Source: Eudorina sp. 2006-703-Eu-15 (taxonomy: Eukaryota; Chlorophyta; Chlorophyceae; Chlamydomonadales; Volvocaceae). Taken from it: DNA of 64,000 nt. The position numbers and the translations under genes were made by a program. The first letter of the stretch is position 1, and the number at the start of each line of letters is the position of its first letter. Below the pieces are notes generated by a model. That model made no database searches, was not told the DNA's origin, and saw only the letters and a list, made by a program, of their open reading frames with translations. The stretch is taken from assembly GCA_003117195.1 (NCBI GenBank), contig BDSI01000003.1, positions 1,478,491 to 1,542,490 on the forward strand. The letters run 5' to 3'. This document shows, one piece after another, positions 1 to 64,000 of this stretch.

Positions 1-2
1 AG

Positions 3-3000
3 CTGGAGGGTGCGACTGCGGAGCTGCGGCAGCTGCGGGCGCAGCTGGAACAGCAGCAGCAAGCCCAGGACGTGGTTACTGCGGAGGTGCGTTGCGGACC
101 AGGTCGCTGGGGTCCTCAGCAATGCGTGTTGCGGACGGTTGGGCAGCAGCTGCTCGGTCGAGAGGACGCCCCAGGAGAGATCACCTGATGACGTGGCGGC
201 CAGCTTCGCCGGGGGTTCGGCTGCTGCGAACATGCAGGAAATCACGTTGGGGTAGACCGCCTCCATTGCACCCATGTTGGAAAAACTTCCGAACACCGCC
301 CACCTCAGCACAGCGTCCAGTCGCCCCCGACCCCTTCCTGCCGTCCTTCCGTGTCGCCGGTTCGAGAAGTTGCGGGACATTACGGAGTCGCGCGCGCGGG
401 CCGTGGAGGCGCTGGAGGAGGTCCGCGCCCAGCTCGGCACCGCGCAGGGCGACCTGTCCGCCGCGCACCAGCAGCTGGAGGTCCAAACGCAAGCCCTGGC
501 CACCTCCAACGCGCACCTGCTGGTAAGGTCGGCTCGACCCGCAGTGGTACCCCAGAAGTACGGCACCCCGAAAGGCCCAGTGGTACCCCAGAAGTACGGC
601 ACCAGGCGACTCGTTCCGCGCAGCAAGGATTGCCGTGGCTGGTCCTGCGGCCGATTTGCTGCCAGGGCCCTTAAGACGGATATGCGGTGCAGGGGGCGGT
701 GGCGCCCCCAGCGCGCCGCGCCGCCGTATCTAGTGAAAAGAGCTTCTCAGCCCATCCCGTCTCCATAGTGCCTCAGCAGCTTGTACGGAACACTGCCCTC
801 TGCTACACCTAAACAAACCCGGAAAAAAGTGAAATCCGGGTGCCTCTGCAGGAGAGCCGTGAAGCGCAGGCCGCCACGGAGGTCCGGCTGAGCCGCGCCC
901 TGGAGGACCTGGCGGCCAGCGAGGCGCGCCTGGAAGAAGCCAGCTCCCAATACCTCACCACCAAGCAGGTACGAAAACCCCCATCGGCGCCAGCATCACC
1001 CGCGTGGCCCTCCGCCCCGCCCGGTCCCGACGACCCCGCCCCGCCCCCCGGGGTGTGCTCGGGCGGGTCGGTCCTAGAGACGTAACGCATGGGACGACAA
1101 CTGCAACTCGCTGGGCGGCGCCAGCCGTTGAAACCGCCTCACTCCTACACTGCTGTCTATGTAGTAGCAGCGACTTGCTGCTGTGGTGGGTTCCAGGCCT
1201 TACGGGGCCTTGTTGGGTACATGTTCGCAGGCCGTCATCTCGACCTCCAAGCAGCTGGCCGGCCTGGCCAAGGACCACTCGGACAGCCTCGGCAGGCTGC
1301 ACGCCGCCGAGTCGGAGCTCACGCTGCTGCGCGAGCAGCTCGCGGAGGTGCGCGCGGCAGACGCCGCCCTGCGCACGCGGGCGGACGCCGCCGGCCTGGA
1401 CCTGCGCGAGGCGCGCAGGGCCGCGGAGGCGGCCGGCGCGGAGGCGCGGCGCCTGCGCGCCGAGCACGACGCGGCGTCCGCGGACCTGCGGCGGAAGATC
1501 ATGTTGCTCACGGCGATCGCGCGCATGGCGGACAAGGGGGCCCAGGCGGGACCAGGAGCGGGCGGCGGAGGGCGCGGCAAAGACGGACAGGTGCGTGCGT
1601 GCCTGCTTGCGTGCGTGCGTGGGACGGCGCGGCGAGGGGCCGTCGTCCGCGGAGGGGTCGACCGCGGAGGGGTCGACCGCGGAGGGGCCGTCCGATGCGG
1701 AATGCTCGCCGGCGTGGTAGTGCCTGCGTGTCATGGCAACTCCTTCCGCGGGTGTGGGTGTGGGAGATAGAAGCGAGCCGCGAAACGGGAGAGTGTGTGC
1801 TGCGCTGTGCTGTGCTGTGCGCAGGGCACGGATTCTGCTGCGGACACCTACGGCGCGGTCACCAGCGAGCAGCGCCTGCGGCTGAAGCTGTGCGAGTCGC
1901 CGCTGCCGCTGCTGGGGGCGCTGACGGCCGGCATCATGGACTCGTCGCGGCTGCGGCACCTGGCACTGGACATCGACACGTCCAGGGAGGTCACCTGGGA
2001 GAAGGTGGGTACGGGGGTCCGTGTTGGATAGGGTTTAGGGTTTAACATACCGGCGGTACAACGCCAGGGAGGGATCGCGTCGCCGTCTGCGTGTCCATTC
2101 CAACTTCGGTGATTGTCGGTTTGTTGCTCTTCCATGGCAGTCCTCATTTCCATAAGGGAAGGGGATGGTGTGGACGGCGGAGACCTGCCGCTCCTTCGTC
2201 CGGCAGCCTCGCGTGGTCCAAGTCCACCAGCCTGCAGACCACCTTATGCCTATGGACCCGGACTGGCTGTGTCTGGCCTGTTTTCGAGACAACTGGTTGC
2301 TTTGGTTCAAGTTTAGGTACATGTTGAGGGTGGGATTCTTTGTAGTTTGGATGGTGGTGAGGCGGCATCGTGTGTATGCATGTTTTGCACAAACTGATAA
2401 AAGTTCGAACATCATGTTTTCCTGGTGTGCCTCCCCCGGCGGCCGCACCCGTCCTGGCAGGCGGGTCTGCGCATCTGCTGCCTGGCGGCCGCGATCGGCC
2501 TCAACAACAGCCTGCAGACGCTGCAGCTGGCCGGCTGGACGTGGGGGGATCTGGGCAACGGCACGGCGCTGCCCTTCCTGGCGCTTGGCGGCGGCGGCGG
2601 GGCCGGCGGCATGCTGCGCAGGTGCGGATACAGCCCATCCCCTGGAGCCAAACTGTCTCCTGGCCCATCATCGATTGACAGGGCTTCGGCGGCGCCGCTC
2701 TGACGGCGCCGCGCCCGTACCGGGGTCGCCACCGCCCGGCGCCGCAGACGTCATGTGCGGAGGCTCCCCTCAACGGGGCTCCGGCAACTTAGGTCCATCC
2801 CCAGGTCCCACGCCCCGCCACCGGCACCGGTGCAGGCCCGCTACCGGTACCTGTGCCGATACAGGCCCGCTACCGGTGCCGGTGCAGGCACGTTCTGATG
2901 CCGTGCCGCGCCACACACAACACGCGCTGTCATGTGCCCTCCTGTCCCCTGTGCGGGGCTGGGCCACGCACCACACACGCACTGTTGGGCGTCAGGGGCC

Positions 3001-4970
3001 TGGGTGGTTCGGGCGGTCGCGCCGCCGCCGCGCACACACCCGCGCGGGAGTACCGTACCGTGACGCCGTTTTCGCGTCAGGCCCCTGGTTCCTTTTTTCG
3101 CTAGGTACACACATGCGGCTCTTCGCTGCAGGGTGCATCTGGCCACCAACCTCTTCGACCTGGAGTCGGCGGCCATGCTCAAGGACTTGCTGGCGGCGGG
3201 ACTCGTGGAGCTTGCGACGGCGCCCGGCGGCGACGAGGAGGGCGCGCGGCCGCGCGCCGGCGGCGGAGGCGGAGGCGGCTGCGCAGGAGGCCAGCAGCAG
3301 GGCGTGCTGTACCTGTACAGCGGCAACACGCGGCTGGACGAGTGGTACTGCGAGATGCTGCTGATGGCGGACCGCCGGCCGAACCGGGGCGAGGGCGCCG
3401 GCGGCGGGGGGAACCCTCCGGGCGCACCCGCGCGGTCGGCCCAGCTGGCCCACAGCCTCTCCTCCAACTCCATCGCGTCCTCCTCCAACGCCGCCGCCGC
3501 CTCCGACGACGCAGTCGGCGCAGTCGGTGGTCTCGCGCCGCCGGCGGCAGGGCCGGCGGCGGCCCCGTCGCTGACGGCGCGCGGCAGCAGCAGCGGCGGC
3601 GCCCCGCCGGCGGCCACCGCCGCCGCCGCGGCGGCGGCGGCGGCGCCAGTGGACTGCGATCTGTCGACGGAGGGTCTAGAGTCTCACCACATGGTGCTGG
3701 TGATGACGGTGCTGCTGCGGTGTCCTTGCATGAAGCGCCTGCGCCTGGACGGCAACAAGCTGGCCGACGGCGGTGCGGCGTTGCTGGCCCTGGGCCTGGC
3801 CAACAACACGGGCCTGCGAGAGCTGTCCCTCAGCCGGTGTGTTTGGATCCAATCAGAATCAGATCCAACCAGAACCGATCCGATCCAACCGGATCAGTTA
3901 AGATCGCTAGGAAGAAGGATCAGCAACGGCCCCTGCCCTGCCTAGCCGGGTGCAGGAGCTGGGGACCCACCGGGGACCCATACCGTGTTGGTACTCACCA
4001 TCTTGGACCTGCACGCCATGCGAATCCCCACTCTTCTCCTCCCGTGCTAGCCTCCCAGCTCCCACTTCAAATCAGATACATAAAAAGCAAAAATGTCCTT
4101 CTTGCTCTGCTTCTTTCGGAGCTCGACGGCCGCCCCGCCACCCCCGAACGACCCCCAGGAACTGCATCCGTGCCGCCGGCGCCCGCAGCCTGGCCCGCTG
4201 CCTGGGGGGCTCCAACGCGACGTTGCTGCGGCTTGACCTGTCGGCGCAGCGGCAGGGGGAGGGCATCGGCGCCGTCGGGGCGGAGGCCATGGCGCAGGCG
4301 CTCCGGGTCAACAGGTGCGGCAGGGGTCAAATTGAAAAAAGAAATAAACCTGAAAAAACGAGCCCGGGCACACCCAGAAATACTCAACATACTTACGTGG
4401 CGAGGTATGTACATGCATAGCAGTGGAAGTATTGATACTGCGCGCGGCCGCGTGGCGGCGCGACCGCGTTGCCGCCGGTGCAACAGCAGGCAAAGTGCGG
4501 GCCCGACCCAACCCGCAAGGGTCCGTCCGCGTGCAGTCTCCCTGAAGACTGTTGTAGGCGCTAGATTGCCCCAGTCAGGCCGTACGTCTGTGAGGAGTTC
4601 GATCCCGCAGCCACTGGCGCCGTCCCGGCCCAATGCTCCATGCCGCTTGCCCATGCCAACTGCCCGCTTGGACAGGGCCCTCGAGGACCTTAACCTGTCC
4701 AGCTGCGGCATCGCCGGCGCCGCAGCAGCATGCTTCGCAGGTGCCATCCGTGCCGCCGGCGCCGCGCGGCCGCAGACAGCACAGCCGACCGGCGGAGCGG
4801 CGGCGGCGCCGCCGTCGGGGTGCAGCGCCGGCAGCAGCCCAGCTGGCGGCAGCGGCGGCGGCGGCTCCTTGCGCAGACTGGGACTGGCCGGCAACGGCAT
4901 CGACAGCTTGACTACCAAAGCGCTGCTGGCAGCGGCCGCAGAGCGACCCGGGCTGATGTTGAGCCTGTGA
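3..4970 (+). CDS. Coiled-coil and leucine-rich-repeat (RNI-like) protein, 5' partial
   Basis: Nine exons join in phase: 3-86, 367-522, 852-968, 1231-1590, 1825-2004, 2461-2621, 3132-3836, 4159-4314 and 4676-4970, ending at TGA. This gives 737 residues; the N-terminus lies left of the window. The first four exons encode Glu/Ala/Leu/Arg-rich heptads typical of a coiled coil. From 2461 onward there are leucine-rich repeats of the ribonuclease-inhibitor/RanGAP type (for example LRLDGNKLADGGAALLALGL, LEDLNLSSCGIAGAA and LRRLGLAGNGID). Ala/Gly/Ser-rich inserts interrupt them in the 3132-3836 and last exons. Such LRRs usually bind proteins, and coiled coils usually dimerise; I infer a scaffold role but cannot name a partner. 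The second exon could also start at 370. Intron 2 carries an imperfect direct repeat (541-566 and 579-604), and intron 5 begins with two TTTAGGG-like units near 2030. No TGTAA signal was found downstream. Confidence 0.8.
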
Positions 4971-6118
4971 ACAGGAGCTGATATGTACTATATATACTAT
5001 GGGGCTGGAGCGCACCCGCGTTTCCTGTCCGATGTAGGGATTGGGGAGGTGGGGCCGCCTGGAGGCTTCGCAACAACCCGAAGGGCTTCTGACCCCCATG
5101 GGCACTGACTGTGTCGGGGCTGGACCCGTGGCTGGGACGGCGTCGCAGCTTGTGCGGCGGTCCAGGGGATGATCTGGGGGTGCACCCGGCGGGTGATGGG
5201 GGGGCGTGTGCCGAGGTCCGAGTGGTGCGCTGGAGGCTGGATGCTGCGGGGCGCCACCCGGTGCGTGGCGCAGCAGGGCTGCAGGTGCGTGGGGTCGTCT
5301 GGAAGCGGCCGCGGGCACCTAGGGCAGCCATCCTAGGGGTTCCCACCCCGACACTCGCCGTGCCCACCGGTCCACCTGGAGGAGCTGAGAGGCAGGAAAG
5401 CAGCTGTTTCGCTTGCCGGGCGCAGCGCTTTACGCATTTCACACACAGCAGAGCTGAAGCCACCCCTGGTTTTCGCGTTGCATAAAACCTTTTTTCAAAC
5501 CCAAACACAAAACCAGGGCTGGCCGCGCAGGATCGCCAGCCAGCCCCTGCCTGGTGGGTGGGCGAATAATTGAGTGAGACCTGAGACGTCGCCCATCCAT
5601 CCCCGCGGCGTCGCCCAGGGCCCGTGCCGACGTCGGGTTGCGGAGGGGGACAGGGAAGGAGGTGCATGTCCGCGTTGCAGGATTCGCAGTGCCCCGTCAG
5701 CAACAGGACAATGAAGCCATGAAGTCTTTTGAGTGCCGCGCGGAACGTCGCCGCAGCAACGTGCCGGCCGCCAAGGACGTGTCCGCATGTAGCCATGCGG
5801 CGGGGGGTTAAGAAGAAAAGAAGAACCGCACCCAGAAACAAAGCCTGGGCCGCAAGGGGAGGACGGCGCCAATGAGCGTCTCGGAATATGCTGGCGTATT
5901 AGTACGGTTTCGGACCCTCCCAAGAGGGTTGAGCCAGGCGTTTTCTTACATGCAACCGTTACGTGGTGGACCGTTCATCCCGACCGGGCATTCCAACGGC
6001 CCAGATAGCGCGTAGGTGCCTCATCTCATCAAGGGTTGTTCAAAGAGACGAGGGACTATCAGCATGTATGGCAGCAGCGACCCCACGCGCCTGCGGGGCG
6101 TGCCTGTTGTGACCGAAG
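4971..6118. other. Intergenic, no gene seen
   Basis: After the LRR stop codon there are about 1.15 kb without convincing exons on either strand. Open frames here are the GC-driven overlapping kind, with no recognisable motif and no consistent splice phase. The 3' UTR of the LRR gene must lie at its left end. Confidence 0.5.
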
Positions 6119-7154
6119 TCACAAGTCCAATCTGCTGGGGACAGTCAGAACTGCCGCGGAATGGTGCACAGTTCGTAACCAGTAGTGGTACGGTGAGGTG
6201 GACGAGCCCAACCGAAGACCGTTACCCTGTGACGGTACCCCGTACCCCGGTGAGAGAAAGCCGGAGAGCGAGAAAGTGGAAGGGGTACGGCCGGCGAATT
6301 TGCTGAGCACGTCACCCAGCGTGCGTTTTGTACGCTCCGCCTGGTCATCCGTTTGTGGGTGGTAAGCAGCAGTGGACATGTGCAAATTCACACCGAGCAA
6401 GGCAGCGAGAGCTCCCCAAAACTTACTCGTGAACTTGGCGTCACGGTCGGACACGATGTCCTTGGGGACGCCGTGCAGGCGTACGACGTTGTCAAAGAAC
6501 AAACGTGCAGCGTTCTCGGCCGAGCGTTGCGTGGTTGTGGGCGGCAGGTGCACCATTTTCGTCAGGCGGTCAACGAAAACGATAAGCGCGTCGTATCCCC
6601 CCAGAAGTGAGCTTCAGTCGCACAGCAAACTCAGACGCAGCTAGCAGACGCAGCAGGCGCAGGGGCGACCGGCGCGGCAGGCACAGCAGGCGGTACGGCA
6701 GGGAAGGCAGGTGCGACAGGCGACAGCAGGCGGTACGGCAGGCACAGGGGCCGGAGGCGCCGGTGCCTCGGTAGTCCGAGCAGTCTGACTGCGGGTCATG
6801 ACATACATGGATGACCGCGAGCAGTGAAGGATGACGGCTTAGAGGCAGAGAGGTACGGTACTCCCAAGTGTAGTCGAAGCGGGGCATGTACCGTACTCCA
6901 GCCAGCGAGCCTGTCTACGGTTGAGAGTTGGCACACCTTGCAGGAGGGTTAAGGGTTTATGATCTGTTTACAAAGGTGAAGTGCCGGCCCTCCAGGTAGC
7001 AACGCCACTCTTCCAACGCATGCCGGCGCTGGCGTGTGAGACAGCAAGCAAGCAGTTCCGTCCAGCGCTTCCATGTAAGCACAAGTCGGCGAGGTGGCAT
7101 TTCCAGGTGATATGTCCAGCATGGTTTGGGGATTAGGGCATTAGGCAGCCGCAC
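6119..7154 (-). mobile_element. Degenerate Ty3/gypsy retrotransposon pol remnant (RNase H and integrase)
   Basis: Read on the minus strand, 7154 to about 6840 gives an RNase H C-terminal part: EEWRCYLEGRHFTFV, then TDHNPL and RRQARWLEY, then MPRFDYTWEYR. These parts are in register only if a one-base insertion near 6965 and a short duplication near 6890 are allowed. From about 6605 to 6119 follows an integrase core with VDRLTKMVHL, the SDRDAKFTSKFW motif and TDDQAERTKRTL, so the three expected acidic residues (D, D, E) are visible. This order, RNase H then integrase, is that of Ty3/gypsy pol. No reverse transcriptase, gag or LTR was recognised, and the RNase H to integrase junction is deleted. 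This is a dead fragment. Confidence 0.8.
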
Positions 7155-8944
7155 CGACGTGCAGTCACGACGCGTATCACCTCACACCGGCGGTGATTGA
7201 AGGGCCCAGTCAACTCTTCACTCGGGGGATCAGGCCATGGGAAGCCAGGTTTGCAAGGGTTAGGGCACGGTTGGCGTGCGAGGTGGACGGGCCGGACCAC
7301 CTCTCCCGGCTTGAGGGGCGACGGTCGTAGGGGCCCGAGAGTGCAAGGCAGATTATGGGTGGACTGGGCCTCATTACTGCTGTTGGTGCTGCTGATGTTG
7401 ATGGTGGTGGCAATGCGGACGACCGGCATGTCTTTTTGCAGCGGCTGGGACCCCGGCGGGCGTTGCTGCCAAGGCAGGCAAGTCACTATGGGCTGCTCTC
7501 ATCTCTGTGAGCACGTCAAGCTCGCCCGTCAGCTGCGCATTTGTCCCGGCAGGTCCCGGTTGTAAATGAAGGTAGGTTGGAGATAGCAATAGACGTTGTG
7601 TAGAAATGTCATATGGAGGTTTGAATCTGATCGACCGAGCATCGCCTGCAGAGAACTGCAGTCACCTGAATTGCACGACGCGGCAACAGTGGCGAGTCGC
7701 GAGCTGTCCAGCACACTAACCAGCTGCTTATTCTCATATTGATGACATACACATTGAATCACAAGCCAGGGACAGAGGACAGGGAGTTGGTTCGTAAGGG
7801 ACTAATGGTCGTACATATTAGCACCTGGAAAAAAGGGATGCTGCTCGGCCTTGTTTCTCCGAACAGCTACAGAATTACATTGCTCCTTTATACAAATACC
7901 AACTCGCATAAAATTCATTGATTGCTATCCTTGGGACAGTTTGGTTTTAGGTTTGGCCCCGGTCAATTATCGTCACCTCGAAAGCAGCCGAAGGACTTTT
8001 CCATCACGTTGCTCTGCCTACTACGCGCCGTCTGCGCAACAAGCTTGTCTGTTGTGGCCGCATGAGATGCTACAGGTAGCGCCCCTGCTGTCAATTCATA
8101 GTCGCTCAATTTAACGTTTTCTTAACATTGCATACATTGCTTCAGGGCTGCCAAGACGTCTTTTCGAGGCCGGACGCTGCTGACAGGGTTGCGTCGGCAC
8201 CGCCAGGTCAGTGCTGGTTTACGAAATTTAGGCGTCTAGACAAGAAGCTGATTTGCTTACGATGACTGCCTTGTTTTACGGGACGTGACTATCTTGCTGA
8301 AGTCCGCAAGACGAGATGTCTCAATGCCCGACGATGCCCGCCAGGAAGTTTTGCTTTTTGCAAGCGGCATGCGCATTGAACTTCAGCATTCTGCATAGTC
8401 TCTTAGGGGAACGCTATACTGCATCACAAGATTGAACTGTCACACGCATGCTCTCGGCAGCTTTGCTACGGTTGAGCATCTTCTCCTGGACTGCATCCTG
8501 CGTCGGCCATGCATTGATGCCTGATTTGAAAGTCAGGGCACCTCTAGTCTGGCTCATGTTCATTGGGGCAAATTTCCGTTCCACACGTTCCGTCGTCGTA
8601 ACCCCATAGCCGCCCCTTCTCACAGGCAGCCGTCCGTACCAAGGCAGCGGTCCCTTCGTCATCGAGGCCACGTGCATCCCCCACGACTGAGACCGACTGG
8701 CATCGCATTTCATCAATGCATCTTCGACAACCTGCACCCTCAAGCGGAGGTCACCCGTCCGAGAACAAGGAACTCAGGCACGTTAGCTGGTCCACATGTT
8801 CGTCCAGTCCAAGACCCGACCTGATCGGTACCCAAGACTAAAGGTTTTCTCGGTACCTACGATACAAGATCTGCTGGATGCGCGATGGGCGCTGGGCGTA
8901 TAGCAACAGTCAAGATCCTCGGGACCACAGAACGGCTGCCGTCG
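7155..8944. other. Unassigned spacer, AT-richer than its surroundings
   Basis: About 1.8 kb with a drop in GC around 7600-8400. The minus-strand frame at 7133-7486 is Pro-rich and could be a retroelement gag or linker remnant, given the adjacent pol fragment, but shows no zinc knuckle. The minus-strand frame at 8414-8743 (109 codons) has no recognisable motif. I see no supported gene. Confidence 0.35.
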
Positions 8945-9588
8945 GCGCTGAACCGCGGGAGGGCTGGCATCGGAGCTGGACCGCTGGAGGGCTGATGTCG
9001 GAGCTGGACCGCTGGGGGGCTGACGTCGGAGCTGGACCGCTGGGAGGCTGACGTCGGAGCTGGACCGCTGGAGGGCTGACCTCGGAACTGGACCGCTGGA
9101 GGGCTGACTTCGGAGCTGGACCGCTGGAGGGCTGACATCGGAACTGGACCGCTGGAGGGCTGACTTCGAAGCTGGACCGCTGAAGGGCTGACTTCGGAGG
9201 TGGACCGCTGGAGGGCTGACATCGGAACTGGACCGCTGGAGGGCTGACTTCGAAGCTGGACCGCTGAAGGGCTGACTTCGGAGCTGGACCGCTGGAGGGC
9301 TGACGTAGGAGCTGGACCGCTGGAGGGCTGACGTCGGAGCTGGGCCGCTGGAGGGCTGATGTCGGAGCTGGACCGCTGGGGGGCTGACGTCGGAGCTGGA
9401 CCGCTGGGAGGCTGACGTCGGAGCTGGACCGCTGGAGGGCTGACCTCGGAACTGGACCGCTGGAGGGCTGATGTCGGAACTGGACCGCTGGAGGGCTGAC
9501 TTCGAAGCTGGACCGCTGAAGGGCTGACGTCGGAGCTGTACCGCTGAGGGGCTGACTTCTGAGCTGGACCGCTGGAGGGCTGATGTCC
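8945..9588. repeat. 28-bp minisatellite, about 23 tandem copies
   Basis: Units begin GAGCTGGACCGCTGGAGGGC and recur every 28 bp without gaps (9001, 9029, 9057 ... 9561). They vary at a few positions (ctggagg/ctgaagg, acgtcg/acatcg/acttcg). Because 28 is not a multiple of three, one array reads as a stop-free Ser/Pro/Gln-rich repeat in all three minus-strand frames; that explains the long open frames here and argues against coding. The array abuts the 776-bp satellite directly. A second short array of the same family is at 25859-25990. Confidence 0.95.
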
Positions 9589-9590
9589 AC

Positions 9591-12468
9591 GGGTTTGCGG
9601 CATGCATGTACGGTTCCGGTCATGGCCAGCGGCTCCGTGGGTGGATGGTCTTGCCTGTCTTCTCGCCGTTCAACCATGCCATTGTCGAGGATCTTGTGCT
9701 CTGCTGCGTGCTTTGACCATCTGGATTCCGTACAGCCTCGTACAGTCCCGCCGATGTCCCTTCCGCGACCCGATAATACCCCCACATACATTTACGTCCC
9801 TCCCTCCCTCCCGCCTCCCTCCCTCCCCTCCCCGCATCGCCACCCTGCAGGTCTATGTCGCACCTGCTCATCCACCATGCGCCTTAGCTGGGAACAACGC
9901 GCGGCACGGGCCTCAAGGCGAGCGACTTAACCGGTGGGTGATGCAAGGCGCCGCGCGTCCTCAACTGTCTTGATATGTGCAGTCGTATTCGCGTTCACAC
10001 CCCCGAGTCAAACGGCAAACCGCCGACAGCAGCAACCGCTACAGCCAAACTACAGCAAACCTAACCGCGCAGCTACAGCTAAAGACAGGACAGCCAGCAA
10101 ACGTATTCCGCAACATCTTAGGGCGTATATCCGTCGGGGTGTGTGTTTGTGTGTGTGTGTGTGTGTGTGTATGCGGCATTGCTCCACGTGCTACCGTGCC
10201 GATTACTGACTTGACACCTGCCCCGCCGTTGCCCCTTCGGCCCTCCATCCGGTATCGAGCGAGGCGGCGCGGCGCTGTCCGACGTCAGCCCAGGCCGAGG
10301 ACGCGACGGCATGAGGGAGCCGGACAGTGCCGACAGCAACGTTCAAGTCGTAAGGGTGGTGTCAGCGGGTTTGCGGCATGCATGTACGGTTCCGGTCATG
10401 GCCAGCGGCTCCGTGGGTGGATGGTCTTGCCTGTCTTCTCGCCGTTCAACCATGCCATTGTCGAGGATCTTGTGCTCTGCTGCGTGCTTTGACCATCTGG
10501 ATTCCGTACAGCCTCGTACAGTCCTGCCGATGTCCCTTCCGCGACCCGATAATACCCCAACATACATTTACGTCCCTCCCTCCCTCCCGCCTCCCTCCCT
10601 CCCCTCCCCGCATCGCCACCCTGCAGGTCTATGTCGCACCTGCTCATCCACCATGCGCCTTAGCTGGGAACAACGCGCGGCACGGGCCTCAAGGCGAGCG
10701 ACTTAACCGGTGGGTGATGCAAGGCGCCGCGCGTCCTCAACTGTCTTGATATGTGCAGTCGTATTCGCGTTCACACCCCCGAGTCAAACGGCAAACCGCC
10801 GACAGCAGCAACCGCTACAGCCAAACTACAGCAAACCTAACCGCGCAGCTACAGCTAAAGACAGGACAGCCAGCAAACGTATTCCGCAACATCTTAGGGC
10901 GTATATCCGTCGGGGTGTGTGTTTGTGTGTGTGTGTGTGTGTGTGTATGCGGCATTGCTCCACGTGCTACCGTGCCGATTACTGACTTGACACCTGCCCC
11001 GCCGTTGCCCCTTCGGCCCTCCATCCGGTATCGAGCGAGGCGGCGCGGCGCTGTCCGACGTCAGCCCAGGCCGAGGACGCGACGGCATGAGGGAGCCGGA
11101 CAGTGCCGACAGCAACGTTCAAGTCGTAAGGGTGGTGTCAGCGGGTTTGCGGCATGCATGTACGGTTCCGGTCATGGCCAGCGGCTTCGTGGGTGGATGG
11201 TCTTGCCTGTCTTCTCGCCGTTCAACCATGCCATTGTCGAGGATCTTGTGCTCTGCTGCGTGCTTTGACCATCTGGATTCCGTACAGCCTCGTACAGTCC
11301 CGCCGATGTCCCTTCCGCGACCCGATAATACCCCCACATACATTTACGTCCCTCCCTCCCTCCCGCCTCCCTCCCTCCCCTCCCCGCATCGCCACCCTGC
11401 AGGTCTATGTCGCACCTGCTCATCCACCATGCGCCTTAGCTGGGAACAACGCGCGGCACGGGCCTCAAGGCGAGCGACTTAACCGGTGGGTGATGCAAGG
11501 CGCCGCGCGTCCTCAACTGTCTTGATATGTGCAGTCGTATTCGCGTTCACACCCCCGAGTCAAACGGCAAACCGCCGACAGCAGCAACCGCTACAGCCAA
11601 ACTACAGCAAACCTAACCGCGCAGCTACAGCTAAAGACAGGACAGCCAGCAAACGTATTCCGCAACATCTTAGGGCGTATATCCGTCGGGGTGTGTGTTT
11701 GTGTGTGTGTGTGTGTGTGTGTATGCGGCATTGCTCCACGTGCTACCGTGCCGATTACTGACTTGACACCTGCCCCGCCGTTGCCCCTTCGGCCCTCCAT
11801 CCGGTATCGAGCGAGGCGGCGCGGCGCTGTCCGACGTCAGCCCAGGCCGAGGACGCGACGGCATGAGGGAGCCGGACAGTGCCGACAGCAACGTTCAAGT
11901 CGTAAGGGTGGTGTCAGCGGGTTTGCGGCATGCATGTACGGTTCCGGTCATGGCCAGCGGCTCCGTGGGTGGATGGTCTTGCCTGTCTTCTCGCCGTTCA
12001 ACCATGCCATTGTCGAGGATCTTGTGCTCTGCTGCGTGCTTTGACCATCTGGATTCCGTACAGCCTCGTACAGTCCTGCCGATGTCCCTTCCGCGACCCG
12101 ATAATACCCCAACATACATTTACGTCCCTCCCTCCCTCCCGCCTCCCTCCCTCCCCTCCCCGCATCGCCACCCTGCAGGTCTATGTCGCACCTGCTCATC
12201 CACCATGCGCCTTAGCTGGGAACAACGCGCGGCACGGGCCTCAAGGCGAGCGACTTAACCGGTGGGTGATGCAAGGCGCCGCGCGTCCTCAACTGTCTTG
12301 ATATGTGCAGTCGTATTCGCGTTCACACCCCCGAGTCAAACGGCAAACCGCCGACAGCAGCAACCGCTACAGCCAAACTACAGCAAACCTAACCGCGCAG
12401 CTACAGCTAAAGACAGGACAGCCAGCAAACGTATTCCGCAACATCTTAGGGCGTATATCCGTCGGGGT

Positions 12469-12503
<35 letters not shown>

Positions 12504-15500
12504 CGGCATTGCTCCACGTGCTACCGTGCCGATTACTGACTTGACACCTGCCCCGCCGTTGCCCCTTCGGCCCTCCATCCGGTATCGAGCGAGGCGGCGC
12601 GGCGCTGTCCGACGTCAGCCCAGGCCGAGGACGCGACGGCATGAGGGAGCCGGACAGTGCCGACAGCAACGTTCAAGTCGTAAGGGTGGTGTCAGCGGGT
12701 TTGCGGCATGCATGTACGGTTCCGGTCATGGCCAGCGGCTCCGTGGGTGGATGGTCTTGCCTGTCTTCTCGCCGTTCAACCATGCCATTGTCGAGGATCT
12801 TGTGCTCTGCTGCGTGCTTTGACCATCTGGATTCCGTACAGCCTCGTACAGTCCTGCCGATGTCCCTTCCGCGACCCGATAATACCCCAACATACATTTA
12901 CGTCCCTCCCTCCCTCCCGCCTCCCTCCCTCCCCTCCCCGCATCGCCACCCTGCAGGTCTATGTCGCACCTGCTCATCCACCATGCGCCTTAGCTGGGAA
13001 CAACGCGCGGCACGGGCCTCAAGGCGAGCGACTTAACCGGTGGGTGATGCAAGGCGCCGCGCGTCCTCAACTGTCTTGATATGTGCAGTCGTATTCGCGT
13101 TCACACCCCCGAGTCAAACGGCAAACCGCCGACAGCAGCAACCGCTACAGCCAAACTACAGCAAACCTAACCGCGCAGCTACAGCTAAAGACAGGACAGC
13201 CAGCAAACGTATTCCGCAACATCTTAGGGCGTATATCCGTCGGGGTGTGTGTTTGTGTGTGTGTGTGTGTGTATGCGGCATTGCTCCACGTGCTACCGTG
13301 CCGATTACTGACTTGACACCTGCCCCGCCGTTGCCCCTTCGGCCCTCCATCCGGTATCGAGCGAGGCGGCGCGGCGCTGTCCGACGTCAGCCCAGGCCGA
13401 GGACGCGACGGCATGAGGGAGCCGGACAGTGCCGACAGCAACGTTCAAGTCGTAAGGGTGGTGTCAGCGGGTTTGCGGCATGCATGTACGGTTCCGGTCA
13501 TGGCCAGCGGCTCCGTGGGTGGATGGTCTTGCCTGTCTTCTCGCCGTTCAACCATGCCATTGTCGAGGATCTTGTGCTCTGCTGCGTGCTTTGACCATCT
13601 GGATTCCGTACAGCCTCGTACAGTCCTGCCGATGTCCCTTCCGCGACCCGATAATACCCCAACATACATTTACGTCCCTCCCTCCCTCCCGCCTCCCTCC
13701 CTCCCCTCCCCGCATCGCCACCCTGCAGGTCTATGTCGCACCTGCTCATCCACCATGCGCCTTAGCTGGGAACAACGCGCGGCACGGGCCTCAAGGCGAG
13801 CGACTTAACCGGTGGGTGATGCAAGGCGCCGCGCGTCCTCAACTGTCTTGATATGTGCAGTCGTATTCGCGTTCACACCCCGAGTCAAACGGCAAACCGC
13901 CGACAGCAGCAACCGCTACAGCCAAACTACAGCAAACCTAACCGCGCAGCTACAGCTAAAGACAGGACAGCCAGCAAACGTATTCCGCAACATCTTAGGG
14001 CGTATATCCGTCGGGGTGTGTGTTTGTGTGTGTGTGTGTGTGTATGCGGCATTGCTCCACGTGCTACCGTGCCGATTACTGACTTGACACCTGCCCCGCC
14101 GTTGCCCCTTCGGCCCTCCATCCGGTATCGAGCGAGGCGGCGCGGCGCTGTCCGACGTCAGCCCAGGCCGAGGACGCGACGGCATGAGGGAGCCGGACAG
14201 TGCCGACAGCAACGTTCAAGTCGTAAGGGTGGTGTCAGCGGGTTTGCGGCATGCATGTACGGTTCCGGTCATGGCCAGCGGCTTCGTGGGTGGATGGTCT
14301 TGCCTGTCTTCTCGCCGTTCAACCATGCCATTGTCGAGGATCTTGTGCTCTGCTGCGTGCTTTGACCATCTGGATTCCGTACAGCCTCGTACAGTCCCGC
14401 CGATGTCCCTTCCGCGACCCGATAATACCCCCACATACATTTACGTCCCTCCCTCCCTCCCGCCTCCCTCCCTCCCCTCCCCGCATCGCCACCCTGCAGG
14501 TCTATGTCGCACCTGCTCATCCACCATGCGCCTTAGCTGGGAACAACGCGCGGCACGGGCCTCAAGGCGAGCGACTTAACCGGTGGGTGATGCAAGGCGC
14601 CGCGCGTCCTCAACTGTCTTGATATGTGCAGTCGTATTCGCGTTCACACCCCCGAGTCAAACGGCAAACCGCCGACAGCAGCAACCGCTACAGCCAAACT
14701 ACAGCAAACCTAACCGCGCAGCTACAGCTAAAGACAGGACAGCCAGCAAACGTATTCCGCAACATCTTAGGGCGTATATCCGTCGGGGTGTGTGTTTGTG
14801 TGTGTGTGTGTGTGTGTGTATGCGGCATTGCTCCACGTGCTACCGTGCCGATTACTGACTTGACACCTGCCCCGCCGTTGCCCCTTCGGCCCTCCATCCG
14901 GTATCGAGCGAGGCGGCGCGGCGCTGTCCGACGTCAGCCCAGGCCGAGGACGCGACGGCATGAGGGAGCCGGACAGTGCCGACAGCAACGTTCAAGTCGT
15001 AAGGGTGGTGTCAGCGGGTTTGCGGCATGCATGTACGGTTCCGGTCATGGCCAGCGGCTCCGTGGGTGGATGGTCTTGCCTGTCTTCTCGCCGTTCAACC
15101 ATGCCATTGTCGAGGATCTTGTGCTCTGCTGCGTGCTTTGACCATCTGGATTCCGTACAGCCTCGTACAGTCCCGCCGATGTCCCTTCCGCGACCCGATA
15201 ATACCCCCACATACATTTACGTCCCTCCCTCCCTCCCGCCTCCCTCCCTCCCCTCCCCGCATCGCCACCCTGCAGGTCTATGTCGCACCTGCTCATCCAC
15301 CATGCGCCTTAGCTGGGAACAACGCGCGGCACGGGCCTCAAGGCGAGCGACTTAACCGGTGGGTGATGCAAGGCGCCGCGCGTCCTCAACTGTCTTGATA
15401 TGTGCAGTCGTATTCGCGTTCACACCCCCGAGTCAAACGGCAAACCGCCGACAGCAGCAACCGCTACAGCCAAACTACAGCAAACCTAACCGCGCAGCTA

Positions 15501-17187
15501 CAGCTAAAGACAGGACAGCCAGCAAACGTATTCCGCAACATCTTAGGGCGTATATCCGTCGGGGTGTGTGTTTGTGTGTGTGTGTGTGTATGCGGCATTG
15601 CTCCACGTGCTACCGTGCCGATTACTGACTTGACACCTGCCCCGCCGTTGCCCCTTCGGCCCTCCATCCGGTATCGAGCGAGGCGGCGCGGCGCTGTCCG
15701 ACGTCAGCCCAGGCCGAGGACGCGACGGCATGAGGGAGCCGGACAGTGCCGACAGCAACGTTCAAGTCGTAAGGGTGGTGTCAGCGGGTTTGCGGCATGC
15801 ATGTACGGTTCCGGTCATGGCCAGCGGCTCCGTGGGTGGATGGTCTTGCCTGTCTTCTCGCCGTTCAACCATGCCATTGTCGAGGATCTTGTGCTCTGCT
15901 GCGTGCTTTGACCATCTGGATTCCGTACAGCCTCGTACAGTCCCGCCGATGTCCCTTCCGCGACCCGATAATACCCCCACATACATTTACGTCCCTCCCT
16001 CCCTCCCGCCTCCCTCCCTCCCCTCCCCGCATCGCCACCCTGCAGGTCTATGTCGCACCTGCTCATCCACCATGCGCCTTAGCTGGGAACAACGCGCGGC
16101 ACGGGCCTCAAGGCGAGCGACTTAACCGGTGGGTGATGCAAGGCGCCGCGCGTCCTCAACTGTCTTGATATGTGCAGTCGTATTCGCGTTCACACCCCCG
16201 AGTCAAACGGCAAACCGCCGACAGCAGCAACCGCTACAGCCAAACTACAGCAAACCTAACCGCGCAGCTACAGCTAAAGACAGGACAGCCAGCAAACGTA
16301 TTCCGCAACATCTTAGGGCGTATATCCGTCGGGGTGTGTGTTTGTGTGTGTGTGTGTGTGTGTATGCGGCATTGCTCCACGTGCTACCGTGCCGATTACT
16401 GACTTGACACCTGCCCCGCCGTTGCCCCTTCGGCCCTCCATCCGGTATCGAGCGAGGCGGCGCGGCGCTGTCCGACGTCAGCCCAGGCCGAGGACGCGAC
16501 GGCATGAGGGAGCCGGACAGTGCCGACAGCAACGTTCAAGTCGTAAGGGTGGTGTCAGCGGGTTTGCGGCATGCATGTACGGTTCCGGTCATGGCCAGCG
16601 GCTCCGTGGGTGGATGGTCTTGCCTGTCTTCTCGCCGTTCAACCATGCCATTGTCGAGGATCTTGTGCTCTGCTGCGTGCTTTGACCATCTGGATTCCGT
16701 ACAGCCTCGTACAGTCCCGCCGATGTCCCTTCCGCGACCCGATAATACCCCCACATACATTTACGTCCCTCCCTCCCTCCCGCCTCCCTCCCTCCCCTCC
16801 CCGCATCGCCACCCTGCAGGTCTATGTCGCACCTGCTCATCCACCATGCGCCTTAGCTGGGAACAACGCGCGGCACGGGCCTCAAGGCGAGCGACTTAAC
16901 CGGTGGGTGATGCAAGGCGCCGCGCGTCCTCAACTGTCTTGATATGTGCAGTCGTATTCGCGTTCACACCCCCGAGTCAAACGGCAAACCGCCGACAGCA
17001 GCAACCGCTACAGCCAAACTACAGCAAACCTAACCGCGCAGCTACAGCTAAAGACAGGACAGCCAGCAAACGTATTCCGCAACATCTTAGGGCGTATATC
17101 CGTCGGGGTGTGTGTTTGTGTGTGTGTGTGTATGCGGCATTGCTCCACGCGCTACCGTGCCGATTACTGACTTGACACCTGCCCCGC
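9591..17187. repeat. Satellite array, ten head-to-tail units of about 776 bp
   Basis: Units start at 9591, 10367, 11143, 11919, 12697, 13469, 14240, 15016, 15786 and 16560. The last is cut at 17187, where similarity stops. Periods range from 770 to 778 bp, almost entirely through the number of GT dinucleotides in an internal tract; one unit also lacks a C in its CCCCC run near 13880. Each unit has a CCCT-rich pyrimidine tract, the GT tract and otherwise mixed sequence. Copies are nearly identical. Open frames of 131, 123 and 171 codons recur, but the frame crossing the GT tract changes with GT number, so I regard the unit as non-coding. Confidence 0.97.
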
Positions 17188-18081
17188 CTATGGGCATTCA
17201 ATTTTGGGTTCAGGGCTCTTGTCGCAAGCACTTCCATTGGCATAACAGCTGTCGCGGCCGGCCAGCGGGCCGCTGCAGCCCGGATTCTGACTGGACACGT
17301 CTGCGTCGAGTGCGGAGCAGTTGCCGGTGCCGGTTTCACTAGCAGTGGCTGCCGCAGCAGCGGTGGCGGCAGCTGCTGCCCGAGGGTACAAGACTGGCCT
17401 CCGTGCCCGCGGCAGATAGCGCGAATGGCCTCTGTGCCCGGGGTTCTATGTTTCGGAAACGCAGAGCCCAAGCTTGGGTTGGTATGCGCAGTCGTTGTAG
17501 AGGAGCAGTCGTATCATCGCGCACGCTGACGTCGCCTCGCACATTCTCGTTGTTGCGTCGCAGACCTGTGCAACTGAACGTTCATCTGCGCTAGCCACCG
17601 CAACGTTTGGCGCAGCCGCAGGTAGACTCCCACAGCGCCCAGGCGTCGGCGTCGGCCTGGCGTTGCAACTGTGGTGACGGCCAGTGGCGCAGCAGGCCCT
17701 GTCGGCCTATCTGGCCGTTTCACAGGCCGAAGCTGCCGCCGGCATCTCCACGGCGCCTAGCCGCCGCCGATCCGTGACCTCTCCGGCGCCTTTCCTGTCT
17801 GGCGCCACTGCCTTGCGTCCTCCACATTCAAGCAGGCACCGGCGGGCATCTCGCGGATTCGGTCGCGGTCTGCGGCCCTTGGGTCCGGCGGTACGAATGC
17901 GGGCGCTTGGGCTGCCGGTTTTCTGCATCAGGCGGCAAATCCCGTTTGGACGGACCTGTCCACCCACCTGGCCCCGCTGATGAGGAGCTGCTGGACACGT
18001 AGTGTAGCTGTTAGAGCCCGCCGAGGCCAGGGGAGGCTTGGGGGGTGGGGGTGGAGGTTATTAAAGCTGGGGTGCAGGAGG
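17188..18081. other. Spacer right of the satellite, no supported gene
   Basis: Unique sequence after the satellite breaks off. The plus-strand frame 17684-17980 (98 codons) has a tolerable composition but no motif, and its exon edges cannot be matched to neighbours. From about 18010 the sequence becomes a G-rich imperfect repeat that resumes after the MITE. Confidence 0.35.
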
Positions 18082-18499
18082 CCTATGAGCAGGGTGGCTA
18101 TCTTATTTTTGGGAGTATCTACGCCCAGAGATACACCTGGCTTCGAAACGCTGAAAGTATCTGTCTATGGGGAGATATTTCCAACTGGAAACGGCCCGAA
18201 GTATCTACAGAGGGCATCGGACAGGGCGCAACATTGATGGAGAACTTCCACGAACCGAACCCTTGAAGTGCAACACCTAGCCATAGTTGACTGCAGACGG
18301 CGAGAACTGACCCCGGGTGGGAGATATCGAGGACCCCATCACTCGTCCGAGTATATGTCAACGGGAAGATATCATGTCCGACACGAGGGGTCAAAGTATC
18401 TTAAACTCCATGTTTTGGCAGGCCAAAAGTATCTAAAATTTCAGAAGTTTTTCGGCCGAATAGATATTTATATCTTAAGATAGCCACCCTGCCTATGAG
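18082..18499. mobile_element. hAT-like MITE, 402 bp, with 16-bp perfect TIRs and 8-bp TSD
   Basis: The element spans 18090-18491. Its ends are perfect inverted repeats, CAGGGTGGCTATCTTA at 18090-18105 and the reverse complement at 18476-18491. It is flanked by the direct repeat CCTATGAG at 18082-18089 and 18492-18499. An 8-bp target duplication with TIRs starting CAGGG is the signature of the hAT superfamily. The interior has no coding capacity for a transposase. It carries AGTATCT five times in the same orientation (18114, 18156, 18200, 18395, 18428) plus related AGATAC/AGATAT boxes, which may be transposase-binding subterminal repeats (inference). The perfect TIRs and TSD point to a recent insertion. 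Confidence 0.92.
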
Positions 18500-18720
18500 T
18501 GGCCGGCTGGGGCGGCTGAGGGAGGAAGGCTATGCGTGGCACGGTTTGGGCAGGCTGGGGTGGAGGAGGCATACGCGTGACCGTGTTAGGGCGGCTGGGG
18601 AGGAGGCTTATGCGTGGCCGGGGTGGGGCGGGCTGGGGAGGAGGCTTATGTGTGCCGGGTTGGGGCGGACTGGGGAGGAGGCTTGTCGTGGCCGGTCTGG
18701 GGCGGACTGGGGAGAGGGGG
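18500..18720. repeat. Imperfect G-rich minisatellite, units of roughly 45 bp
   Basis: About five degenerate units of the form GGGGCGGCTGGGGAGGAGGC followed by TTATGCGTGGCC. Similar sequence (gaggcttggggggtggggg, aggaggcctatgag) lies left of the MITE, so the transposon appears to have inserted inside this minisatellite. Confidence 0.7.
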
Positions 18721-18933
18721 CAACCCTCCGATTAACGCTCCAGAAACGGTGCTCTGAACACTTGCGGGAGGGGAAGGGCATCATCTTAGTCCGCGTTAGT
18801 GCTACCCCGCGTGGTTGTGATTGTGAACTGCTTGTCGAAGCTCGCTTGATTGGCGCGCGTCTGTTTCCTCCGCCCTGCGCCCTGACGAGGCAGGGCCCCT
18901 GCCACCCCCGCCTTCCCCCTTCCCTCTTTTCAG

Positions 18934-18989
18934 ACCTGGCCAACGTCAAGGCAGCCGCCGGGTCCATCTGCCTCGCCGACGTGGCAACG
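18934..18989 (+). pseudogene. Possible orphan exon
   Basis: A pyrimidine-rich run ending in TTTTCAG precedes 18934, and GTGTGT follows 18989. In between, one frame reads DLANVKAAAGSICLADVA, which looks like real protein rather than GC noise. No neighbouring exon in a compatible phase was found, so this may be a fragment of a duplicated gene. Weak evidence. Confidence 0.2.
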
Positions 18990-20570
18990 GTGTGTCTGGA
19001 GTCACTGACCAAGCCTGGAGAGAAGGACATCCCCCCTTGCAGCTGTCCGCGCGCGCGGCATTTTGCTAGGCGACATTTTGGTAGGACATGTGTCAGAGCT
19101 GTGGACTGGTAGGCTGAATGGGCTTTAGTGCTCAACCGGTGGTTTTCACCACCACGGAAAGCGTGGACTAGACGGGAAACCAATGGTGCAGCGCTATCAT
19201 CGGCGGCGCCGCACGAGGAGAAGAAGGAGGATGAAGAGTCGGGACCGGTTCATGGCGCATGCCGCTTCGCGACACTGGGGACCACGTGGTGTGCTCGTCC
19301 TGCGCTTGTATGTAGGACTCGGCGCTACGGCGCTCAGCACTTGCCGTATCGATGGGGCCCGCAAAGGACCTGCAGGACGAGCCATCCAGACTGAGGATGG
19401 TTCGCTTCTTCCGCGGGGGGCAGATTGGTGTATAAGCAGCGGGTGGGTGCGGGCGCTTGGTCCCGAGTGGAAGGTGGTTGCCGACGGAGGGGCGTGCATA
19501 TGTGCTGGTGCGAGATCACTTCGTAGGTGGGCTGCTGTTACCGCACCCGCGGCACCGCGCCCGCGCCGCTACGTGTTGTATCGGCGCGGCCTGAGTGACA
19601 GGAATAGGTACAGAGTACCTACTGTCAAGGTTCAAGATCCAGGCAGTCTGCAAAGCGCGTGCGCCACTGTCCGGTCACGCGGCAGTTACAGTTGGGAGTT
19701 GTCGAGTTCAAGCAGTCCATTCCCGCTCGACTTTCTTGAACGATCCCGCACAACATTCTTTACATTTTAGGTCCAACACTTCAGATTCTTTATGGTCAGA
19801 CGCGGAAGGATGAATGAGTATCTGTCTTAGGAGCCCCGCACTCTGCAATTTCTTACCCTTGATGCAATATGTTTCTGTCGCTTATCTTTTTTTCCGGCAA
19901 CCTCTTGTAGACGCTGGCGGAGGCTCACACAACCGCTGGCGTCTTTTGCTTATGTTCTGGACGGCGTACTTTTAAAAATTGGTAGTCACACCGTCTATAC
20001 CATGTTTTCATTCTATTATGGAGTGCTTCCTCTGGAAAGTGGCGGCCAGCACAACCGTAGCATGCTTGAAACAGGTCGACCCAGCGAACTCGCCTATAAT
20101 TTCCAGACTCTCTGATGTGCACCTTTCGCACTCTTCTCGTCTCGCCCGTCGTCCGTATCAGCTGACAGCCTTCCATGGCGGCTTGTCGCCTCCTGCCCAA
20201 CCTTCGGACCTCGGGAGGGCGTCATGGAGCCCCCCCCCCACCCGCACATGTTGCAGGGGAACCACAGCTGACAATTGGAATCAGCATTAATTGCTAGACT
20301 TCAGAGACTGATAGGGCAGCGAGCAGAGGTTGCAGTTGCGCATCACGCCGGGTTGCCCCTCTATCTTGTTGTGCAATGCCGTGAAGCGAACGAGCAGAAC
20401 ACACTATGTTTCTAGCGCAAGGCAGTAGGAGGTTCGCCGTGACGACCCGGAGGCCCGAGGTAGGCGCACCCGCAGGCTGGACCATCCCTCGAACTTCCGT
20501 GCGTCCCGTTTCCAGTGTTATCCAGCAAACACTGGGCGAGCTGATCTTATCGCTGATCCGCATGCTGCGC
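18990..20570. other. Intergenic, no gene seen
   Basis: No convincing exons or family motifs on either strand. It forms the left flank of the retrotransposon region. Confidence 0.4.
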
Positions 20571-20691
20571 TTTGAGAGTGCGTTTAGACGTTTAGACGTT
20601 TAGAGTGCGTTTCGACGTTTAGACGTTTAGAGAGCGTTTAGACGTTTAGAGTGCGTTTAGACGTTTAGGGTGCGTTTAGACTTTGAGTCGA
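20571..20691. repeat. GTTTAGAC / GTTTAGAGTGC short tandem array (left flank of retroelement)
   Basis: About ten closely spaced GTTTAGAC, GTTTAGAGTGC and GTTTAGGGTGC words. The last part (20663-20681) reads GTTTAGGGTGCGTTTAGAC. A shorter version in the same orientation lies beyond the other end of the DIRS-like element at 24755-24784. It may be part of the element's terminal repeat or its insertion target. Confidence 0.7.
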
Positions 20692-20933
20692 GTTCGCCAT
20701 GCAATCAGACGCAAACCAATTCACACCATTACCGAAACAACTGAAAACCCCACGTCACAGTTTCCCAGGAAGGGAAGTGCAAATAAGGAAAGGGGGAAAA
20801 ACTGCCGGGCACTCGCCCGGGCTCGCCACGGGCGCTGTCCCGCACCACACTAACACAAGGCGAGCACCTGCACACGCGCGTAGGCCGCCGCACCGGCGAT
20901 GTCCTAAGCGCATACACCCCCCTCACCAAGTCT

Positions 20934-22169
20934 TCACATCTTCACTACTGCCCGGCGCACCGCCACCGACTTCTTCATGTATAGCTGCACGGCCTCCGAC
21001 TTCCATCTCCCGTGCTCCTTGATAGCCTCCGTACTGACCCCGGCATTGGCCGCTGCCGTCGCCCCGCCTCGCCGCAAACTGTGGGCCGAGAGGGCGGTGA
21101 GGTCGACCGAGAGATCCGGCACCGCCTGCTGCAGCTCCTTGACCAGGAGGCGCAGCCTGTTAGTGAAACCCGCCCGGTCCCAGGCCACGAGGCGCGCCCC
21201 TCGCACCTTCCGGGTGAACAGCGGGGCTTCGTTGCCCTGCTCCCCGACGAACCCCAGATGCCTGCGCACGATCTTCCCGATAGGCACACCACTAGCGGTC
21301 CGCTCCGCTAGGCAAATAAAGGCCCCGGCGCCCTGCTGGTCCGTCTTGCTTCGGGCCACTTGCACCCCGATGCCCCCACCCGCAAGCTCCTGGACGCTAC
21401 CCACGGTCAGCGCTGCGAGCTCGCTCCGCCGCAACATCCCAAAGAAGCCCACCACGAGCCAGCAGGCATCCTGCGTGAATTCCGCCTCCCGGCCCGGCAC
21501 CTCGTTCCCCCGCTGCCGGAGCCAGCCCACCAGCAACTGCAACAGCGCCAGGGGCAACGGCGCCTTTTGCTGTGGGTGCGTCGCTCTGCCCTCCACGGCG
21601 GCCCTCCGTAGTGCCTGCCCCAGCACACGCCTCAGGACTGCGTCCCGGCTAACGAACAGCTCCGGCGCCACACCCTTAAACCTCTGCCAATCGGCCAGCG
21701 CGCTGATGGTCCCCTCCACCGTTGAGGGCGCCAGTTTACCCACCGCGTCCGCCACAAACAGCCGCACCCGCTCCACGTTCAGATTCACGCCTGGCCCCCG
21801 GGGCAGTGCCTCATCCTCCGGCACCCCCAGCGACTCCAAACAAAACCGGGTGAAGCGCCTGCGGGCTGACTCGTATGTCGCGGCCGAGCTCTCAGCCACA
21901 GCGCTACTGGCGAGCGAGACGAGGCGACCCGCGATGTCGCAGGCCCCAGCCGTCACCGCCGACCGTGTGACGCCTGCTGCCCGAAGTACGCAGGCCGGGC
22001 ACCGAAACCAGCCCCCCGGGTAGGCCCCCGGGCTTAAATCGAGGCATCGGCGGTGAGCCGCCGCCAGACAGCCCTCACAGCGGACGTCCGTAGCTCGGCA
22101 ACGCCGGCCGCAGCCCACACACGTGCCGGGCCCACCCTCGCCAGATCCTGTCGCAACTGGGCGGGGCAT
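20934..22169 (-). CDS. DIRS-like retrotransposon tyrosine recombinase with N-terminal PHD finger
   Basis: A 411-codon intact frame, ATG at 22169. Residues about 17-62 form a Cys4-His-Cys3 PHD-type zinc finger (CVGC, CEGC, H, C, CPAC with PHD spacing). The rest is a phage-integrase-like core-binding and catalytic domain. The catalytic residues are recognisable in order: Arg in GMLRRSELAAL, His-x-x-Arg in HSLRRGG, the HGRWKS box, and the nucleophile Tyr in VQLYMKKS. In DIRS-type elements this enzyme integrates a circular DNA intermediate by strand exchange rather than by a DDE integrase. The start codon is only 7 nt after the stop of the upstream RT frame, consistent with coupled reinitiation or one polycistronic transcript. 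The PHD finger could direct the enzyme to modified histones (inference). The frame is unbroken, so recent activity is possible. Confidence 0.88.
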   Translation of the reverse strand: MPRPVATGSGEGGPGTCVGCGRRCRATDVRCEGCLAAAHRRCLDLSPGAYPGGWFRCPACVLRAAGVTRSAVTAGACDIAGRLVSLASSAVAESSAATYESARRRFTRFCLESLGVPEDEALPRGPGVNLNVERVRLFVADAVGKLAPSTVEGTISALADWQRFKGVAPELFVSRDAVLRRVLGQALRRAAVEGRATHPQQKAPLPLALLQLLVGWLRQRGNEVPGREAEFTQDACWLVVGFFGMLRRSELAALTVGSVQELAGGGIGVQVARSKTDQQGAGAFICLAERTASGVPIGKIVRRHLGFVGEQGNEAPLFTRKVRGARLVAWDRAGFTNRLRLLVKELQQAVPDLSVDLTALSAHSLRRGGATAAANAGVSTEAIKEHGRWKSEAVQLYMKKSVAVRRAVVKM

Positions 22170-22176
22170 GGCATCG

Positions 22177-24353
22177 TCAGTTCAGACGAATCACCAGCAG
22201 ATCGTAGGCCGCCGGGTCCGCCTCGGCACCCCAGGGCCACAGGCAGTGCGACCGCCCCTTCTCTAACACGGTCAGCACGCGGAACGAGCCACCCCCATGA
22301 CCACTGCCCCGCACAAACTGCCTGAACCACGTCCGCTCCGGCCAGTGTGGGACCACGACTGTCGCCCGCGCGCTGCGATTTAGCCGGTAAGCTGCCTCCA
22401 ACTCGCCGAGCACCTCGCCGATCAAGGTCTTTGGTGGGAAGGCCCACAGCACCTTGCCGGCAAGTTGCGCCGCCTGCCCCAAGACTGAGTTGTCCGGGCT
22501 GAAGAAGGTAGTGCAGCCCGCCTGGGCGTTCAGCCCCAGCACATCGCAGCAGCAGTCGACCGAGGGTGCGTAGACGCCACCCACCAGTGACCGGAACGTA
22601 CGCGGCTTGAGCCGCAGGTTCAGGGCCCGCGCCTGCTCCAGCTGCCGGCTGAGGCGGTCCGCACGCACATTGTCGACCCCGGCGATGTGCTCAGCCCGCA
22701 CTTCAAACTGGTAGCGGATGGCCAGCTCCGCCAGGCTCCGACTGATCTGCCGGCCGTCCTTGACCCGCGTCGACCCGTGATTGATGGCGGCCACCGCCTG
22801 GGTGTTGTCACAACGGACGAGGACGCGGCGGCCAGCCAGTCGGGGCGCCCAGGTCTCGAGGGCGCGGAGAACGGCGGACAGCTCTAGCCACGCGATGTGT
22901 AGGCTGCGCTCGGCTGGGGCCCATACCCCCTGCATTTCGGCTCTGTCCCAAGCAGCTCCAAAGCCGGCGCCACTGGCGTCGGTGAAGATGGTTGCTGCCT
23001 CCGCTCCCGCAAATTCCCCCCTCACCAAGTCCAGGTCGGCCACCGTGCAGCGCTTGACCCCATCCCAGACGGACGAGTCGCTGCGCAGCACGTCCCACCA
23101 GAACTGCAGATCGTCCACGGCGCCGCCATTGAGCCGCAAGGACGGTGGTGGTGGTGACCGCACGGAAAAGAGGCTGTCGTACAGTCCTTGTAGGAAGACG
23201 TTGCCCCAGCGGCACGCCCGTGCCAGGAAGGTTAGGCGCCCCGCCACCGCCTCGACGTCGGAGCGGGGGACCGGACCGACCAGCGCAGCGTCGAGCAGTG
23301 CCCGTACCTCCAATGCGTAGCGGCGGCGTTTGTCCGGCGCAATCCGCATCTCCATCCGGACCGTGTCGAAGAGCATGCCCAGGAACTCCAGCTGCTGCAA
23401 CGGTGTGTCGCGGCCTTTGTCCTTGCTGAGTTTCCACTCCAGCCCCAGCTCAGCGCCCACCTCGTCCAGCACCGCGAACGCGCCCTGCACGTCGGCATGT
23501 GTCGCCCCCATGATCATGAAGTCATCCACATAGACGAAAATCTGTGCCTTGAGGCCCCGCCGGTCGCACTCTCGCTGGAAGATGTCGGCCGCGGCCGTGG
23601 TGAGCTCAACGAAGATGGCGGGGCTCTGGCTCGCACCAAAGGGCAGGCCAACCCACCGCTGCAGCGCTTTGGTGGTGGGGTGTCGGAAGGCCATGAAGCG
23701 GCGGGCGTTGGGGGTCAGCTTGACGTGGTGGAAGCCATTAGCCAGGTCCCGTTTGCCGAGAAACCCCCCCGGGGTAGGTGCTGTAGCAGGGTTGCCAGGT
23801 CTGGCAAAGGGCACGGCAGCTTGACCATGCAATCGTTGACACCGGAGCGGGACGGGTCAGTGATGGGCCGGATGCTGCCGTCGGGCTTGAGCACTACGTG
23901 CAATGGGTTGACGACAGCTGCGAAGGCGTCCTCCGTGCCGTGGCAGTGTGGGTCGTACTGTTCCGTGACACCGCTCCGTAGCAGGGCGTCGAAGTGAGAC
24001 TCCATTTCCGCCATGTGCGGGTGAAGGGACGGGTAGTTTTGGAGGTGGTGAGAGGCCGCAGGGACGGTGTGAAACTGCCAATCGGCCTCGTTGCGTGTGG
24101 CGGGAGTGTTGATCCCATACTTGAGCCACGCGGCGGTGTTGAGCTTGGGGCCGGACAGCCCAAACCAGGGACGGTCCGGCGGGGGCGGCGGCCGCGCCAG
24201 CACGCCGCAGACACCCGCCGTCGCCACCAACGCCGACGCCCGTTCCCCACACCCAGGGTTCTCGACTTCGGCCTCGGCGACCCGCGCCGGCTCGACCACA
24301 GCAGTGTCCCACCTGACACCTGAAGCCAAGGCCACCACCCAAACACAAAACAA
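22177..24353 (-). CDS. DIRS-like reverse transcriptase/RNase H polyprotein with one frameshift
   Basis: Two minus-strand frames make one pol. The upstream frame (24353 to about 23765) carries the RT fingers: AFAAVVNPLHVVLKPDGSIR, then ITDPSRSGVNDCMVKLPCPL. The downstream frame (about 23770-22177) continues with FLGKRDLANGFHHVKLTP and the YVDD active site. RNase H follows (TDASGAGFGAAW, ELSAVLRALE, CDNTQAV, NVRADRLSR). A final region with FFSPDNS, WAFPPKTLIGEVL and VVVPHWPERTWF matches the conserved block between RNase H and recombinase in DIRS elements. The frames meet in a run of seven G on the coding strand near 23764-23770, so a one-base indel (mutation, assembly error or programmed slip) separates them. 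No gag and no in-frame ATG were identified, so the 5' end is incomplete. TOC (Chlamydomonas) and kangaroo (Volvox) are known algal relatives of this class. Confidence 0.85.
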
Positions 24354-24754
24354 ACGCTCCTTAACCCCGAGGAGGGGGCCAGATAACGACAGGCGGCGTA
24401 CCCACCACGCCGGTGAGCGAGCAGCTCCTTTGACCCGGAGTCAGGGCTGCCCTCCATTGGGCTATCCCGCGCGACGCGGGCCTCCTTAAACAAAGGCCTC
24501 CGAATGACGCGAGCACGTCTGTCTGTCCACACTGCTCTAGAGGTCAGAGTACGTTAATCTCGCTAATTTGTAGCGCCAAGGTTCCTCACGTGAAGTGCAA
24601 GGCGCGACGTCTAAACCGGCAACAATTTCCCGCTCAACCCGGCGCGGCTCGCAAGCGGTGGTCACAGTACGGCCCATCCTCTGCCGTACCCCTACCAAAG
24701 CACGGCTGTTAACTCGTCTGCAAACCATATTTTCGGATTAACCTAAAATCTAAT

Positions 24755-24784
24755 GTTTAGGGTGCTTTAGACGTGCGTTTAGAC
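24755..24784. repeat. GTTTAGGGTGC-type repeat (right flank of retroelement)
   Basis: Contains GTTTAGGGTGC and GTGCGTTTAGAC words in the same orientation as the array at 20571-20691. Together they bracket the DIRS-like genes and are candidate split or terminal direct repeats, about 4.1 kb apart. Confidence 0.5.
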
Positions 24785-25291
24785 CTTTCGTCCGGGATCT
24801 CCAGTGTTTTGTACCAAATAATAGGTAAACTGGGCTTCTCGCTGCTTCGCAGGCGTTGTGATGTGCACGCCCCCCAAAACCAAAGAGCAGTACTGTCCTT
24901 GTCATCTTGTCAGACATGTGTCAGACATGTGCCATTGCCAGTAGTGATTAGGAACCAGCAACAGCGATCTCGTAAGACAGGTTCATGTGACAGAGAAGCC
25001 GGGTATGTGCACGGCAGGGAACCTCCGTGCGTCGCCGCTGCTGTACATTGGACATCCTACATAAACTTGAGGCTCGCCTCCTTTTTCACCACAATGATGC
25101 AGGAATAGTTAATCTCTACAAGACCAGCCTCGCTTCGTAATTTCTCCTTATTGCACTCTCGCTTCAGCTGAGGCCCCGAAGCAGCAGTCCCGCCCTGCAT
25201 GTTCTTCTACATACGATGCACTATGTTATATATACATTAAGTAAGGGTAGCTTGCTATGTAATTTCTATACTGGACGCGTTCCGCAGCAAA
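24785..25291. other. Spacer, no gene seen
   Basis: AT-richer sequence between the retroelement and the telomeric tract. The only frame of note (24773-25108, plus) has no motif. Confidence 0.4.
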
Positions 25292-25322
25292 ACTAAACCC
25301 TAAAACCCTAAACCCTAAACCC
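25292..25322. repeat. Interstitial telomeric repeat tract
   Basis: Four consecutive units on this strand, mostly CCCTAAA (Arabidopsis type) with one CCCTAAAA (Chlamydomonas type). Short, but a perfect tandem apart from the unit-length difference. Both telomere types occur among chlamydomonadalean algae. Confidence 0.85.
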
Positions 25323-25624
25323 AACGTCTTGGGTTGGTCCCAGTCGATGGATTTGACCTTGGTGACGGGCAATTGGCGTCCTTGTAAAGGTGAGGTTCCG
25401 GTTATGAGCCGTCCGCGCATTACGTTGGCAGGTTGCCATGGGCTGCCTGTGCAGCCTGCGCTGCCACCCTCACGTTGACAATTACAAGTTTATTCAATTC
25501 TATCGCTAACTTTTGTTTTCAGTAGCACGCTACGGTCACCAGGCGGCCCAACCGGTCAATTGATTTGCGGGTTGTCCTACTGGCGTGCCTTCCGTGTCCC
25601 GAGCGATATCGTAACCACATCAAC

Positions 25625-25857
25625 TAACGTCCCTCCCGCCTCCCTCCCTCGCCTCCCCGCATCGCCACCCTGCAGGTCTATGTCGCACCTGCTCATCCAC
25701 CATGCGCCTTAGCTGGGAACAACGCGCGGCACGGGCCTCAAGGCGAGAGACTTAACCGGTGGGTGATGCAAGACGCCGCGCGTCCTCAACTGTCTTAATA
25801 TGTGCAGTCGTATTCGCGTTCACACCCCCGAGTCAAACGGCAAACCGACAGCAGCAA
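25625..25857. repeat. Partial, diverged copy of the 776-bp satellite
   Basis: Matches the unit portion seen at 9795-10029 (CCCT tract, CTGCAGGTCTATGTCGCACC, ACTTAACCGGTGGGTGATGC and so on) with scattered substitutions and small gaps. It ends abruptly at the start of the 28-bp minisatellite. Confidence 0.93.
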
Positions 25858-25858
25858 C

Positions 25859-25990
25859 AGGGCTGACTTCGGAGCTGGACCGCTGGAGGGCTGACGTCGG
25901 AGCTGGACCTCTCAAGGGCTGGCATCGGAGCTGGACCGCTGAAGGGCTGATGTCGGAGCTGTACCGCTGGACGGCTGACGTCGGAGCTGA
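25859..25990. repeat. Second array of the 28-bp minisatellite, about 4.5 copies
   Basis: Units again begin GAGCTGGACCGCTG and repeat every 28 bp. Here the minisatellite lies right of the satellite fragment, whereas at 8945-9588 it lies left of the satellite. Confidence 0.93.
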
Positions 25991-26684
25991 ACCCAACGCC
26001 TCCTACTCTGCACGACGCTCCAACCCCCCTGACCTTGCCACAGTACGGCGCCACCTCCCCCGACCCCATCTTACTAGCGTCGGCGGCCCCCACCGCAACC
26101 TTGTAACTTACACGTTCATGTCATGCCGGGCCGCCACGCACCAGCGCCGTACCACACGTACGGGCGCCTACTCGTACGCCCACGTTACGGCTGAAACAGA
26201 CACGCAACGCTCTCCATCGCTTCCCCCATGTCCAACACGCTGCTCCGTCCCACGCTTTGCGCCGCATAGCCCGACTGATGCCCCTCGTGCGTGGTGGCAT
26301 CCTATCCACGGCCGGATCAGTGGCGGGGGAGCAACGAACACTGATACTGCCCCGCTGCCGGCCATGCACCCCTTCCCGTCCGCGTCGCGTTACCTCTCGC
26401 CTGCCGTTCTTCCGTACCGTCGCCATCGTGAACTCCCGTACAATCACCCGCGCATAACAGGCGTGCGTCGCGGCCGGGCGTACGTCCCGGCGCGGTGCGC
26501 TACCACCACGGGGTTGCATTCTTTGGCTTTGCCTTGTCCGTGCTTTTTCATCCCGTACGTTGTACGACATCTACGCAGTGCGGCGCCTCGTTCCGGGTCG
26601 AAGAGTATCTTGAGAAGAGGCAGTATGCCTCCGTCCGTCCTCACATGCTGTTCTGAGGACCCGCGGCTGATTTGAAAATGAGGA
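25991..26684. other. Spacer, no gene seen
   Basis: Contains a long open plus-strand frame (part of 25800-26675), but it runs straight out of satellite and minisatellite sequence and has no motif. Treated as non-coding. Confidence 0.4.
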
Positions 26685-26895
26685 GGACCGCCCGCGTCAC
26701 AGACTGCATAACGCCCAACCGCCAACCGCCAACGCTCACGCCTGGCGGGGCCCGAACGCCAACTCAAGGCGACGTCCACGTCCCGACGGTGCCGCCATCT
26801 TCAACGCGAAACTGCGTGCGCTGGACTTCACTGCTCGCCGCCGTCCTCACATGAATGAATGAACTTGAGCGCCATGTCCTTGCCCGCTCCGAACC
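26685..26895 (-). pseudogene. Duplicated 3' end of the DNA 3'-phosphatase gene
   Basis: Closely resembles 33283-33465: the same run of 3'-flanking sequence (accgcccgcgtcacagactg, ctgcgtgcgctggacttcac), then the last codons of the phosphatase-lyase gene read on the minus strand (GKDMALKF). The copy has an extra TGAATGAA just before the stop region, replacing the terminal Met-stop. Only about ten codons of coding sequence are included, so it cannot be functional. Confidence 0.85.
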
Positions 26896-29604
26896 TCGTA
26901 AAGTATTTGGGGATGAGATCGGGACCATTACGGTACCCTTTCGGGGACATTACAGATCCCTTTATTACAGATATCGGAGCTGTCGTCGACGATACAAGCC
27001 GGGCCTGTACATTGCGCGGGCGGCTGCATGCGCTGACCGCACCGCACCGCATCGAGAGCCGTTTCGTTCGGGCTTCCGGCGAGAGACATGGCCGCTGGTC
27101 CGTTTGGCCGCCCCTCCTCCCCAATGGGCGCCACAAAGGAAGGCCACAGCATTGACCTTTCCGGGAAGAACAGGCCCCGAATGATCCGCCCCAAGGAGAG
27201 AGCCTCCGCAAGCTGGGTTCGCTGCACACCCGCTGCACACCCACCCGCCCGGCCCAGCCCAGCCCAGCCCTGCCTTGGCCCCTACATCACACCCCGTCAG
27301 CCAGCAGCCCAGGTCGTACACCGGAGGCACCTCGACATGCAAATGCAACGGTCGAAATTTTTACCGACAGTAGAAGCGATGTGCCGTACCCACCACGTGA
27401 CGTGACCGTCACTACGCACCCACCCAACCACTTCCCGCCTTGATTGGCTGGGCCCCCGCATCCACAACCTAATCCACATCCAAACAATGGCAGCAGTGAT
27501 CAAAATGCAACGAAGACCCGGCGCCGCCTCGGAGCCCCTCCACTTGATGTCAATCCTAGGGACAGCGGCACCTTCCAGCCCTTCCCCTTGGCGCGAAGCC
27601 ATGGCCACCAGCACCATCATCTGCACCACCATTACCCATCATCTGCACCACCATTACCTCCGTCATCGAGCAGCGCAGGGCCACATCGCGAGTGCCTAAC
27701 TGACACAAGCCTGCAACCCCACCAATCACGCTATCGCTTTTGTATCGTACTGCCCCCTGCCTTGATCACTATCGTACAGGAGCCCACAAGGGGCATCAGA
27801 GACGGCAATCGACGAGGTCATGCTGCCGGCTCCCTGCACCGGGCCCGCCCGCCCCGGGAAGACTGTACGGCATCCGCACCCACGAGCTGATCTGCACCGG
27901 CCCAGACCAGGACGCGCAGCACCCTCGCTCATCCCCGTGGGGCAGGCGCAGCCAGAACTAGTACGTCCAGCCCCGGCGTCGCGCCCAGCAGCAGAGCCCC
28001 GGCAACCCCGATCCTTCGTTTGGTAAGAGCGGGGAGGAAGGGAGTACTTAGGACTCAAACGGTGCTCGCTTCTCATTTCCCCCAACACCCGCCCTCAACG
28101 TCTGGGCGGAGTGGGAGGTAGCGCACACAGTGTCCCCGGTTCCCTGACCGGCAGACAGACGGACTGACGGACTCTTGACTCTGACTCCATCCGCACATAC
28201 ACGCATCCGAGAATACACACCAAAGCGAAATGAAATGCCCGGTCCCAATTGGGGCCAGCGCCCGGTGGTTCCGGCGGACGTCATCTCAACCCCTTTTTCC
28301 AACCGACAACCGACAACGACCCCAGGTTAAGCCGGCAGGCGGCAGCAAATTGGCAGCTGCCGTCGTACACCGCTGTCCGGCGGGCAACCGCTGGGAGCAA
28401 CAAAATCCTACTTCCTACTAAATATCGATAGGACGACGAGCACGCACAGTCCATTAGACGGGAATGCAGCCAAGCCTAGCCAAGAGGCCTTGCTCTCAGA
28501 AGGAACCAGAAGCCGGAACGTGGGAACGAATAAACATTCTTTCTTCTTCATCTTCTCCTGCCGCCGCAAAGACAGCGAGGGACCCGGCCCTCCACTATGC
28601 GCGCCGTGGGCGGGGGCTTATTCAGGCCATACAAAGGGGGAATCGGGGAATCGGCGGCGCTCTACCAGGAGGGGCGCTCTGCACCCCGACGGCGAATCCT
28701 CGAGTTATGAAGGGAACAAGGGATACAACCAGGGATACCCGGACTGTAAGACCTCCCCCGCGGCTCAAGGCGGCGGCATCGGCGCGTCGCGCCCACTCGG
28801 CACCCGCCCGCCGATTCGAGAGCTCGCAGTTGGAAGGTGGGGGAAGCAACCGTAATCAACCGCCCGAATCACGACGTGAGGTATCTAGATCACGGCAAGG
28901 CGCGAGAATGCCCACGGAATGGAGCGTACCGCAAATACGGATACGGTGCCTTTGAAACACCCCAGTACGGACACCTGCCCGTTCCCAAGATCGCCCGTAC
29001 TCCCGTACATCATCTTGCGCCCCACAACGGCAATACACACCCCACCCCACCCCACCCACCCCTAGTCGCTCAAACCCCCGCTCCATTTGCTCAGGTGGGA
29101 TAGCCTTCTATGTACACCTTGCAATACACTAAAGAAAATTCCCCTTGTAACATTGCTTCCTAAAGAAAATCCGCTGCCGATGGCAATCCATACCCCCATC
29201 AGCACAGCACATCAGCACAGCACGTCAGCACAGCACGGCCGGTGGATTGGCCGTGCACATCCTCTCATGCATCGTCACCGCCATGATATGGATACACATT
29301 TGTACGACCGAGGGGCGGCACTGACCGCGCAATCCGGCCGCACCAGTCTCTGGTTAAGACATCACCTTGCCATCTTCTGGTACGACAGTACGACCGACCG
29401 TGCAGCGCCGCTGCAGCCCGGCCGCATGCAGAGCAGCACGCATCATCGTTTCGGGGCATTCCCCGCCCCGGCCCCACCCCGCCACCCCTCCGGCGGATGA
29501 CTCCGCAGAGCCGGGCCTTCGGACCAGGTCTCCAAGCGCGTACTGGCAACAGCAAGGCACCACGCGGCGTCCCGCCGTACATGCCGTACAAGCTTGCACG
29601 GCAC
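26896..29604. other. Intergenic, no supported gene
   Basis: 2.7 kb of moderately GC-rich sequence. It holds local direct repeats (a catcatctgcaccaccattac doublet near 27615-27660 and CAGCACAGCA words near 29200) but no exon with family motifs. The 3' UTR of the patatin-like gene lies at its right end. Confidence 0.45.
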
Positions 29605-32599
29605 TCACGGCCTGAAGCGCAGGTCCATGTCGGAAGAGTACAGCTCCGCATCCCCGAACCCTCCACGTGGGCCCCGGGGGATGCTGCCGCCGCCGCCGCC
29701 GCCGCCGCCCATCGCGCCCGCCCACTGCCCCTCCAGCTCCCCCGTCGCACCGGCGGCTGCCGCCTCCGCCGCCTCCGCTGACGTCACCACCTCCCGCCCG
29801 CCCGCCAAATCCCAGGCCGCGGCCGCCGCCTCCTCGTCGCCCATCTCCGCCAGCACCTCCGCCACCGTGGGGCCCACCGCCCGCAGCAGCGCGGCGCGCC
29901 CGACCTCGCAGGCCGCGCGCAGCGTGGGCGGGTCGCGGCACAGCGGGTGGCAGCCCGCGGTGTTCTCCGGGAAGAGCGGGAGCACGTAGGCGCCCTCCGA
30001 GCGCTGAAACTCGAGGGGGCAGCCGTAGTACGACGCCATAAGCTGCTCCTCCTTCAGGTTGGGGTTGGAGAGGTCCAGGGGGGAGTCCGCGACGCGCCAC
30101 GCGTCCCGCATGTACGGCGCGTTGAGCACCGTGGTCTTGACGAGGACCTGCGGTGGCGGGGAGGGAGCACCGGTTGGCGGTTAGCGGTTGGATGTTGGCG
30201 GTGTCAGGTGGTGGTTGGAGGTGGGGTGGGGAGGAGGGTCGCGGTGTGGCGTGGAGGAGGGAACGCAGGTGTGGCTTAAACACATCTTGAACACATCCAG
30301 TCAGCTTGCACGTCCACTGCAACGCCGCCGCCGCCTCACCTCGATGGTGCTCCGCACCCGGTCCCCCCACACGCTCGTCTTCTTGGGCGTCACCGGCCGC
30401 GTACACAGCACCAGCACGTGGGTGCACCCGTCGCGAATGGCGGACGGCAGCGGCACCGGCTCGAACACCGCCGCGTCCACCAGCGTGCGCCCCCGCACCG
30501 TCCGCGGCGGGCCCGCCAGCTGCGGCACCGCGGCGGTGGCCTTGAGCGCCTGCGCCAGCTCCGCGCGGTCCGCGAAGTCGGACAGCAGCACCGGCTGCAG
30601 CGTGTCTAGGCAGGAGGCCACCACCTTGAGCGGCGTGGGCGAGGACAGCACCGCGTCCCAGTCCAGCGGCTTGCTGGTGTTCATGACCTGGGGCGGCGTC
30701 ATGGCAAGGGACGTGCCGCGGGGAGGCGGGTCATGGTGCGGCCGTCCAATCTTTACGGTGCTGAAGACTGGTGTTACATCGGGCCGTTTGGTTGTGATTC
30801 GCTTTCGGGGCGCCGGTTCAGAGCTGGGAGAACAATCAGATGGGCCTCGTGGCAAGAGATACATTGGTAGCTTCATTCTGATGAATATATATATATATAT
30901 ATATATATGTATTCGGGAGTGTTCTGCCATCATCTCTCAGAGTGCTTATCTATATCTCATGGTGCGGCCGTCGAGCAACTCTGTCGGCTGCCGGCCCTCC
31001 GAGCACTGCCACCCCCGGGTCTGCCCCACGGTCGCGGCTCGTCCCACCCCCGCTGGCACTCGGGGGGGGGGCTGATGTAAGTTGAGTAGGCAGCTGCAAC
31101 CCCCGAGTCCGTCCCCGGTGTCCGAACCTCCCCAGGTCCCAGCTCCCGGGTCCGCGTCCCCGGGGCTCCTGCCGAGGTGTGGTCTGACCTGATCGATGAG
31201 GAAGTCGATGTTCATGACCGGTCGGGAGGCGCCCGAGAACAGGTTCCTGCGGCTCGGAGGGGGCAGGGTGCGCGGTGGGTTGGTTGGCAGCAATGCAAAC
31301 AAACGGAGTAACGGACAACGGCCCCTCGAGTCGCGTCGATGCCGCGGATCCGACAGCGCGTGCCAGGAATGGTTCCGCACAGCAGCCGGCCGTTTGGCAC
31401 TCAGCAGCGCAGGGGGGTGTAAGGAATTGGTAGACATTTTTTCAAACTGCGATGCTGCCAGAGCGGCGTTTCGACTGGAGAAATGAAAGCGCAGCGGGGG
31501 GTCACGAAGCAACGAGGCGGTCAGCGACGCGGCCCGTCATGGCCGCGTCATGGCGCTGCACTTCAGTACGACGGACTTGGAATGTACGGTGTACTGCAAT
31601 GTACTCTTTCCCCTCTCACACTGCAATGCACTCTTTCCCCTTCCGCACTCACCGAAAGTCCAGGAAGCAGTTGCCCTGCGTCAGATCTTCGTGGTATATA
31701 CGCAGCCCGTGCTTCTGGCGGGAGAGGTAGTAGGTCGCGTTGATGGCGCCCGCGGAGGCGCCGTACACCGAATCGAACACATCAGTGAGCCCCAGCTCCA
31801 ACAGCCCCATCAGCATGGCGCCGCTCAAGCAGCCGCGCATGCCGCCGCCCTCCACGACCAGACCCAGCCGGCAGCCGTCCGATCGGGCGCCGGGCTTGCT
31901 GCCGGTGCGCAGCCGCGACGCAATGAGCTGCAGGGTCGGGTGGTCACGGCTGGGCTGCGGGTGCGGCCGCTGGTGGTGGCGCGGGTGCGGGTGTTGGCGC
32001 GACAGGAGGACCGCTGAGGTGGGGGCCGAGGTGGAGGGACGATTGCGTGAGCTGTGGGGGTGGTGGTGCTGATGGTGGTGGTGCTGATGGTGGTGCCGTT
32101 GGCGGGGGTGCTGGTGATTGGCGTGGCTGTGGCTGTTGCTGTGGCCGTGGCCGTGGGCATGGCTGTCCTGCTGGTGCTGGTGCTGTAGCTGCTGCTGCTG
32201 AGACGGGAATTCCTCAGCAACGTCTGGGGCGGATTGGTGGAGAGGGTTTGGGCTGTCGCTGCCGCGGGAGGAGCGGTGAGGACCAGAGTGAGACTGGGAT
32301 GGATGGTGGCCGCGTACTGCGCCCCGGCCCGATGGCGATGTCGGTGCGATGCGCGGCTCCGGAGCAGCGGGCCGCTCATCATGGTCAGAGACTGGAAGGA
32401 TTGGTCGGTCGCTCTCCGATACGGTGGGAGCTGCCGGAGTGCATGACGGAGACGCGGGCCCGGGCGGTGCAGCTCCCGGCACCAGATTGCGCAGCTGCTG
32501 AATGCGTTGTGATATTGGGAAGGCTGCGCTTTTCGCGAGCTTGCGAATGCCAGAGTCCGTTGGTTCCTGCTTGCAGTGAACGGGAGTCGCGGCCCGATG
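29605..32599 (-). CDS. Patatin-like phospholipase / acyl hydrolase, 5' end unresolved
   Basis: Four minus-strand exons join in phase: 32599(or less)-31653, 31246-31189, 30687-30340 and 30147-29605 (TGA at 29605-29607). The catalytic fold is clear: oxyanion loop GLVVEGGGMRG, nucleophile elbow YGASAG (GxSxG), and the catalytic Asp in LVDAAVFEPVP, a DAA variant of the usual DGG/DGA. These make a Ser-Asp dyad that hydrolyses acyl esters of membrane lipids. The first exon encodes a long Pro/Ser/Gln-rich leader with an extreme His-rich stretch (about 32010-32170), which could bind metal (inference). That exon is open up to a stop at 32600-32602 without an in-frame ATG, so the true start must be in an upstream exon; CAG at 32567-32569 is one possible acceptor. 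The C-terminal exon has a Gly/Ala-rich segment and ends in MDLRFRP. Intron 1 holds a copy of the dispersed intronic repeat, and intron 2 holds an (AT)n tract. Confidence 0.85.
30885..30908. repeat. (AT)12 microsatellite in patatin intron 2
   Basis: Pure AT dinucleotide run inside intron 30688-31188. Confidence 0.95.
31415..31469 (+). repeat. Dispersed intronic repeat, copy 1
   Basis: Reads ...GGAATTGGTAGACATTTTTT followed by CAAACTGCGATGCTGCCAGA and GCGG. Inside intron 1 of the patatin-like gene. Related copies are at 33595, 44747, 45528 and, inverted, 56401. Confidence 0.75.
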
Positions 32600-33431
32600 T
32601 TAACCATCGCGCGTTGGGCCGCGATTGTCAACTATCGCGCGGTCAAGGTAACCTCGTAGCCACATGGACAAACAAAAAAAACGCACTTCCGAACAGGCGC
32701 ATGAGTGCTTACGAGCGAGGCTTCAACCACGACGGTAGTACGCGCCGAGCCTCGTAAAGTCGAGGCTGTTCCAAGCCGGAGACCCAGCATTCCTGCTGAT
32801 AACAAGCTTGGGCCAATTGTTGCGCCCTTCGCTGCCCCAGCGCCTGCAGTTTCTCCTTGACACACACGCGCTCGTTTGCTGGGATGCCCGAGCTGCAATG
32901 AGCTTCCGCGCATTGTGTGTGACATCGACGGTAAAGACATATGTCCACTCTGGTCAAAGTGCGCCCGGGGAATGTGCCAGGGAATACAGAATCTAGACTC
33001 TTCGGATGCAGGTAAAAGGAGCGCGAGCGCGCGGCAGGGCGCCAAAGTAATTTTACAAAGGTCAGTAATAATCAAGATAACCAGGACGTCAAGTATAATT
33101 CGTCACAGTTCAGTACCGAAACAAAAAACGCAACAGCTCGTGGTTGCCAGTTGTCCGCCGGTCGTCTGCCGCCGCAAAAGGTATCAAAAGTGCGCCAAAC
33201 TGCAAACAGCGCCACAACTTCAATTTGCTATACATGCAAAGCATACAACTCAACCAACCTTCAACGATGCCAAAGAAAGACCGCCCGCGTCACAGACTGC
33301 ATAACGCCCAACCGCCAACGCTCACGCCAGGTGCGGAAAGTTTCCGGCTCAAGGCGACGGCCTCGCCCCGACTGGTGCCGCCATTTTCAACGCTAACTGC
33401 GTGCGCTGGACTTCACTGCTCGCCGCCGCCC
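32600..33431. other. Spacer between patatin-like and phosphatase genes
   Basis: Should contain the unresolved 5' exon and promoter of the patatin-like gene (minus) and the 3' UTR of the phosphatase-lyase gene (minus). A minus-strand frame starting near 33075 has a plausible basic leader but no clear link to the lipase exon. Confidence 0.4.
33053..33057 (-). terminator. TGTAA poly(A) signal for the phosphatase-lyase gene
   Basis: TTACA on the plus strand is TGTAA on the minus strand, 375 bp after the stop codon at 33432. TGTAA is the standard volvocine polyadenylation signal. Position fits a 3' UTR of normal length. Confidence 0.5.
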
Positions 33432-36400
33432 TCACATGAACTTGAGCGCCATGTCCTTGCCCGCGTCCTTGAGCTGCGGCGCCGCCCGCCCCACCCCCGC
33501 CAGGTCGTCCACTCCGGAAAGCTCCGACACGGTGCCGGTCTCCAGGAACTCCTGAATCTGCGTGTGCATTTTTGTTGTGTGTGGGATGGAATGAGGGTAC
33601 AGGAAATTGGTACAGGACATATTTTTACTGCGCTGCTGCCAGAGCGGTAATGTCCTATATAGACTCGACTGTTGGGAGGGGGCGTGGATCCGATGGACTG
33701 TTTCCTGTTTTGCGGTTCCGCTGGCTTGATTGACTAAAGGGGGGTGTGAATCCGTGTCAGCATGATTGACAAAAGCGGGGTGAATCCGGGTCAGTGAATC
33801 CGTGTCAGCACCTTGCGACTTACCTCCAAAACTGAATGCCATGACGGGCACCCAGCCTCGGTCCCAGGCGCCTGTCGAGTGCCCACAGTTCCCCCTTTCC
33901 CATTTCCATTGTCCCCTTCTTTCTCAGCCCAACTAAACCCACTGCGGGAACGCCCTGCATGCCCCCGGCTCAAGTCCGGACCGGACACCGATGCGTGCGC
34001 GCGACTCCGCCACCCTCCGTCCTTTCGGGAAGATGGTGGCGAGGCCCTGATGGATGCGGGAAACCCCCGCAGCGAAGAAACACCTCGCCCGCCCGCCCAC
34101 CAACCGACCTCGCCCGCAGCTAAGGTACACTGCGCCCGCCCGCCCACCCGCCCGTCCGCACCTTGGCCAGGGAGCCCTTGCCGACGCCCTGCAGCTTGCC
34201 GACCTCCTTTAGGTTGCCCAACGCAATCTGCGCAGCGCGACAAGTGCGCCAGGCAAGATACAGCCGGGTCCGGTGGGGAGGGGGAGAGGAGGGGCGGGCC
34301 AACAAGCAGCTCACGACTGTGGACAAAGCGCGCAATGGGGGTACCGTACTGCACGGCACAGTTGTACTACGGTACGAACGCTTCCTGTGTGACCCGTTCT
34401 TGCTGCGTCTCCACGAGCGACCTTGCCTTCCCAGCCCCATCCCATCCCCAGGCAGCCCAACACTGCGTCGCCACCCGAAAACCAACCAACCCAATGACCC
34501 ACTCAAAACCCCACCCCGACGGCCTCACCTTGGCCGGGAAGTCCGCGAGCACCGCCGCCACCTTGTTGAACGAGATGGCCTTGAACTTGGCCTTCCCGTC
34601 TGCACCGCACCGCACCACAACAAGCGGGCGTTAAACAGATGACACGATGTGAGGATGCCAACAGCCGGAGGTGGGGGCGCTTCGCAAGTGACATGCCGGC
34701 CTGCCAGCTACTGCCTCACGGCATCCGTCCGCGCCGAGATCGCCGCGTCGTGGCTATGTGCCGGCCTGGGCCTTGTAACGCGAGGCTGAAAAGCGCACTT
34801 GATGTTGAGGGGCTCGATTTCCTGTTACAGGCCTAAAGCCGCGCCACATAACATCATGCCGTGGCAGCTGCATTCAGCCACGCCTCACATCACCACATGC
34901 TCAGCCACCCGGCCACCCGCTGGTCCTTCGGGGCCGGGCTGCAATCGTGCATCTAGTTCCCCTCGCGGCCAGGTTGCTCCCTGGCACGAGCCCCTCATCC
35001 CTCATCACACACCTCCTCAGCCCCTACCCATGTGGCTCCAAAGACTGGGCAACAGATAAGATGGCCACGGGGTGCACACAAGGCAGTCCAGTCGCCGTTC
35101 GTAAGATATGGTCGGCCGTCCTGCCCCGCCGCCGCCCTGCCCCGGGCAGCCAACATCTGAGAGGCGAGCGGCCCCTCACCGTCCGTCACCTTACCTATTT
35201 TGGCCTCCTCGAAGCCCTTCTCCGCCAGCTGGCTGAACACGTTGACCAGCGCGGCGTTGTCCGGGTTCACCGCCACCTGCGTCAGCAGAGCGGGCAACGT
35301 GAGGGCGGACGGGACCCGGGTCAGGCCGGCGCACGCACACGAGGCAGGGAGGCAACAACGCGTGTGCCTGCAGGTGCGCTTTGACCGCCGCGCCTCCGGC
35401 CGCTGCGGCCGAGGAACTGCAGGCACCCGACGCAGCGTGGAAGCGCCACCCCGCCCCTTCTGAATGGAGGACGCTGGGTGACTTGGGAGGCCCTCCAGGC
35501 TTTGTGTCCCCGGAGGACGGCGACCGCCCCTTCGCGGCACCGCAGAGAGGGGGGCCCACAGCACTACGTGACTAGGGCTGTCAATCAGACGGGGCGAATC
35601 CGGACGGGGCGAAGGAAGCGCCAGGGACAGGAAGAAGATAAAGAGGGGGCGCAGCCGCTGCGCCCGCTCCAGGGAGGAGCCCGACTGACTCACCGGCTTG
35701 CCGCCCTCGCCCTTGTTCTTCTTCATGACGCCCGCGGGGAGCGGCCGCTTGCCCTCCATTTCCCTGGAAGAGCCGGGTTGTTCAGATCAAACCAGGCCAA
35801 ACAAGTAACCAATCAGACCATATCGAAACAAATCAGTGCTGGTCAGGTCAGACCCAAACAGGAGGGGCGAACAAGAGCCTGACCCGGACCCGGAGGGGCC
35901 CCCCCCGCCCCACCAGGGCGACAGCGAGGCGCTGCTGGACATCGTCTGAGACTCCGGGTTGATGAATAACCAGCCAGCCAACTGGCAGCCGCTGCGACAT
36001 GCTGCCGTGGTGTGGACCGATCGACATACAGTCGCGGTCTCGTGGCAGGCAGTCGTCGCCCATTGGCTTCGGGGTCCGGGTTTTGGCTGTGCCAATCATC
36101 AGGACGTGCTATCCTCCGACGGCCCCCTATCCCACCCTGCCCCCCATCCCACGCCTCCCAGTGTCCCAGACTGTTTGCCCTCTCCCTCCGCACCCGAACG
36201 CCTCCGCCTGGACGACCTGTTCGGGGGCGGCCATATCCCACCCCACCCCACACCGCCCACACGTGGTGCCCCTTCTCGCCCCGCACCCGAACTCCTCCTC
36301 GGGCGATCGGAACTCGATGCCCACGTTGGCGGCGAACCCCTTGTCGCTGTCCGCGAAGTCGCCCGGGCGGCCTCCCGCGTCACCCACGTAGAAGCTCTCC

Positions 36401-38928
36401 GACAGGTCTGCACCGAACAACCCAGTCACCCGGCCGACAGCCAGCAAACCGTGGGACGAAGCGGAACGACTTCGTTGGGTTACATGACACGGGTACCGGG
36501 CGCGCAAAACTCATGCGGGGTTACGTGAGATCAAACGCCATGCCAGAACATTGACGCTCAGTCCCCGGATACCTGCGTTCCTCTCCTTGCTTAACAACCT
36601 CCTATCGGCTCCGCATGCCGATCAAGACAGCAAACATCTATCGGCCCCGGCCCATACACACACACGTGTTCTTCGGGTGCCACCTACTCCCGTCGCCTGT
36701 ATCCCCTACTACGCTGAACTTCGCTCCTCGCGGCTCAGTGCCCTTTTACACACGTTTCAAGCAGCAGCACCAGCAGTGTCGCCCCGCGAGACGCACCTGG
36801 CTGCACGCCGCCGTTGGCTCGCGCACAGAAGAACTGCCACATGCCCGTCTGGGGCTTGCGGTTGTGGTCGTCCAGCGTCGCCATGAACACCTGCACGGGG
36901 ATCCCCAGCTGCGAGGACGGGAGGAGGAGGATGGGGGGAGGGGAGGAGGGACAATGGGGACCCGCGCGCGCGATAAAAGCACCCTGTGAGATTTCTGGCC
37001 GGTCCAGCCTGGCAAGAGTGCAGCTAACGGCGCGGAGGCTACCCACCCCGACTGAAACAACAGTGCCGCGCTTTGGCCCTCGGTCTGTTCATGTACTTTC
37101 GCACAAAGCGTCGCGGCAGCGATCCCGGTGGCGCGCAACGGTGGAAAGCTGCGGGGCCGGCTGTCTGGTGTGCTCGAAACCACTGTCCTGGCCTAGTCTG
37201 ATCTGGCTTCAAACGAAGGAAGTGTCGCGCTATCAACAACAACAGGGAAGGAACCTACAGGCGGATACGGTACTACAGGACGTTGGTGGTGAAATACTCC
37301 CATCTGCGCGGACTGCCAGAGCAAAGGTCCGGTGGACAACGGACTGCACCAGGATCTCCAGCGAAGTGGCAGCGGAGGGGCGCTCGACGACGGGGGCCCG
37401 ATGTTGCGACCCACCTGACCGACCACGGCGTCCACCCGGCCCTTAACCTTGTCCGCCGCCTTCCCGGTCACCGCGCTCTTGATGCTCCCCTGGTTGCTGC
37501 ACACCGCAACGCGCCGAACAGCGGTCCGTGGCACAACACGATGGCACACGAGCACCACGTCATCAGACGGGAGGGCACACATCCGGGGCATCGCGCCGCG
37601 CTGTGGGCTCCCGGCGGTCAGAGCGCGGACATTCCTCCGGCCCCCGCCCGCATCCGTGGCAAAGCCTGTCACCACGTGGTAGGGGACGCCCTGTTCCGCA
37701 GTCGGCGCGAACCCTACACGCGCACAACCCCCAACCCCAGATCGCTACACGCGCACAACACACGGATTATGACTCACGTGAAGATGACCACCTTGTACCC
37801 CGATTCGTGGTACGACTTGATTTTGGCGGCCGTGCTCTTGTTGAACCATTTGTAGTCCGACTCGTCCTTGGGGAACTGCGCCCCGCTCTTGGTGTTGACC
37901 ATGGTGCCGTCCTGGGGAGGGGGAGGGGAGTGGGAGGAGGAGGCGATAGGGCAGGCACCAATATCATCCCGGAGGGGGACGTCATGAAGTCATGACGCAC
38001 ACTGCAGACAGGTTGATATGGCGTGTGCTCGTGCGGGTGGAGGGCGGTGCGGTTGCGGGGCGGATAAACGCCGCAGCGACCGGCTGGAGGACCACATTAG
38101 CGCTTGACGCGCCATGAGTGAATGAATGAATGACGCATGTAACAGGCATGCGGAAGGGGAGCGTGTGAAGGGGTGCAGCTGACGCATTTGGGTATTGCGT
38201 TCGTGTGGTCTGTGATGGGGGAGCAGCAGCGAGCCGAAGGATAGCAGGCTGGACCGGATGTTCCGACGTGGGCTGCCCTGGCGCCGCACGACAGGGTGTT
38301 TGTGAACCCAGATTGATGACTTCAGGTAACGACAAACAGTACCCACTTGGAAACATGCACTTCAGGAAGTCAAACGGCTGAATCTGATCTTTCGGTGGGC
38401 GATGGGTGCATGTACGCCGGATGTCGTGCCCAAACACATAATGACCGAAAAGCAGACCCATGTGATTATTTCCTTAACACGTTCTATAGTGGGTGGGAGC
38501 TGGTCGTGCAGGTTGTCGGCGTCGGCGAGAGTCACGCTCCGGTCAACGCCTACGACACTTTTCCCGCCTCACCAAGTCAAAAGCAGCAATCTTGTCATTC
38601 GGTTGTGGGTTGCCATAAGTCCTGTGACGGCGAAATGCAAGCCATTTCCATTTCAGGGTTCCAACATAACGGGAAGAACGATCCTCTGGGCAACCGCTTA
38701 CTTGTAAAGGAGGGACGGCGGCTCAAATGACCAACCCGAAGCACTTGTAAACGCAGCCTGCGCTTTCTTCGGCTTTGGTGGCGCTCTGGCCTTCTTCTTG
38801 GGCTTTTCCTCCTCCTCACTTTCGTCCTCCAGCGGGACTTCCTCGTCACTCAACACCTCCTCATCGAGCTCCTCCTCAGACTCGTATTTACGAGAACGCT
38901 TTGGCGCACGTTTAGGACGGTCGGACAT
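33432..38928 (-). CDS. DNA 3'-phosphatase (PNKP-type) fused to a Pol-beta-like lyase/HhH domain
   Basis: Eleven minus-strand exons join perfectly in phase to 379 codons: 38928-38702, 38621-38573, 37911-37778, 37496-37415, 36908-36797, 36407-36287, 35763-35694, 35276-35195, 34599-34529, 34227-34162 and 33557-33432. Residues 1-60 are a Lys/Arg/Glu-rich tail, likely nuclear. Residues about 65-240 are the PNK3P HAD phosphatase: catalytic FDLDGT (D91, D93; split by intron 2), IFTNQG (about 135-140), DDHNRKPQTGMW (177-188) and FYVGDAGGR (207-215). It removes 3'-phosphates at DNA strand breaks. The kinase half of animal PNKP is absent. Residues about 266-379 resemble the 8-kDa N-terminal domain of DNA polymerase beta, including HhH GVGKGSLAKIQEFLETG. 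Its Lys338 aligns with the Schiff-base lysine (Lys72) of human Pol beta. No polymerase palm follows. Base-excision or single-strand-break repair is the expected role. The gene is divergent to the kinase gene, 458 bp apart. Confidence 0.9.
33595..33668 (+). repeat. Dispersed intronic repeat, copy 2
   Basis: TACAGGAAATTGGTACAGGA then CATATTTTTACTGCGCTGCT and GCCAGAGCGG. Inside intron 10 of the phosphatase-lyase gene. Confidence 0.8.
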
Positions 38929-39386
38929 GGCTCGGAGGAACTGTGCGTGAAACGCCGGAAGCAACGCCGGTGAAAATGTGGGACGGCGAGGGTAAAAATT
39001 GCAGCGTCTAGATAAAACTGTCAATTGGGCAATCATACGGACACAGTGTTTTGCTTGCGCGTACCGTAGGTGCCAAAAAAGAAAGAAGTACGGTGCGTAC
39101 GAAACCCTGCAGCTGTTGGTGCGAACCCCAAACCAGCAGCTTCGCCATTTTGTATGGCTTCCATCCTAGACATGTGCATGTAGGATATGGATGACTGTAG
39201 TGCGAAATTCTTGGCTCTCACTCTCACTCAATCTGATGTGTGCGCCATAGTAGGACATTTCCTGTATATAACTAAAAGAAACTTGAGAACTCTTGGTTTT
39301 TGTTACATTGGATGAGGTCTGCTCGGGCGTGCGGGGGCTCCTCCCGTCGTCCGTGGCATGCAATGGTGCTTGCTGTTGGTTAGCCA
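38929..39386. promoter_or_regulatory. Divergent intergenic (shared promoter) region
   Basis: 458 bp separate the start codons of the minus-strand phosphatase-lyase gene and the plus-strand receptor kinase. Both promoters and 5' UTRs must lie here. No TATA box position can be argued with confidence; the stretch is AT-richer than its surroundings. Confidence 0.55.
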
Positions 39387-42300
39387 ATGAGCTGGCAAAT
39401 CCTTGGAAGGGCAAGGAGCTATGGGAGAGCGTCAATGGCCAGTTATGGAGCACCGGTTTCAGCTCCAACCCGTTTACAGCACCTTCAGCCGGCGACTCGT
39501 CCCAGCGGTGCATTCTTCGTGATACTCGCAATTGTTGCCTTACAGCTGCTGCGACTGGCAGCAGGCTCAACGCCGGATGACGTCGCGTACACCGGTACGA
39601 GTAGCGCCCTGTACAATGCGCTGTCGACCGTCGAAGTCAGCACCATCTACATCACGGAGCCCGTCAAGCTGAACCGTAAAGACTGGGGCACGCCCATCAG
39701 CATCAATCGCAACGTGACCATCGCGGCGCCCCCTCAATACCAAGCCATCGGCGTCTTCATGACCGTCGATTTCTCCAGCATCGCCTCGGCCGTCATCATA
39801 CAGCCCGGCGGCCGGATAACCTTTCGCTGGCTGGAGATGCACAATTATGTCCAGGAGATCGGCCAGGCGATGCTGCTCGTGGGCGCGTCGCCGGGCGGCT
39901 GCATCACGTACGACCACGTGGTGCAGCGGCGCGCGGCCGGCCTCGGCGGCAAACAGCTCGCGGAGGAGTTGCAGCAGCTGCCGCGCCTGGCAGGTCAGAA
40001 GCGCCCAAACCAGACAGCCTACTACGTGCCGAGGTACTGCTACAACGCCTCGAGCGATGATCAGCAGGGCTGCGCGCTGGACTCGGTAGGTCGATCGAAG
40101 TGGGAGCGCAACGGGCCCGTGTGGGCGCGCGGCAGCCGAGAGGTGTGAGAGGCTCCGAAACCTCACGTCGCTCCGCTCCGAAACCACACCAAGGGAGCGT
40201 CCGCCGGCCCCGGAGCCAAGGTCCAGGGCCGGGGCTGGCTGATGGGCCCCAGATCGCAAACCTCAGATCCTCAGATGCGCATCCGGACCCCCGCTGTCAG
40301 GGTCCGGTCGCCGTGTACGGCACGGCTGTTCCCATGACTGGGTGCCGTACCGTCTGGGGACGGCTGTACGAAATCCCAAGCGGGGGCCGTTGATCATCCA
40401 GGGATCTCGCTGTCTTCGGCCACATCGACATCCGTGCCCGTGCTTCTCCGCCCCCACCCCACCCCACCCCCGCCCCCCGCCCGCGACGTACGGCAGGTGT
40501 ATGTGGCCGATGTGGCCACGCGGCTGCCCCCCACCACCTCCGAGTACTTTGCGCCGGGCGTTTCGCTGGGCGCGTACGACATGTTTTTCGAGGAGGTTGT
40601 ACAGGTCTCCGATGTGGTGGTTGACCCCAACTGTGTGGCCGGCGCCACCCCATGGGACTGCGTGGTGCGAGAGCTGCGGCTGCTGGCCATAGAGCCGGTG
40701 CTGATCAAGGCGAAGCCCTCTTCTAGCAACTTGGTCAAGGTGGGCGCTGCGGCTGCAGGGGCGCGTCCGGGAGGTGACGTTCAGTGTCCACCGCTTTTTT
40801 CTACAACGTCCCCCCGTTTGTCCCCCGTGGGGAAAACTGGCTAGGGTCCGCGTCGTGCTTCCGGGGGGGAGGGGGTGTGGCCCCCCGGGGGCAGTTGGTC
40901 TGGGCAGTTTTCAACTCTCTCGGGGGCCCGGGCTGCTGGTTTAACGATGAACCCCGACCAACACACACCCGCCGACACACACACCCGGCGGGTTCCTTCT
41001 GTAAACACACACCCGACTCTTCTCTAAGCACACAACCACACCCGACCACCCACACCCGACCACCCGACCAGATCGTGGCGTCCCTGGCCATCCTGGGTGT
41101 GGCTGTGCTGCTGTTCCTGTACTTCCGGCGGCACTACCGGACCTATCAGGAGCGGAGGGCGCGGAGGGTAGGGCGCTGGGGGAGGGGGGTGGGGGCCGGG
41201 TGGGGTCGAGGGGGAGTGCTGTGGGAAATGGGTTGAGGGGGAGGGGTGGAGGAGGTTGGGAAGGGTGTGCTGGCTGGGGGCCCCGCCTGGCGGCCTCTGG
41301 CTGTGGCTGGCTGGCAGGCAACCAGCCAGCCACGCTGGGGCCCTATGGCCCCACCCCACGAGGTGGCGGCGCGATGGTTTGGGGGACTGCTCCCCTTGCG
41401 CTGTAACCCTCCACCTCTCAGGCAGGCAGCGCAGGTTGTATGTGCCTTGACCATTTTGCTACAACCCCGCACCCTCCCGTGCTCTTTACTTCGCACGTTC
41501 GCATCCCTCCTGTCAGATGCGACGCATCAAGGACGCTCTAGGGATGGGGCGAGAGGCCCACGGCATCATGTTCAACGGGCTGGACGGCGAGGTTCCTGAC
41601 TGGCAGATCATGCCGATGCCGGTAAGTGAGGGGTGTAACTGGAAAACCACGACCCTAGAAAACCATAAAAACATTAAAACAATTAAAAAGCGGGGCGAAC
41701 CAGTGAGGGGCGGGGCGAGGGATCAATCGCGTGCGCACGCGCATTGAGTACACTGACTGGCCCATGGGTCAGTGGGCAACGCCGCACCTTGGGTCAGATT
41801 CCGTCCTTGAAGCGTTCCGCGGATTTACTCAGGTCGCGCGCGTGGCACCCTCCTGAGTGTCCCCTGAGATGTCGAGTGTCGAGAGAGTCCACGACCCGTG
41901 GGTCACTTCACCCTTCCCGGTGCCTGCTCTTAAAGTCGAATTCCCCGCGTCGCGGCCAACCCACGGGTCGGTCCCGGCGTGGCGGGCGCCCTGCCGCAGG
42001 TGGGCTACGCCCCTGACGAGGGCGGTACGGCAGAGCTGCACCAGGACTCCAACATCCGGAACCTGATCAAGGATATCAGCAACCGACCCAACCGCCAGAT
42101 CCCTGAGTACGGCGCGGAGGAGGGCGGGGTACGGATCGACGTCAACGTGCACGCGCTGGAGACGTGCCCTATCGCGGAGGAGGTGGGGCTGCGGCCCACG
42201 CCCCGGCGCTCGGTCGGACCCATGGGTCACCAGGAGAGCTCGGCGGAGCGCGAGGTCCTTCCGCTGCCGCCGCAGGAGCCAGGGCAGGGACCCAGGAGGG

Positions 42301-45300
42301 CGAAGGACGCGAGACCTGGCGGCGGCGCCGCCGCCGCCGGCGGGCCGCCGCCGCCGACGTCGCCGGGCGCGGCGGGCGCGGCCGGCAACATCAGCGACGG
42401 CGCACCGCCAGGCGGGTCAGGGACGGCGGCGGCGGCGGCGGCGGCCGCCGCCGCGGCCGCGACGGCGGGGACTCTCCGGCCATCGGGCGGTAGCAGTACG
42501 ACAGGCGTTACGCACAGAAGTGTCAGCAACACAAGTGCAAGCCATAGCACGCTAACGGACGCGCACCAGCTACAGCCACATCAGCACCAATCGCACCCGC
42601 TGGCAGTGGTGGTGGGCAGCGGCGCGCTGGCGGGCGGGGCGAAGAGCAACTCCAGCGGCGCCGCCGCCGGCGGCGCCGGCGGCGCCGCTGGTGACGGCGG
42701 CCGGGGGACGTCGCACGGCTTCGAGATATCCCCGACGATAGCGCTGACGAAGGCCGGCATGGACGTCCTCCTCGCCTCGCGCGCGGCAACGCTGGGGATT
42801 GGCAGCGGCGGCACCGCCGCCGGCAGGAGCGGCAGCGGAGCCGGGGCGGCGTTTGGGTCTCGGAGCAACGGCTCCCGGGATCCCCCGGGCACCAAGCCGC
42901 AGTCGGGGGAGCCTCTCCAACCCTCGCCCCAGCACCCGCCGCCGCCGCTGCCGGGGGACGCCGCGGCGACAGCGACGGCGGCGAGTCCTTCGGAACCAGC
43001 GTTGGTGGACAACAGCGGCGGGGGCGGCGGCGCCGCCGCCGCCGCCACCCGACACGCGGTGACGTGCGCGGCTGCTGACGTGGCCACTCGGGTTATGAAG
43101 TCAAAGGACAGTGATGATGAGGACGGCATGGCGGAACGGGATCGGGGGCCCAACGGCACGCGGGTAGGTTGGCCGCGAGGGTGGTTGGGAGTCAACAGTT
43201 CGGTTGACGGTTGGGGTTACCTAGTTTTATCTTATGCGCTCTTGAGTGTTTGTTGAATTTGTTCATCAGAAAGGAGGACAGAGCCAGAAGGGAAGCGGAC
43301 CCACGGTGGTTACAGGTTGGCGGTTGGCAGTTGCGGGTTGACGCAACCGCTGCACATTCGGGACGGGCAGAAGTTCCTCCACCGTGAGGGCAGCGGCGCA
43401 CAGTTGCATTAAATTGGGGTCTAGCCGATCAGAGCCTGGGGATGCACCCGTACGGCGGGCGCCCGTACGGCGGGAACCCCCTCATCTGATCGCGTTACGC
43501 GCAACCCACGGGTCCGCCTTCACCTGCTGACAATGGTTGCCCCACTCCCCCAACACCTGAATAACGGCTCCGGCCGCCAACCCCCATCAACCGCCAACCG
43601 CCACGTCCGCCAACTCCCAACCGCAACCACCAACCGCCAGGTGCCCAGCCTGATGGACGAGCTGGAGGCGCTTCGGAGAGACATCATGGCGGGCATCAAC
43701 GACACTCAGCTCCAGATCATGTCGGTGGTGGGCTCGGGCGCCTTCGGGACGGTCTACCGAGGTGAGGGAGAGAGATGGGGTGTGTGTTGGGGCTGGGTGG
43801 GTGGTGGGCGGGTGGGAGAATGGGATGGATGTTGCTTGTTGCGTGAAGCACAAAGCCCGGGCTTGGGGTTCTCAGTGTCCGGCTTGGGGCGCCCCGTGTG
43901 CGGCTTACCCGTCGTACACAGAATCCTCATTGAACCCCTACAAAAACCCTGCTGAAACCATAGTAAAACCCTGTCAAAACCCTAATGAAACCCTAATGAA
44001 ACCCTACCCGCGGCGGGTCCCAGTGCCATGGGTTGCGGTGCCGCAGCAATCGGCCGCGCAGGCCTCAACTGGGGCAGCTCCTTAAGAGCAGCTCCGAAAC
44101 ACGGGTTTCATGCGCCCTGGAAGCGCTCCTCAACCACACAGCTTTGCACCCCCGACCCGACCCGACCCGACCCGACCCGACCCGACCCGGCCCGACTCGC
44201 AGGCCTGTGGCAGGGCCTGGAGGTGGCGGTCAAGACGGTGGTGTTCTCAGCGAGCAGCGAGAACCGCAAACGAGCTCTGCAGGTGAGGGAGATTGCAGTG
44301 GAAGGGTAGGAGGGCAGGGAGGGGGGCAGGGAGGGAGGCATTACTTTGCCCCTCTTTCGCCCCTTCACTCCACTCACTTCCCCACCACCAACACATCACC
44401 ACCAGCAGCACCGCCCTCAAACCCAACCGAACCCCAACCGACCTCTAACTGAACCCCACCTGAGCCCCAACTGAACCCCAACTGAACCCCAACTGAACCC
44501 CAACTGAACTCCAACCGAACCCCAACTGAACCCCAACCGAACCCCAACCGAACCCCAAACCACCCCGCAGGAGGCCGCCCTGTGTCAGTCTATAAACCAC
44601 CGGAACATCGTGGCCACGTACGCCGTGGATGTTCAGCCGCTGGGGGCGGTCAACACCCCCCTGCTGGTTAGCGCCACGTCGGGGCAAGGGAATTCAACAC
44701 TGTCCAACCTGCTGGTGGGGCGGGGGCGGGGGTGGGTGTGGGTGGTGCAGGAAATTGGGCTGGGGAAGATACCAAATTGGTAGACAGATTCAAACTGCGC
44801 TGCTGCCAGAGTTCGGTGAAAGAGTCAACATGTGCCAGGACCGCCAGCGATTTGACGACGTCCACCGGGGCTTCGGGGATGGGGCGGGGATGGGGGCGGG
44901 GGTGGGGGCGGGGGTGGGGGCGGGGATGGGGGCGGGGGTGGGGGCGGGGGTGGGGGCGGGGGTGGGGGCGGGGGCGGTTACTGGGGCCGGTGTGGGGTGG
45001 GGCGGGATGGGGCGGCTGCCTTACCAACGTGGCTGCCTGCCGTGAACGTGAAGCCGGTTCAATGCGCCCCCGGGTGCGGCCCTCCCTCCTTGGGTGCAGC
45101 TGGGGGGAACGGGGTCCGATGGTGGGTGCAAAGCCGGTGACTCTGGAGACTCGCCTGCGGGTTGACTCCAGGGATGCGCGGGGCCCCTCTCACCATGCTG
45201 TCACCCCCGCGGCTCCGTCATACGGCCCTGCCCTGTTCTCCCTCCCGATCGACTGATTCCGTCCCTTTCCTCTTCCCCCCTCCTGGCCCCTCCTGGCCCC

Positions 45301-46247
45301 TCCTGGCCCCTCCTGGCCCCTCCTGGCCCCTCCTGGCCCCTCTTGGCCCCTCTTGGCCCCTCCTGACCGCCGCTTTCTTGTTGCCGCCTCGAAGGATTGG
45401 CGGCTGTACATAGTGCAGGGTGAGCCCGGGGGTGCGCGCGGGCTGGGGTGGGTTGGAGCAGGTTGGGGGCTGTGGAAGCAAGAACGCTTTGGGGCCGAAG
45501 GCGGGGAGGTGGATGGCGGGAGGGGTATGGGAAAATGTCTACGACGTACTCAAGACCGCGCTGCTGCCGCCAGAGCGCAAGGGGAGGGGAGCTGCGGGCC
45601 CGCCGTCTTCGCGCATTCCAGCATCGGCGGTTGTCGGTTGTCGGTTTGGTGTTCTTTTGCGGTTTCGCTGTGTTGGTTGACATTATGGGGAGCGGAGTGG
45701 AAGCGAGGGGCGGGGGGCCTGAGTCGAGGGGCCGAGGGGGAGCTCCTTTGGATTTGTTTTTAAATCGGATCGTAAACCGAACCAATAATGAGTCTCTCAG
45801 CCATGTGACATCGCATCACATCCCTCCCTTCCTCCTTCGCGTGCCACCTCCCCACGCCCCGGGCGCCCCCCGCCCCCGAGCAGAGTACTGCGACGGCGGC
45901 CCTCTGCGGAAGCTCGTCCAGTCGCAGTACCTTCAGACAGCCAACGGGCCCAACATGGTGAGTGAAACCCATGGGTCGGTCGGGCAGAGGCGGTCTGGCG
46001 CGAGAGCGACGGGCGGGACGCTCCGAGGAACTGTGGGCAGCGCTACGCGGCCATCTCGGGGCATGATGCAGCTTACCAGCTTTGCGTCCCCGTGGCTGCG
46101 TGGCTCGAGACTGCTGTGTACGGCACCTGTACGGTGCAGCGGGACCGGCGAAACATCTTGGGGGGCAAATTGGCGCGGCGGGGGGTCTTCGGATGGGTGG
46201 TATGTGTATGTGTCGTGCGCCGTGCCACCCTCTCACCTGTCAATTTC

Positions 46248-46306
<59 letters not shown>

Positions 46307-49300
46307 TACCGTATCTCCTTGAACACCGCATCCGGATGTGGATCTGGATCCCGTGGCCTCCCCCGCCCCCTCCCTGCAGTTGGTGATCTGCGAGGTGGCT
46401 CTCGAGCTGGCCCATGCCCTGGCGCATCTGCACTCCAAGAACATCATTCATGGAGGTGGGTGGGTGGGTGGGTGGGTGGGTGGGTGGGTGGGTGGGTGGG
46501 TGGGTGGGTGGGTGGGTGGGTGGTGGGTGGGTGGGTGGGTGGGTGGGTGGGTGGGTGGGTGGGTGGGTGGGTGGGTGGGTGGGTGGGTGGGTGGGTGGGT
46601 GGGTGGGTGGGTGGGTGGGTGGTGGGTGGGTGGGTGGGTGGGTGGTGGGTGGGTGGTGGGTGGGTGGGTGGGTGGGTGGGTGGGTGGGTGGGTGGGTGGG
46701 TGGGTGGGTGGGTGGGTGGGTGGGTGGGTGGGTAAAAGAGAACTGTGTGTGTATGTGAATGTGGCGGAGGCGGAATGGATTGGGTTGGATTGAGCGCAGC
46801 CGATTGTGATTGACCCAAACCGCGGCTGCCTGACGGAGCGGGGCGCAAACCCAAAGAAAGAAGTCAGTTTGCGAGCAGATCAGCGGAATCACAGCGCGGA
46901 TCTCGGAAATACCTCGGGCTCCGAAACCGAGATGGTTGGTTGGTTGGTTGCGTTTCAGGCGGACATTGGATGTGTCGTACCTGCCGTACCTGGAACCCAG
47001 CAGACGAGGCGTGGGAAATTCCAAGGCGCATGTTGTTTGCTGCACGTCGTTTGCCCCATACACCGACAGCCGGATACAGCTTGCGCTGCCCCGCCGACCC
47101 TTTGCCGTGCGTCTGCCCCTGCTGCAGACCTGAACCCCAACAATGTACTGCTCAAGAGGGACGCGTCCTCGCCCATCGGCTTCAGGGTAAAGATGGCCGA
47201 GTAAGTGCAGCAGCAGCAGCAGCAGCATCCAGCGTCAGCGCCTTCCTCGGCGACTGGGATGTGCCGCCTCCGTGCGGCACATCGGAACCCGGATGTGCGG
47301 TGTACCGGTGTGTTCGTGTCTGTGAAAGTGTTTCGCGAGAAACCCGCCCAACCCGACCCAACCCAGCAGCAGTATGCGTGAATGTGGATGTGGATTTGGA
47401 TATGCGAATGTGGATGTGCATGTGGATATGTGTGCGGGGTCAATGGGCAACGAGGCTGTGAGCCGGGGGCTGTGAGTGAGCCGGGGGGCTTCCCTGCCCG
47501 ACCCCTCAATGCGCCCCTCCCCCACTCGCCCCTCCCCCGTGCCCCTCCCCGCCGCAACCTCCCTCTGCGCCCCCTCCGTCGCCCCTCGCCTCGCCTGCCC
47601 CCACCCCCGGCCGCCGCCGCCCCCCTCCCCAGCTTCGGTCTGAGCGTGATGGTCCCCCTCGCCTCGCCTGCCCCCACCCCCGGCCGCCGCCGCCCCCCTC
47701 CCCAGCTTCGGTCTGAGTGTGATGGTCCCCCTCCAGAAGACCCACATGTCCAACCTGAGGCTGGGGACCCTCTACTACATCGCGCCGGAGACCTGCTTCA
47801 GGGTGCGAGAAGGGAGGGGAGGGGGCAGGGAAGGATGCGCGTAAGCGCGGGTGGGGAAGGAGTGAGCGTGTGTGGGAGTGCTGGGTAGTGGGAGAGAGGC
47901 AGGGGAGAGGGCGCATTTCGTCGCCCGCCGCTGCGAGCTGCTGCCGCCGCCGTCCCCGCAACGGTTTCGACAGCCTGGCGGCGTGGCCGGGCAGGGAGCC
48001 GCGGAGGGGTGTTGAGAGTGCGAGAGCTGGACAGTGGGAGAGCGGGAGGGGGGGGGGCCGAGAGAGGAAGAGGGGGAGAGAGGGAGGGGGAGGAAACCGG
48101 GGGCAGGCGGGCGTGGGGGCCGGCCCGCCGCCTGGGATGTCATCCCAGGGCGAAAGGGAGATCCCCAATCCCACCTTCGCGCTGTGATCCTGTACCGCCT
48201 TATGCTACCGGGCCGTGACCGCCGTACACGCTCTGACCACCACGCCCCGCTGCCGTACACGCACTCCGCACGCCTCCTCCCCCCCTTCACAGGGCCAGCT
48301 CGGGTACGCCGCGGACGGTGAGTTCCCCCCTAGAGGGGGTAGAGGACCGGGTGGGCCGCCGTACAGGTTGGGGGAGGGAGACCCTGTCTCGGCACCGCAC
48401 TGCACGGCACTGCACTGCACTGCGCCGACGTATGCCCGTCTGTTCGTCTGCCCGTCTGTCACTGCACTGCGCCGACGTCTGTCCGGCGGGCAGGCGCCCT
48501 CACCTGGCCCCCACTGCTGCTTTACCGCTCCCGAAGTTCGGGTCCCGCCGCAGACAATGACGACTCTGCGACTTGACACGCTGCCTCCGAAACCACACCT
48601 TACCCGGGCCCATGGCGCCCTCCCTTCCTCCCTCTCTCCCTCCCCGCGCACCTGGGCCTCTCCCCTCGTCGCATTCGCCAGACCCAGACTGACCCTCCTC
48701 CCGCAACACCCCCCCTTTTTGACCTTCTCCCTACCTCCCCCTCGTCCCCTCCCCTCCGTGCCCTCGCGCCTGTCCCTGCCTCCTCCCTGACCGGCCCCCC
48801 TCTCCCGCCGCGCGCCGCCTCTCCCTGTCCTGCCCAACCTCCTGACAGTCTTCTCGATGGGCGTCATGCTGTGGGAACTGTACCACGGCCGCCTCGCGGG
48901 CACCCGCACCCCCACCGGGGAGCCCCGCTATCAGGTGAGGGGGCTGGGCGGAGGCCAGGTGCTGGGCTGCATGGGCCCCCCCTTTTGGTGACCAAGACGG
49001 CGAAAAACCGCCAAAGAGCACCAAACCGGCTGCTACTGCTGTCCCGCCCTACCCCCTCCTTGCGCCGCGGGTCGGGGTCTCGGGCTCCTGGGGGAGCCGG
49101 CTGCTTGGCGGATGGGTGACCGCTTCGGGTACCTAGGGTCTAAACCCTGAACCCTTGACTCATTGAATCGGAGGGAAGAGAGGGGCCCCGTGAACGGGTT
49201 TGGGGGAAACCAAGGCGTCTGAGCTTCCAGCCGAATTCTGTTCGATTCCTCTCAGATATCTAATAGATTGCTCTTGGCCGATTTCTGTTCGATTCCCTCT

Positions 49301-49988
49301 GCCCTAGGGCCGACGGTGTCTTGTCTCTTCCTCTTCCTTAAACTGTACGGACGCCAAATGTATGCCGTACCCACGTGCCCGCCCGCCCCGGGGCCTCCCC
49401 GCTTCCGCCGCTGCCCCCCTCCCCCGTGCGCCACTTACTCCGCAACCCACCCCGCAGCCGGACTTCCCCGACTTCCCCGCCGCCTGCCCCATCGACTACC
49501 GAAAGCTCGCCCACCGCTGCCTCCAGAAGCAACCCCACAACCGCCTCCACAGCAGCCAAGTGGTGCAACGGCTGACGGAGATGATCACCAACTTCCGCGC
49601 GGCGGCGGCGGCGGCGCCGTCGGGCGCGCCGCCGCCGCTGCCGCCGCTGCCGCTGGGCGGCCCGGATGAGAGCGCGCTGCCGCCAGCGGCGGGGGCGCTC
49701 TTCGCTGCGCACCCCACGAACGCGGCCGCGGCGGCGGAGGCGGCGGCGGCGACGCGGCCGGCGCGCGGCGGCGGCGGCGGCGGTACGTCCGCCGCACCCA
49801 CGCCGACGGCGACGCCGACGGAGTCCAGGCACAAGCCGTCCTCCCCGCGCGGTGCGCCGGCGCTGCCGTTGGCGGGCCCCGGCCGGGATGGCGCTGCCGC
49901 CGGCGTGAGCCCGGAGATCTCGCCGTGGGCTGCGACCGACTCGCCCAGAGCCGCCGCCGCGGCGGCGACGGGCGACCGACGGCGGTGA
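39387..49988 (+). CDS. Transmembrane receptor-like TKL protein kinase
   Basis: Sixteen exons join in phase to 1,196 residues: 39387-40085, 40497-40739, 41072-41167, 41517-41621, 42000-43163, 43641-43761, 44203-44282, 44571-44666, 45395-45419, 45884-45957, 46380-46455, 47128-47200, 47706-47802, 48293-48317, 48849-48934 and 49458-49988. An N-terminal hydrophobic signal (FFVILAIVALQLLRLAAG) precedes an extracellular part of about 250 residues with N-glycosylation sequons. A transmembrane helix (about 315-331, VASLAILGVAVLLFLYF) is followed by basic residues. A long Ala/Gly/Ser-rich cytoplasmic linker leads to the kinase: GSGAFGTVYR (about 800), VAVK (K820), HGDLNPNN (D927), DFG (951-953), YYIAPE (977-979) and DVFSMGVMLWEL (about 991). 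The HGDL loop and DVFSxGVMLWEL box are TKL-like. All core catalytic residues are present, so it should be active. The C-terminus is low-complexity. ATG at 39435 is an alternative start. The ligand is unknown. Confidence 0.88.
43925..44012. repeat. AAACCCTAATG-type minisatellite in kinase intron 6
   Basis: Seven or so imperfect 11-12-bp units (aaaccctaatg, aaaaccctgtc, aaaccatagta). Superficially telomere-like, but the unit length and the TG spacer differ. Confidence 0.75.
44155..44194. repeat. (CCCGA)n tract at the 3' end of kinase intron 6
   Basis: Seven to eight CCCGA pentamers immediately upstream of the acceptor AG at 44201-44202, taking the place of a normal pyrimidine tract. Confidence 0.85.
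44420..44560. repeat. AACCCCAACTG/AACCCCAACCG minisatellite in kinase intron 7
   Basis: About a dozen 10-11-bp units running almost to the acceptor at 44569-44570. Confidence 0.85.
44747..44816 (+). repeat. Dispersed intronic repeat, copy 3
   Basis: CAGGAAATTGG, then CAAATTGGTAGACAGATTCA and AACTGCGCTGCTGCCAGAG. Inside kinase intron 8. Confidence 0.8.
44878..44985. repeat. GGGGCGGGGGTG minisatellite in kinase intron 8
   Basis: Tandem 12-bp G-rich units (GGGGGTGGGGGC / GGGGATGGGGGC). Confidence 0.9.
45284..45365. repeat. (TGGCCCCTCC)n decamer array in kinase intron 8
   Basis: Eight or so consecutive 10-bp units close to the acceptor of the small exon 45395-45419. Confidence 0.92.
45528..45580 (+). 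repeat. Dispersed intronic repeat, copy 4
   Basis: A more diverged copy (GGGAAAATGTCTACGACGTA, CCGCGCTGCTGCCGCCAGAG) inside kinase intron 9. About 60 bp further on (45640-45690) it has the TTTGCGGTTTCGCTGTGTTG...GTTGACATTATGG segment, which also occurs near 56765-56812. Confidence 0.6.
46250..46303. repeat. (TC)n microsatellite in kinase intron 10
   Basis: Pure CT run of over 40 bp about 75 bp before the acceptor at 46378-46379. Confidence 0.95.
46456..46733. repeat. (GGGT)n tract beginning at a 5' splice site
   Basis: About 278 bp of near-perfect GTGGGTGGGT on the transcribed-sense strand. It starts with the donor GT of the exon ending 46455 (the HG of HGD) and has only four or five interruptions (TGGTGGG). 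Confidence 0.97.
47582..47727 (+). repeat. 73-bp tandem duplication including a 3' splice site
   Basis: Two copies (about 47582-47654 and 47655-47727) share the pyrimidine tract, CCCCAG and the first ~21 bases of the DFG exon (CTTCGGTCTGAG, one C/T difference). AG|CTTCGG occurs at 47631-47633 and again at 47704-47706. Only the second joins to the remainder of the exon in frame. Confidence 0.95.
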
Positions 49989-50071
49989 TGCCCAAGTGTG
50001 GTCGTACATGTCGTACTTGTTTGCGATGAGGCGGTGGCCTCCTCGCCGGCGCAGCCCGGTTGGGTGTGTGT

Positions 50072-50240
50072 GAAGGGCTGGGTTGGGCTGGGCTGGGTTG
50101 GACTGGGCTGGGCTGGGCTGGGCTGGGCTGGGCTGGGTTGGACTGGGCTGGGCTGGGCTGGGCTGGGCTGGGCTGGGCTGGGCTGGGCTGGGCTGGGCTG
50201 GGCTGGGCTGGGCTGGGCTGGGCTGGGTTGGGTTGGGTGT
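50072..50240. repeat. (GGGCT)n pentamer array downstream of the kinase
   Basis: About 30 GGGCT units with occasional GGGTT/GGACT variants, 84 bp after the kinase stop codon, so probably in its 3' UTR. Confidence 0.95.
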
Positions 50241-51760
50241 GTTCGGCGGCGGTTTGTCCGCACTGCTTGCTTGCGGTGCTGAGGCGGGTTAGGTGGGCTT
50301 CTGGCATCCGGTGCCGTACTGGAGTTTCATCCGTCTGTCCGGGCTGTCGTACGTGTCGGTTGGACGCATTGTGCCGAGCGGAAGGTGCCGCATGTTTGTG
50401 TGTGCGTTTGTGAGTTTGTGTGTGTCGCGTAAGGCGGTGCATGCTTGTCGGGGTAACGGAGCGGCGGGTGGGGTCGTCTCGAAGAATGCCGAAACCTGTT
50501 GGGAATGACACGCAGACAAAGCAGCATTGCGCGGGGCGGGTTGGACTGGACGCCGTCGTGCCGTCGTACGAACGGAGGGCAGCAGTAGCAGGAGCTGCGG
50601 CTACTGCCGCCGCTGCGACGTGCATGCTCGTCGTACTGGGTTACTGGGTGTCGTACTAGTACGGTCGTGCCAACAGTACCACTGTATGGGCGCGGGTGGG
50701 TGGCCCGCACTGATGTGTGTTTCGTCGTACCTGACATGAGCTTTGTTGGTGTCGTGGGAGACAGGGTTTAAGTGATCAATATGCGCGGTCATTGAACGAC
50801 GCGGCGCGCCTTGGCGCGCGCTGGGGCCGGCCTGCACTGCAGAATTGTTTATTGTCAGTGCGAGTGACCCATGGGTCGCTGACCCATGGGTTGCGACACG
50901 GGCCGAGGCGCGGCGCCGGGGCCGAGGCCAAGGCCTCCTTCCGCCCCGGGGCCCATCGAGGCCTAAACAGGCAACTGCCTCAACATGCCGCGGGGCACTG
51001 TTGCCCGCGAGTAGGCCCTGTGACTATGTTCAGCGATGAACCCGTGCACCTGTGTGTGTTATTCGTTAATTGAGCTGTTTTACAGCTTGTGTGTGTGGGG
51101 GGTGGGGGGAGGTGAATCCAGAATCACACACGCTTTGGGTGGTGACAGCGGATGATCCTGGATGGCGACCTGGTTTCGGAGCTTGGTGTGCTGGGCACTT
51201 GCTGGGAGGGCGTGTGTGCGTTGTGCTTTGTGGTAAAGCTGCAGGCGGTGGTGGCGGTAACGCAGGCGATAGCTGTGGTGGTGGTGGTGGCGGTAGCTGT
51301 GGTGCCAACGGTGGTGCCAGAAGTAGTGTTGCAGGCGTGGGCGTGATAGTGCTACTGCTGCTACGGCTGCTACGGCTGTTACTGCTGCGACCGTCTGATG
51401 GCACGTGGCCGGAGAATGGAAGGGCGCTTGAGAAGCGGCCGGGGCCACTGGGTACAAGATCCTGCTACTGCTGCTGCTCCTGCTGCTTCGCATTGCGTTG
51501 GCTATTGGTGTGGTGTGGCTGCAGCGTGTTGTCGGCGACACCGCTGCTGATTCTGTAGTTGCTGAATCGCAGACCGTCAGGCAGAGGGAGCTGCTTGCGA
51601 CCGACCTTGACCCCCCTCGTGTTCCGGTTCCCTTCGGATGGCGTTGTGTTGTTTGTGTTGACTGTCTGTCGATGTCGAACTGCCCGGGACAAGTCACAAA
51701 GACTGGCCAAACAGGACCGACCAACAGCATGCAAGTTTTGACCGCATTACGGTTGCTGCC

Positions 51761-51807
51761 GTGACGTGACGTGACGTGACGTGACGTGACGTGACGTGAC
51801 GTGACGT
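51761..51807. repeat. (GTGAC)9 pentamer array
   Basis: Nine perfect GTGAC units. Confidence 0.95.
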
Positions 51808-52392
51808 GTGCCTCACGATCACAGTGCCGTCTCATTCAGGGCAGCAGCCGCAGCCCCTCACCCGCCTGCGCGGCGAGTAGGGTACTCGGCGTGCGACAAG
51901 CCGCAGCACCAAGGCACCGTTATCTCATCACTCTTGACGTCGCGAGCGCGCGAAGAAGGAACCCCCTGCCGCTACGTTGGAAGTGCGTGACGTCCATTTG
52001 CGCAGCGAAAATCGGGTCGGATCCGCCGCACGCGGCGGGAGCCGGAGGGGGGGTCGCGTGTCTTTCCTTCGCGCTGATGGGTCGGTTGGACGCAGCACTG
52101 GATGTCGGGACGGGCCATTTCATGAGTGGTGGTGGGCCGCCGACGCTGGCGCCCCGGGTGACATGGGGCGCGGCTGTTGTGCGGCGCTGGGCCGTGGAGC
52201 GCGGCGGCACGAGCTGCGGGATCTCGAAGGTCACGGGGCCTCGTAGCAGCTCGTAGCTTTGGGCGCCAATTCAGCCAGCCTCGCGGGGGTCGGTATCTTA
52301 TGAGTTATGGCGAATGTGAGACGAGTTGCGCGTGCGCGCGTTCGGTCCGATTCGCGTCGACAATTTGACATCGTTTCCGTCTGGATGTGCTT

Positions 52393-52394
<2 letters not shown>

Positions 52395-52441
<47 letters not shown>
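52395..52441. repeat. (GT)n microsatellite
   Basis: Pure GT run, followed after TTTCGG by a second GT run to about 52466. Confidence 0.95.
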
Positions 52442-52444
<3 letters not shown>

Positions 52445-53596
52445 GGGTGTGTGTGTGTGTGTGTGTTTACGGGTGCGTGTGCGCGTGTGTGCGCGTTTGG
52501 TGGACACGCTGAGGATCAACAACTCCACATCCCCTTTATCCAACGCCAATCAACTCATGGCGGGCTTGCAACCGGCCCTTGATTGGTTCGTACCTCTGCA
52601 GAATATTCTAGCAGGAAAGTAGGATGTCGTACGTAATGTATCGAATGAATCCCGCGATGGATCTGATCTTGGACGGATCTACATTGTCGGGGCGTCGCGT
52701 GGTGTGTATCACGTGATTTAATCGCACTCGTCTTCCCCAGTACGTCCATACGTACTGACCGTACGACATTACCAGTTTGTAGCAGCGGAGCAGCCACGAT
52801 GATCGACGGACCAGTGGGCCCCTCAAGGTGCTTCCCTATCAAAAGTCAATAGGCGTGGTGAGCCAATTTGGCTGTGCCGCTGCAGGATTCCCCGGGCTTC
52901 TCACTAAAATGGGCTCCTCACACTTTAATGGGAGGTGGAATGAGGTCCGTGGGGGTGTGAGGGGCCAACGACTGCCGGGCTCTAGCCCGACACCCCCACA
53001 ACTCGGAGCCAGCGCGCTCGTAGCTTTCCGTCGTCCGTTCTTTACAGCGCCGCCGCCGAGGTCCGAGACGCTCCGAGCGTCGTCCGTTATTCGCCTGTAG
53101 GGTGAGGCTGAAATTGAAAGTCGTGACAGCAGAGCTTAAAACCCCCGAGGTCCGGTGTTATGCCGTCCCCGCGGGTCGAGGGGCAGGCTTTGACAGACGA
53201 GGTGACCGGGAGCGCAATCGAGGGCGGACATGCATGATACCGCAGCATCAACCCTTCAGACCGCTCCGCTCCGCAGCGCTGTCACCGTCCCGTGTAGGAA
53301 GTAGCCCGTTTGGTCACACACACTCAGACGACAACGTCTGGACGGCTGGCACCCTCGGATCCAATGCGTACGGCATGCACGTGTGCCGACGTGCGCGTAA
53401 ACCACCAAGCTGTGGGGAGCTGGTCGGTATACCAGAAGGTGTACTCAAATCACAGTTAGGCACTCGAGTTTTCGATTTATTTGTACTTAGGACCCGGTGG
53501 AACATGGAGGTCGGTTTGCTGCTGCTGCGAAAGGGATACACATCCCGGCCAGCCGAGTGCGGAAATTCACACAGTCCTTATCGCTTGTTTTTGTAG

Positions 53597-56500
53597 GACA
53601 AGGAAGCTCTCAAATCTGAGGCTGAGCAGTTGCTGGCACGGAGGTAGGCGTTGTTGTGTCGGGAATGCTGGGTCACACTGTTCGGTCGCCCTGATTCGCT
53701 AAACCAGCGTCGGTTCTCGTTGATACTTGTAGTCGAGCACTATCATCTCGAGCATTGACCTACTGCAATCGGATCGTTGGCGAAAGCGATGCCCTGGCTG
53801 TCGAGGTGAGCTTGAACTACACGCTTGTGCTTGTGCGGTTGCAGATATTGGTCGCGAACTACAAGTGCCTTAGAGTTATGCCAATTCTTTTCGCCCACAA
53901 CCAACTGTTTTCGTATGGGAGTTTCGACTATCTCCAACTGACGCTGGCCCTTGTGCGATATCGTAATCATGAACACGCAGATCAAGTCTCTTTTGCAAAC
54001 AGTTACAACAGCTGAGAAGCAGGCGCGATCACTAACCAACCGTGCTGATGCGGATGCTGTTGGGGGCATCCTGAAGGATGCCCGCAACGTGGTCACAGGA
54101 CTGGGCCCAGGTGGCGACCTGTAAGCACTGGCGTGGGGCGGGCGGATGCAGCTCTGGTTGGTGAACCGTGGCACTGCCTGCTATCAGCTCGGTGTACATG
54201 TCGGTGCGGCGTCGCGATTGCAATCTGCAGGGATTCGCTACAACTCGACACCATCCGACGGATGCATCTGTTTGAATCCTAATCCAAACCGCCTCGATTG
54301 CACCCAATTGTGCCCTCGACACTGCGCTTTACATGATTTGGAACCCGAACCCGAAACCCCAAGCGGCGGCTGCGCACGGCACCGCCCGCTGTACTGCCTG
54401 GCTCTTGCTCCTCCTTAGACCTCGGATGCGGACCAGGGTGTTTGCAGGGCAGGTGGCATCGCCCCGCCTGACTGCGGGTGCCGCCCCTTGCCGCTCCTCC
54501 CCCGCGGTCTCACAATTGTGAGACCAGAACCCGCGCCGCACACCATGTGCCCCGCCCTGCCCTCACCTGGCGCCTCCCCGCCCACATTCACACACCCCAC
54601 TCGCACAATTCCCAGTACCCCGCCTTCCCTCTTCCACGCTGGCCCCTCCCGTCCTCAGGCGCAAGTTCTGCAAGCCCCGGAACCCCTGGCTTGTGCGGCT
54701 GCTGATGGGCGACAAACTGAACCTGGTGGCCATGCGGCGGGACGTCAGCCAGGTGGGGTGGGGGCACTGGTGCTGGCTGGAACGGTCGGGGGGGGGGTGA
54801 ATTGAAAAAAGAAATAAACCCGAAGCCAGGTGGGTGAGGCGACGGGTGCTGGCCGGGACGGTCGTGGGGCTTGAAGGGCATGTCTCGGGGCTTGTGATTG
54901 CAGGGAAAATGGGTGGGGGTTTGGAGGGGAGGTCATGGGATGGGGCGGGGGCGGGCAAGCGTGTGGCGTTGGGATGTTGGGCCGTTGGGAGTCGGGCGAG
55001 GTCGTCATTTTCTTCTAGGGGGGCCGGCCGGGCGGGCGGGCAGGCGGGCGAGTCAGGAAGGTCGTGATGAGGGATATGAGGGATATGAAGGGGAGGAGTG
55101 TCGTGATGGGGGAGGATGAGGAGCGCCCCAGCGACCTCATGAGCGGGAGAGCACAAGCGGGACCCGACCCGGCCACATCGCGACGTGCTGGCAACCTGGG
55201 AAGAGCGACCGTGTTGGACAGAAACAGGGCCAGCACATTGCCGAGATGTAGCCCTGGAGATTGTGTATGATGAAGCCGAGCCGCGAGGAGCGAGTTGTCC
55301 AGCCCTGTAGAGAGAGTGTGTGTAGTAGCTTCCCGTGTTGGCAATCACAAAGTAATGGCGAGGCGAGGTTCCTCTCCATCGTGGGCGTGGTCTCTACTCC
55401 CAACCTCCAACTCCCAACTCCCAACTGGCAACCGCTCCAGGGGATCCGCGAGGAATACCACCGGTTCCGGGACGCCTCCGCGTTCGTGATGCTGCTGGGG
55501 CCGCTGTCCCTGGTGCTGGGCATGAGCTGGGCGGAGCGGAGGCAGGGGGTGCCCTTTGGCAGCGGCACTCTCACGCCCTGGCTGCTGACAGGTGCGGGAA
55601 CCACCGGATATCAAGGGTTATCAAGGGTTTTGGGGGTTAACAAATTTTAGGTTCACAAATTTTAGGGTGCGGCAGGATCCTACCCTGATGGCTTGACTGG
55701 GTCGGACCTGGCTGCCTGCCGGTCGCCGGCTTGATGCCGACGGCGGGGTGGGGGTGGAGAAACAGGTGGGCACGCGGGCGGGCAGGAAGGCCTCGCAGGT
55801 CGGGGGTCCTCGTTAGTAGCGGTCCCTAGGTCTGGAGGGCCGGGTCTTGAGGGCCGGGTCTAGAGGGGCGGGTCTTGAGGGCCGGGTCCAGGGGGGCGGC
55901 GGGTCCCGGGGGCGGGTCCCGGGGGCGGCGGGTCCCGGGGGCGGGTCCCGGGGGCGGCGGGCGGGTCCCGGGGGTTCTCTGTCTCGCGGAAACACACGTT
56001 TTCTCTGTCCCGCTGCTCAGGCACTCCGAACCCATCAAACCTGTCACGGGCGCACCACACGCGCAGGTGTGCAGATGTACCTGGCGTGGCTGTCGTACTT
56101 CTACCTCGCGATGGCGCTGCGGGAGAACGTGCTGTACGTCAACGGATCCCGGATCCGATCCTGGTGGATCCAGCACCACTACTGGTCGGCGGCGGCGTCG
56201 GTGGCGATGCTGGGACTGCCGGTCACCAGCCCTGGTACGACCAGCGTACGAACAGATCACGAATAGAGTACGAAAGCGGTCCGGGCTATTAGTACCGTGG
56301 TTGGTGCAGCAGGGGCGTTATTCCGTTTCGCATGGCGTCAGACTTCGTTCGGGTGGTGGGGGAGGAGGAAGCACTGTAAACACCCACCGGGGGGACATCC
56401 TGGTACACTCGAGTCTTCATCGGATATTGCTCTGGCAGCCGCGCAGTACACAAAGTATGTCCACCAATTTCCTGTACCCCCTCCCCCCTTCCCCCTGCCG

Positions 56501-57888
56501 CCGCCCCCAGCGGTGCACTTGTTCTTCCGCTACTTCCTCATCTGGAGCGTCTTCCAGGCGGTCGTGATGTTCATCCAGAACCGCTACCAGCGCCGCCGCA
56601 TGTACACCCGCATCGCGCTGGGGCGGGACACCGCCATGGACGTGGTGGCGGGGGAGAGCTCGGGCAGCAGCGGCCAGCTGCTGCTGCTGTACCCCATGCT
56701 GTACACGCTGCAGGTGGGCGGGTGGTGGTGGTGGGGGTGGGGGTGATGGGGGACAACTACTACGCGTTCGGGGATTGTTTCGCGATTTCGCTGTCTTTGT
56801 TGACATTATGGGGGGATGGATGCAGAGGCGGCGATCGAGAGTCAAGCGAAGCAGTTAGTAGCTCGATGATTTTAGATCAGACGTTTCTTACGGGTGAAAA
56901 AAATAAACAATAATTGTATGAAACCCACCGTAAGTAAATAAATTAAATAAACAACTAGTAATAGTAATTTTATTTACAGTGAATTATTATTGACGGAACA
57001 TATGAAATCATCGCGGATCCAGACTCAACCGGCTGAACCCCACTCAGACCACGGTGATTCCCTACACCCTACTAACATCAGGGCCCTATACCCTACCCCA
57101 CCCTACCCCACCCTACCCATACTCCCCCACCCGCACTGTCCGCAGGTTTTGCAGTTCGCGATCGGCGCCGGTGTGGCCTGGCGCACCTACCCCGCCTTCC
57201 TCAGCTCCGAGGGCTGGCTGGACCCGGAGGCACAGGTGGGAGGCGGTTGTTGGTTGAGGCGGCGGTTGGTTGGGGTGGACGTTGGTTGGGGCGGCAGTTT
57301 GGGGTGGAAGTTGGTTGATGTGGCGGTTTGCTGATGCGGAAGTTGGTTGGGGTGGAGGTTGGTTGAGGCGGTCGTTGATTGGGGTGGAGGTTGGTTGAGG
57401 CGGTCGTTGATTGGGGTGGAGGTTGGTTGCGGCGCGGAGAACGGGAACGCCCCGCGTCGGCCCAGACAGACAGCTGACCCAGCCTCCCCACCCTCCACCC
57501 TCCACCCTGCATCCTGCACCCTCCACCCTCCGCACCCTCCCCGCTGCAACCCCAGGATTCGGACCTGCGCGGTATGCGCGGCGTGTGCCTGGTGGGCGCG
57601 TGTTTCGCCTACATGGCCTACCGCAACTTCGTCACCACCCTGCTGACGATGCTGGAGAAGCGCGGCAGCAGCGGCAGCCGGAGGAAACCCGCCAAGTCGA
57701 GCTCCTTCGGGTCTCGGAGCGGGACCCACGGGTCAGCAGGGGCGGGGGCCGGCGGCGGCGGCGGCGCGACGGCGTCGCCGCGGAACAGCCGTGGCGCAGG
57801 CGCCGCAGGCGGTGTGACGACGTCGCCGGTGAAGGATCAGGCGGCCGGGACCCCGGGGGCGGCGGGGAAGGGCGGCAAGGGGGTATGA
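53597..57888 (+). CDS. TMEM120/TACAN-family multipass membrane protein, 5' partial
   Basis: Exons joined in phase: 53597-53643, 53787-53805 (or 53733-53805), 53981-54120, 54659-54752, 55441-55591, 56067-56234, 56511-56713, 57146-57235 and 57556-57888 (TGA). The N-terminal part is a coiled coil (DKEALKSEAEQLLAR, IKSLLQTVTTAEKQARSL), as in TMEM120. Membrane segments follow, with the family hallmark YVNGSRIRSWWIQHHYWS in exon 56067-56234 and the cytoplasmic loop HLFFRYFLIWSVFQAVVMFI...RMYTRIALG next. The last exon ends the final helix (VCLVGACFAYMAYRNFVTTL) and adds a Gly/Ala/Ser-rich tail of about 70 residues not typical of animal members. Animal TMEM120A/B bind coenzyme A, have an ELOVL-like fold, and sit in the ER/nuclear envelope or plasma membrane; their function is debated. 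The start codon was not found; one or more exons lie upstream. The small second exon has two possible acceptors, both in phase. Confidence 0.82.
56401..56480 (-). repeat. Dispersed intronic repeat, copy 5 (inverted)
   Basis: On the minus strand: GGTACAGGAAATTGGTGGAC, ATACTTTGTGTACTGCGCGG, CTGCCAGAGC. Best match to copy 2. Inside the TMEM120 intron 56235-56510, about 30 bp from the acceptor. Confidence 0.8.
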
Positions 57889-58344
57889 CCGTCTGTGTTT
57901 TTACAAAGGACCCCCGTGTGTGTGTGGTGAGGTGGAAGCCAAGGGGGACGGCGGCGGTCCAAGCCTTGGCAGAGATGCGCCGCGAAGGTGTGTTGATGAT
58001 GGGGGACGGCCGCAGGACAGAAATGGTGACGCGTGGACTGAAGGGGGAGGAGGCGGCGCGGGGGCGCAGCAGTGTGCTCAGCATCCAGGATCTGAGGAGT
58101 ACTTGGGACGTTAGACTGGGTGGTTGGTGGTTGGTGGTTGCGTGGTTGGCTGTTTGGATTTGGATGCGTGCGCCAGGAAAGCGAAGGTGGGTTTGGGGTC
58201 CTCCGGAGCTAGATTGGAGGTCGCTGATTCGGTGTTGGTGTGGTTGCTGGGGTTCTTGTACGGGAATGTACGGCAGCGCGGGACTTGGCCCAGTGCGTGT
58301 CGCGGCCGTGTGGCGAAGGTTGTGTCTTGTGGTGCACCGTGTCG

Positions 58345-58349
58345 TGTAA
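58345..58349 (+). terminator. TGTAA poly(A) signal for the TMEM120 gene
   Basis: TGTAA 457 bp after the stop codon at 57888; first occurrence downstream. A later TGTAA exists near 59167. Confidence 0.45.
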
Positions 58350-58391
58350 CAGGGTGGGCATGACGGGTGGGGGAACCGTATGTTGGAACCG

Positions 58392-58431
58392 CATACATAC
58401 ATACATACATACATACATACATACATACATA
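58392..58431. repeat. (CATA)10 microsatellite
   Basis: Perfect CATA tetramers just beyond the candidate poly(A) signal. Confidence 0.95.
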
Positions 58432-59779
58432 CTCCAAGGGAGAGACGGTCACACGCCAAGGTCCTCGAATCGAATCGCGAGGCGCTGCGGAGTCGTTCAG
58501 GAATGGCCCCCGACACCTTCCGGCCCATGACAACTTAGGCCCTTGAATGCATTTGAGTGTCAACTCGAAACGAGACACAATCCGAGACGCAACATCACCC
58601 CACCAAGCAGCCAACCAACCAACTGACATGGGTACGGCATCCATCATCACATCGCCACCGCGCCATTAACAAACCTGCTGACCTGCTTCTGCTCACCTTC
58701 AATGCCGTGCAGCGGCCAGAATTTTTCTTCTCCTTGCTGCTCCAATCGCCTCAACAACCAACAAACCGACCTACAACTGCTCCAACCACTTCCACCACCA
58801 AACTACCCTAGACTGCTCCAACGGCGGCCCCGACGACCTTCCAGGATGGTCCTGTGCGCGGGGCAGGCGGCGGCGGCGGCAGCAACAGCAGGCGACGAAG
58901 TGCACCTATATACGGTCGCCGTACATCCTTCCAACCTCCAGCGACTTCAGTCCCCCGACAGGTAGATGGTGGGCTACCCGCCCGTCACACGTACGAAAAG
59001 GTGCAGCGTCGTACGTTGCGGTGTACTGTTTCTACCTCGCTCGTTTCCATGGTAGGAGGCAAGGGCCTCGCATGGATAGGACCGTGCCTCTTGGGAACAC
59101 TGTTAATCAACATCGCACACAAAAGACAAAAAGAACAAGGAACGGCACAAGATTTAGGGTTTCTTTTGTAACGCTACGCGCGCTGATGTTCTCATGACAA
59201 GCACATGCTGCTATAATACATGATTCAAGCTTACACGCAAATGCCTCCATTAAAGTTGAACAAAACTTCATGGACATCCGGTCGTTTCCTCAACACCGGA
59301 TTTTAGGATAACAGTCCATTTCAAGCGTGTGCATTGATAAGGTATAGCATGCGAAAGCCACACATGCACACGTGTGGTATACAGCAAGTTTTGTGTTACG
59401 TCGGTTACTAATGTCCGGCGACACCAAATGGTTGCAGTTCCACATTCAGTGTACAAGGCAACGTCCATTATAATAGCACAACAACCAATAAGCATCACTA
59501 TTATTTAATCGTATCATATTCAATGTACTTTCCTCTTTCGGCCAATTTATTTTTCACAAGTTTACCATGTGGGGCCCGTTAGCGCACAGCTTCAACTATC
59601 AAACTCCTTGATTCCAAACCTTTGAGGTTCTCCATCGAATACTCTAAGAAGTAACTGCGCAACAGACCGTCGGTCAGACTGCGTTCCTCAAGGTTCCTCG
59701 AACCGGTGCAGCGTTCCCGGCACCTTATCGCGCCATCTCGCGCTCAGCACGACACCAGCGGCCGAGGACATTGGGCGCC

Positions 59780-62700
59780 ATGCCCCCGCTCCCATCTTCG
59801 AGGGCGGCTGATCAACGGGCGCCTGGTCTCAGCCCTGCAGCAGGCCGCCGAGGGCGCGGCGGCGGCTTGAACGACAGCCCCGAACGGCCGACTCCGGCGC
59901 CGTCCAGGCCTGCGGCACGCGGGCTGGCCGACAACGAGCCGCACGACGCTGCACCTCTAGCCGCCGCCGGGGATGGCCGCGGCGGCATGGCCGGGCTTGA
60001 CGACCCGTACGACAGGCCCACGCGAAGCCAGCTGCTGGGGGCGCAGAGCCGACTGCGCGTGGACAAGGCGGACGGCGCACTCAAACATGTACGGTGCCGT
60101 ACAGGGCCGCAAGCGACCGAGTGTCTCAACAACAATGGCATGCATCTTGCATCCTTGAACACACCTGACGGCTCCGTGAGGTTTTCTTCTCATTGCGAAG
60201 CGCCCTGCGGCTACTCAGTCGTGTAAAAACAGTTATCCGGTGCTCCAAACCCATCCCAGTGTCGCATGTCTTTGAGCAAAAGGTGAACCGATGCTGCGCG
60301 TATGACCCCTGGGTCGGTGGCCCGCCACCACACCCCAAGGGCCGTTTCCAGTGTGGCCCGCCAAGCCCTACGCGCCACCCAGCCGCGCATGACATCCGCC
60401 GCTCCTCCTCCCTCTCACCCTCACCCGGGGGTTGCGCAGGTGGCCTCCAACTATCGGGTGCTGTTCGGGGGACAGCAGGTGGTGCGGAAGGGTCTGAGGC
60501 GCAGCATCGCGGACGCATACGCTGCCTACGTGGGGCAGGTGGGGTGCGGGACAGGCGGGGGCCGGGACAGGTGAGGGTGGGTACGTGGCTGACGGAGACA
60601 GGTGCAGGTGGGTGCGTGGCCTGGGGAAGGTGCACGTCCGGAGTATGATTGGATGGTCGCTTCAGGTTGGCCTGACGACACCCTTGCTTCCGTCCGCTGG
60701 CGTTGGTGTACCTTTTGGCTGTTGGTTTAGTCACCTGCTGACTCAACCGTCCCTCTTCCCTGGATTTTGAAAGCGCTGGCTTCCGTGCAGCCACGCTGAA
60801 CCTCCTGTGCAACCCACATGTTGCCCTCCGCGTTGTACGGCAAACCTCCCTGTGGCCAACGACTTACGATTGTGTACTGCCTGCCGTACAGGTAGCCAAG
60901 CTCCCGGAGGACACGTACGGCCTTGCGCTGCACGCGCTTGACCGTACCTTCAACGACGAGGGGCTGCCCACGGGATACATCGACCAGAACCTGAGGGCAT
61001 CGCCGTACGCCACATCACCGGCCAAACACGCCCAGATCTTCAACACGGCTTGCAAGTACGGCCGCTCCGCCCTCCTACATTCCTCGTCCCCCTATTCCTG
61101 TCGCGGTTTTTATTCTGCCATCCGTCACCAGATGTTTCGATCGCCCAGGAACAATTCTGGAACGATGGCGGGCGTTGTTGGCAGGCGCTGTCCCTCTTGG
61201 GCATCAGGACTGACACGTACGGCATCCAACCGACGCAACCACCGACCCTGCCGCAGGATCATGCGTGACTTGGAGGCTTATGTGTACGACGTGTCGTACT
61301 TTTGTCCGGGCGAGCTGGATCAGCTGCGGCAAATGCGACGGCCGGGGTCGGCTTCCCGGGCCGAGAGCTACAAGGTCAGAGCCCCGGAGTAGTGCAAGTG
61401 GCTCTGCCGTACTGGTACGAACGACAGCTTGGTTTTGCCGTACGGTAACCGGCGCGCGTACTGCCGTCATTTGCGGTGGTGCAAATCGCTGGGTGTCGTG
61501 AGGGTTCGTGCGATGCTTTTGAGTCTGCCCACAGCCACCTGCCCCACCGAAATATGCCACTACACCATCACGCTCTTCGTCCGCCGCCTGCAACCCCCAA
61601 CCCTTCACTCCCATACCCTCTCCCGGGGGGTTCCCGCTGTGGGACGTGTGTTTCGATGAGCAGTCTCGAGCCCGCGTGCCGGTCGGCGAGTCGCCCCTGG
61701 AGCGAGAGGCCGTGGCGGTGGCTCCACGCCGGCGGCCCGCGTCCGCCTCCCCTGGAGTCGCGAGGCGACCAGGTGCGTGTCGTACCTGTACGGCATCTCC
61801 TCACGCCCTCACCGCGGTTCATCATCGGGCGCCGTGGCGCTGTCCAACACGTACAGAGATGTCACACGCACAGAGATGTCACACAGATATCACACAAGCA
61901 TCCTCACCAGCACGAAGCAAGACCTGTGCATGAGGTGTGTTGCGGCGGCCATCCACGTACAGCTGTGCTCGTCCGAGGCGGTCGGTCACAGCATTCGTTG
62001 AGCGACCGCACTACGTCGAAATACCGTAAGGCCCATGCCGCGCAACGCCGTTTTGATGGTGTCGTACCCTGCAGCGGAGAGGCGGCCGCTTGCCGAGCCG
62101 CCCAACCCGGACGTGAGTCCCATCACGGGCGCCATCCGGGCGTCAACTCGGCGGCAGGAAGCCCCGCCTGAGAGGGTTCCGGAGCCGCGTCGGCAGGGAA
62201 GCGGCGTCCGGCCGCCGACGGCCGCCGATCGCGGCCGCCGCCCTGGCGGCGCCGCCGCCGCCGCCGCCGCCGCGGCGGCGGCGGCGGTGACCCGGAGCGT
62301 GACGGCGGTTATGGAGACCGCGGCCGCGGCGGAGGCGGAAGAGGGCCCGGGCGGCGCTGAACCGCGACGGCGGCGGAGTTCACCACCGGTGGTTGACCGG
62401 TTACAGGACCGGCAGGAGCGAGGTACGGTTACCGTATTGCCGTATTATTGCCGCTGGTTGGCCGGAGGGATTACCCTTCCTTGCGCAAGAAGAGGCAGGG
62501 GGGGAGCATGGAGCAAGGTTTGGTGTCTGTTTGCTGTTGTGATTTACATGAGGGGCGGCAGGGGCCTACACCCCACTGTTCGGCCCTATCCCCGTCCCTT
62601 GAACTCCCTATCCCGGGGCCCAGTCACGCGACCGCGCCGAAACTCAAGTACGGCATCCGCCTGACCAGCTCTGTAAAGGGCGCGGTGGCCTGCCCTCTGG

Positions 62701-63673
62701 TGCCCACGATCCGCTGGGCTCAGTGCTCAGTCTGCTGTCCGCTGAGCGCTGAGCCCTGTCCATCCTCAGCCCGTTGCCGTCCGCGATAGATCTGTCCGTT
62801 GCCCCTCCTGCCCGCCGACACAGACCTACGGCGGAGGGGCACCCCGGGCCTGGCCGCCAAGACGCCGCCCCACCTCCGAGTTTCCAGGTTCTACGACCAT
62901 CTCAATCCCTCACAGGTAACTTTCGTACCGTACCGTACAGTGTTGTACAGTTAGATAAAAGCCGTGCATGTACGGTACATGATGCATGCCGTGCTTGGTA
63001 ATGTATATATGCATGTTGATAAACACCCAAAACCCTGGAGAGACGATGTGTTTAGAATTGCAACCCGCCCGCCCGCCCGATCCCAGGTGGCAATATACTT
63101 ACCATAGAACCTGCGAGGAAAAACTTACCATATGCAGGCGCGCGGACAAGGCAGCCGCGCCACCACCGCAAGGCAAATCATACCGCAAATACTAAATACG
63201 GAGACGAGACGCACGACGCACGCAAACGAGAGACGATGTGTGTTCTTAGGCAGGCAGGCAGAGCAGGCAGTGTGTTTTGTGATGACTAAACACACCGCTT
63301 GCATGCCACGCACGCCTGCTCTGCCTGCTCTGCCGTCCTGTCTACGAACACGCATCGTCTCTCCAGGGTGACGACTAAACCGCCCGAGGTGTGTACCGTA
63401 TATAGTGCTGTTTGGTTGCCGCGCGCACCTCAGTTTGTCGCCTGTGTCGCAATATCGCCGCAGGAAGTACTGGAGCAGATACGGCGGCGGGAGCTCCAAG
63501 CAGAGGAGGGGCGGGCGGCCAAGGCGGCTGACCTGGCCAACAGAGGTCCCGGCGCCGCCGCGGCTGACCGGGCGGCGGCATCGGCGTCTCCGCCGCCGCC
63601 GCCGCCGCCATCGCTACCACGGCCGCAGCCGCAACCGCAGCCGCGACAGCCTTCCCTGGACTCACGCCCTCAG
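59780..63673 (+). CDS. Unrecognised protein with helical core and disordered tail, 3' partial
   Basis: Eight exons join in phase: 59780-60088, 60440-60538, 60892-61055, 61257-61374, 61664-61772, 62075-62422, 62824-62915 and 63464-63673. This gives 483 codons and continues past the right edge, with a GTAAGC donor at 63674. ATG at 59780 is the first in frame but not proven. Residues about 80-230 look globular and mostly helical (RVLFGGQQVVRKGLRRSIAD, VAKLPEDTYGLALHALDRTF, IMRDLEAYVYDVSYFCPGEL). The following part is Pro/Arg/Ala-rich and probably disordered, with an Ala run at 62240-62290. The motif HLRVSRFYDHLNPSQEVLEQ leads into a short charged helix (IRRRELQAEEGRAAKAADLA). I do not recognise the family and see no catalytic motif, signal peptide or membrane helix. 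The unforced phase agreement across eight exons supports a real gene. Confidence 0.65.
63227..63369. repeat. Foldback (inverted repeat) inside the last gene's intron
   Basis: The arm from 63227 (GAGAGACGATGTGTGTTCTT...GCAGAGCAGGC) is the approximate reverse complement of the arm ending 63369 (CATCGTCTCTCCAGGGT). The outer 17 bases of the right arm are also perfectly inverted-repeated at 63032-63048. Lies in intron 62916-63463. Confidence 0.75.
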
Positions 63674-64000
63674 GTAAGCTGCGAACAACGGCCGCCCTGC
63701 ATGCGCCACACCCCACTGCTCGAGGATCCGTCATAGACCGATGCCGCATCGAAGGTTGCCAAATGCCAATACGGTGTCACAGGCCCTCCAACGTCCAGTG
63801 TATGCCGTACGTACGATCACCGCCGGTAATTAGACCTGTATATGGACACGGTAGGAAGGTAGCCCTTTGGGGGAGATTGTGGATAGGGCCCTGGAAGCGA
63901 GGGACGATCCAGGGGGATAAAGGAGATCGGTCTTCGGAGCCCAGGAGCGCTCGGAGACGGTACGGGCACTACGTACTGTTGACGCTCCATTCAACCCCCT

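What the first reader, a model, noticed from the sequence alone, without database searches (positions are those of the whole stretch)
33432..38928. DNA 3'-phosphatase fused to a Pol-beta-like dRP-lyase/HhH domain
The eleven exons join without any phase conflict. The N-terminal half has all PNKP phosphatase motifs (FDLDGT, FTNQG, DDHNRKP, GDAGGR). The C-terminal ~115 residues look like the 8-kDa domain of DNA polymerase beta, and Lys338 aligns with the Schiff-base lysine. Neither the PNKP kinase nor a polymerase follows. Known plant 3'-phosphatases (ZDP) instead carry PARP-like zinc fingers. One chain could combine AP/dRP lyase cleavage with removal of the resulting 3' block, a compact end-cleaning enzyme.
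Basis: partly seen in the sequence, partly recalled or inferred. Interest (0 to 1): 0.75.

Follow-up and report, generated by a model that had tools for sequence, protein, structure and literature searches.

The report
Algal DNA phosphatase with gap-binding tail
Green algae make a DNA-repair enzyme that strips blocking phosphates from broken DNA and carries, in the same chain, a domain like the gap-gripping part of DNA polymerase beta; the fusion is real and shared among green algae, but whether that domain also cuts DNA is unproven.

Summary
The 11-exon minus-strand gene (38928..33432) is real: all 10 introns are GT..AG and the frame stays open for 379 aa. The protein is a PNKP/ZDP-type DNA 3'-phosphatase (PNK3P, E 1.5e-52) followed by a Pol beta/lambda-type 8-kDa helix-hairpin-helix domain (HHH_8, E 2.3e-10). 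A predicted model of the Volvox reticuliferus orthologue fits Pol beta residues 10-88 at 1.4 A. It is no gene-model artefact: 48 listed database proteins carry both domains, and the 22 with a species name are all green algae. Phosphatase residues are invariant. The proposed lyase lysine, Lys338, is not: K in 32 of 52 proteins, at least 8 changes on a tree. Lys333 is better kept (47 of 52) and, by spacing, matches the lysine that Arabidopsis Pol lambda prefers for dRP lyase where its Lys72 position is His. The genome also has family-X polymerase genes. Best reading: a 3'-phosphatase held on short gaps by its 8-kDa domain. Lyase activity is possible but unproven; the proposed coupling is chemically doubtful, because Pol beta-type cleavage of an AP site leaves a 3' sugar fragment, not a 3'-phosphate.

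The parts
33432..38928 (-). whole gene, 11 exons, 379-aa protein
38702..38928 (-). exon 1: Lys/Arg/Glu/Ser-rich N-terminus, probably disordered, with possible nuclear localisation signals (by eye), and lead-in to the phosphatase
   Evidence: mean pLDDT 47-48 in the ten-residue blocks of residues 1-40 of the orthologue P0001
36289..38593 (-). PNK3P domain, residues 86-241, over exons 2-6 (introns included)
   Evidence: E 1.5e-52
38576..38578 (-). Asp91, predicted phosphatase nucleophile (FDLDGT)
   Evidence: D in 48 of 48 aligned sequences
37909..37911 (-). Asp93, second aspartate of FDLDGT
   Evidence: D in 48 of 48
33531..35261 (-). HHH_8 (Pol beta-like 8-kDa) domain, residues 271-347, over exons 8-11 (introns included)
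34177..34179 (-). Lys333 of the GVGK hairpin, conserved; same spacing as Arabidopsis Pol lambda K255
   Evidence: K in 47 of 52; spacing argument from PMC10787897
34162..34164 (-). Lys338, position of Pol beta Lys72; last codon of exon 10; not conserved in the family
33435..33449 (-). C-terminal tail ALKFM (permissive pattern A/G/V-x-x-F/L-M/L/I/V, optional final D)
   Evidence: 38 of 42 sequences; chance expectation not estimated

Best explanation
It is the PNK3P-type DNA 3'-phosphatase of a volvocine green alga. The phosphatase half removes 3'-phosphates from DNA ends. The C-terminal 8-kDa domain binds the 5'-phosphate side of a short gap and holds the phosphatase on the opposite margin, so that the gap left by beta,delta-eliminating (Fpg-type) glycosylases becomes fillable. 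Shown: gene structure, both domains, invariant phosphatase motifs, fold match to Pol beta, a fusion shared by many green algae, and exon-level matches to Fpg-type glycosylases in the same genome. Inferred: the substrate, gap anchoring (by analogy with the 8-kDa domain of family-X polymerases) and nuclear location.
Confidence: 0.6

Rival explanations
1. A two-sided gap cleaner: the 8-kDa domain is an active dRP (or AP) lyase that removes 5'-dRP, with Lys333 as the usual nucleophile and Lys338 as an extra or alternative one, while the phosphatase removes 3'-phosphate.
For: Arabidopsis Pol lambda has dRP lyase with His at the Lys72 position; K255A nearly abolishes it (PMC10787897, section 17 and part 1 of section 19). 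K255 lies 5 residues before H260, as Lys333 does before Lys338. K333 or K338 is present in 51 of 52 proteins. The window protein has both.
Against: Lys338 changes at least 8 times on the tree, and the Lys60 and Lys68 positions are Gly in the window protein. P0039 (Pedinophyceae) has neither lysine. The pattern of K333 and K338 fits independence (Fisher p 0.65, 48 sequences). A lysine in a DNA-binding hairpin can be conserved for binding alone. A family-X polymerase piece from the same genome keeps Lys at position 72 (read by eye), so no new lyase is needed. The cited paper also says K255 aligns with Pol beta K60, which conflicts with the spacing argument.
Confidence: 0.27
2. The HHH domain is mainly a protein-protein or chromatin docking module, and the phosphatase finds its substrate through partners such as XRCC1.
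For: A short C-terminal pattern ending in F/L-M/L/I/V is present in 38 of 42; the FHA domain of PNKP binds XRCC1 in mammals (PMC10573277, passages).
Against: Glycines and lysines of the hairpin (G332, G346, G330, K333, K323) are among the ten best conserved of the 70 HHH columns.
Confidence: 0.1
3. Two genes merged by the exon model.
For: Volvox carteri public models are split here; P0009 and the transcript P0040 lack the HHH part.
Against: 48 listed database proteins, 3 from a transcript collection, have both domains in one chain. The second V. carteri model keeps the HHH part up to the exon 10 boundary and then runs into the patatin-like gene.
Confidence: 0.02

Closest known systems
[quoted passage not shown]
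   Same: Kinase-less PNKP-type 3'-phosphatase with an added module that may sense breaks
   Different: ZDP has three PARP-like zinc fingers (PMC10573277, passages); here a C-terminal 8-kDa HhH domain and no zinc-finger match in the protein
Animal PNKP
   Different: No FHA and no 5'-kinase domain here
8-kDa domain of DNA polymerases beta and lambda
   Same: HHH_8; rmsd 1.4 over 79 residues to Pol beta; family profile E 2.9e-16 for beta and 7.5e-12 for lambda chains
   Different: No polymerase follows; the Lys72 position is not conserved in the family; the Lys60 and Lys68 positions are Gly in the window protein
Phaeocystis globosa virus PolX
   Same: Precedent for base-excision-repair steps fused in one chain, including an 8-kDa dRP lyase (PMC5537341, start of abstract and passages)
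   Different: Polymerase-lyase-ligase; no phosphatase in what I read

Membership tests
PNK3P DNA 3'-phosphatase (PF08645, TIGR01664) | Curated score reached | tested here: met
   Window protein 178 bits, Pfam cut-off 22; for TIGR01664 only orthologues were run: P0001 152, P0003 163, P0039 110 bits, cut-off 107.65
PNK3P DNA 3'-phosphatase (PF08645, TIGR01664) | Catalytic motifs DxDGT, S/T-N-Q, RKP, GD | tested here: met
   D91, D93, N138, Q139, K182, P183, G210, D211 in 48 of 48
Bifunctional PNKP | 5'-kinase domain | tested here: not met
   No kinase Pfam match; P0001 has 149.6 bits against cut-off 502.8 for TIGR01663
Bifunctional PNKP | N-terminal FHA domain | tested here: not met
Plant ZDP | PARP-like zinc fingers in the same chain | tested here: not met
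   No zf-PARP match in the protein. A genome-wide search found none, but its control was silent, so that part is inconclusive
Family-X 8-kDa domain (HHH_8) | Profile score and fold | tested here: met
Pol beta-type dRP lyase | Lysine at the Lys72 position in the window protein | tested here: met
   Lys338
Pol beta-type dRP lyase | That lysine conserved in the family | tested here: not met
   K in 32 of 52
Pol beta-type dRP lyase | Lysines at the Lys35 and Lys60 positions | tested here: inconclusive
   Lys35 position met (K299); Lys60 position reads Gly326, next to a two-residue insertion (column 326 is K in 8 of 42; equivalences read by eye)
Pol beta-type dRP lyase | Schiff-base activity | not testable with these tools
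   needs borohydride trapping
DNA polymerase X | Fingers, palm, thumb | tested here: not met
   none listed

The most novel reading that the evidence does not exclude
A single-chain enzyme of green algae that clears both margins of a one-nucleotide gap: 3'-phosphate by its PNKP-type half and 5'-dRP by an 8-kDa lyase freed from any polymerase, using the GVGK lysine (Lys333) as plant Pol lambda appears to do rather than the Pol beta Lys72 position.
Probability: 0.27. Interest if true: 0.72.

Novelty: new variant of a known kind. Interest (0 to 1): 0.5.

Why it matters
DNA 3'-phosphatases seem to need a module that finds nicks or gaps: FHA-XRCC1 in animals and PARP-like fingers in land plants. 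Green algae appear to have solved the same problem with the 8-kDa domain of a repair polymerase. If so, that domain is a portable gap anchor. The natural variation at Lys338 and Lys333 gives ready-made variants for asking which lysine makes an 8-kDa domain a lyase, a question raised by plant Pol lambda.

Tried and rejected
Gene-fusion artefact: rejected because the architecture recurs in many algae. Replacement of a lost family-X polymerase: there was no DNA_pol_B_palm hit in the genome at E up to 1, but thumb hits on C21, C23 and C37 and lambda-finger hits on C21 and C37 and HHH_8-like pieces show family-X genes are present, so this story was dropped. A six-frame HHH_8 search of the genome gave one weak hit (C237, 20.1 bits) and missed even this gene, whose domain is split over exons, so it says nothing on absence; the fetched C237 region was not studied and C23 only pattern-scanned. 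Mus81-type HHH (UniRef names mention MUS81): the profile's hits in solved structures are Pol beta and then lambda; no Mus81 is among the 60 shown of 117, which does not exclude it. Viral origin: 61 viral loci encode PNK3P relatives at 25-40% identity; all reported matches lie within query residues 46-244, none in the HHH part, but the flanks were not searched for HHH_8. A region search with the HHH part alone found 6 proteins, all close relatives including the broken V. carteri model, too few to trace the domain. Co-variation of Lys333 and Lys338: not significant. Single origin of the fusion: on a PNK3P tree of 82 rows (33 fused, 49 chosen unfused; quick method, many open forks) the label needs 3 changes, starred branches force 1, and one unfused row (P0057) sits inside; one origin is neither ruled out nor proved. 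Position 338 against its domain: it ranks 23rd of 70 columns by majority share and 38th of 70 by number of changes, so it is an ordinary column, not an unusually variable one. DME-type RRM_DME: one hit below the cut-off, left open. Both wide protein searches scored only the roughly 8000 candidates sharing most words, so lineages without the fusion cannot be named. Papers: searches listed no title or abstract start describing a PNK3P-HHH_8 fusion (one search listed none, mostly unrelated strings); the library is open-access only, and the Chlamydomonas BER paper cited by others is not held.

Full report
Gene. The minus-strand gene 38928..33432 reads as 11 exons with 10 of 10 introns GT..AG and one open frame of 379 codons. 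The genome is a 181-Mb assembly in 3033 contigs. The closest listed proteins are from Volvox reticuliferus (78%) and Pleodorina starrii (73%), so the window is very likely from a Volvox-like alga (inference).

The fusion is shared. In one search, 41 of the 120 proteins listed (of 361 matches) carry both PF08645 and PF14716; one search adds 7. Of these 48, the 22 with a species name are all green algae: volvocine and other chlorophycean, trebouxiophycean and one pedinophycean (lineages from general knowledge); the other 26 bear no species name. Three come from a transcript collection. Three further proteins were kept in the alignment: P0126 and P0045, whose HHH_8 scores are below the cut-off, and P0044, by alignment only. 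Some records lack the HHH part: V. carteri VOLCADRAFT_121502 (marked partial) stops inside the phosphatase; VOLCADRAFT_121503 starts just before the HHH part, follows it to the exon 10 boundary and continues into a patatin-like sequence (HHH_8 24.7 bits, below cut-off; Patatin 34.1 bits); the Edaphochlamys model P0009 ends just before it; and transcript P0040 has another C-terminus. A similar patatin-like open frame lies next door in the window (31649-32599 minus; likeness judged by eye).

Is it a lyase? In 52 sequences (window plus 51) position 338 is K 32, I 9, Y 4, V 2, R 2, L 1, A 1, gap 1. On a tree of 48 of them (P0036, P0044, P0189 and P0200 left out as incomplete or gapped) the K/not-K state changes at least 8 times, against 4 for Lys333 and 3 for K/R at 299. 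The phosphatase residues D91, D93, N138, Q139, K182, P183, G210 and D211 are 48 of 48. Within the HHH domain G332 and G346 are 48 of 48; position 338 ranks 23rd of 70 columns by majority share and 38th by changes. Pol beta uses Lys35, Lys60 and Lys72 for lyase catalysis, and family-X members without the activity (Pol mu, TdT) lack the Lys72 equivalent (PMC5537341, passages). Here only the Lys35 position (K299; K or R in 48 of 52) is well kept. This argues against a Pol beta copy.

Why it is not closed. Arabidopsis Pol lambda has His260 at the Lys72 position and is still a dRP lyase, with K255 the preferred residue and K248 contributing (PMC10787897, section 17 and part 1 of section 19). K255 lies five residues before H260. 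In the algal family the residue five before 338 is Lys333 of the GVGK hairpin, K in 47 of 52, and 51 of 52 have K333 or K338. This equivalence rests on spacing; I did not align the Arabidopsis sequence, and the same paper also states that K255 aligns with Pol beta K60, which conflicts with the spacing. So lyase activity through Lys333 is a fair minority reading.

Chemistry. A Pol beta-type lyase acting on an intact AP site by beta-elimination leaves a 3'-unsaturated aldehyde, which a 3'-phosphatase does not remove; a 3'-phosphate needs beta,delta-elimination, as by Fpg/MMH (general knowledge; plant FPG to ZDP hand-over in PMC6728418, passages). The sequential model in the finding is therefore doubtful. 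Independent cleaning of two margins (5'-dRP and 3'-P) is chemically sound.

Setting. The PNK3P hits found in this genome fall in three exons of this gene. Fapy_DNA_glyco matches over the cut-off lie on C81 and C126; H2TH matches on the same contigs are just below the cut-off. Together they are consistent with two Fpg-like enzymes whose 3'-phosphate products this protein could serve. Family-X polymerase genes are present: one on C21 with a lambda-finger match (68.6 bits) and an HHH_8 piece (25.5 bits, below the cut-off of 30) that keeps Lys at the 72 position, and one on C37 with a weak HHH_8-like piece (17.1 bits) with Val there (positions read by eye; scores). A published view is that Chlamydomonas reinhardtii has Pol lambda plus sequences similar to Pol mu and TdT (PMC10787897, passage).

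Verdict. A real, widely shared and, in the searches made, undescribed architecture: a kinase-less 3'-phosphatase with a family-X gap-binding domain. The phosphatase is near certain by homology, the gap anchor is the best reading, the lyase is open.

Noticed in passing
33435-33449, and orthologue C-termini: The last residues follow the permissive pattern A/G/V-x-x-F/L-M/L/I/V (optional final D) at the extreme C-terminus in 38 of 42 sequences, beyond the HHH domain; a possible docking peptide.
   Followed up: partly
31649-32599 (minus): Patatin-like open frame just downstream; in Volvox carteri public models the HHH part is joined by annotation to such a neighbour (P0058), giving a probably false HHH_8-patatin protein.
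   Followed up: yes
literature, PMC4878875: Corals are reported to hold a PNK3P gene of algal origin by horizontal transfer (passages read). Whether it kept the HHH_8 domain was not tested.
   Followed up: no
L012 (C21) and L013 (C37): Two family-X polymerase genes in the same genome, one with Lys and one with Val at the Lys72 position by eye; a third, on C23, is suggested by thumb matches.
   Followed up: partly
C163:79997-80173 (L081): Strong H2TH match (65.1 bits) with no Fapy_DNA_glyco match listed on that contig; identity not worked out.
   Followed up: no
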